The notes under the pieces are model-generated. The model was given only the letters and a program-made list of their open reading frames with translations, did not search any database and was not told the DNA's origin. The translations under genes were made by a program, and so were the position numbers. Positions 1 through 41,010 of a DNA stretch of 41,010 bases are shown here, piece by piece. Position 1 is the stretch's first letter, and every line of letters starts with the position of its first letter. Source of the stretch: an uncultured Solirubrobacteraceae bacterium (lineage in GTDB: Bacteria; Actinomycetota; Thermoleophilia; Solirubrobacterales; Solirubrobacteraceae); the NCBI GenBank assembly GCA_902806205.1, contig CADCVR010000105.1:1-41010 (forward strand), read 5' to 3'.

Positions 1-459
<459 letters not shown>

Positions 460-743
460 GAACTACATAAGACCGGCACCATGCCGGCTCACTGAGAGTT
501 GTCCGTGACCGATTTGTGCGGCCTTCCTACACTGAGAAGACCGCGGTCATGACAGGTACTTCTAAGTTCTGCCGACGCCCGGCTGGGAATCGGCAGATCG
601 AACCTGGACGCACACCTCACGGCTCGGAAAGAGCCGAAGGTGCGCATGCTGTTGAGTTTTCAAAGACCGTCGCGCCCATCTGAAGAGAAGGTGCTGCCTT
701 CTGGAGGTTCGCGCTCGAAGCCGTAGCTGCGCTACGAGGTGGG
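460..743 (-). other. rRNA operon leader region
   Basis: This non-coding stretch lies between the predicted rRNA promoter and mature 16S. It holds several stems typical of a processed leader: CTGCCGA/TCGGCAG (569-575 with 590-596), GGCTC/GAGCC (621-625 with 631-635) inside a longer imperfect stem, and CCGGC/GCCGG (473-477 with 483-487) just before the 16S 5' end. The boxA-like element lies within it. Open frames here show no coding character. Confidence 0.7.
648..670 (-). promoter_or_regulatory. boxA-like antitermination element of the rRNA leader
   Basis: On the minus strand the sequence reads GTCTTTGAAAACTCAACAGC. It resembles the TCTTTGAAAA element found in many Gram-positive rRNA leaders and the E. 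coli boxA TGCTCTTTAACA. Its place between promoter and 16S fits binding of NusB/NusE for rRNA antitermination. Confidence 0.65.
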
Positions 744-749
744 TCGAGT

Positions 750-779
750 AGTGTAGCGCTTGCCCCCGGGCGATCTCAA
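750..779 (-). promoter_or_regulatory. Predicted housekeeping promoter of the rRNA operon
   Basis: On the minus strand TTGAGA (774-779) is followed after 18 bp by TACACT (750-755). This is the only clear -35/-10 pair of the classic type seen in the window, and it is placed to drive the 16S gene. Transcription would begin near 743. Confidence 0.6.
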
Positions 780-883
780 GGAGATCTTCGGCGGCGTCGC
801 GCGGTCGTCGCTCGAACCGGGACGGGAATGTAGCACCGTGCTGCGGCAGACGTCGTCGGCTGCTCCGCGACCGTTGCTGTCCT

Positions 884-898
884 GGAGCGCGACGCTCC
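884..898 (-). terminator. Possible tyrS terminator hairpin
   Basis: GGAGCG CGA CGCTCC is a perfect 6-bp stem with a 3-nt loop about 55 nt downstream of the tyrS stop. It has no U-tract, so it may act with Rho or not at all. The rest of 780-952 shows no gene. Confidence 0.35.
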
Positions 899-952
899 CT
901 GCGCGCGGCGAACGGCAGGTCGAAGACGACGCCCCGCGGCGCGCTCCCCGCG

Positions 953-2140
953 TCACGCGCGGTGCAGCCGGCGGAAGCCGCGCTTGCCGACCTGCAGCAC
1001 GGCACCGTCGAGCCGCGCCGAGGGCAGGTCGATCTCCTCCCGGGCGAGGACGGCGCCATCCAGCCGGACGGCGCCCGCCGTCACCAGACGGCGGGCCTCC
1101 GAGCGGGAGTGGCCGAAGGCGGCGGCGATCAGCGCTGGGATGTGCACGGGATCCTCGCCCGCCGCGAGCCTATGGGGCTCGATCTCCTCGGGAGCCTTGC
1201 GGTCGACGAAGAGGCGGTCGAAGTGCCGCTCGGCCTCCTGCGCAGCCGCGGCGGAGTGGAAGCGCGCGACGATGGCGCGCGCCAGGCTGCGCTTGGCGTC
1301 ACGCGGGCCGGTGCCCGCGGAAGGCAGTTCGACTGCCAGCAGGTCGAACCACTGGCCCATGGCGGCGTCGGGCAGCGAGAGGGTCTTGCCGTACATCTCC
1401 GCGGGCGCCTCGGTGATCCCGATGTGGTTGCCGAATGACTTCGACATCTTCTGGAGGCCGTCGGTGCCGGTGAGCAGCGGGACGGTCAGCACGCACTGCT
1501 CGGCCATCCCGTAGGCGCGCTGCATCTCGCGCCCGCGCATCAGATTGAACGTCTGGTCGGTGCCGCCGAGCTCCACGTCGGCGCTGATCGCCACCGAGTC
1601 GTAGCCCTGCAGGAGCGGGTACAGGAGCTCGAGCAAGGAGATCGGCGTGCCGGCCGCGAAGCGCTTGGCGAAGTCGTTGCGCTCCAGGAGCTGGGCGACG
1701 GTGGTCGTCCGCGCGAGGCCGAACAGCTCCTCCATGCGCATGTCGAGCCACTCGGAGTTGCGACGGACCTCCAGCAGCTCGGGTTCGGAGCGCAGGACCT
1801 TGAACGCCTGCTCCTTGTAGGTCTCCGCGTTCGCGTCGATCGCCGCGCCCGACAGGGCCGGTCGCGTCTGCGAGCGCCCGGAAGGGTCACCGACCCGGGC
1901 GGTGTAGTCGCCGACGATCAGCACGACCCGGTGGCCGAGATCCTGGAACTCGCGCAGCTTCTCCAACACGACGGTGTGCCCGAGATGCAGATCGGGCGCG
2001 GTCGGATCCAGCCCGAGCTTGGCGCGCACGGGGCGCTCCTCGCGCGCGGCGGTCCGCAGCCGTGCCTCCAATCCCCCGGCCGGGAGAGCCTCCACGACGT
2101 TGCGAGTGAGGAACGCTGCGCTCTGGGCGAGGTCGGGCAT
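953..2140 (-). CDS. tyrS: Tyrosyl-tRNA synthetase
   Basis: A class I aminoacyl-tRNA synthetase that charges tRNA-Tyr in the cytoplasm. The 395-residue product is slightly short of the usual 400-420. The HIGH box is HLGH at residues 52-55 within DPTAPDLHLGH. The tyrosine-binding GGTDQ is at 192-196 and the KMSKS loop at 231-235. An S4 RNA-binding domain occupies roughly 335-395. The sequence belongs to the PTAPDLHLGH (TyrZ-like) subtype. The gene lies just upstream of the rRNA operon on the same strand and diverges from the penicillin-binding protein gene. The ATG is supported by a TACCAT box 9 nt upstream and by the absence of a Shine-Dalgarno sequence. Confidence 0.96.
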   Translation of the reverse strand: MPDLAQSAAFLTRNVVEALPAGGLEARLRTAAREERPVRAKLGLDPTAPDLHLGHTVVLEKLREFQDLGHRVVLIVGDYTARVGDPSGRSQTRPALSGAAIDANAETYKEQAFKVLRSEPELLEVRRNSEWLDMRMEELFGLARTTTVAQLLERNDFAKRFAAGTPISLLELLYPLLQGYDSVAISADVELGGTDQTFNLMRGREMQRAYGMAEQCVLTVPLLTGTDGLQKMSKSFGNHIGITEAPAEMYGKTLSLPDAAMGQWFDLLAVELPSAGTGPRDAKRSLARAIVARFHSAAAAQEAERHFDRLFVDRKAPEEIEPHRLAAGEDPVHIPALIAAAFGHSRSEARRLVTAGAVRLDGAVLAREEIDLPSARLDGAVLQVGKRGFRRLHRA

Positions 2141-2149
2141 CTGCGGCCG

Positions 2150-2155
2150 ATGGTA
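2150..2155 (-). promoter_or_regulatory. -10-like box of tyrS (TACCAT, 9 nt before ATG)
   Basis: TACCAT on the minus strand matches the TANNNT pattern seen before many first genes in this window and would give a very short 5' UTR. A near-perfect palindrome GGTCCG-C-CGGACC lies just upstream at 2163-2175. No convincing -35 is visible. Confidence 0.4.
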
Positions 2156-2272
2156 GTCTCAGGGTCCGCCGGACCGGCGTTATGTCACCGGTACCTTGCC
2201 GCTTGCGACCTCCCGACGGCGTGAGCGCGCGGGAAGCGCCCGCTTCGTGCGGGGCGCCGAGCGGACCTCGCC

Positions 2273-4591
2273 ATGCGCGACTTCCATCGCAACACCGACC
2301 CTTCGCCGCGCAGGCGTCCGCGCCTGAAGAAGCTGCGGCTGCTCGTCGTCCTCGTGCCGCTCTGCGGGTTGGCGGGCGTCTCGACGGTGTTCGGGATGAT
2401 GATGGCCGTCGCCTCCGACCTGCCGGCGCTGGAGGGCGAGCCTCAGTACCGCACCGCCGCCGACACGCGCAACTCGACGTTGAAGGACGCACAGGGAGAG
2501 ACGATCGGACGCCTGGTCTCCGACCAGAACCGCGTCTTCGTCAAGTACGACGACATCTCGACGTTCATGCGCTCCGCGATCATCGCCGTCGAGGACGAGC
2601 GCTACGCGACGAACAACGGCGTCGACCTGCGCGGCATCGCGCGCGCCTTCACCCAGGACGTCATCCAGAAGCGCGCCGCCCAGGGCGGCTCGACGATCAC
2701 CCAGCAGTTCGTCAAGAACGCGCTCGAGGCGCAGGGGCAGCGCACGGTCTTCCAGAAGCTTCGCGAGTCCGCGCTGGCCTACCACCTCACGCGCCGCTGG
2801 GGCAAGAAGAAGGTCCTGCAGGAGTACCTCAACTCGATCTACTTCGGCAACGGCGCCTACGGCATCGAGGCGGCGGCGCAGACGTACTTCGGCCAGGAAC
2901 CCGACCACAAGGGCTGTGGCACACCGAAGCGGCCCTGCGCGAAGGAGCTGCGCCCGCACGAGGCCGCGTTCCTCGCCGGCGTGGTCGCGTCGCCGAGCGG
3001 GTACGACCCCGTCGCGAGCTACAAGGCCTCCGAGGCCCGTCGCAACGTCGTGCTCAAGAAGATGCTCCAACAGGGCTACGTCACCCGGCGTGACTACGAC
3101 ATGGGGATCGGCGAAGTGCTACCCGCCAAGCCGCGCGCCCCGCGCCTGGACGCGAAGTATGGCTCGGAGTACTTCGTCTCCTGGGTGCGCCAGCAGCTCG
3201 TCGACCGCTACGGCGCCCAGCGCTCCTTCGAGGGGGGCCTGGAGGTCCGCACCACGCTCGACCTCGAGTTGCAGAAGGCGGCCGAGCAGTCCGTGAGGAG
3301 CTACCTGGCCAGCCCGGTCGGACCGACGGCCGCGCTCGTGGCGATCGACAACGACTCGGGCGAGGTGCGCGCGATGGTCTCGGGCACCCGTGACTTCCGC
3401 GACGCGCCGTTCAACCTCGCCACCCAGGGCCAGCGCCAGCCCGGCTCCGCCTTCAAGCCGTTCATCCTCGCCCAGGCGCTCAAGGACGGCATCGGCCCGG
3501 GGAAGGTGTACCCGTCGCGCAAGCGCTACTTCTGCGTCACGCGGAAGCGGAAGTCCGGACGCTGCACCGAGCAGTTCACCGTCAACAACTTCGAGGACAC
3601 CTACACGGGGCAGCGCACGCTGGCCGACGCCCTGACCTATTCCGACAACGCGGTCTACGCCGCCGCCGGCATCGAGGTCGGGACCAGGAAGGTCGCTCGG
3701 CTGGCCCGCAGGATGGGCATCCGTACCCCGGTCTCGTCGAACCCCGCGATGACGCTCGGGGGCCTGAGGCAGGGCGTCACGCCGCTGGACATGGCCCACG
3801 CCTTCGAGACGTTCCAGACCGGGGGGCGGCGCATCACGGGCACGCTGGCGGCGCAGGACGACGGGCCCGTCGGGATCTCCATGGTCGAGGACAAGGACGG
3901 CAAGCCGGTCAAGAACGGGCTCAACCGGACCCAGCGGATCCCCGTGCTCAGCCAGGTCACCGCCCGGACCGCGTCGCAGATCATGTCCACCGTCGTCTCT
4001 GAGGGCACGGGCAAGCGGGCGGCGATGGGCGAGTTCGCGGCGGGCAAGACCGGCACCACCGAGAACTCCGGCGACGCGTGGTTCGTCGGCTTCACCGATC
4101 GCCTGACCGTCGCGGTCTGGGTCGGCTACCCCGACGCGACCAGGCCGATGACGAGCGAGTTCCAGGGCGGGCCGGTGGAGGGCGGCACCTTCCCCGCGCT
4201 CATCTGGCACGACTTCCAGGTGGCCGCGAACACGATCCTCGACAAGCGGGTGGCGGAGGATCGCAGGCGCAAGGGCCTGCCCCCCACGACGGGGCCCACC
4301 GGGCCGACTTCGACACAGCCACCGGTCGCCACACCCTCGGCGACCACCGTTCCCCGAGAAGGCGCCGCGGTCCCCGAGAGCGGCGGTGCCGGCGGCGACG
4401 CAGCCGCCGGCGCGGGCGACGGCGGCACCCGGGTGCGCCCCAAGCGCACGCCCGCACCGAAGGACGCCGCCCCGCCGGCGCGCACACCCCAGCCCGCGCC
4501 AGCCCCGGCTCCGGCCCCGACCCCCGCGCCTGCACCGGCGACCCCGCCGCCGGAGGCGGGCGGCGCGGCCGCCACGCCCGCGACGCCCTAG
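2273..4591 (+). CDS. Bifunctional class A penicillin-binding protein (GT51 plus transpeptidase)
   Basis: A membrane-anchored peptidoglycan synthase that polymerises lipid II and cross-links the peptides outside the membrane. A basic N-terminus precedes one membrane segment at about 22-46. The GT51 domain has the catalytic Glu107 in EDERY, QGGSTITQQ at 137-145 and the KKKVLQEYLN region. The transpeptidase has the acylation site SAFK at 392-395, SDN at 457-459 and KTG at 592-594. A Thr/Pro/Ala-rich tail of about 110 residues, low complexity at its end, follows and probably spans the wall. The gene stands alone and diverges from tyrS. No clear ribosome binding site precedes the ATG, and no in-frame alternative start is obvious. 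It ends inside a bidirectional hairpin shared with aag. Confidence 0.93.
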   Translation: MRDFHRNTDPSPRRRPRLKKLRLLVVLVPLCGLAGVSTVFGMMMAVASDLPALEGEPQYRTAADTRNSTLKDAQGETIGRLVSDQNRVFVKYDDISTFMRSAIIAVEDERYATNNGVDLRGIARAFTQDVIQKRAAQGGSTITQQFVKNALEAQGQRTVFQKLRESALAYHLTRRWGKKKVLQEYLNSIYFGNGAYGIEAAAQTYFGQEPDHKGCGTPKRPCAKELRPHEAAFLAGVVASPSGYDPVASYKASEARRNVVLKKMLQQGYVTRRDYDMGIGEVLPAKPRAPRLDAKYGSEYFVSWVRQQLVDRYGAQRSFEGGLEVRTTLDLELQKAAEQSVRSYLASPVGPTAALVAIDNDSGEVRAMVSGTRDFRDAPFNLATQGQRQPGSAFKPFILAQALKDGIGPGKVYPSRKRYFCVTRKRKSGRCTEQFTVNNFEDTYTGQRTLADALTYSDNAVYAAAGIEVGTRKVARLARRMGIRTPVSSNPAMTLGGLRQGVTPLDMAHAFETFQTGGRRITGTLAAQDDGPVGISMVEDKDGKPVKNGLNRTQRIPVLSQVTARTASQIMSTVVSEGTGKRAAMGEFAAGKTGTTENSGDAWFVGFTDRLTVAVWVGYPDATRPMTSEFQGGPVEGGTFPALIWHDFQVAANTILDKRVAEDRRRKGLPPTTGPTGPTSTQPPVATPSATTVPREGAAVPESGGAGGDAAAGAGDGGTRVRPKRTPAPKDAAPPARTPQPAPAPAPAPTPAPAPATPPPEAGGAAATPATP

Positions 4592-4656
4592 ATGATCGAT
4601 TCCACGAGGTGGTCCGGTCGAGCGGGCGGCACCGGATCCGTGGAATCACTCATCTA
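4589..4656. terminator. Long bidirectional hairpin between the penicillin-binding protein gene and aag
   Basis: Left arm TAGATGA-tc-GATTCCACG (4589-4606) pairs with right arm CGTGGAATC-ac-TCATCTA (4639-4656), and GGTCCGGT/ACCGGATCC extends the stem inward. The first three bases of the left arm are the TAG stop of the plus-strand gene, and the last three of the right arm are the TAG stop of the minus-strand gene. One structure can therefore end both convergent transcripts. There is no U-tract. Confidence 0.75.
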
Positions 4657-5298
4657 GGACCCCGTTGAACCATCCGCGCGGCCGGCGGACGCCGCGCGGG
4701 CGGCCGCCCACGCGGCCCGGCCGGGCGGCCGGGGTCGTGAGACGTAGCGGCTGCCGGCCACGCTGAAGCGCCAAGGCAGCTCGGCCGCCTTGGAGATGCC
4801 GATGCGCTCGGAGGCGACGAGGGCGGGCTGGAGCCGGTCGTCCGGCCGCGGCAGCACCCGCAGCGGCCCGGTCTGCAGCGAGCTTGCGTTGAGCTCCAGT
4901 CCGATCGCGAGCGCCTGCGTGAGCTTGCCGGGTCCCGAGCAGAGCTCCTCGAGGCCGTCGCGCCGACGCCGGGCGCGCATCGCGTCGAGGCCCGTGAGCG
5001 GCTCGAGCGCGCGGATCAGGACGGCAGCTCCGACGTCGTGGCCCTCGCACACCGCGTTGACGAGGGCGTGGATGCCGTAGGAGCGGTAGACGTAGGCCGT
5101 GCCGGGCGCACCGAAGAGCGTCGAAGTGCGCGCGGTCAACCCGACGTAGGCATGGCAGGCCGCCTCCGTCTGGTGGTAGGCCTCGGTCTCGACGATCAGC
5201 CCCGAGCTGTCGCCGTGCTGCAGGACGCAGCCGACAAGGCCTCGCGCGACGGCCACCACCGAGCGGTCGTAGAAGGCCGGCCGGAGCGGTGAGCTCAC
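4654..5298 (-). CDS. 3-methyladenine DNA glycosylase, AAG/MPG type
   Basis: A base-excision repair enzyme that removes alkylated purines from DNA. The 214-residue product starts at a GTG whose last bases overlap the argH stop (AAGTGAGC), the usual 4-nt coupling in this operon. A longer in-frame reading into argH is unlikely. Family hallmarks are an early FYDRS segment, VETEAY with the catalytic Glu, the substrate-pocket YVYRSYG, and SGPGKLTQAL in the second half. It is the last gene of the leuB-to-aag operon, an odd place for a repair enzyme, and ends in the shared hairpin. The C-terminus is Ala/Arg-rich and probably disordered. Confidence 0.9.
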   Translation of the reverse strand: MSSPLRPAFYDRSVVAVARGLVGCVLQHGDSSGLIVETEAYHQTEAACHAYVGLTARTSTLFGAPGTAYVYRSYGIHALVNAVCEGHDVGAAVLIRALEPLTGLDAMRARRRRDGLEELCSGPGKLTQALAIGLELNASSLQTGPLRVLPRPDDRLQPALVASERIGISKAAELPWRFSVAGSRYVSRPRPPGRAAWAAARAASAGRADGSTGS

Positions 5299-6656
5299 TT
5301 CGCGAGCAGCGCCCGGGCCAGCTCGAGCTGCTCCCGGACACGCGGCAAGGCGGTACCGCCCTCGGAGATCTTCGATTCGAGCCACGACCCCCGCTCGAAG
5401 ACCGGACGGACGGACGGATCGAGATAGGGAGACTGCGCGGCGAGCTCGGCGTCGGAGAGCTCTCCGAGGCCGCGGCCGGACGCCACGGCGTGGCGGACCA
5501 GGCCGGCGACGATGCCGTGAGACTCACGGAACGGGACGCCACGCCTGACCAGCAGGTCGGCGAGGTCGGTCGCGGCGATGAGGTCGTCCGACGCCGCGGC
5601 GGCCATGCGCTCGCGGTTGAACGTGGCACCGTCGAGCATCCCCCGCGCCGCGGCCAGGCAGAGCGCGAGCGTGTCGACGGCGTCGAAGAGGTGCTCCTTG
5701 TCCTCCTGCATGTCCTTGTTGTACGTCAGCGGAAGGGCGTGCAGGACGCCGTGAAGCGCGGCGCCGTGCGCGACCACGCGGGGCGCCTTGCCGCGCAGGA
5801 GCTCGGCGGCGTCGGGGTTCTTCTTCTGCGGCATGATCGAGGAGCCCGAGGTCCAGCCGTCGGCCAGCACGACGAAGCCGAACTCCTGCGAGGACCAGAT
5901 CACCAGCTCGGAGCCGAGGCGCGAGAGGTGCGTCGCGCAGGTGGCGGCCGCGTGCAGCAGGTCCAGGACGAAGTCGCGGTTGGAGACAGCGTCCACGGAG
6001 TTCCGCATCACGCCGTCGAAGCGGAGCTCCTTGGCGACCATCCGCCGGTCGGTGTCGAAGTTCACCCCCGCCAGCGCGCCGGCGCCGAGCGGCAGGCGGT
6101 CGGCCTGCGTCCCGGCGAAGTCCAGGCGCTGGCGGTCGCGATCCAGCATCCAGACGTAGGCGAGCAGGTGGTGCGACAGGTAGACGGGCTGCGCGCGCTG
6201 CAGGTGGGTGTAGCCCGGCAGCGGGGCGTCGAGGTGCGTCTCGGCCAACGCCACGAGGTCGGCCATCAGGCTGGTGACCTGTGCCCGGAGGGCCCGTGCG
6301 GTCTCCTTGCAGAACAACGCGACATCCGTCGCGACCTGGTCGTTGCGCGAGCGCGCCGTGTGGAGCTTGCCGCCGACCGGGCCGACGAGCGCGGTCAGGC
6401 GGCGCTCGACGGCCATATGGATGTCCTCGTCGTCGGGCAGGAAGGCGAACGAGCCGTCGCGCAGCTCCTCCTCGACTATTTCCAGGCCGCCCAGCAGGAC
6501 GTCGCGTTCCTGGGCGCTGATGATGCCGCACAGCCCGAGCATCCCCGCGTGCGCGCGCGAGCCGGCGAGGTCTTGGGGCCACAGGCGCTGGTCGAAGGCG
6601 ACGGACGAGTTGAGCGCCTGGAAGGCGGCGGCCTGCGGTTCGGCGAAGCGCGACAT
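5295..6656 (-). CDS. argH: Argininosuccinate lyase
   Basis: Catalyses argininosuccinate to arginine plus fumarate, the last step of arginine synthesis. The 453 residues match the family length of about 460. Seen in the sequence: HTARSRNDQ at 99-107, GYTHLQRAQP at 148-157 with the catalytic His151, and the signature GSSIMPQKKNPD at 271-282 with the catalytic Ser. No other arg gene lies in the window. The gene sits at the end of a branched-chain amino acid operon, 34 nt after a small membrane protein gene. A TAGACT box 9 nt before the ATG suggests it also has its own promoter. Its stop overlaps the GTG of aag. Confidence 0.96.
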   Translation of the reverse strand: MSRFAEPQAAAFQALNSSVAFDQRLWPQDLAGSRAHAGMLGLCGIISAQERDVLLGGLEIVEEELRDGSFAFLPDDEDIHMAVERRLTALVGPVGGKLHTARSRNDQVATDVALFCKETARALRAQVTSLMADLVALAETHLDAPLPGYTHLQRAQPVYLSHHLLAYVWMLDRDRQRLDFAGTQADRLPLGAGALAGVNFDTDRRMVAKELRFDGVMRNSVDAVSNRDFVLDLLHAAATCATHLSRLGSELVIWSSQEFGFVVLADGWTSGSSIMPQKKNPDAAELLRGKAPRVVAHGAALHGVLHALPLTYNKDMQEDKEHLFDAVDTLALCLAAARGMLDGATFNRERMAAAASDDLIAATDLADLLVRRGVPFRESHGIVAGLVRHAVASGRGLGELSDAELAAQSPYLDPSVRPVFERGSWLESKISEGGTALPRVREQLELARALLAK

Positions 6657-6665
6657 GAGCCGCGC

Positions 6666-6671
6666 AGTCTA
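6666..6671 (-). promoter_or_regulatory. -10-like box of argH (TAGACT, 9 nt before ATG)
   Basis: TAGACT on the minus strand lies in the short gap upstream of argH. No Shine-Dalgarno sequence is seen between it and the ATG, so a near-leaderless internal transcript is plausible. Confidence 0.4.
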
Positions 6672-6690
6672 GGAGCGAGGGCGGGCGAAG

Positions 6691-7059
6691 CTAGGAGTAC
6701 TTCCCGTGGATCTGCGCGACCTGGGTGGCCAGCGCGAACCCGAGCAGGTACAAGGTGACGCCCCACCCGGCCCACGCGCCGGTGCCCGGCCGGTGGAAGC
6801 GGTGCTCGCGGTCGCGGAGGTGCTCGGCGACGATGGGAATCGCGCACAGCAGCCCGAGGATCATCAGCGTCCACGGGGCCCAACCGACGACGAACGTCGT
6901 GTCCACGGTGCGCAGCCGGGCGACGTCGGCCACGACGTCGTGCCAGAGGACGGCCGGAAGCAGTGCTGCGAGGCCGACGCCGGCGGCTCCCACGATCTGC
7001 CCCTGCCGGCGCCGAGTCGTGGGTCTGGTGCGTGGCTTGGGTCCCGCGACGGAGGCCAT
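6691..7059 (-). CDS. Small integral membrane protein of unknown function
   Basis: The 122-residue product is not recognised as a named family. A basic Thr/Arg-rich N-terminus (1-20) is followed by three likely membrane segments at about 22-40, 55-80 and 92-113. A charged loop EHLRDREHRFH separates the second and third. It starts 8 nt after the degT stop. A CATAAT box at 7067-7072, overlapping the degT stop codon, lies 7 nt before the ATG and could be a weak internal promoter. An AGGA just before the ATG could instead serve as a ribosome binding site. Its place between an aminotransferase and argH gives no clear hint of function. Confidence 0.65.
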   Translation of the reverse strand: MASVAGPKPRTRPTTRRRQGQIVGAAGVGLAALLPAVLWHDVVADVARLRTVDTTFVVGWAPWTLMILGLLCAIPIVAEHLRDREHRFHRPGTGAWAGWGVTLYLLGFALATQVAQIHGKYS

Positions 7060-7067
7060 CGTCCTGA

Positions 7068-8198
7068 TTATGCCTCCGTCAACACCGCGCTCAACGCCGA
7101 GCTCACCCGTTCAACCTGATCACGGGTCATCGCCGGGAAGAACGGCAGGGCGACCGAGCGCGCCGCGACGTCCTCGCACACGGGGAACGCCCCGGGCCGG
7201 TGACCGTAGCGCTCGCGGTAGAAGGACATGAGGTGGATCGCCGGCAGGTAGGGCTTGGACTGCACGCCGTGCGCCCGCAACCCGAGGATGGTCTGGTCCC
7301 GGTCGACGCCGGGCGGAACCTGGACGACCCAGACGAACCAGCCGCGCTCGTCTCCGCCCGAGTTCTCGCAGGGAAGGCCGACCCCGAGCTCGGTCGACAG
7401 CTCCTGGAGCGTCTCTGCGTACCAGTGGGCCACCTGCCTGCGGTCGGTCAGCATCCCGGCCAGCCGCTCGAGCTGCGCGATGCCGATCGCGGCCTGCAGG
7501 TCGGTCATGCGGTAGTTGAAGCCCAGCCGGTCATGGTCGAGCCAGCCCATGTCGGGCGCGCGGCCCTGGTTGCGCTCGGAGTCGACGCGGTCCTTCGTGG
7601 CCGGATCTCCCGTGAGGACCATCCCGCCCTCGCCCGTCGTGAGCTGCTTGTTGGCGTAGAAGCCGAAGGACGTCGCGTGGCCGCGGGCGCCCACCGCGAT
7701 CCCGTCGGCGTGGCGGGCGCCGAGCGCCTCGCAGGCGTCCTCGACGATCGGGAGTCCCATTCGCTCGAAGGCGGGCAGGTCGGCCGGGTAGCCGAAGATG
7801 TGGACCGGCAGCAGTGCCGTCGTCCGCTCGGTGATCGCCGCCGCGGCGGCCTGCGGGTCGAGGTTCAGCGTCCGCGGGTCGACGTCGGCGAAGACCGGGG
7901 TGGCGCGCTCGAAGGCGATGACGTTCGCGCTGGCCACGAAGGAGAACGGCGAGGTGACCACCTCGTCGCCGTCGCTGACGCCCGCCGCGCGCAGAGCCAG
8001 GTGCAGCCCCGCCGTCCCGCTGGAGACGGCCGAGCCGTGCGGCGCGCCGACCCACGCCGCGAAGGCCTCCTCGAAGGCGGACACGCGCGGGCCGAGCGAG
8101 AGCTGCCCCGACCGCAGCACCTCGAGCACCCGCTCCTCCTCCTCGGCCCCGAGGACGGGCTGGGCGAGCGGTATCTCGGGCTGGGCCGGCCCGCTCAC
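7068..8198 (-). CDS. DegT/DnrJ/EryC1/StrS-family PLP aminotransferase
   Basis: A fold-type I PLP enzyme of the sugar-aminotransferase family, 376 residues. The PLP-binding Lys is K184 in FGFYANKQLTTGEGG, the cofactor-contacting Asp is D154 in EDACEALGA, and the early SSGTAGLHLAL binds phosphate. The GTG start overlaps the cimA stop (ACGTGAGC), so it is coupled to cimA. Family members normally aminate nucleotide-linked keto-sugars for cell-surface glycans, yet no nucleotide-sugar gene is nearby and all upstream partners make branched-chain amino acids. The true substrate is unknown. It ends with TAA, rare in such GC-rich DNA. Confidence 0.9.
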   Translation of the reverse strand: MSGPAQPEIPLAQPVLGAEEEERVLEVLRSGQLSLGPRVSAFEEAFAAWVGAPHGSAVSSGTAGLHLALRAAGVSDGDEVVTSPFSFVASANVIAFERATPVFADVDPRTLNLDPQAAAAAITERTTALLPVHIFGYPADLPAFERMGLPIVEDACEALGARHADGIAVGARGHATSFGFYANKQLTTGEGGMVLTGDPATKDRVDSERNQGRAPDMGWLDHDRLGFNYRMTDLQAAIGIAQLERLAGMLTDRRQVAHWYAETLQELSTELGVGLPCENSGGDERGWFVWVVQVPPGVDRDQTILGLRAHGVQSKPYLPAIHLMSFYRERYGHRPGAFPVCEDVAARSVALPFFPAMTRDQVERVSSALSAVLTEA

Positions 8199-9799
8199 GT
8201 GGGCACGCGCGCGGGCTGCTCGGCGTACTCCAGCGATTCCACGAGCGCCTGCCACGACGCGGCGATGACGTTCTCGGCCACTCCGATCGTGCCCCACGTC
8301 CGCGTGCCGTCGGAGGAGTCGAGCAGGACGCGCGTGGTCGCGCTCGTGCCGTGCGCCTCGTCGAGGATCCGGACCTTGTAGTTGACGAGCTCGATCTCGT
8401 TGAGATGCGGGTGGATCGTCCCGATCGCGGCGCGGAGCGCGGCGTCGAGCGCGTTGACCGGGCCGTTGCCCTCCGCCGTCTGGACCAGGCGGACGGACTC
8501 CTGGGCACCCGGCGGGTGGATCCAGATCTTGATCGTCGCCTCGCACTCCACGCGGCCCGGCCCGCCGGCGTCGCCGGTCGCGCGCTGCTCGACGATCGTG
8601 CGCCAGCTCTCGAGGCGGAAGAGCGGCTCGTAATCGCCGGCCTCCTTGCGCAGGAGCAGCTCGAAGGAGGCGTCGGCCGCCTCGAACTGGTAGCCCGCGT
8701 GCTCGAGCGCCTTGACGCGCTCGATGACCCGGGCGGCGGCGTCGTCGTCGAGCTGCAGGCCGGCGGCGGTCGCCTTCTCGACGACGGTGCTGCGGCCGGC
8801 CAGCTCGGAGACGAGCAGCTCACGGCGGTTGCCGACCAGCCCCGGGTCGGCGATCTCGAACGTCCGCGGCTCGGCGCGCACCCCCGCGATGTGCAGGCCG
8901 CCCTTGTGGGCGAAGGCGTTGCGCCCGACGAAGGGCTGGCGCGCGTCGGGCGGGCGGTTCAGGAGCTCGTCGACGTAGTGCGCCGTCAGCGTGAGGCGCT
9001 GCAGGCGCTCCGGGGCCAGGACGTTCAGGCCCATGCCGAGCTGCAGGGCCCCGATGATCGAGACGAGGTTCGCGTTCCCGGTGCGCTCGCCGATGCCGTT
9101 CATCGTCCCCTGGACGTGCGTCGCACCGGCCGCGACGGCGGCCAGGGTGTTGGCCACGCCGAGCTCCAGGTCGTTGTGGCAGTGCACGCCGACGCGTTCG
9201 GGGCCGAGGGCGGCGACCGCGGCGCTGACCGCCTCGGTGACCTGGTCCGGCAGGGACGAGCCGTTGGTGTCGCACCCGACCACGCGCTCGGCCCCGGCCT
9301 GCGCCGCGGCGCCCAGACAGTCCAGCGCGTAGCCGGGGTCGTCACGGAATCCGTCGAAGAAGTGCTCCGCGTCGTAGATGACGCGCTTGCCGCGGGCGAC
9401 GAGAAAGGCGACGGATTCGGCGATCATCGCCAGGTTCTCCTCACGCGAGACCCGCACGACCTTCTCGAGGTGCAGTCCCCACGTCTTGCCGACGAGGGTG
9501 CACACGGGCGCGAAGCAGGCCGCGAGCGTCCGCAGACCCTCGTCGCCGGCGGCGGTGCGCCCGCGGCGCCGCGTCATGCCGAAGGCGACGATCTCAGCCG
9601 TGTGCAGCTCCTCGTGCTCAAGCAGGGCGAAGAGCTCCGCGTCCTTCGGGTTCGACGCCGGGAAGCCCGCCTCGATGTACCGCACGCCGAGCTCGTCCAG
9701 CGCGTGGGCGACGCGGATCTTCTCCTGCGCGGTCAGCGACATGCCCTCGCCCTGCATGCCGTCGCGCAGGGTGGCGTCGTAGAGCTCGACCGAGCTCAC
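8195..9799 (-). CDS. cimA: (R)-citramalate synthase, CimA/LeuA-like
   Basis: An HMGL-like acyltransferase predicted to condense pyruvate with acetyl-CoA to citramalate, the entry to threonine-independent isoleucine synthesis; LeuCD and LeuB can process the product. The 534-residue protein opens with YDATLRDGMQGEGMSLT, followed by metal-binding HCHNDLELGVAN and NGIGERTGNANL. A LeuA-type C-terminal dimer/regulatory domain covers about 400-520. The YDATLRDGMQGEG type matches the citramalate synthase branch (TIGR00977-like) rather than isopropylmalate synthase. The GTG start overlaps the ilvE stop (ACGTGAGC). A longer reading into ilvE is rejected. A second, typical leuA lies at 19951-21582. Confidence 0.88.
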   Translation of the reverse strand: MSSVELYDATLRDGMQGEGMSLTAQEKIRVAHALDELGVRYIEAGFPASNPKDAELFALLEHEELHTAEIVAFGMTRRRGRTAAGDEGLRTLAACFAPVCTLVGKTWGLHLEKVVRVSREENLAMIAESVAFLVARGKRVIYDAEHFFDGFRDDPGYALDCLGAAAQAGAERVVGCDTNGSSLPDQVTEAVSAAVAALGPERVGVHCHNDLELGVANTLAAVAAGATHVQGTMNGIGERTGNANLVSIIGALQLGMGLNVLAPERLQRLTLTAHYVDELLNRPPDARQPFVGRNAFAHKGGLHIAGVRAEPRTFEIADPGLVGNRRELLVSELAGRSTVVEKATAAGLQLDDDAAARVIERVKALEHAGYQFEAADASFELLLRKEAGDYEPLFRLESWRTIVEQRATGDAGGPGRVECEATIKIWIHPPGAQESVRLVQTAEGNGPVNALDAALRAAIGTIHPHLNEIELVNYKVRILDEAHGTSATTRVLLDSSDGTRTWGTIGVAENVIAASWQALVESLEYAEQPARVPT

Positions 9800-10731
9800 G
9801 TCACTTCGGCGAAGGCCGGAACGGGATCCAGCCACTCGCGGTAGCGCTCGGTGCGCCCGTGCAGCGCGTCCTCGAAGGCCTGCTGGACGGCGCGGGTCAC
9901 CTCGCCGGGCTCGCCGGTGCCGATCGCGTGGTCGTCGATCTCGCGGACGGGGACGAGCTCGGCGGCGGTGCCCGTGAGATAGACCTCGTCGGCGAGGTAG
10001 AGCTCGGCCCGCGTGAGGTTCCGCTCGACGAGCGAGAAGCCGAGGTCGCGCGCGAGCGTGATCGCCGTCCTGCGCGAGATGCCGTCGAGGATCGACGCCG
10101 ACCCGGGAGGCGTGGCGATGACCCCGTCGCGCACGACGAAGATGTTCTCCCCCGAGCCCTCGCACACGTGGCCGTGGTCGTCGAGGAGGATGGCTTCCTG
10201 GTAGCCGGCCTTGTGGCTCTCGATCTTGGCCAGGATCGAGTTGAGGTACTGGCCCGTGGCCTTCGCCGCCGGGATCAGGCTGTCCGGCGAGATGCGTCGC
10301 CAGCTCGATACCTTGGCGCGTATCCCCTCCGCCTTGCCCTCCTCGCCGAGGTAGGCCCCCCACGGCCACGCGGCGATCGTCACGTCGACGGGCGACTCGA
10401 GCGGGAAGAGGCCCATCGTGCCGTAGCCGCGGAACGCGAGCGGGCGGATGTAGCACGCGCGCAGGCCGTTGCGGCCGATGAGGTCCAGCGTCGCCTCGCG
10501 CAGCTGCGATCGGGTGAACGGCAGCGGCATGTAGTAGAGCTCGGCCGACTTGAACAGCCGATCGACGTGCTCGGCGTGGCGGAAGACCGCCGGACCGATC
10601 TCGGTGTCGTAGCAGCGGACGCCCTCGAAGACGCCCGTGCCGTAGTGCAGGCCGTGGGTCAGGACGTGCACCTTCGCGTCCTCCCAGGCAACGAACTCGC
10701 CGTTCATCCAGATGAGTTCGGCCTGCTCCAC
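9796..10731 (-). CDS. ilvE: Branched-chain amino acid aminotransferase
   Basis: A fold-type IV PLP aminotransferase making the final step of leucine, isoleucine and valine synthesis. The 311 residues fit the family. Features: THGLHYGTGVFEGVRCY at 25-41, the PLP Lys157 in AAKATGQYLNS, the EGSGENIF signature, and TGTAAELVPV near the C-terminus. It starts 12 nt after leuB and overlaps cimA by 4 nt, so it lies in the middle of the leuB-ilvE-cimA-degT operon. Confidence 0.95.
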   Translation of the reverse strand: MEQAELIWMNGEFVAWEDAKVHVLTHGLHYGTGVFEGVRCYDTEIGPAVFRHAEHVDRLFKSAELYYMPLPFTRSQLREATLDLIGRNGLRACYIRPLAFRGYGTMGLFPLESPVDVTIAAWPWGAYLGEEGKAEGIRAKVSSWRRISPDSLIPAAKATGQYLNSILAKIESHKAGYQEAILLDDHGHVCEGSGENIFVVRDGVIATPPGSASILDGISRRTAITLARDLGFSLVERNLTRAELYLADEVYLTGTAAELVPVREIDDHAIGTGEPGEVTRAVQQAFEDALHGRTERYREWLDPVPAFAEVT

Positions 10732-10743
10732 GACGGTCCTCCG

Positions 10744-11772
10744 TTACAGGTGGGCGAGCACTGCGGCGGTCGCCTCGACGGTGCTCGCGGTGCCACCGAG
10801 GTCGCGGGTGCGCAGGCCCTCCGCGAGGGCGCGATCCACGGCCGACTCTAGCGCCTGAGCCTCGGATTCGAGCCCCAGGCCGTGGCGCAGGAGAAGCGCC
10901 GCGGAGAGGAACGTCGCGAGCGGGTTGGCCTGGCCGGTGCCGGCGATGTCGGGAGCCGAGCCGTGCACGGGCTCGAAGACGCCGGGAGCGCTCTGGGCTC
11001 CCAGCGACGCGCTCGGCAGCATCCCGATGGAGCCCGTGAGCATCGCGGCGACGTCGCTCAGGATGTCCCCGAAGAGGTTCTCGGTGACCACGACGTCGAA
11101 CTGCGACGGGTCGGCCACGAGCTGCATCGCGGCGTTGTCGACGAGCAGGTCATCCAGCGGCACGTCGGCGAACTCGGCGGCGTGGACCTCGTGCACGGTC
11201 TGGCGCCACTGGCGCGAGGTCTCCATCACGTTCGCCTTGTCGACGGAGGTGACGCCGGTGCGGGCGGCGCGGAAGGCGACGCGCGCGATGCGCTGCACCT
11301 CGGCGACCGTGTAGTGACAGAGGTCTGAGGCGTCGGTGGCGCTTCGCGTCTTCTCTCCGAAGTAGATGCCGCCCGTGAGCTCGCGCACCACGAGCAGGTC
11401 GGTTCCCTCGATCCGGTCGCGCTTGAGCGGACTGGCGTCGTAGAGCGCCGGGAAGGGGCGGACGGGGCGCAGGTTCGCGAACAGGCCAAGCTCCTTGCGC
11501 ATGCCGAGCAGGCCCTGCTCCGGCCGCGGCGCGTCCGGATCTGTCGTATCCCACTGCGGACCGCCGACCGCGCCGAGGAGCACGGCGTCGCTCGCGCGCA
11601 TCGCCGCCAGGACGTCGGGGGTCATCGCTGTCCCGTGCGCGTCGATGCTCGCGCCGCCGAAGAGGTGTTCAACGACGGTGAGGTCGCAGACGAGGCGGTG
11701 CAGGAGCTCGACGGTCGGCGCGACGATCTCCGGGCCGATGCCGTCGCCGGGCAGCGTGACGATGTGGGGCAC
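10744..11772 (-). CDS. leuB: 3-isopropylmalate dehydrogenase
   Basis: NAD-dependent oxidative decarboxylation of 3-isopropylmalate, and likely of the equivalent C5 intermediate of the citramalate route. The 342 residues begin VPHIVTLPGDGIGPEI from a GTG. Further hallmarks are VRELTGGIYFGEK, the catalytic DKANVMETSRQW segment, and the metal site ENLFGDILSDVAA followed by FEPVHGSAPDIAGTGQANP. It is the first gene of the operon. A TAGCCT box ends 6 nt before the GTG, which predicts a leaderless mRNA. leuC and leuD are encoded separately 6 kb away. Confidence 0.96.
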   Translation of the reverse strand: MPHIVTLPGDGIGPEIVAPTVELLHRLVCDLTVVEHLFGGASIDAHGTAMTPDVLAAMRASDAVLLGAVGGPQWDTTDPDAPRPEQGLLGMRKELGLFANLRPVRPFPALYDASPLKRDRIEGTDLLVVRELTGGIYFGEKTRSATDASDLCHYTVAEVQRIARVAFRAARTGVTSVDKANVMETSRQWRQTVHEVHAAEFADVPLDDLLVDNAAMQLVADPSQFDVVVTENLFGDILSDVAAMLTGSIGMLPSASLGAQSAPGVFEPVHGSAPDIAGTGQANPLATFLSAALLLRHGLGLESEAQALESAVDRALAEGLRTRDLGGTASTVEATAAVLAHL

Positions 11773-11778
11773 GCCTGG

Positions 11779-11784
11779 AGGCTA
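11779..11784 (-). promoter_or_regulatory. -10-like box of the leuB operon (TAGCCT, 6 nt before GTG)
   Basis: TAGCCT on the minus strand lies in the 36-nt gap after the DUF350 gene. Six bases separate it from the leuB GTG, so transcription would start at or next to the start codon. The same hexamer precedes the leuA leader peptide and menB. Confidence 0.5.
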
Positions 11785-11808
11785 TTGCCGCCGGTGCCGT
11801 CGACCGCC

Positions 11809-12216
11809 TCAGGTCAGCGACGCGCAGACCACCAGGGCGACCGCGAGCTGCGCCGCGAACGCCACCCAGGCCGCGGGGTGCATCGCCGACTCGCTGCAGA
11901 TCGACCCGAGGCGCCCGGGGGTGAGCAGGTCGAGCACGAAGAAGCCCGCGGCCTGCGCGAGGACTCCGACGACGCCGTAGACCGCGGTGTTGTCCAGACC
12001 CTCCCAGCCGGCGTCGGAGAAGAAGATCGCGAACCAGAGGATCAACCCGAGCGAGACGAGGATTCCCGCGGAGAGCACCGCGGCGTTCGGGTTGCGCTCC
12101 ATGACGAGCTGCCCGAGCTTTCCCGGCGTGAGCAGGTCGAGGACGACGAAGCCCGCGACGAGCACCGCCAGTCCGACGGCCGAGTAGGCGATGATCTGCG
12201 CGACGAGCTCCAGCAT
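11809..12216 (-). CDS. DUF350 membrane protein (two-repeat)
   Basis: A 135-residue integral membrane protein made of two related halves. Each carries AGF(V/F)VLDLLTPG(K/R)LG, at about residues 20-35 and 85-105, and each has two membrane segments. The repeated VLDLLTPGxLG is typical of DUF350 (YjfL-like) proteins. A Shine-Dalgarno AAGGGAG lies before the ATG. It is the last gene of the K+ channel / lipoprotein / ATP-grasp operon. E. coli has a comparable association of yjfL with yjfM and yjfC. The molecular role is unknown. Confidence 0.82.
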   Translation of the reverse strand: MLELVAQIIAYSAVGLAVLVAGFVVLDLLTPGKLGQLVMERNPNAAVLSAGILVSLGLILWFAIFFSDAGWEGLDNTAVYGVVGVLAQAAGFFVLDLLTPGRLGSICSESAMHPAAWVAFAAQLAVALVVCASLT

Positions 12217-12238
12217 GAGTTCTCCCTTGGGTTCCGGC

Positions 12239-13423
12239 TCAGCCGGAGATGACGTGTGGCACGAACCGCGACGAGTTGTTGGTGATGTAGCCGTCGGACT
12301 CGCGGATGCCGAGCCCCGCGGGCTCCATGTCCACGGTCCACACGCCGAGCACGGGACGGGCGCCGTCGTAGGAGCCGAGGTCGGCGTACTGCTGGACGAC
12401 GAAGCCCTCCTTGCCGTACTCCTGGTCGGGCCCGCGCTCGACTTCCTCGCCGTCGATGAGCACGACGGCGTTGGCCCCTTCCCGGGCCAGCAACGGCTTG
12501 CGGACATAGGACGTCATGTCGGCGGGCTTCTCGTCATCGAAGTACGTCGGCAGCAGGTTGGGGTGGTCGGGGAAGAGCTCCCAGAGCACCGCGAGGATCG
12601 CCTTGTTGGACCAGAGCATCTTCCAGATCGGCTCGATCCACTGGGTCTCCCCCTTCTGGGTGCCCATCCGCCCGAGCGCCTCGTGAGCGAGCGACTCGTG
12701 GACGAGCCATTCCCACGGGTAGAGCTTGAACGCCGTTCGCACGGGCTCACCCTCGAGGTCGACGAAGCCGAGGTCGTCGATGATCCCGAGCTGCTCGATC
12801 GGCAGCGCGGTCGCCTTGAGCCCGGCGGCCCGCGCGGTCTCGGTGAGGTAGCCCACGGTCAGCCAGTCCTCGCCCGAGCGCTCGGCCGAGGTGTGCAGGA
12901 AGTGGACGTGGCCGTCGGGCAGGCGGTGGCTCTCGCGCAGGTCGGTCCAGCGCTCGACGAGCGCCTCGTGGACGCGGTTCCACTGGTCGCCTGCCTCGCC
13001 GTAGACGTCCTGCAGCCAGTGCCACTGCACTGCCGTCTCCAGCAGGCAGGTCGGGGTGTCCGCGTTGTACTCCAGGAGCTTGAGCTGCCCGCCGAGCCAG
13101 GCGAAGTCGAAGCGCCCGTAGAGCATCGGCGGCTCGTTCGCCCAGGTCTCGCGGATGCGCATCCCGACCCAGCCCGGGATCCCGAAGCGGTGGAACATGC
13201 CCTTGGAGAGCACGTGGTCGCCGGCCTCCACGAGGAGCTCCATCAGCACCCGCGCGGTGGCCTCCATCTCATAGACCTCCTCGGAGGAGAGCACGTAGTG
13301 GTGCTCCTCGTGCCAGTAGGAGGTCGTCGTGCCGTCGGGCTGGTCGGTCTTCCAGTAGACGAGCCCCTGGGCCTCGACCGTCGCGGGCCAGTCGGGCCGC
13401 GGCGCGCTCGGGACGCGCTCCAT
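12239..13423 (-). CDS. Glutathionylspermidine synthase-like ATP-grasp protein (YgiC/YjfC type)
   Basis: The 394-residue product matches the C-terminal synthetase domain of glutathionylspermidine synthase and lacks the amidase domain. Recognised stretches are LLEYNADTPTCLLETA near 115-130, FKLYPWEWLVHE, PIWKMLWSNKAILAVLWELFP, and KPLLAREGANAVV followed by GFVVQQY near the C-terminus, which form the ATP-grasp core. YgiC/YjfC homologues form amide or amine bonds with unknown substrates, so glutathionylspermidine itself should not be assumed, least of all in an actinobacterium. The ATG overlaps the lipoprotein stop by one base (TGATG), so the two are coupled. Confidence 0.87.
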   Translation of the reverse strand: MERVPSAPRPDWPATVEAQGLVYWKTDQPDGTTTSYWHEEHHYVLSSEEVYEMEATARVLMELLVEAGDHVLSKGMFHRFGIPGWVGMRIRETWANEPPMLYGRFDFAWLGGQLKLLEYNADTPTCLLETAVQWHWLQDVYGEAGDQWNRVHEALVERWTDLRESHRLPDGHVHFLHTSAERSGEDWLTVGYLTETARAAGLKATALPIEQLGIIDDLGFVDLEGEPVRTAFKLYPWEWLVHESLAHEALGRMGTQKGETQWIEPIWKMLWSNKAILAVLWELFPDHPNLLPTYFDDEKPADMTSYVRKPLLAREGANAVVLIDGEEVERGPDQEYGKEGFVVQQYADLGSYDGARPVLGVWTVDMEPAGLGIRESDGYITNNSSRFVPHVISG

Positions 13424-13803
13424 CAGCTTCCGCCGGAGAAGCCCGACCCGCCTGAGGAGCCCCCGCCGCCACCGCCACGGCCGACGCCGCCGGAGCGCGC
13501 GGAGGAGCCGAAGCCCCCACGCCGGGCCAGGGCGGCGCGGTCGGAGGCCCGGATGCGATCACCCGCGCCGCTGACCCGGCTGCCGAGGCCGTAGCCGCGG
13601 CCGCCGCCGGCGAAGAACCAGAAGAACCCGCCGCCGCCGCCGCGGTCGTACTCGTCGTCGCAGTTCTCGTTCTCCACGACGGTGTCCGTCGCGTCGACGC
13701 AGTAGGCGGTCTCCTCCTCGTCCTCGCCGCAGCCCGCGAGAAACGCGGCGGCCAGGATCGGCACGACCGTGAGCTTGACCGTCTTGGAGGTGCGCTTGGC
13801 CAT
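13423..13803 (-). CDS. Small glycine-rich lipoprotein, DUF1190/YgiB-like
   Basis: 126 residues with a lipoprotein signal: basic start MAKRTSK, a hydrophobic stretch and lipobox LAGC with Cys25. An acidic segment with CVDATDTVVENENCDDEYD is followed by GGGGGFFWFFAGGGRG and a C-terminal RRGGFGSSARSGG plus Gly/Ser tail. The RGGFG ending and the position before a YgiC-like gene recall YgiB/YjfM (DUF1190), but the identity is too weak to be sure by eye. The ATG overlaps the channel-gene stop (TGATG), and its stop overlaps the next ATG the same way. It probably sits on the outer face of the membrane. Confidence 0.75.
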   Translation of the reverse strand: MAKRTSKTVKLTVVPILAAAFLAGCGEDEEETAYCVDATDTVVENENCDDEYDRGGGGGFFWFFAGGGRGYGLGSRVSGAGDRIRASDRAALARRGGFGSSARSGGVGRGGGGGGSSGGSGFSGGS

Positions 13804-14387
13804 CAGGACTGCTCCTTGAGCTCGGGATGGATCGCCAGGCACCCGGCGAGCTCGGCCATGGCCTCGTCGACGGCCTCGGTGGCGTCGCCCTGCCGCCAGG
13901 CGGCGACGGCGATCACGGCGCGCCGCGTGAGCATGTCGTCGTGGCGCTCGTCGTGGACGTAGCGCTCCTTGAGCGACTGCAACCGCACGACGAGGTCGTC
14001 GAAGTCGTCGTCGAGGTCGATGGTCTGCTCGCGCTCGCTCAACCGCGCCTCGGCCACCCGGCCGGCGAGTGCGGCGGTGAGGATCGCGGTGGCGGCGATC
14101 CCCGTCATGATCACGAACGTCGCCAGGAAGCGGATTCCCGTGGACTTGGGAGCCAGGTCACCGTAGCCGACGGTGGTCATGGAGACGAACGCCCACCAGA
14201 TCCCGTCGGGCACGCTGGCGTCGGGCTCGACGGCGGAGAAGACGGTCCCGCCGACGACCAGGCCGCTCAGGACGGCGTAGACGGCGAAGCGCAGGGGGTG
14301 CTGCGCGATCCGCCCGAAGAGCCGTGCGAGGGCGCGCTCGAGGCGGAGGTCGTACCGGCTGGCGGTGGGGGAGGCGGCGGACGCCAT
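13803..14387 (-). CDS. Two-TM potassium channel protein (Ion_trans_2)
   Basis: A 194-residue K+ channel subunit with TM1 at about 32-52, the pore helix and selectivity filter TTVGYGD at 71-77, and TM2 at about 86-110. A helical acidic cytoplasmic tail of about 80 residues follows, with no RCK domain. KcsA-like channels are tetramers of such subunits. It is the first gene of the four-gene envelope operon. A TAGCAT box 8 nt before the ATG marks the start of the unit. The downstream lipoprotein gene overlaps by one base. Confidence 0.9.
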   Translation of the reverse strand: MASAASPTASRYDLRLERALARLFGRIAQHPLRFAVYAVLSGLVVGGTVFSAVEPDASVPDGIWWAFVSMTTVGYGDLAPKSTGIRFLATFVIMTGIAATAILTAALAGRVAEARLSEREQTIDLDDDFDDLVVRLQSLKERYVHDERHDDMLTRRAVIAVAAWRQGDATEAVDEAMAELAGCLAIHPELKEQS

Positions 14388-14395
14388 CGATCGCG

Positions 14396-14401
14396 ATGCT
14401 A
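14396..14401 (-). promoter_or_regulatory. -10-like box of the K+ channel operon (TAGCAT, 8 nt before ATG)
   Basis: TAGCAT on the minus strand, with no Shine-Dalgarno sequence between it and the ATG. It fits the near-leaderless pattern. The remaining upstream stretch to 14537 shows no gene. Confidence 0.4.
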
Positions 14402-14537
14402 GACGGCGGCGCCCCGAGAAGCGAAGGACGAGGTTGCGGCGCGGGCGTCACGACGGCGAGAACGAACCCGCAAGCGGACGAAACGGTGGCCGTGCTCCTC
14501 GGCTCGTCCGGTCTTCGGCGATGTCGCCGGGCGCGGC

Positions 14538-15804
14538 TCAGACGCGGAGACCGGACCTGGACGCCGCCCGTCGACGCTCGAGGTCGGTCCGCTGTGCGGC
14601 GTTCTGGCTGGCGGCGATCGCCGCGGCGTAGGCCACGTCCGCGGCCGGGGCGTCGCCCGCGCGGCGCAGGAGGTCTGCGCGGGCCGCGTGCAGCGGGACG
14701 TAGGCGGCCAGGAAGCCCTCGACGACGACCGCGTCGAGCAGCGCCAGACCGGCTGCCGCCCCCTCGGCGAAGCCGACGGCCACCGCCCGGTTGACCGCAA
14801 CGGCCGGAGTCGGCGTGCGCCGGTACAGCTCGCCGTAGAGGGCGGCGATCTGCGGCCAGTCGGTTGCCGCGAAGGACGGCGCCTGCGCGTGGAGGGCGGC
14901 GACGGCGGCTTGCATCTGGTAGGGCCCAGGCCGGCGCAGGCACAGGGCCCGCTCCAGTCCGGCGGTGCCGTCGGCGATCGCCGTGGCGTTCGCGTGCGGT
15001 CCTGCTCCACGAGCCCGAGCGGGATTCCCTCGCCGTCGAGACGCGCCGGCCGGCGTGCCTCCGTGAGCAGCATGAGCGCAAGCAGGCCATGGGCCTCGGC
15101 CTCGTCTGGCATCAGCTGCGTCAGCAGGCGCGCGAGGCGGACAGCCTCGCAGGCGAGGTCCGGACGGTTGAGGTCGGGGCCGGCCGACGCGGTGTGGCCC
15201 TCGGTGAAGATGACGTAGAGGGTCGCGAGCACGCCGGCCATACGCTCGGGCAGCAGCGCGTCTGGCGGTACGCGGTACGGGACGCCGGCGTTCGCGATCT
15301 TCGTCCGCGCGCGCAGGAGTCGCTGGTGCATCGTCGATTCGGGAACGAGGAATGCCGTCGCGGTCTGCGCCGTGCTCAGGCCACCGAGCGACTTCACCGT
15401 CAGCGCGACGCGCGCCGGCAGCGCGAGCGCCGGGTGGCAGCAGGTGAACAAGAGCCGCAGGCGGTCGTCGGTGAGAGAGGTCTCGTCCACGTCGGTCGCG
15501 TCGTCGGGACCCGGGGCGACCGCGCTGCCCGTGCGCTCGGCGAGCGTCGCCATCGCGTGAACGCGCTCGTCGAGACCGCGCGCGCGGCGCAGACGATCGA
15601 GCGCCTTGCGCCGCGCGGCGGTCGTCAGCCACGCCGCCGGCACCTCTGGGACACCGCGCTCCCGCGCGGACGGCGCGGAGAGATAGGCGTCCTGCGGCGC
15701 GTCCTCCGCTGGGCGAGATCGCCGCCGACGTGGCGGACGAGCGTGGCCAGAACGCCCGGGCCGTCCTCGCGGACGGCCCGCTCCAGCGCGGCGGCGGCCG
15801 TCAC
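14538..15804 (-). pseudogene. ECF sigma factor, ECF42-like, broken by two frameshifts
   Basis: The reading is a sigma-70 factor with a long C-terminal extension. Three segments in different frames are needed to recover it. N-terminal VTAAAALERAVREDGPGVLA runs to about 15710. There a one-base loss shifts to AEDAPQDAYLSAPSARERG, then AAWLTTAARRKALDRLRRARG and the sigma-4 part LGGLSTAQTATAFLVPESTM. Near 14990, after EQDRTR, a second shift, consistent with loss of 4 bases including the usual Trp codon, leads into NATAIADGTAGLERAL and the TPR-like tail ending at 14538. Sigma-2 and sigma-4 plus the TPR-like tail and the DGPF neighbour fit ECF42. The start may be the GTG at 15804 or TTG at 15813. 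Real pseudogene or sequencing error cannot be told apart here. Confidence 0.8.
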
Positions 15805-15809
15805 CTCGA

Positions 15810-16160
15810 TCAACCGAACGTCATCACGGGGCGGACCTCCACCGAACCGTAGCCGGCGTTCGGCGCCTTGCCCGCCCACTCCAGGGCGGCATCGAGGTCA
15901 GGGACGTCGAGCAGGTAGAAGCCGCCGAGGACCTCTTTGGTCTCCGCGAACGGACCGTCGAGCGTCAGCGTCTCGCCGTCGCGCCCGCGGACGGTCGTCG
16001 CCGTCGGCGTGGGCTGGAGCGCGGCCTCGCCGCGGTGGACGTCGGCATCGAGCATCGCCTGGGTGTAGGTGTTCCAGGCGGCGAGCTTCGCCTCGCGGTC
16101 TGCGGAGTCGAAGTCCGGGGCGGCGGAGGGGTCGCCGTAGATCAGGAGCATGTACTGCAT
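15810..16160 (-). CDS. YCII-related / DGPF-domain protein
   Basis: A 116-residue small alpha+beta protein opening MQYMLLIYGDP, with the name-giving LDGPFAETKEVLGGFYLLD at about 69-87 and the closing EVRPVMTFG. Such proteins are the usual genetic partners of ECF42 sigma factors. Their biochemical role is unknown; a relation to YciI-like enzymes has been suggested. An AGGA ribosome binding site lies before the ATG. Its stop adjoins the sigma-factor start, so the two formed one unit. Unlike the sigma gene, the frame is intact. An ECF-type promoter precedes it. Confidence 0.88.
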   Translation of the reverse strand: MQYMLLIYGDPSAAPDFDSADREAKLAAWNTYTQAMLDADVHRGEAALQPTPTATTVRGRDGETLTLDGPFAETKEVLGGFYLLDVPDLDAALEWAGKAPNAGYGSVEVRPVMTFG

Positions 16161-16194
16161 GTCGTCCTGCTTCGGTTGGGCGGTTCACCTTGAT

Positions 16195-16221
16195 GACGGT
16201 CGGCGGAACCGATTCTCGACA
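16195..16221 (-). promoter_or_regulatory. ECF-type promoter (TGTCGA-N17-CGTC) of the DGPF/sigma operon
   Basis: On the minus strand TGTCGA (16216-16221) is followed after 17 bp by CGTC (16195-16198), about 35 bp upstream of the DGPF start codon. From memory, ECF42 targets carry TGTCGA at -35 and a C-G-rich -10, so this fits self-regulation by the adjacent sigma factor. Confidence 0.6.
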
Positions 16222-16274
16222 GGTCGCAGGCGGCGTTCGTATTCTGGCGCGTACGCGCTCGTGCGATCGACGCG

Positions 16275-16280
16275 TACCGT
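16275..16280 (+). promoter_or_regulatory. -10-like box of the double-SPOUT gene (TACCGT, 7 nt before ATG)
   Basis: TACCGT followed by GATCCGG and the ATG at 16288. This supports the chosen start over upstream ATG or GTG codons in the same frame, since those would lie upstream of the predicted transcription start. Confidence 0.45.
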
Positions 16281-16287
16281 GATCCGG

Positions 16288-17448
16288 ATGGGGCGCCGAC
16301 CCGAGTTGCGTGAGCTCAGCGACCAAGGCGTGCGCGACTGGATGGCGCCGCGGCGGGCGGCGTGGCAGATCGCCGTGGAGAACAACGGGATCGACGGTAG
16401 CGTCGGGGCGATCGTCCGCGCCCACAACGCGTTCGCCGGCGGCGGGATCCAGCTGCTCGGCGTGGGTCGCTACAACAAGCGCGCGGCGGTCGGGACCCAC
16501 CAGCACGAGCCGATCCGGGTGCTCGAAGCCGTGGAAGGCGAGTTCGTCGTCGGCGTCGAGGCCGGCCCGCTGCTCCCGCCGTTGCCCTGCGGCCTCTGGC
16601 CGTCGGCGACGTACGTCTTCGGCCACGACGCGGTGGGGCTCTCCCCCGCGCTGGCCGCCCGCTGCGACGTGCGCTTCGGGCCGCCGCCGGGCTGGGGTCC
16701 GGCGACCTCGCCGTCGATGCTCGCGCATCTGCTGATGTGGCGCCTGCGGCACGGGGACGCCCTCGCCGGGGCAGACCGCAGCGTGGGGCCTGACGATCCG
16801 CCCGGTGCCATCAGACCCCACGCCGGCGAGGCGGGCAACCACTGGGATCCGGCGTGGCTGGGGCTGAGCCGCGCCGAGCAGCGCGCGCGAGTGCCGTTCG
16901 ACTGGTGGGTCGGGTGCTGCGCGTGGGAGCCGCGCCGGGACTGGTGGGTGCACCTGCCCGGCGGACGGACGCCGCTGAACGCGGTGATGACGGCGCGCAA
17001 CGCGCTGGCCGCCGGCGCGGCGGGGGTGTTCACCGCGAGTGACCCCGGTCCCGAGCGCGCGCCGCTCGGCGATCACTGGCGCGTACGCTCCTCCGCGGAG
17101 GTCATGGCCTGGGCGCGCGCGGAGGGCTACGCGCTCGTCGCGCTCGAGCAGGGAGGGACCCCGCTCGCCGAGGCGGCCCTCCCGGCGCGCGCGGTCCTCG
17201 TCGCCGGCCACGAAGTGCACGGGCTGTCGTGCGCCGAGGTGCGCGCGTGCGACGCCGTGGTGAGCCTCCCGCAGTGGGGCTCGGTGAACTCCCTGAACGT
17301 CGCCAGCGCGGTGGGCCTGGTTCTCGACGCCGCGCCCCAGATCGCTGAGTGCCGGCCGGCGCCCGGGGGTGGGCACCAGCCGGCACTCGGCGGGGTTCAG
17401 GCCAGGGCGGTCGTGACGGGGCCCGCGCGCTCGCGGTCGGACTCGTAG
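16288..17448 (+). CDS. Tandem double-SPOUT (SpoU/TrmH-like) RNA methyltransferase family protein
   Basis: 386 residues that read as two consecutive SpoU-type knotted methyltransferase domains. Domain 1 (about 8-155) has a motif-1 region SVGAIVRAHNAF with Arg44, GVGRYNKRAAVGTHQH, and motif 2 YVFGHDAVGLSPALAARCD; the following motif 3 lacks the usual SLNV. Domain 2 (about 205-348) has motif 2 VLVAGHEVHGLS at 304-314 and an intact motif 3 LPQWGSVNSLNVASAVGL at 327-344. Its motif-1 region PLNAVMTARNALAAG has lost the Asn and Arg. Known SpoU enzymes 2'-O-methylate tRNA or rRNA ribose as homodimers; this looks like a covalent pseudo-dimer. The target is unknown. The last 35 residues overlap a terminator hairpin and the end of leuD and may be a run-on. 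Confidence 0.8.
   Translation: MGRRPELRELSDQGVRDWMAPRRAAWQIAVENNGIDGSVGAIVRAHNAFAGGGIQLLGVGRYNKRAAVGTHQHEPIRVLEAVEGEFVVGVEAGPLLPPLPCGLWPSATYVFGHDAVGLSPALAARCDVRFGPPPGWGPATSPSMLAHLLMWRLRHGDALAGADRSVGPDDPPGAIRPHAGEAGNHWDPAWLGLSRAEQRARVPFDWWVGCCAWEPRRDWWVHLPGGRTPLNAVMTARNALAAGAAGVFTASDPGPERAPLGDHWRVRSSAEVMAWARAEGYALVALEQGGTPLAEAALPARAVLVAGHEVHGLSCAEVRACDAVVSLPQWGSVNSLNVASAVGLVLDAAPQIAECRPAPGGGHQPALGGVQARAVVTGPARSRSDS
17347..17388. terminator. Bidirectional terminator hairpin between the double-SPOUT gene and leuD
   Basis: GAGTGCCGGC (17347-17356) pairs perfectly with GCCGGCACTC (17379-17388). The loop can pair further (GGCGCCC with GGGCACC, one mismatch). It lies just downstream of leuD, which ends at 17397, and inside the C-terminal run-on of the plus-strand gene. 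Confidence 0.65.
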
Positions 17449-17960
17449 GCGGCGATGGCCGCATCCTCTTGCAGCGTCAGGGCGATGTCGTCGAGGCCGT
17501 TGAGCAGGCGGTGCTTGATCTCCGGGTCGATCTCGAAGGAGGCGCTGCCGCCGTCCCAGCGGACCTCCTGGGCGGCCAGGTCGACCTCGGCGTGGCCGGC
17601 GGCGGCGATCGCGGCGACCTCCGCGTGGCTCAGCTGCACGGGCAGCAGGCCGCACTTCGTGCAGTTCGACTCGAAGATGTCGGCGAAGCTCTCGGCGACG
17701 ATCGCCCGGAAGCCGTAGTCCTCCAGCGCCCACGGCGCGTGCTCGCGCGAGGAGCCGCAGCCGAAGTTGCGCCCCGTGACCAGGATCTGGTTGGCCGGCA
17801 GGCTCCAGCCCGGCTCCTTGGCCCAGTCGTAGAAGAGGAACGACCCGAAGCCCGTCCGCTCGACCCGCTTGAGGAACTGCTTCGGGATGATCTGGTCCGT
17901 GTCGACGTCGTCGCGGTCGAGGACCGAGACTGCGCCCGTGATCGTCGTGATGGGTTCCAC
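17397..17960 (-). CDS. leuD: 3-isopropylmalate dehydratase small subunit
   Basis: Swivelling-domain subunit of isopropylmalate isomerase. The 187-residue product starts VEPITTITGAVSVLDRDDVDTDQIIPKQFL and carries the family core RNFGCGSSREHAPWAL and FADIFESNCTKCGLLPV. The GTG at 17960 has a GGAG sequence about 9 nt upstream. A GTG at 17975 overlapping the end of leuC is an alternative that would add five residues. It is the last gene of the XRE-leuC-leuD unit and ends at a strong hairpin. Confidence 0.94.
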   Translation of the reverse strand: MEPITTITGAVSVLDRDDVDTDQIIPKQFLKRVERTGFGSFLFYDWAKEPGWSLPANQILVTGRNFGCGSSREHAPWALEDYGFRAIVAESFADIFESNCTKCGLLPVQLSHAEVAAIAAAGHAEVDLAAQEVRWDGGSASFEIDPEIKHRLLNGLDDIALTLQEDAAIAAYESDRERAGPVTTALA

Positions 17961-17965
17961 CGTGC

Positions 17966-19324
17966 TCAGCTCCACCGTCGGATGTCGACGAAACGGCCTT
18001 CGATCGCCGCGGCGGCGGCCATCTGCGGCGAGACGAGGTGCGTCCGGGCGCCCTTGCCCTGGCGCCCCTCGAAGTTGCGATTCGACGTCGAGGCGACCCG
18101 CTCGCCCGGCGCCGCGATGTCCGGGTTCATCCCCAGGCACATCGAGCAGCCCGCGGCACGCCAGTCGAAGCCCGCGGCGCGGAAGATCTCGTCGAGCCCC
18201 TCGGCCTCGGCCTGGGCCTTGACCTGCACCGAGCCCGGGACGACCATCGCGTCCACGCCGCCCGCGACCGTGTGGCCCGCGACGACCTTCGCCGCCGCCC
18301 GCAGGTCGCCGATGCGCGAGTTCGTGCACGAGCCGATGAAGACGCGGTCGAGCGTGATCTCCTGGATCGGCGTGCCGCCCGACAGGCCCATGTACTCCAG
18401 CGCCCGCTCCTCGCCCTCCGAGCCCGGAACCGGCACCGTCCCGCTGACCTGCGCGACCTGCGCCGGATTCGTGCCCCACGAGACCATCGGGCTGACCGCG
18501 CTCGCGTCGACGGCGATCTCCTTGTCGAAGGTCGCCCCCGCGTCGGAGCGCAGGTGCCGGAACTCGACGTCGGTGTAGGCCGGCTTCCCGCGGAGGTACC
18601 CGATGGTCGTCGCGTCGGGCGCGATCATCCCCGCGCGGCCGCCGCCCTCGATCGTCATGTTGCACATCGTCATGCGACCCTCCATGGAGAGGCCGTGGAC
18701 GACGTCGCCCGCGTACTCGACGACGTGCCCGGCCGCGCCGTCGACGCCCATCTGGCCGATCGTCGCGAGGATCAAATCCTTCGCGGTGACGCCGAAGCCG
18801 AGCTCGCCGACGTAGTTGATGCGCATGGACTTCGGCTTGCGCTGCACGAGGCACTGGGTGGCCAGCACGTGCTCGACCTCCGAGGTGCCGATGCCGAAGG
18901 CGAGCGCCCCGAAGGCGCCGTGGGTGGCGGTGTGCGAGTCGCCGCAGACGATCGTCATGCCCGGCTGGGTGACACCGAGCTCCGGGCCGATGACGTGCAC
19001 GATGCCCTGGTGCTCTGAGCCGAGCGAGTAGATCGGGATGCCGAACTCCGCGCAGTTGGCCTCGAGCGTCTCGACCTGCACCCGTGAGAGCTGGTCCTTG
19101 ATGCGCGCGGCGACGGGCGTGCCGTCGGTGGGCACGTTGTGGTCGGCGGTGGCCAGCGTCCGGTCCGGGCGGCGAACCCGGCGGCCTGCGAGGCGCAGGC
19201 CGTCGAAGGCCTGCGGGCTGGTCACCTCGTGGACGAGGTGCAGGTCGATGTAGATCAAGCCGGGAGCGACCTCGTGGGCCGCCCAGAGCTTGTCGAACAT
19301 GGACTCAGGGGAATCGGTGCTCAT
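17966..19324 (-). CDS. leuC: 3-isopropylmalate dehydratase large subunit
   Basis: Aconitase-family [4Fe-4S] subunit of isopropylmalate isomerase, 452 residues. The cluster ligands are the Cys of [11 protein letters not shown] and the two of [12 protein letters not shown]. Also seen are [20 protein letters not shown] and [10 protein letters not shown]. It probably serves both leucine and, through citramalate from cimA, isoleucine synthesis. The ATG overlaps the regulator stop in ATGA, so leuC translation is tied to the XRE-cupin gene. Confidence 0.96.
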
Positions 19325-19908
19325 GAGCGTCGCAGCCCGGCCGACACGATGGCCAGCAGGACCGCCTCCTCTCGGGTGGGGTTCTCGAAGTGGTGCTCCA
19401 GGTCGGCGTCGAACGTCACGCAGTCGCCCTCGGTGAGCGTGTGCTGCTCGCCGTCGATGACGAGGATCAACCCGCCGCGCTCGACCAGCGCGACCTCGCG
19501 GGCACCGGCCTCGTGCATCGGCGGGTCGCCCTGCGCGCCGGTGCGGGCGCCCGGCGCGAGCACGTGCCGCGACAGCTCGGCGCGCTGGCCGGGCAGCGGC
19601 GGGGTGAGCAGCTCGAAGCGGTGGCCGCCGCCCCCGCCGCGCCGACGGTCCGCGGCGCGGACGACGGAGACGGCGCCGCCCTCATCGAGGCGCAGGAGCT
19701 GCGAGAGCCGCAGGCCGAGCCCCTGGGCAATGCGCGAGGCGATCTGCAGCGTCGGAGAGGTCTCTCCCCGCTCAACCTGGGACAGCATGGGCGCCGACAC
19801 CCCCGAGCGCTCGGCGAGGTCGCGCAGCGAGAGGCCCGTCGCCTCCCGCAGGGCCCGGACGCGCGGCCCGATCGGGATCTGCTGCTCGAGGGGCTCCACG
19901 ATGGCCAT
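19321..19908 (-). CDS. XRE-family regulator with C-terminal cupin domain
   Basis: 195 residues. An XRE-type helix-turn-helix occupies about 14-70 ([20 protein letters not shown] then [23 protein letters not shown]). A cupin sensor domain covers about 105-190, with [28 protein letters not shown] and HHFEN. XRE-cupin proteins usually sense small metabolites or metals. It is the first gene of the leuCD unit and overlaps leuC by 4 nt. A perfect 12-bp inverted repeat begins directly at its start codon and spans a TAACGT -10-like box, so autorepression is likely. A role in controlling leucine synthesis is inferred from context only. Confidence 0.88.
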
Positions 19909-19938
19909 GCCGGCTGTACGTTATCACGTACAGCCGGC
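19909..19938. promoter_or_regulatory. Perfect inverted repeat (12-6-12) at the XRE-cupin start: candidate operator overlapping the promoter
   Basis: GCCGGCTGTACG (19909-19920) and CGTACAGCCGGC (19927-19938) are exact reverse complements separated by 6 bp. The repeat abuts the ATG, which ends at 19908. On the minus strand it contains TAACGT (19918-19923), 9 nt before the ATG. No Shine-Dalgarno fits between. It could alternatively act as a transcript hairpin after leuA, which ends at 19951. Confidence 0.7.
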
Positions 19939-19950
19939 TGCGCGTGGGGG

Positions 19951-21582
19951 CTACGGCGTGGGGCTGGGCAACGCGGGGACGGCGGGCGCGGCGGCGAGGG
20001 TGGTCGCCTTCGAGACGGCGTTGGACAGCGCGCGGGCGTAGGCGGTCGCCGCCGCGGCGATGATGTCCGTCGCGACGGCCTGGCCCGCCCCCGTCACGCG
20101 CTCCCCGGTCAGCAGCCCCGGTGTGACGTTGCGGACCGCCGCCGCCGGATCGCCGAGCTCGAGTACGACACTCACCTCGCCGAGCGCGTCGGCCTCGCCG
20201 GTGACCGCGTCCACGCGGAACTCGCGCAGCCGGCCGTCGACGCCCGTGGCGGCATTGAGCGCCTTGAAGATGGCGTCGACGGGGCCGTCACCGGTGAAGG
20301 AGCCCTCGGTGACGTCGCCGTCGGGGCCCTTGACCGCGACGGTCGCGTGCGGCGGGCGGCGCGAGGAAGCCTCCACGTCGAACCACTCGATCGTCCACCC
20401 CGCGTGCTCGGTACGCAGCTCGTCGGTGACCAAGGCCTCGAGATCCATCGCCGAGACGCTCTTCTTGCGGTCGGCGACATCCTTGAAGCGCGTGAAGGCC
20501 GCGTTGAGCGCCTGACCCTCGACCGCATAGCCGAGCTCCTCCAGCGCCGCCTTCAGCGCCGCGCGGCCCGAATGCTTGCCGAGCACGAGCGCGTTGGTCT
20601 CCAGCCCCACGGTCCGCGCGTCCATGATCTCGAACGTCGAGCGGTCCTTGAGCACGCCGTCCTGGTGGATCCCCGACTCGTGGGCGAACGCGTTACGGCC
20701 CACGATCGCCTTGTTCGGCTGCACGACGTAGCCCGTCAGGCGGCTCACGAGGCGCGACGCGCGGGCGAGCTCGGTCGTCTCGACCCCCGTGTGCAGCCCG
20801 TCCGCGTGACCGCCGCGCACGTGCAGCAACATCACGATCTCCTCCAGCGACGCGTTGCCCGCCCGCTCGCCGATGCCGTTGATCGCGCACTCCACCTGCC
20901 GCGCGCCGGCCTGCACGCCGGCGAAGGAGTTGGCGACCGCCAGGCCGAGGTCGTCGTGGCAGTGGGTGCTCAGCGTCGCGGAGCGCAGGTCGGGCACGAG
21001 CGCGTAGAGGCGGGTGAGGAACGCCGCGTACTCCAGTGGCATCGCGTAGCCGACGGTGTCGGGGACGTTGATGACCGTCGCGCCCTCGTCGAGCGCGATC
21101 TGCAGCACCTCGGCGGTGAACCCGACGTCCGCTCGGGTCGCGTCCATCGGTGAGAACTCGACGTCGTCGACGAGCGCCTTGGCCTGGGCGACCGAGGCGC
21201 GCGTGAGACCCTTGACGTCCTCGCGGCTGGCCTTGAGCTGGTGCTCGATGTGGATGTCGGAAGTGGAGACGAAGGTGTGGATGCGAGGTCGCTCCGCGTC
21301 GCGGATCGCCTCGAAGCAGCGGTCGATGTCGCCCGCGTTGGCCCGCGCGAGCCCGCAGACGACGGGCCCGCGGACCTCTCGGGCGATGACCTGGACGGCC
21401 GCGAAGTCGCCCGGGGAGGCGATCGGGAACCCGGCCTCGATGACGTCGACGCCGAGCCGCGCGAGCTGGTGGGCGATCTCGAGCTTCTCGCTCGCGTTGA
21501 GCGAGATGCCGGGCGACTGTTCGCCGTCGCGCAGGGTCGTGTCGAAGATCTGGACGCGTCGGGCGTCGGTGCTGGCGGACAT
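19951..21582 (-). CDS. leuA: 2-isopropylmalate synthase
   Basis: Condenses 2-oxoisovalerate with acetyl-CoA, the first committed step of leucine synthesis. The 543 residues start near FDTTLRDGEQSPGISL, with metal ligands in HCHDDLGLAVANS and NGIGERAGNASLEE. HESGIHQDGVLKD and LGKHSGRAAL follow in the accessory domain. The allosteric leucine-binding domain is at about 390-510, and the tail is Ala/Pro-rich. A strong AAGGAG ribosome binding site precedes the ATG, unlike most genes here, which fits a transcript with a real leader. That leader encodes a Leu-rich peptide. The dedicated cimA elsewhere in the window suggests this copy is the leucine enzyme. Confidence 0.96.
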   Translation of the reverse strand: MSASTDARRVQIFDTTLRDGEQSPGISLNASEKLEIAHQLARLGVDVIEAGFPIASPGDFAAVQVIAREVRGPVVCGLARANAGDIDRCFEAIRDAERPRIHTFVSTSDIHIEHQLKASREDVKGLTRASVAQAKALVDDVEFSPMDATRADVGFTAEVLQIALDEGATVINVPDTVGYAMPLEYAAFLTRLYALVPDLRSATLSTHCHDDLGLAVANSFAGVQAGARQVECAINGIGERAGNASLEEIVMLLHVRGGHADGLHTGVETTELARASRLVSRLTGYVVQPNKAIVGRNAFAHESGIHQDGVLKDRSTFEIMDARTVGLETNALVLGKHSGRAALKAALEELGYAVEGQALNAAFTRFKDVADRKKSVSAMDLEALVTDELRTEHAGWTIEWFDVEASSRRPPHATVAVKGPDGDVTEGSFTGDGPVDAIFKALNAATGVDGRLREFRVDAVTGEADALGEVSVVLELGDPAAAVRNVTPGLLTGERVTGAGQAVATDIIAAAATAYARALSNAVSKATTLAAAPAVPALPSPTP

Positions 21583-21661
21583 GCTGGTCTCCTTGCTTGA
21601 AGGCTGAGGGCGACTGCTTGGCTTCTCTCGCGGCTGTCAGGCGGCCGCCACGCGCGAACGG

Positions 21662-21677
21662 TTCCCCTAGCGGGGAA
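21662..21677 (-). promoter_or_regulatory. Hairpin at the end of the leuA leader peptide
   Basis: On the minus strand TTCCCC-GCTA-GGGGAA is a perfect 6-bp stem that covers the Pro-Arg-stop codons of the leader peptide. A ribosome stalled at the Leu codons just upstream would leave it free to form, while one reaching the stop would open it. Downstream, GCGGC/GCCGC pairs could form further stems. Confidence 0.45.
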
Positions 21678-21711
21678 GGAGAAGTCGGAGCAGCGCAGAG
21701 GAGAACGGCAT
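21667..21711 (-). CDS. Leucine-rich leader peptide MPFSSALLRLLLPR (candidate leuA attenuator)
   Basis: A 14-codon frame upstream of leuA reads MPFSSALLRLLLPR. Five of 14 residues are Leu, encoded CTG CTC CTT CTC CTT; CTT is uncommon in such GC-rich DNA. A TAGCCT -10-like box ends 9 nt before the ATG, so the peptide would be translated from a near-leaderless mRNA. A perfect hairpin covers its last codons, and leuA starts 84 nt downstream. Leu-rich leader peptides before leuA are an established attenuation device in actinobacteria and others. Confidence 0.7.
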   Translation of the reverse strand: MPFSSALLRLLLPR

Positions 21712-21720
21712 CCGCCCGGC

Positions 21721-21726
21721 AGGCTA
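21721..21726 (-). promoter_or_regulatory. -10-like box of leuA (TAGCCT, 9 nt before the leader peptide)
   Basis: TAGCCT on the minus strand; same hexamer as before leuB and menB. It would place the transcript start within a few bases of the leader-peptide ATG. No good -35 is seen. The stretch up to the permease stop at 21804 has no gene. Confidence 0.5.
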
Positions 21727-21803
21727 CCAGCGTCCGGCACGCACAAGCCAGCGAGTCGCCGTAGGAAGTCCTCCGGCTGCGCAGGCGTCGTCGCCGACGG
21801 CCG

Positions 21804-23327
21804 TCAGGCCACGGTCTCCCGCGCGAGGACGGCGGGGTCGGCCACCTCGCGTCGCCGGGAGAAGAACTCCCGGTGGCCGAGCAGCCGCCAGCTGATCATG
21901 AGCGCCGCGCCGAGGAGCAGGAAGCCCAGCCCGACGACCAGCGGTGTCCCGACGCCCAGGAAGGTGCCGCTGCCGGCGTCCGGGGCGCTCAGGTCACGGC
22001 ACGAGCGGTAGAAGAGCAGCGCCAGCAGCGTCGCGCCGGTCAGCGGCGCGACGCCGACGAGGATGAGGTTGCGCGCGCTCTTGAACAGCTCGCGCCGGTA
22101 GTAGACGACACAGGCGTAGCCCGTCAGCGCGTAGTAGAAGGAGATCATCAGCCCGAGCGCCGCGATCGAATCCCCGAGGATGTCCTCGGAGATCAAGGTC
22201 AGCGTGACGTACCAGCCGATGGCCAGCGCCCCGAACAGCAGTGTCGACACGTGCGGGGTCTGCGAGCGCGGGTGGACCGCCCCGAGCGCCCGGGGCGCCG
22301 CGCCGTGGCGCGCCATCGACAGCGCCGTGCGGGCGTTGGGCAGGATCGTCGTCAGGCAGGAGGCCGCCGCGGAAGTCAGCACGGCGATGACCACGAGCTT
22401 GTCCAGCGGCGTGCCGAAGACCCCGGCGGCCAGGACGCCGAGCGCGTCGTCCGCGTCGGCCAGCCCGGCCGGGCCGTTGAAGGCCTGGGCGGCCACGGCG
22501 ACCAGGACGTAGATCCCCAGCAGCACGAGGGTGGAGCCCACCGCCGCCTTGCCCGGCGTGGTGCTCGGGTTCACGGACTCCTCGTTGACGGAGACCGTCG
22601 CGTCCCAGCCCCAGTAGATGAAGACCGCGAGCAGGACGCCGGCGGCCAGGGCCTCGGTCGACTCGAGCTCGAACGGGTTCAACCAGCCCAGCGCCGGTTC
22701 GATCGACTGCGGTCCCGCGTCGCCGGCGTAGACCTTGACGAGGGCGACGACGGCGAACAGCACGAGGGCCACGAGCTCGGCTCCGAGCAGCAGCACCTGC
22801 GTCCGGACGGAGAGCTCGATCCCGATGACGCAGACCAGCGTCATCGCCGCGATGAAGAGCACCCCGAGCGCGGTGACCGCCGCCGTCGACTCCGCCGCTC
22901 CCTCGAGCCCGAGAAGCCTGAACGTGTAGAGGCCGGCGATCTGCCCGAGGTTCGCCATGACGATCGTGCCGGCCGCCACGAGGCCCCAGCCCCCCATCCA
23001 GCCCAGGTACGGCCCCAGCGCTCGGGTGACCCACGTGAACGTCGTGCCGCAGTCCGGATCGGCCCGGTTCATGAAGAGGTAGGCCGTCGCGATGAAGAGC
23101 ATCGGCAGGAACGCCACGAGGAAGACGCTCGGTGCGGCGACGCCGACGCCGTCGATCGCGATGACGAAGCCGAGCGTCGCTGCGAGGGAGTAGCCCGGCG
23201 CCGTGGACGCCACACCGATGACCACGTTGGAGACGAAGCCGAGCGCCCCGCTCCTGAGCCCCTTGGCGCCCGGAACCGAGCCGTCGACGGAGGCCCTGCC
23301 GGGGGCTGGAGCGGAGCTGGCGCTCAT
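21804..23327 (-). CDS. APC-family amino acid permease
   Basis: A 507-residue integral membrane transporter with about 12 hydrophobic segments between residues 30 and 485. TM1 carries the helix-breaking SNVVIGVASTAPGYSLAATLG, and GTTFTWVTRALGPYLGWMGGW follows the second or third segment. These are typical of amino acid-polyamine-organocation antiporters and symporters. The substrate is not evident; its place directly upstream of leuA could hint at an amino acid but is not evidence. A TAGGGT box 6 nt before the ATG predicts a leaderless mRNA. It diverges from the ParB-like gene. Confidence 0.9.
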   Translation of the reverse strand: MSASSAPAPGRASVDGSVPGAKGLRSGALGFVSNVVIGVASTAPGYSLAATLGFVIAIDGVGVAAPSVFLVAFLPMLFIATAYLFMNRADPDCGTTFTWVTRALGPYLGWMGGWGLVAAGTIVMANLGQIAGLYTFRLLGLEGAAESTAAVTALGVLFIAAMTLVCVIGIELSVRTQVLLLGAELVALVLFAVVALVKVYAGDAGPQSIEPALGWLNPFELESTEALAAGVLLAVFIYWGWDATVSVNEESVNPSTTPGKAAVGSTLVLLGIYVLVAVAAQAFNGPAGLADADDALGVLAAGVFGTPLDKLVVIAVLTSAAASCLTTILPNARTALSMARHGAAPRALGAVHPRSQTPHVSTLLFGALAIGWYVTLTLISEDILGDSIAALGLMISFYYALTGYACVVYYRRELFKSARNLILVGVAPLTGATLLALLFYRSCRDLSAPDAGSGTFLGVGTPLVVGLGFLLLGAALMISWRLLGHREFFSRRREVADPAVLARETVA

Positions 23328-23333
23328 GGGCCG

Positions 23334-23339
23334 ACCCTA
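23334..23339 (-). promoter_or_regulatory. -10-like box of the APC permease gene (TAGGGT, 6 nt before ATG)
   Basis: TAGGGT on the minus strand within the 81-bp divergent region shared with the ParB-like gene; spacing fits a transcript starting at the ATG. Confidence 0.45.
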
Positions 23340-23394
23340 CGACGCAGCGCCGCCGGACGTGCCACGGGACGGGACCGACGTGCTCGCTCCCGGG

Positions 23395-23400
23395 TACCTT
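23395..23400 (+). promoter_or_regulatory. -10-like box of the ParB-like gene (TACCTT, 8 nt before ATG)
   Basis: TACCTT followed by GGGGCGCG and the ATG at 23409. It supports that start rather than a longer reading across the permease gene. Confidence 0.45.
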
Positions 23401-23408
23401 GGGGCGCG

Positions 23409-24260
23409 ATGCCCTCGCTCCCGACCGGCTTTCCCGCCAACGACGCTCAGGACGACTTCTCCCGTGCCCGACGCCGGCAGGCGCTCCGCCGCCTCGGTCG
23501 CCGCTTCGAGCGTGGCGGGGCCGACATCGACGTCATCCTGCCCTTCGACGAGGTCGTCGCCGAGCTCGGCCGGATCGGGGAGCGCGATATCGGGTTGCAG
23601 GTCGTCGAGCTCGATTCGATCGTGGGAACCGTCGATCGCGGCGGCCGGGGGAACTTCGACAGGCGCTTCGCCCCGACGAGCTCGCGGGTGCGCCTGCGCT
23701 GGGAGCGGATCGCCGAGCAGATGCGCCGGGGCGGTGAGCTGCCACCGATCAGCGTCTACCGCGTCGGCGAGGTGCACTTCGTGCGCGACGGGCATCACCG
23801 GGTCTCCGTCGCCCGCGCACACGGGCTGACCCACATCGAGGCGCACGTCGTCGAGGTCAGCACCCGAGTCGGCGCCGGCCGCGAGCTGACGGTGGCCGAC
23901 CTGCCGCTCAAGGGTCACGAGCGGCTCTTTCGCGAGCGGGTGCCGCTCGAGCCGCCGGCGCGCGCGCGGGTGGTGCTCAGCGATCCCTGGCGTTACGGCG
24001 AGCTCGCCGAGGGCGTCGAGGCGTGGGGCTTCCGGGTGATGCAGGATCGCGCCGAGCTCCTGGTCCGGGAGGAGAACGCGCGGTTGTGGTTCGAGGAGGA
24101 GTTCCTTCCCGTCGTAGCGACGCTCCACGACGCCGGACTCGTCGCTCCGGGTCACAGCGACGCCGACGCCTACATCTCCGTCAGCGCCGCGAGGTACCGC
24201 CTCATGCGCACCCAGGAATGGACGCCCGAGGTCATCGGCCGTCTGCGCGGAGAGTCCTGA
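23409..24260 (+). CDS. Stand-alone ParB/sulfiredoxin-fold protein
   Basis: 283 residues with a ParB-type N-terminal catalytic fold. ILPFDEVVAELG at 43-54 and the nucleotide-binding signature FVRDGHHRVSVARAHG at 124-139 fit the ParB GxxR box. No ParB-type helix-turn-helix or dimerisation domain is apparent, and the C-terminal 110 residues resemble no domain I can name. No parA, origin or parS-like site is nearby, so a role in chromosome partition is unlikely. ParB folds also serve as nucleases, kinases and CTP or ATP switches. It diverges from the APC permease gene and is convergent with the ABC importer. The function is unknown. Confidence 0.75.
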   Translation: MPSLPTGFPANDAQDDFSRARRRQALRRLGRRFERGGADIDVILPFDEVVAELGRIGERDIGLQVVELDSIVGTVDRGGRGNFDRRFAPTSSRVRLRWERIAEQMRRGGELPPISVYRVGEVHFVRDGHHRVSVARAHGLTHIEAHVVEVSTRVGAGRELTVADLPLKGHERLFRERVPLEPPARARVVLSDPWRYGELAEGVEAWGFRVMQDRAELLVREENARLWFEEEFLPVVATLHDAGLVAPGHSDADAYISVSAARYRLMRTQEWTPEVIGRLRGES

Positions 24261-24275
24261 CCGCGGCTGGTCGGC

Positions 24276-25520
<1,245 letters not shown>

Positions 25521-25551
25521 GCGGTGCTCCTAGAAGTAATCGACGGACTCC

Positions 25552-26394
25552 CTACCCCTTGACGGCGCCGGCGGTGAGCCCGGCGACGATCCGGCGCTGG
25601 AAGATCAGGACCATGATGATGATGGGGATCGTCACGATCACCGCGGCGGCGGCGATCGATCCGGTGGGCGCCGAGAACTGCGACGCGCCCGTGAACGACG
25701 AGATGGCGGCGGGCACGGTCTGGGCCCGCTCGGTCGACGTCAGCGAGATCGCGAACACGAAGTCGTTCCAGGCGAAGATGAACACGAGGATGGCCGTGGT
25801 GAACACGCCGGGAGCCGCGAGCGGCACGATGATCTTGCGGAAGGCCTGGAAGGGCGTGGCGCCGTCGACCTGGGCGGCCTGCTCGAGCTCCCAGGGAATC
25901 TCCCGGAAGAACGCACTGAGCGTGTAGATGGCCAGCGGCAGGGTGAAGGTCATGTACGGGATGATCAGCCCCTGCCAGGTGTCGAAGAGCCCGAGCTGGC
26001 GCCAGAGGTTGTAGAGCGGGCCGACGACGGAGATGGGTGGGAACATCGCGATCGCCAGCGCGGCGGTGAGGATCACCGTCTTGCCCGGGAAGTTCAGACG
26101 GGCGATGGCGTAGGCCGCCATCGCGGCCAGCGTCACCGCGATCAGCGTCGCGATGATCGCGATGCCGAGCGAGTTGAAGAGCGCCTTGGTGAACACGTCC
26201 CCGCCGCTTCCGGTGAAGATGCCCTCGTAGTTGTCGAGGGAGAACTTCGCCGGGATGAGCCGGCCGTCGGTGACCGTGTCGGCGCTCTTGAGCGACAGGG
26301 ACAGGATCCACAGCACCGGGAACAGCGCGGCGATGACGATCACCGTGTTGACCGCCGTCCACGAGAAGACCTTCTTGCTGGTGCGCTCGGACAT
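25552..26394 (-). CDS. sugB: Sugar ABC transporter permease 2 (MalG/SugB type)
   Basis: A 280-residue inner-membrane permease with six hydrophobic segments. The coupling EAA loop reads [26 protein letters not shown] near 185-210, which contacts the ATPase. It starts two bases after the stop of permease 1 (TAGCGATG). A longer reading into the sugA gene is rejected because of this junction and the MalG-like N-terminus (first segment at about 14-36). Confidence 0.92.
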
Positions 26395-26396
26395 CG

Positions 26397-27389
26397 CTAC
26401 TCCCCCCGCTGCTGGGCCAGGTTGGTGCCGAGCCCCTTGACGAACATGGCGGCGATCAGCACGACGCACAGGAAGATCAGCACCGAGACCGCCGAGCCCA
26501 AGCCGAGGTTGAGCCGGCTGAGCAGCGTGTTGTAGCCCAGGACCGACACCGTCTCCACGGAGCGGTTGGAGCCGTTGTTCGACAAGACGAAGACGGTGTC
26601 GAAGATCCGGAAGGCGTCCAGGGTGCGGAACAGGAGCGCCACGAGGATCGCGGGCTTCATCAGTGGGATCGTGATCCGCCAGAAGCGCTGCCAGGTCGTC
26701 GCGCCGTCGACCTTGGCCGCCTCGTGCAGCTCGTCGGAGACCAGCGCGAGGCCTGCCAGGAGCAGGAGGGCCATGAACGGCGTCGTCTTCCACACCTCCG
26801 CGAGGATCGCCACGACGTAGGTCGAGAAGGTCGAGGTCTGCGCGAGGGGGTCGGTCTCGGCTCCGAGCAGTCCGACGGAACGCAGGACGCCGGGCATGAA
26901 GCCGCCGTCGGCGTCGGAGAACGCCAGGCGCCAGGCGAACGCGGCCACGACGGTGACGATCCCGTAGGGGATCAGCGCGGACGTACGGATCAGGCCGCGA
27001 CCGAAGATCGCGCGGTGCATCGCCAGCGCGAGCAGCATGCCGAGCACGAGCTCGATCGCCACCGAGATCACCGTCAGCACGACGGTGTGCCACACGTCGG
27101 TCCACCACAGGCTCGAGGACAAGACGGTGACGTAGTTGTCCAGGCCGATGAACTCCGACTGGCCGGGAAAGCGCAGGTCGCTCTTCTGGAGCGACAGCCA
27201 GATCGCGTTGAGGATCGGGTATGCGGTGACCGCGAGCATCACGAGCGCCGCGGGCGCGCACAGCATCCACCCCAGCTTGCGCTCCGCCCGGGCGCGTTCG
27301 GTGAGCGCCTTCTTCTGAGGCTTCTCGACGCGGCCGGGATCGGTCGTCTCCGAGACCGCGGGGGCCACGGTGCTGGCGGGTGTGCTCAC
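26397..27389 (-). CDS. sugA: Sugar ABC transporter permease 1 (MalF/SugA type)
   Basis: A 330-residue permease with a charged cytoplasmic N-terminus of about 38 residues and six membrane segments. The EAA loop is [20 protein letters not shown] followed by PLMKP. The GTG start overlaps the stop of the binding-protein gene (CTGTGAGC). It forms the membrane channel together with permease 2. Confidence 0.92.
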
Positions 27390-28636
27390 AGGAGTCCCTT
27401 CGAGGTCAGGGCGTCTTGGATCTTCTGCTTGAGCTCGTCGACGGCCGCCTGGCCCTTCACGCGGCCCGGGGGCGAGAGCGTCGTGGCGATCGCGAGCGAC
27501 ACATCGGCATAGGCCGGCGTCTCCGGCCGCACGCCGGCGTCCTCGATCTGCTTGCGGATCAGATCGGCGAAGGGGTAGTCCTTGCGGAACTTCTCGTCCT
27601 CATAGACCTTGGCGATCGTCGGCGGGAGCCCGCCCTCGGCGGCGGCGACCTTCTGGTTCTCCTCGTTGCGCAGGCAGATCGCCGCGTCGAAGGCCTCCTT
27701 CGGGTGCTTGGAGTAGGCACCCACGCCGAAGTTGAAGCCACCGATGGGCGCCTTGACCGGCTTGCCCTCCTCGACGGCGGGGTACGGCGCCCAGCCGATG
27801 TCCCCCTGGAAGTCCTCGCCCACTTCGGCGGCGGACGGGTAGATGAACGGGTAGTTGACCTGGAAGGCGGCGGCGCCGCTCTCGAACGCGATGCGGTTCT
27901 GGTCCTCCTTCTGGGAGGACAGCGACGGGTCGGCGGCCTGGGAGTTGGCCAGGCGGGCGATGACGTCGACCGCCTTGACCGCGGCGGCGGAGTCCAGGCC
28001 GACCTGCTGCGGACTCTCGAGGATCTTCCCTCCGGCCGACTCGACGAGCGCGTTGAACCACACCGTCATGCCCTCGTAGGCGGCGCCCTGGATCTCGATG
28101 CGGCCGGCCTTCGGGAGCTTCTCGGCGGCGTCGATGAGCGCGTCCCACGTCTTGGGCGGCTCTCCCTCGACCAGCGACTTGCGGTACCAGAGCAGCTGCG
28201 TGTTGGAGTTCGCCGGAACCGCGTAGAGCTTGTCCTGGTAGGTGCCCGTGTCGTAGGGCCCGGCGAGGGACTCGGCCTTGACCTGGCGGGCGAGATCGTC
28301 GGGGAAGGGGGCGACCCAGCCCGCCTCGGCGAACTCGGCGGTCCAGACGACGTCCATCGACATGATGTCGATCGAGGAGTCCTTGGCCGCCAGGCGGCGG
28401 ACGAGCGACTGGCGCTGGGTGTCGGCGTCGTTGGCCAGGGGCTGGAAGGCGATCCGGTACCTGCCGCCGGAATCCGCCGTGCACTTCTCGGCCGCGGTAC
28501 GGAACGCACCCGAGGGCTCGTTGTAGGCCCAGAACTGCAGCTCGGCCGGCCCGCCGCCCGCGGTGTCGTCGCTGCCGCAGGCCGAGAGGGCCAGGACGGT
28601 GCTTGCGACGATCGACACGATGATCCTTGTGCGCAC
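27386..28636 (-). CDS. lpqY: Trehalose/maltose-type ABC importer substrate-binding lipoprotein (LpqY-like)
   Basis: A 416-residue family 1 solute-binding lipoprotein. The GTG start gives a signal [20 protein letters not shown] with the lipobox LSAC. Stretches such as [28 protein letters not shown], and GFAPYPAV-like [21 protein letters not shown] closely recall mycobacterial LpqY, the trehalose-recycling receptor. Whether trehalose or another alpha-glucoside is bound cannot be read from sequence. The gene follows a GH13 gene by 30 nt, and its start codon lies in one arm of a perfect hairpin. It is coupled to sugA by a 4-nt overlap. Confidence 0.87.
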
Positions 28637-28650
28637 GGCAACGACCGTGC
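28633..28650 (-). promoter_or_regulatory. Hairpin covering the lpqY start codon
   Basis: On the minus strand GCACGG-TCGTTG-CCGTGC is a perfect 6-bp stem with a 6-nt loop, and the second arm contains the GTG start (28634-28636). It could lower lpqY translation relative to the rest of the operon, or be a protein-binding palindrome. No clear -10 box is seen in the gap. Confidence 0.4.
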
Positions 28651-28666
28651 CCGGACATCGCGAGGT

Positions 28667-30103
28667 TCACACCGCTTGGGATATCGAAGCCCCTCCGGCC
28701 GGCAGGAGCGAGTCACTCCGGTTGACGGTGGCAAGCAGGACATCGCCACCCGGGGGCGCCCGGCGCTCCACCCCTGCCGTGTTGACCGCGACGAGATGCT
28801 CCCCCCGGCGGAAGGACAGCACACCGTCATCAGCGGTGAGATCCTCGACGGGTCCGGCGAGCCGGCGACGCAGGGCGATGAGCTCCCGCACGAAGCGGGC
28901 CGGCGAGCCCGGAACCACGCGCTGGCGCTTGGCGGAGCCCTCAGGAGCGTTGACGACCTCGAGCCACGGCGTGCCCGCAGTGAAGTCGTGATGGGGGCCG
29001 AGCTCGGTCCACGGCATGGGGTGGCGGAACGCGTCGCGGCCCGCACGGTCGTACGGCGGCGCCGGCAGGGCGCCGGGCGGCCGCCCCGGACCGTTGCCGA
29101 GCGCGAGCTCGTCGCCCTGGAACAGGAAGACCGGGCCCGGCAGCGCCAGCAGCAGCAGGGCGGCGGCAGCGACGTTCGCGCGGCCGATGCGGTCGGCCAG
29201 CCGCGGGAAGTCGTGGTTGGAGAGCACCCAGGAGGCCTTCCCCGCCGCCAGGCCGGCGGTGATCGCGTCCTTCAAGGCCTCCGCCTCCCAGGCGGCGAAG
29301 AACAGCTCGAAGCAGAAGCTCGCGTCCAGGTGCTCGAGGTAGGGCGCGTGGCGGTCGGCGGGCAGCCCGATCTCCCCCACCAGGAACGCGTCGTCCCCGG
29401 CCCCCGCACGCAGCGCGGCGACGGCCTGCCCCACGCCGGGCCGGTCTGAGGAGAAGCGATGCTCCAGCGCCTCGTGCTCAGGGTGGCCGGCCATGAGGCT
29501 CGGGCCCGTGGCGGGCGGGTCGTCGCGCAGCTCGGGATCCTTCAGCAGCTGCTGAAGCGCATCCAGGCGGAAGCCGGCGACGCCCTTGGCGCGCCAGAAC
29601 GCGAGCACGCCGGCGAGCTCGCGGGCGACCTCGGGATTCCGCCAGTCGAGGTCGGGCTGCTCGGCGTAGAAGGAGTGCAGGTACCAGCCGCGCCCGTGCG
29701 GATCCTGCGACCAGGCCGGCCCGCCGAACGCTCCGCGCCAGTTGTTCGGCGGGCCGTCCTCGGGCGACCACACGTAGAGCTCGGGCCGGTCCCGGAACCA
29801 CGGGTGCTCGATCGACGTGTGGCAGGGCACCACGTCGAGCAGGAGATCGATTCCGCGCCGCTTCGCCGCCGCGGCGAGGCGCTCGACGTCTTCCACGGTG
29901 CCGAAGACCGGATCGACCCCGCGGTAGTCCGCGACGTCGTAGCCCCCGTCGGCCATCGGCGACGGGTTGATCGGCCCGAGCCACAGCGCGTCGACCCCGA
30001 GCCACTGCAGGTGGTCGAGGTGGGAGCACACCCCGGGCACGTCGCCGACCCCGTCGCCGTCGGAGTCGGCGAAGGAGCGCGGATAGATCTGGTAGACGAC
30101 CAC
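28667..30103 (-). CDS. GH13-family alpha-glucosidase-like enzyme
   Basis: A 478-residue (beta/alpha)8 glycosidase of family GH13, cytoplasmic (no signal). The start VVVYQIYPRSFADSDGDGVGDV is typical of oligo-1,6-glucosidase or trehalose-active members. The catalytic nucleophile is Asp181 in GFRLDA, the acid/base Glu244 in LVGEIG, and the transition-state Asp298 in SNHDFPR. Conserved region I reads DVVPCH (residues 90-95) with Cys in place of the usual Asn. Product and substrate are not certain, but placement before an LpqY-like importer suggests cleavage of imported trehalose, maltose or related glucosides. The GTG at 30103 is the first usable start; no ribosome binding site is obvious. Confidence 0.85.
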   Translation of the reverse strand: MVVYQIYPRSFADSDGDGVGDVPGVCSHLDHLQWLGVDALWLGPINPSPMADGGYDVADYRGVDPVFGTVEDVERLAAAAKRRGIDLLLDVVPCHTSIEHPWFRDRPELYVWSPEDGPPNNWRGAFGGPAWSQDPHGRGWYLHSFYAEQPDLDWRNPEVARELAGVLAFWRAKGVAGFRLDALQQLLKDPELRDDPPATGPSLMAGHPEHEALEHRFSSDRPGVGQAVAALRAGAGDDAFLVGEIGLPADRHAPYLEHLDASFCFELFFAAWEAEALKDAITAGLAAGKASWVLSNHDFPRLADRIGRANVAAAALLLLALPGPVFLFQGDELALGNGPGRPPGALPAPPYDRAGRDAFRHPMPWTELGPHHDFTAGTPWLEVVNAPEGSAKRQRVVPGSPARFVRELIALRRRLAGPVEDLTADDGVLSFRRGEHLVAVNTAGVERRAPPGGDVLLATVNRSDSLLPAGGASISQAV

Positions 30104-30145
30104 TCGAGCAGGATCGGCGGATCTCTGAGCCCGGGCGCGGTGCGG

Positions 30146-30484
30146 TCAGGCCCGGATGATGCCGGCGATGACCGTCCGGCCGCTCGTGCTCTCCCAGACG
30201 TCGCTCCACGGGCCGTTGCCGCCCTTGGTCCAGTCGTAGTACTCATAGCCCTTCAGCGGCTTGAGGGGAGGCCGCGACATGACAAAGCGCGCCCGGGCGC
30301 AGGACAGGCTCTTGCCCCTGGTGATGTACACCCGGATCGTGAAGCCGAAACGCTGGACGCTCGAGCACTTCTTCGCGCCCGCGGTCGAGTTCGGCAGCTT
30401 GGGGGCGGCCTGCGCCGCCGCCGGCGCGAGGACGGCCGGCGAGGTGACTGCGAGCGTGACGGCGACGAGCCGGGAGAGGACCAT
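30146..30484 (-). CDS. Small secreted protein of unknown function
   Basis: 112 residues with a signal peptide VLSRLVAVTLAVTSPAVLAP ending near AAAQAA. The mature part has two Cys (KKCSSVQRFGFTIRVYITRG and SLSCARARFVMS) that may form a disulfide, and a C-terminal WSDVWESTSGRTVIAGI segment. I recognise no family. A TAGAAC box 8 nt before the ATG at 30484 supports that start over an upstream one. It lies between serA and the glycosidase on the same strand and appears to be its own unit. Confidence 0.7.
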   Translation of the reverse strand: MVLSRLVAVTLAVTSPAVLAPAAAQAAPKLPNSTAGAKKCSSVQRFGFTIRVYITRGKSLSCARARFVMSRPPLKPLKGYEYYDWTKGGNGPWSDVWESTSGRTVIAGIIRA

Positions 30485-30492
30485 GGGCCGAA

Positions 30493-30498
30493 GTTCTA
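30493..30498 (-). promoter_or_regulatory. Weak -10-like box of the small secreted protein gene (TAGAAC)
   Basis: TAGAAC on the minus strand, 8 nt before the ATG. It lacks the final T of TANNNT and is the weakest of the series. Confidence 0.3.
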
Positions 30499-30528
30499 CC
30501 CGCCCGCGTGGCTGCCCAGACGCGGTGC

Positions 30529-34375
<3,847 letters not shown>

Positions 34376-34384
34376 GAGGGGCCG

Positions 34385-34390
34385 ATCCTA
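34385..34390 (-). promoter_or_regulatory. -10-like box of ilvC (TAGGAT, 9 nt before ATG)
   Basis: TAGGAT on the minus strand in the 43-nt gap after the methyltransferase gene. No leader peptide fits, so ilvC control here differs from leuA. Confidence 0.45.
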
Positions 34391-34418
34391 CGGTCGCGGA
34401 GCGGCGGGTGCCCTGCCG

Positions 34419-35282
34419 TCAGGCGGTCGCGGAGATCACGAGCGTCCGTGCGGGGATTCGCAGCGTGCCGTCGGGCTGCACGTACTGCTCCAGGTCGGCG
34501 TCGACCGCGTCCCGCAGCCGGTAGTGCTCCGCGGGGCTGAGCTTCGCCACGAGCCCCTTCAAGGCGAGCGAGCAGTCGAGCTGCTGGGCCCACCACGCGT
34601 CGGCGTCGGCCGCGGTGAATGCGAAGTCGAGCGGCTCGATGAGGATGTCGTCGGTCCAGCCCGCGCCGTAGAGCAGCTCCCGCACGAGGTCGCGATCCCC
34701 GAGCGCGAAGGGCCCCGGCGTGTGCGGGGGGCTGGGCTCCTCGAAGCCGAGGTCGACGATCCGGCGGCCCATCGACCAGGGGTTTCTCGCGACGGCGTCC
34801 CACACGGCGAAGGCCACCCTCCCGCCCGGCTTGAGCACCCGGCGCGTCTCGCGCAGCGCGGTCTCCGGGTCGGGCACGAGCATGTAGCCCCAGCGACAGA
34901 GCACCGCGTCCACGGTCGCGGCCTCCATGTCGATCCACTCGACCTCCATCGGGCGGGCCTCGACGATCTCGGTGAGCCCGAGCTCCTCGGCGCGCGCCCG
35001 CGCCACCTCCACCATCGCGGTCGCTCCGTCGGTGGAGATCAGCTTGCCGCCCGGCCGCAGGCGCTCGGCGGCGAGCAGGCCCGTGTCTCCCGGCCCCGCC
35101 GCGAGCTCGAGCACCGTCTGCCCGGGCTGCGGCCCGATCGCCTCGACGAGCCACCGGGACACGGGCGCCGCCGCGCGCTGGAAGGCCTCGCGCGCCGCGG
35201 CCCACCCTCCGGCGGCCTCCTCCCAGCGCCCGCGGCTGGAGGCACGGAACGCGTCGGGATCCTCGACGGCCTGAAAGCCCAT
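34419..35282 (-). CDS. Class I SAM-dependent methyltransferase
   Basis: 287 residues with SAM-binding motif I VLELAAGPGDTG near 52-63, the acidic end of strand 2 in ISTDGATAMVEVAR, and the post-motif RRVLKPGGRVAFAVWD. This fits the UbiE/Methyltransf_11 group acting on small molecules. The substrate is unknown. The ATG overlaps the stop of the small upstream gene by one base (TGATG), so the two are coupled. The men cluster upstream is a separate unit and contains no menG; this enzyme is not an obvious MenG, so that role is only a possibility. Confidence 0.83.
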   Translation of the reverse strand: MGFQAVEDPDAFRASSRGRWEEAAGGWAAAREAFQRAAAPVSRWLVEAIGPQPGQTVLELAAGPGDTGLLAAERLRPGGKLISTDGATAMVEVARARAEELGLTEIVEARPMEVEWIDMEAATVDAVLCRWGYMLVPDPETALRETRRVLKPGGRVAFAVWDAVARNPWSMGRRIVDLGFEEPSPPHTPGPFALGDRDLVRELLYGAGWTDDILIEPLDFAFTAADADAWWAQQLDCSLALKGLVAKLSPAEHYRLRDAVDADLEQYVQPDGTLRIPARTLVISATA

Positions 35283-35638
35283 CACCGCAGCCTGGACGCG
35301 GACGTCGCCGGAGCTGACGTGACGCCGTTGACGTCGGTCGCGCGCGCGCTGAGCACGTAGGAGCCGAGGCGGTAGGCGATGTCCTTGCGCAGCCGGAAGG
35401 CGCACTTCCCGTCCTCGATCGCGACGGTGAAGAAGATCGGCTTGGGGCACGGGCGCCCTGCCCCCCTGGCGGTGACGATCTTCGTCGCCCGGCCGGGCCT
35501 GGCCCGGCTGCGGGTGAGCGACACGCGACGCAAGGAGAGCTCGACGCGCCGCACGCCCGCCACCGCGGAGGCCGCGGCCGGGAAGCGGCGGGCGGCGAGG
35601 ATGGTGCTGCCCGTCAGGGACGTTCGGCGTCCGTGCAT
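35282..35638 (-). CDS. Small beta-rich protein resembling the tail of Ig-like secreted proteins
   Basis: 118 residues with no recognised enzyme motif. The segments VRRVELSLRRVSLTR, CPKPIFFTVAIEDGKCAFRL and LGSYVLSARATDVNGVTS resemble the C-terminal Ig-like repeat common in secreted proteins of this bacterial group. Two Cys may pair. No clear signal peptide is present at MHGRRTSLTGST. A TACGAT box exactly 6 nt before the ATG supports this start and a leaderless mRNA. It overlaps the methyltransferase start by one base. It may be a remnant of a longer gene. Confidence 0.6.
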   Translation of the reverse strand: MHGRRTSLTGSTILAARRFPAAASAVAGVRRVELSLRRVSLTRSRARPGRATKIVTARGAGRPCPKPIFFTVAIEDGKCAFRLRKDIAYRLGSYVLSARATDVNGVTSAPATSASRLR

Positions 35639-35644
35639 GACCCG

Positions 35645-35650
35645 ATCGTA
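35645..35650 (-). promoter_or_regulatory. -10-like box of the small beta-rich protein gene (TACGAT, 6 nt before ATG)
   Basis: TACGAT followed by CGGGTC and the ATG on the minus strand; it predicts a leaderless transcript that also covers the methyltransferase. Confidence 0.45.
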
Positions 35651-35690
35651 GTCCGCTGCGCCAGGCTCGGCGACGGGTGGATTCGTCGGG

Positions 35691-36959
35691 TCAGAGCGCA
35701 CGACGCAGGAGCTTTCCCGAGCGCGTGCGCGGAAGCGCGTCCGCGAACGCCACCTGCTTGGGGACCTTGAAGGCGGCCAGCCGGGCGGCGCAGTGGCGGC
35801 GCAACTCGTCCTCGGTCGCCGCGGCACCGGGCCGCAGGACGACGGTGGCCATCACGGCCTCGCCCCAGGTCGCGTGGGTGCGGCCGTGGACGGCGGCCTC
35901 GGCGACGGCGAGATGCGCGGCGAGGACCGCTTCGACCTCCGCCGGGGCGACGTTCTCGCCGCCCGTCACGATCGTGTCGGCCTTGCGCCCGGTGACGGTG
36001 AGGCGGCCGGCGGGGTCGAGGCGCCCGAGGTCTCCGGTGGCCAGCTCGCCGCCGCCGACGACGGTCGGGCCGCTCGCGAGGATCTCGCCGTCGGCGGCGA
36101 TCCGCACGCGCGTGCAGAAGAGCGGCGGGCCCGCGTCAGGCGCCGGGTCACCCGGCGCCTGCGCCGTCACCTGCGAGCAGGCCTCGGTCAACCCGTACGT
36201 CTGGGCGACGGGCACACCGGCGCTCCGGGCCCGCCGCAGCAGCTCGGGCGGGGCGGGCGCCCCGCCGAGCAGGGCGCAGCGCAGCGCCCCGGGCGCTCGG
36301 AGGCCCGCGTCGAGCAGCCGCTGAAGCGTCGTCGGGACCAACGAGACCAGCGTCACCCCGTCGGCGGCGAGCGCCGCGAGCGCCCGGTCGGCGTCGAAGC
36401 GGGGGTGCACGAGCGCGTGGGTCGCGGAGATCGCGGAACGCACGACGATCGACAGGCCGCCGACGTGGGAGAGCGGGAGGGTGCACAGCCACGAGTCGTG
36501 TGGCTCGACGCCGAGCGCCGCCGCCGAGCCGAGCGCGCTCCACAGCAGGTTGCCGAAGGTCAGCGTGACCAGCTTGGGCGTCCCGCTCGTGCCGCTGGTC
36601 TGCAGCACGAGGGCCGGGGCGTCGAGGTCGTGGGTCGCCGCGAGCGCCCCTGGGCCGGCGGAAGCGCGCTCGAGGCACTCGACGACATGGTCGGCCGGCG
36701 GGCGCTCGGGCGGGGTCAGGCGCAGGTCGTGCGGGACGACGACGGCACCGAGCAGCCAGGTGGCGTGCAACGCGACGACGAAGTCGGGGCCGGCCGCCAT
36801 CGCCAGCGCGACGCGGTCGCCGGGACCCACGCCGCGGGCCGCCAGCGCCGCGGAGCTCTCGCGCGCCGCGCGGAGCAGCTCGGCGTAGGACAGTCCGTTG
36901 ACGGCGGCACGCTCCGGGTGTGCGCGCGCCGCGCGGGGCAGCCAGGCGTCGACGAGCAT
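35691..36959 (-). CDS. menE: o-Succinylbenzoate-CoA ligase
   Basis: ANL-superfamily acyl-CoA ligase, 422 residues, predicted to activate o-succinylbenzoate in menaquinone synthesis. Motifs are [16 protein letters not shown] (P-loop), [17 protein letters not shown], the hinge [14 protein letters not shown], and the catalytic Lys in [11 protein letters not shown] at the C-terminus. MenE is favoured over other ANL ligases because it is divergent from menB and near menA, menC, menH and menD. A TACGTT box lies 10 nt before the ATG. Confidence 0.9.
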
Positions 36960-36969
36960 CGTGGCGTTC

Positions 36970-36975
36970 AACGTA
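36970..36975 (-). promoter_or_regulatory. -10-like box of menE (TACGTT, 10 nt before ATG)
   Basis: TACGTT on the minus strand in the 54-bp menE-menB divergent region. A short inverted repeat GGCCC-AC-GGGCC at 36982-36993 sits between this box and the menB box and could bind a common regulator. Confidence 0.4.
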
Positions 36976-37000
36976 GCGCCGGGCCCACGGGCCGCCGAAG

Positions 37001-37006
37001 TAGCCT
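37001..37006 (+). promoter_or_regulatory. -10-like box of menB (TAGCCT, 7 nt before ATG)
   Basis: TAGCCT followed by CAGGCCC and the ATG at 37014. Same hexamer as before leuB and the leuA leader; no Shine-Dalgarno sequence is present. Confidence 0.5.
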
Positions 37007-37013
37007 CAGGCCC

Positions 37014-37853
37014 ATGCCCGTGACCTGGAGCGCCGCCGGCGGCGACGCCTACGAGGACATCCGCTACGAGACCTCGGACCCGCCCGGCTCCGGGATCGCG
37101 AAGATCACGATCGACCGCCCGGAGGTCCGCAACGCGTTTCGCCCGCAGACGCTCGTCGAGCTCTCCGACGCCTTCGAGCGTGCCCGCGAGGACCCCGCGG
37201 TCGGCGTGATCGTCTTCACGGGAGCGGGCGACAAGGCGTTCTGCTCCGGCGGCGACCAGCGCGTCCGCGGGAACACGGGCTACATGGCCGAAGGCGCGCA
37301 GACGGGCCGCTTCCACGTCACCGACTTCCAGGTGCAGATCCGGCGGCTGCCCAAGCCGGTGGTGGCGATGGTCGCGGGGTACGCCATCGGCGGCGGCCAC
37401 GTGCTGCACCTGGTCTGCGACCTGACGATCGCCGCCGACAACGCGCGCTTCGGGCAGACCGGGCCGCGGGTCGGCTCGTGGGACGGGGGCTTCGGGGCCT
37501 CGCTCCTGCGCGACCTCGTCGGCCCGAAGAAGGCGAAGGAGATGTGGCTGCTGTGCCGCCAGTACGACGCCTCCGAAGCGCTCGCGATGGGCCTGGTCAA
37601 CACGGTCGTCCCGCTCGAGCGCCTCGAGGAGGAGACGGTCGCCTGGTGTCAGGAGATGCTCGCCCTCTCCCCCTTCGCCCTGCGCCTGGTGAAGTCGAGC
37701 TTCCACGCGCACGAGGACGGCTACGCGGGCATCCAGCAGCTCGCGCACGACACGAACCTCCTCTTCTACGGCTCCGAAGAGGCGCAGGAGGGCCGCGACG
37801 CCTACAGGGAGAAGCGCGTACCCGACTTCTCCCGCTTCCCGCGGCGCGCCTGA
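37014..37853 (+). CDS. menB: 1,4-dihydroxy-2-naphthoyl-CoA synthase
   Basis: Crotonase-fold enzyme closing the naphthoquinone ring from succinylbenzoyl-CoA. The 279-residue product carries [11 protein letters not shown] near 81-91, typical of MenB rather than general enoyl-CoA hydratases. The oxyanion-hole region is [22 protein letters not shown], followed by [19 protein letters not shown] and the C-terminal [19 protein letters not shown]. It is first in menB-menA-menC and is coupled to menA by TGATG. Confidence 0.95.
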
Positions 37854-38752
37854 TGGCCCGGGCGACGGGCTCGGCGTCGTGGAGGATCTGGCTCATGGCC
37901 AGCCGCGTGCGGACGCTGCCCGCGGCGGTCGCGCCCGTGCTCGTGGGGACCGCGCTGGCCGCGACGTCCGGCACCTTCCGGGTCGGCGTGTTCGTCGCGG
38001 CGCTGCTCGGCGCGCTGTTCATCCAGGTCGGCACGAACCTCTCCAACGACTACTCCGACGCCCGGCGCGGAGCGGACACGGAGGACCGCCTCGGGCCCGT
38101 CCGGGTCACCGCGGGCGGGCTCGTGCCGCCGAAGCAGGTGCTGCGGGCGACCTACGTCTCCTTCAGCCTGGCGGTCGTCTGCGGGATCTACCTCGTGGCG
38201 ATGAGCGGCGTCGAACTGCTCGTCATCGGCGTGCTCTCGATCCTCGCCGGTGTGCTGTACACGGGCGGTCCGCGGCCCTACGGCTACGAGGGGCTCGGCG
38301 AGGTCTTCGTCTTTCTCTTCTTCGGGGTCGCCGCCGTCGCGGGCTCGACGTTCGCCCAGCTCGAGACGTTCCCCGCGGAGGCCTTCGTCCTGGCGGTGCC
38401 CGTCGGCCTGCTCGCCGCAGCGATCCTGGTCGTCAACAACGTCCGCGACCTCGACACGGACCGGCGCGTCGCCAAGCGGACGCTTGCCGTGCGCCTCGGG
38501 CGATCGCGGACCCGGACGATGTTCGCGGTGATGGTCTACGGCGCCTTTCTCACCGCGCCGCTGGCGATCTTCGCCCGCCCGCTCGAGCTGTGGCTCTTCC
38601 TGCCCTGGCTCACCCTGCCGCTGGCCGCGAAGCTCGTGCGCACGGTGCGCAATCACTCCGACGGGCCGACGCTCAACGCCGCGCTGGCGCGCTCGGGCCA
38701 GTTGCAGCTCGTCTTCTGCGTGCTCCTTGCCGCCGGCATCCTGGCCTCCTGA
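37853..38752 (+). CDS. menA: 1,4-dihydroxy-2-naphthoate polyprenyltransferase
   Basis: UbiA-superfamily integral membrane prenyltransferase that attaches the isoprenoid tail. The 299 residues hold about eight to nine membrane segments and the two Asp-rich diphosphate/Mg sites [14 protein letters not shown] near 63-76 and [11 protein letters not shown] near 196-206. The ATG overlaps the menB stop by one base, and menC follows after two bases. Confidence 0.94.
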
Positions 38753-38754
38753 CG

Positions 38755-39774
38755 GTGGAGCTCCGCGTCGCGCACACGACGCTGCGCTTCCGGGCACCGC
38801 TGCGCACGGGCTACGGCGAGGTCGCTTCGCGCGACCTCTTCACGGTCACGCTCGACGGCGGCGGGGTCACCGGCCACGGCGAGGCGGCGCCGCTGGAGGC
38901 CTACGACGGAGTGCCGGCCGCCGCGGTGGCCGAGGCGCTGGCCCGGTACTCCGAACTGCTGCGGGAGTTCGCCGCCGACACCCCGGGGCACCGGCTGCTC
39001 GACGCCTGCCGCAACGCCGTCGAGCTGCCCGAGGCGCTCGCGGCCGTCGACATGGCGCTGTGGGACCGGGCGGGCAAGCGCCTCGACCGAGCCGTCGCGG
39101 CGCTGCTGAGCGAGAACCACCTCGACGCGGTGGCGGTCAACGCGACGCTCGGCGCCGGGGACCGGGCGGGCGCCGCGGCCGCCGCGGCCCGGGCGGCGGC
39201 CGACGGGTTCTCCTGCGTCAAGGTCAAGGTCGGGACGGGCGACGACGCGGGCCGCGTGGCCGCGGTGCGTGCGGCGATCGGGCCGGCGGTCGCGCTGCGC
39301 CTGGACGCCAACGGCGCCTGGGACGTCGAGACCGCCGTGCGGATGATCGACGCGCTGGCGCCCGCGGGGCTCGAGCTCGTCGAAGAGCCCGTGCACGGAC
39401 TCGAGGCGGTGCGTGAGGTGCGCGCGCGCGTCGCCACCCGCGTGTCGATCGACGAGACCGCCGACGAGCCCGGCGCGCTGACCGCCGCCGTCGCCGACGC
39501 CGTCTGTCTGAAGATCGGCCGCTGCGGCGGGATCAGCGGGCTCCTGTCCCAGGCGGCGCTCGTCCGGTCGACGGGCGCGGACGTCTACGTCGCCTCCACG
39601 ATGGACGGCCCCCTCGGGATCGCCGCCGCAGTGCACGCGGCGGCAGCGCTGCGGGTCGACCTCGCCTGCGGCCTGGCGACGCTCGGGCACTTCGACGGCT
39701 TCGAGGAGCCCGAGGCGCTGCGGGTGGTGGGCGGGGCGATCCGGGTTCCGCTGGGCCCGGGGCTCGGAGTGTGA
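38755..39774 (+). CDS. menC: o-Succinylbenzoate synthase
   Basis: Enolase-superfamily dehydratase, 339 residues, making o-succinylbenzoate from SHCHC. Catalytic features are KVKVG (the KxK pair) near 155-160, the metal ligands in LDANGAWD, LVEEPV and IDETAD, and the second base Lys in CLKIGRCGG. The GTG start lies two bases after the menA stop. It is the last gene of menBAC; a hairpin separates it from convergent menH. Confidence 0.92.
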   Translation: MELRVAHTTLRFRAPLRTGYGEVASRDLFTVTLDGGGVTGHGEAAPLEAYDGVPAAAVAEALARYSELLREFAADTPGHRLLDACRNAVELPEALAAVDMALWDRAGKRLDRAVAALLSENHLDAVAVNATLGAGDRAGAAAAAARAAADGFSCVKVKVGTGDDAGRVAAVRAAIGPAVALRLDANGAWDVETAVRMIDALAPAGLELVEEPVHGLEAVREVRARVATRVSIDETADEPGALTAAVADAVCLKIGRCGGISGLLSQAALVRSTGADVYVASTMDGPLGIAAAVHAAAALRVDLACGLATLGHFDGFEEPEALRVVGGAIRVPLGPGLGV

Positions 39775-39796
39775 GGCGATGCGGCTCGCGGGGGCG

Positions 39797-39865
39797 GGGG
39801 CCCGAGAACCGATGACCCGCTTCCGGGGTGACCCGTGCTCACAGCCCCTGAGCGTCTCGGGCTCC
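39797..39865. terminator. Bidirectional hairpin between menC and menH
   Basis: GGGGCCCGAGA (39797-39807) pairs with TCTCGGGCTCC (39855-39865), 11 bp with one G-U pair. The 47-nt loop holds a smaller GCTCA/TGAGC stem. It fills the 93-bp gap between convergent menC and menH. Confidence 0.55.
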
Positions 39866-39867
39866 GC

Positions 39868-40590
39868 CTACGCGCCCGCCAGCACCGCCGCGAGCTCCGC
39901 GGGCGCCTCCCGCGGAACGCCGTGTCCCGCCCCGGCCAGGACGTGCAGCCGCGCGGCCGGGAGCGCCGCCACCAGTCGTCGCCCCACCGCGACGAACTTC
40001 GCGTCGCGCTCGCCCACCACCACGTCGCACGGCATTCGCAGCTCCGCGAGGCGGTCCCAGAGCGGCTCCATCGCGCCCGTGCCGATGCCGCGGAGCACCG
40101 CCGCGAGATCGCGCGGAGACGTGCGACGCAGATCCTCCGACCACGCCGCGGCGGCCGCGGGCGGCGTTTGAGCGAAGATCGGCTGGGCCTGCCAGGCGCG
40201 GACGAACTCCTCGGGCTCCATGCCCTCCGCGCGCCCGGCGAGCGCCTCGTCGGATCCGGCGCGCTCGGCGCGCTCGCCCGGGTGCTCGATGCCCGCGGTC
40301 GTCGCCACGAGGACGAGCCGCGCGACGCGTTCGGGCGCCGCGAGCGCGATCGCGATCGCTATGCGGCCGCCCATCGAGTACCCGGCGAGGGTGAACGGGG
40401 CTTCCGGGGCGCAGGCCAGAACGTCGCGGACGCAGCCCGCGAAGCTCACGGGCCGCAGGGCGGCGCGGCGACCGTGGCCGCGCAGATCGGGAGCGAGCGA
40501 CCGGTAGCGTGCGGGATCGAGCTGCTCACGCACCGGGTCCCAGGCGTGGCCGGTCCCGGCGAAGCCGTGGAGCAGCACGAGGTCTTCCAT
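39868..40590 (-). CDS. menH: Alpha/beta hydrolase, probable MenH (SHCHC synthase)
   Basis: 240-residue alpha/beta hydrolase starting [20 protein letters not shown]. The nucleophile elbow is GYSMGGR near 89-95, the acid is Asp in VVGERDAKF and the base is His in [11 protein letters not shown]. MenH eliminates pyruvate from the MenD product. Assignment rests on the alpha/beta fold with the GYSMGGR elbow and on its place between menC and menD. It is on the opposite strand to both, with a TAGGTT box 7 nt before the ATG. Confidence 0.83.
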
Positions 40591-40597
40591 GCCAGAG

Positions 40598-40603
40598 AAC
40601 CTA
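40598..40603 (-). promoter_or_regulatory. -10-like box of menH (TAGGTT, 7 nt before ATG)
   Basis: TAGGTT on the minus strand in the 21-bp menH-menD divergent gap; the menD promoter must overlap it or lie within menH. Confidence 0.45.
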
Positions 40604-40611
40604 GAGACCAC

Positions 40612-41010
40612 GTGAGCGAGGCCGTGGACACGCATCTGCTGCTGCGCGCGTTCGTCGACGAGCTCGCCCGCTGCGGCGTGGCGGGAGCGGTCACCTCCCC
40701 CGGCTCGCGCTCCACCCCGATCGTCCTGACGCTCGCGGCCTGCGACGAGGTCCCCACCTGGTCGCACATCGACGAGCGGTCGGGTGCCTTCTTCGCTCTG
40801 GGCGTGGCCAAGGCCACCGGCCGCCCCGTCGTCCTGGCCTGCACGAGCGGGACCGCCGCCGCGAACTACCTGCCGGCGCTCATGGAGGCGCGCGAGGCAC
40901 GCGTGCCGCTCATCGTCCTCACCGCCGACCGGCCCCCCGAGCTGCGCGAGGTCGGCGCAGGCCAGGTCATCGACCAGGTCAAGCTCTACGGCTCGGCGGC
41001 GAAGTGGTTC
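40612..41010 (+). CDS. menD: SEPHCHC synthase MenD, N-terminal part (runs off the right edge)
   Basis: Thiamine-diphosphate enzyme that adds 2-oxoglutarate to isochorismate in menaquinone synthesis. The 133 codons present begin [19 protein letters not shown] from a GTG. They show [47 protein letters not shown] and [17 protein letters not shown], all MenD hallmarks. The remaining three quarters lie outside. An alternative GTG five codons on would shorten it slightly. No ribosome binding site is obvious. Confidence 0.94.

What the first reader, a model, noticed from the sequence alone, without database searches (positions are those of the whole stretch)
21583..21726. Candidate leucine attenuator before leuA with a near-leaderless 14-residue leader peptide
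MPFSSALLRLLLPR lies between a TAGCCT box and leuA. It has five Leu in a run of seven positions around one Arg, two of them CTT codons. A perfect TTCCCC/GGGGAA hairpin covers its last codons and stop. leuA itself has a strong AAGGAG site, unlike most neighbours, as expected for a gene with a real leader. Leu-rich leaders upstream of leuA are established in actinobacteria; this one is new to this lineage as far as I can tell.
Basis: partly seen in the sequence, partly recalled or inferred. Interest (0 to 1): 0.68.

Follow-up and report, generated by a model that had tools for sequence, protein, structure and literature searches.

The report
Leucine-sensing leader RNA upstream of leuA
Just before the first leucine-making gene, these soil bacteria carry a short RNA switch: a tiny leucine-rich peptide gene whose own RNA can fold onto the start of the leucine gene and probably shuts it until leucine runs short; it is conserved across a whole bacterial order, I found no description of it there, and it resembles a predicted switch known from their relatives.

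Summary
The 14-codon frame MPFSSALLRLLLPR (minus strand, 21711-21667), its TAGCCT box and its TTCCCC/GGGGAA hairpin are where stated. All 30 leuA upstream regions read from genus, family and order carry the same kind of frame, with a TANNNT box 7-11 nt before its start in 30/30 (1 match in 3,900 control bases). The lineage is Solirubrobacterales (Thermoleophilia).

The element is larger than reported: leader ORF, hairpin over its stop, a compact H-type pseudoknot, and a long stem in which the leader ORF pairs with the leuA upstream region. In most members the Leu codons pair with a purine segment, and the leader's first codons with leuA's SD/start codon in one fixed register. Covariation supports each part. 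No T-run exists, so intrinsic termination is unlikely.

Best model: translational attenuation. A ribosome stalled on Leu codons keeps the leader off the leuA start site. One genome has a non-orthologous leuA instead, yet keeps this element before a leuS-leuA operon.

Closest known: the actinomycete LEU element (2005), similar in layout, with different helices and no significant two-way sequence match. Rfam has no family. New variant of a known kind; mechanism unproven.

The parts
21721..21726 (-). -10-like box TAGCCT; predicted transcript start within a few nt of the leader ATG
   Evidence: TANNNT ends 7-11 nt before the leader start in 30/30 relatives; 1 match in 3900 control bases
21667..21711 (-). 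Leader ORF MPFSSALLRLLLPR*, near-leaderless
   Evidence: Read directly; 30/30 homologous leaders
21676..21693 (-). Leu codon run CTG CTC CGA CTT CTC CTT (codons 7-12)
   Evidence: CTT enriched about tenfold over leuA genes
21662..21677 (-). Hairpin HP1 TTCCCC-gcta-GGGGAA over last codons and stop
   Evidence: 96.6% of cells paired, 7 sequences with UA for CG at one pair; CCGC/GCGG version in L196/L197
21651..21653 (-). Pseudoknot helix, 5' strand GCG
   Evidence: Pairs with 21641-21643; strand swap CGC/GCG in L036 and L037 visible in alignment
21644..21648 (-). Hairpin HP2, 5' strand GCGGC
   Evidence: 97.8% paired, GCGCC/GGCGC double change in L024; GCCGG/CCGGC in family f7
21641..21643 (-). 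Pseudoknot helix, 3' strand CGC in the HP2 loop
21630..21634 (-). Hairpin HP2, 3' strand GCCGC
21679..21684 (-). Stem P1b, leader strand: Leu codons CTTCTC
   Evidence: Pairs with 21622-21627; self versus swapped p = 2.5e-4 (helix length) and 5e-5 (energy)
21622..21627 (-). Stem P1b, downstream strand GAGAAG
21689..21693 (-). Middle stem, leader strand CTGCT
   Evidence: Pairs with 21614-21618
21614..21618 (-). Middle stem, downstream strand AGCAG
21699..21711 (-). Stem P1a, leader strand: start codon and codons 2-5 (ATGC 21711-21708, TCTCCT 21704-21699)
   Evidence: Pairs with leuA SD/start; fixed register in 51 elements, p = 2e-4
21581..21593 (-). Stem P1a, leuA strand: AGGAGA 21593-21588 (SD) and GCAT 21584-21581 (start codon)
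21589..21594 (-). leuA Shine-Dalgarno AAGGAG
19951..21582 (-). leuA, 2-isopropylmalate synthase (leuA_bact / PRK00915 type)
   Evidence: NCBIfam, 699 bits

Best explanation
This is a cis-acting, leucine-responsive leader RNA that controls leuA mainly at translation start. Shown by sequence comparison: the leader ORF, the hairpin over its stop (HP1), the pseudoknot behind it, and the capacity of the leader ORF to pair with the stretch up to and including the leuA SD and start codon. Inferred: transcription starts at or next to the leader AUG and a ribosome translates the nascent leader. With enough Leu-tRNA it finishes and leaves, the leader folds back on the leuA start region, and leuA is off; the leader's own start codon is then buried in the same stem, which would lock the state. 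With too little charged Leu-tRNA the ribosome stalls on the CTT/CTC run, the leader strand stays occupied, and the leuA start site stays open. HP1 and the pseudoknot probably space and time the two halves; their exact role is unknown.
For: Leader in 30/30 leuA upstream regions. HP1, HP2 and pseudoknot pairing with two-sided changes, 0/500 shuffles on the covariation score. Leader pairs better with its own downstream region than with that of other species: duplex -28.9 versus -24.3 kcal/mol, p = 5e-5; whole-fold pairing 0.459 versus 0.365 swapped and 0.28 shuffled. Leu-codon helix, own versus swapped, p = 2.5e-4, with clear double changes: CTTCTTC/GAAGAAG in L019, CTACTTCTCC/GGAGAAGTAG in L025, CTTCTTCTTC/GAAGAAGAAG in L026, TCGTCTCCT/AGGAGACGA in L022. 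Leader start pairs with gene start only in register 0 (3.57 versus 2.79 of 7, p = 2e-4, 51 elements, no other shift). Blocking the leader raises predicted openness of SD/start from 0.41 to 0.59. No T-run, U-poor spacer (5.9% T). CTT enrichment. In genome G024 a strong copy precedes a leuS-leuA operon whose LeuA is the other, non-orthologous type, 900 bits to NF002991, so the element follows leucine function, not one gene.
Against: No transcript, ribosome-profiling or reporter data. The SD-only pairing test is weak (p = 0.026), and in some members (L013, L018, L022) the leader barely covers the SD/start in the fold. For the related LEU element, published S. coelicolor leader mutations were reported as not consistent with classical attenuation (as summarised in PMC1262725). 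Swap tests do not fully remove shared ancestry.
Confidence: 0.66

Rival explanations
1. Transcription attenuation: stalling in the leader decides whether RNA polymerase terminates before leuA, by an intrinsic or Rho-dependent terminator.
For: Classical Leu leaders with T-run terminators do precede leuA in other classes of the phylum (L050, L062, L064). Leader ORF and hairpin are the usual parts.
Against: No run of four or more T between HP1 and the gene in any of 31 elements; spacer is A/G-rich with 25% C, not a C-rich Rho loading site. The conserved downstream pairing reaches the leuA start codon, which a terminator would not need.
Confidence: 0.14
2. The pseudoknot is the binding site of a protein or other factor that senses leucine or Leu-tRNA; the leader peptide is secondary. 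Seliverstov et al. 2005 proposed protein binding for the LEU element.
For: GCGUGGCGGCCGC is conserved beyond what pairing needs, and a similar GCGUG-CGGCCGCC stretch is what the actinomycete model R2 aligns to.
Against: The Leu run, its CTT bias and the leader stem recur in the members examined; HP2 is replaced by another stem in family f7, and two members of f2 have a different HP2 (L031, L033).
Confidence: 0.12
3. Arrest peptide: the nascent peptide senses free leucine and stalls the ribosome near ...LLLLPR*.
For: Conserved (D)LRLLLLP motif near the C-terminus.
Against: Peptide ends differ freely (PR, PLRGE, PPRGE, PSGS, PLSGE); the shared residues are explained by RNA pairing and Leu codons.
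Confidence: 0.04
4. Chance: a short frame and an incidental hairpin in GC-rich DNA.
For: The single window sequence has no unusual folding energy.
Against: 30/30 conservation, covariation, positioned -10 box, 29 of 30 best covariance-model hits directly before leuA.
Confidence: 0.01

Closest known systems
LEU element upstream of leuA in Actinomycetes (Seliverstov et al. 2005, PMC1262725; LeuL1 MRFGLLLLSCRGEGL in Streptomyces lividans, PMC8079986)
   Same: Leaderless Leu-run leader ORF, H-type pseudoknot behind it, stem between leader and leuA start region, no terminator, and a similar leader-to-gene distance (114-156 nt there, 115-143 nt in 50 of 51 here). In family f3 (L036, L037) the Leu run pairs directly with the leuA SD, as in the LEU element.
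   Different: Different helices and sequence: here a separate hairpin over the stop plus a compact pseudoknot; there the leader codons are part of the pseudoknot. Here the leader start pairs with the gene start in a fixed register, absent in 27 actinomycete elements. Different LeuA type. Model R1 does not find LEU elements significantly; R2 finds these elements only weakly, 22 of 30 in place with E of about 0.002-0.5.
Classical leu operon attenuator (intrinsic terminator; leucine operon leader)
   Same: Leader peptide rich in codons of the pathway's amino acid, stalling as the signal
   Different: No terminator or T-run; no Rfam match
Leaderless poly-cysteine short ORF attenuators of mycobacteria (Canestrari et al. 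2020, cited in PMC9094748)
   Same: Leaderless regulatory short ORF with a run of one amino acid before a biosynthetic operon
   Different: Leucine, defined pseudoknot and start-site pairing; that paper was not held, so not compared in detail
Translational attenuation of erm genes (e.g. ermB, PMC8274638, seen as abstract)
   Same: Ribosome stalling in a leader ORF frees the downstream start site
   Different: There stalling is caused by an antibiotic; here it would be shortage of charged Leu-tRNA, and the leader ORF itself is the blocking strand

Membership tests
LEU element (Seliverstov 2005) | Lies upstream of leuA | tested here: met
   30/30 relatives and 29 of 30 best model hits; one before leuS-leuA
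LEU element (Seliverstov 2005) | Leader ORF with a run of Leu codons | tested here: met
LEU element (Seliverstov 2005) | Pseudoknot behind the Leu run | tested here: met
   H-type topology with covariation, but different helices from those in A3
LEU element (Seliverstov 2005) | Base stem pairs the Leu codon run with the leuA SD | tested here: inconclusive
   In the window codons 3-5, not the Leu codons, pair with the SD; the Leu codons pair about 28 nt further upstream. Leu run x SD is seen in family f3
LEU element (Seliverstov 2005) | Recognisable by a sequence and structure model | tested here: inconclusive
   R1 on actinomycete loci not significant; R2 on these loci weak but in place in 22 of 30
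Classical leu attenuator with intrinsic terminator | GC hairpin followed by a T-run before the gene | tested here: not met
   No run of 4 or more T in 31 elements
Any Rfam 15 family (including T-box and leu leader) | Covariance model match | tested here: not met
   No match at gathering score; best chance hits E > 3
Leaderless regulatory short ORF | Transcript starts at the leader AUG | not testable with these tools
   TANNNT position fits; no RNA-seq held
Leaderless regulatory short ORF | Response to the encoded amino acid | not testable with these tools
   Needs experiment

The most novel reading that the evidence does not exclude
A two-start-codon switch: the leader start codon and the target start codon pair with each other, so translating one excludes folding that closes the other. 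It would be a self-locking translational attenuator, kept through replacement of the enzyme by a non-orthologous one, and distantly related to the actinomycete LEU element with a shared GCGUG-CGGCCGCC core that an unknown factor may read.
Probability: 0.25. Interest if true: 0.7.

Novelty: new variant of a known kind. Interest (0 to 1): 0.52.

Why it matters
The leuA leader of actinobacteria has been an open puzzle since 2005: a Leu-run leader without a terminator, with mutant data that did not fit classical attenuation. A second, differently built version with strong covariation, including pairing of the leader's start with the gene's start, makes a translational mechanism directly testable. 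The genome in which the enzyme is of another type but the RNA is kept is a natural experiment suggesting that the RNA serves leucine supply. It also gives a candidate new RNA family for Solirubrobacterales, a poorly studied order.

Tried and rejected
Single-sequence folding gave no signal. Rfam gave nothing. A copy before leuS as a general rule: rejected, 1 of 30 leuS upstream regions; most others look leaderless. A second copy in the own genome: none convincing (next best 21 bits). Wide spread in the phylum: rejected, 9 of 296 genomes at E <= 1e-5, all in the same class. Two model hits of 39 and 32 bits in family f36 lie at the end of a coding gene and are not leaders (L185, L191), so hits under about 40 bits without a leuA or leader context are not counted. 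Start-to-start pairing in the actinomycete LEU elements: absent. Alignment A2 holds low-scoring chance matches, so its counts are not used as main evidence. Whole-genome codon use could not be computed; leuA genes served as control. One search failed for a mistyped structure and was repeated.

Full report
WHAT IS THERE. On the minus strand the window holds leuA (19951-21582; 699 bits to NF002086 and 644 bits to TIGR00973) with SD AAGGAG at 21594-21589. Upstream lies ATG CCG TTC TCC TCT GCG CTG CTC CGA CTT CTC CTT CCC CGC TAG (21711-21667), nine bases after TAGCCT (21726-21721). TTCCCC/GGGGAA (21677-21662) spans its last codons and stop. Folded alone, the region is not unusual (z = 0.07), so only comparison can decide.

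CONSERVATION. LeuA was sought in 40 relatives. In all 30 upstream regions read, a short Leu-rich frame lies 115-171 nt before leuA. Named relatives with the element include Conexibacter arvalis and a Solirubrobacter sp., order Solirubrobacterales, class Thermoleophilia. TANNNT ends 7-11 nt before the leader start in 30/30; the same pattern occurs once in 3,900 control bases. This fits a leaderless or near-leaderless transcript. CTT is 30.8% of leader Leu codons and 2.9% in the same genomes' leuA genes.

ANATOMY. Alignment A1 shows HP1 over the stop, either with the stop in a GCTA(G) loop or closed by UUCG/CUCG loops with the stop just behind. Behind it is GCG-UG-GCGGC-CGC-x-GCCGC, which can form an H-type pseudoknot. 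Cells paired: 96.6% (HP1), 90.1% (pseudoknot), 97.8% (HP2); the covariation score was reached in 0 of 500 shuffles and fell on sliding. Double changes include GCGCC/GGCGC (L024) and, read by eye from the sequences, the strand swap CGC/GCG (L036, L037). Family f7 keeps GCG/CGC but has GCCGG/CCGGC as HP2, and genus g84 has CCGC/GCGG as HP1.

THE LEADER-TO-leuA STEM. The leader pairs with the region between HP2 and leuA better in its own genome than when swapped among species (-28.9 versus -24.3 kcal/mol, permutation p = 5e-5; whole-fold version p = 5e-5). Two conserved parts emerge. P1b: Leu codons with a GGAGAAG-like segment about 30-40 nt before the leuA ATG; own versus swapped p = 2.5e-4 for helix length. 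P1a: the leader start codon and next codons with leuA's SD and start codon, in a fixed register; only shift 0 of nine shifts is above swapped pairs (p = 2e-4, 51 elements). In the window: AUGC x GCAU, UCUCCU x AGGAGA (SD), CUGCU x AGCAG, CUUCUC x GAGAAG. In family f3 the Leu run pairs directly with the SD. Blocking the leader in silico raises SD/start openness from 0.41 to 0.59 on average. This openness is a prediction, not a measurement.

TARGETS. With model R1, 29 of the 30 best hits in 199 genomes of the class lie directly before leuA. By my count of the table, 51 of 53 genomes of the order have a hit; at least one of these (G178, L198) is not a leader. The exception among the best 30, G024 (63.8 bits), lies before leuS (938 bits to leuS_bact), followed about 76 bases later by a LeuA of the other, actinomycete/yeast type (900 bits to NF002991), while this genome has no LeuA of the usual type in the assembly. 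Its leader start pairs with the leuS start (GUGACGC x GCGUCAU). Other leuS genes of the group have no element. It is a single draft assembly, so a chimeric contig cannot be fully excluded, though the site is inside a 37.8-kb contig.

MECHANISM. No run of four T follows in any of 31 elements and the spacer has 5.9% T, so intrinsic termination is unlikely, and a C-rich Rho site is not evident. The data fit translational attenuation: a stalled ribosome on the Leu codons keeps the leader off the leuA start site. Shown: conservation, pairing potential, association with leucine genes. Inferred: transcript start, translation of the leader, stalling, and the direction of control.

COMPARISON WITH WHAT IS KNOWN. 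Seliverstov et al. 2005 (PMC1262725) described the LEU element before leuA of most actinobacteria then sequenced: Leu-run leader, pseudoknot, stem between the Leu run and the SD, no terminator. The S. lividans leader MRFGLLLLSCRGEGL is leaderless (PMC8079986), and locus L041 has exactly this peptide. I rebuilt that element from 23 actinomycete loci. The two designs have similar leader-to-gene distances, but the helices differ, the start-to-start register is absent there, R1 does not find them significantly, and R2 finds 22 of 30 of the present elements in the right place but only weakly, through the Leu codons and a GCGUG-CGGCCGCC stretch. Distant common descent is possible and unproven. Rfam 15 has neither. 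The library held no paper naming both Thermoleophilia and a leader peptide; that library lacks most subscription journals.

VERDICT. Real, conserved and more elaborate than reported; a new variant of a known kind. The existence of the element is close to certain; the translational mechanism is my best estimate at about two in three.

Noticed in passing
L050, L062, L064 upstream of leuA: Other classes of the phylum have classical Leu leaders before leuA (e.g. ending SALLLL*) followed by GC hairpins and TTTTTT, so transcription attenuation and the present design coexist in one phylum.
   Followed up: partly
L065 3017-3106 and L068 3006-3101 (minus): A LEU element of actinomycete type (R2, E 4e-5 and 2e-4) precedes the other, PRK00915-type leuA, so the LEU element is not tied to one LeuA type.
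   Followed up: partly
L072 (record titled Bifidobacterium breve MAG): Its leuA is 68% identical to the window's and carries the Solirubrobacterales leader; the record name is probably wrong or the bin contaminated.
   Followed up: no
L195 and L075 upstream of leuA: A further version: Leu-rich leader and CCCCC hairpin kept, but followed by a GTTTGCC-CGTG-CGGCAAAC hairpin instead of the GCGGC pseudoknot.
   Followed up: no
L196, L197 (genus g84): Leader has alternating Ile and Leu (RSILILPLSGE), which may sense isoleucine as well.
   Followed up: no
leuS upstream regions L206-L234: leuS is itself apparently leaderless in this group: a TANNNT-like box about 9 nt before the start codon in many members.
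   Followed up: no
window 19321-19908 minus: An HTH-type regulator (PuuR-like, weak match) lies between leuA and leuC; its role in leucine control is unknown.
   Followed up: no
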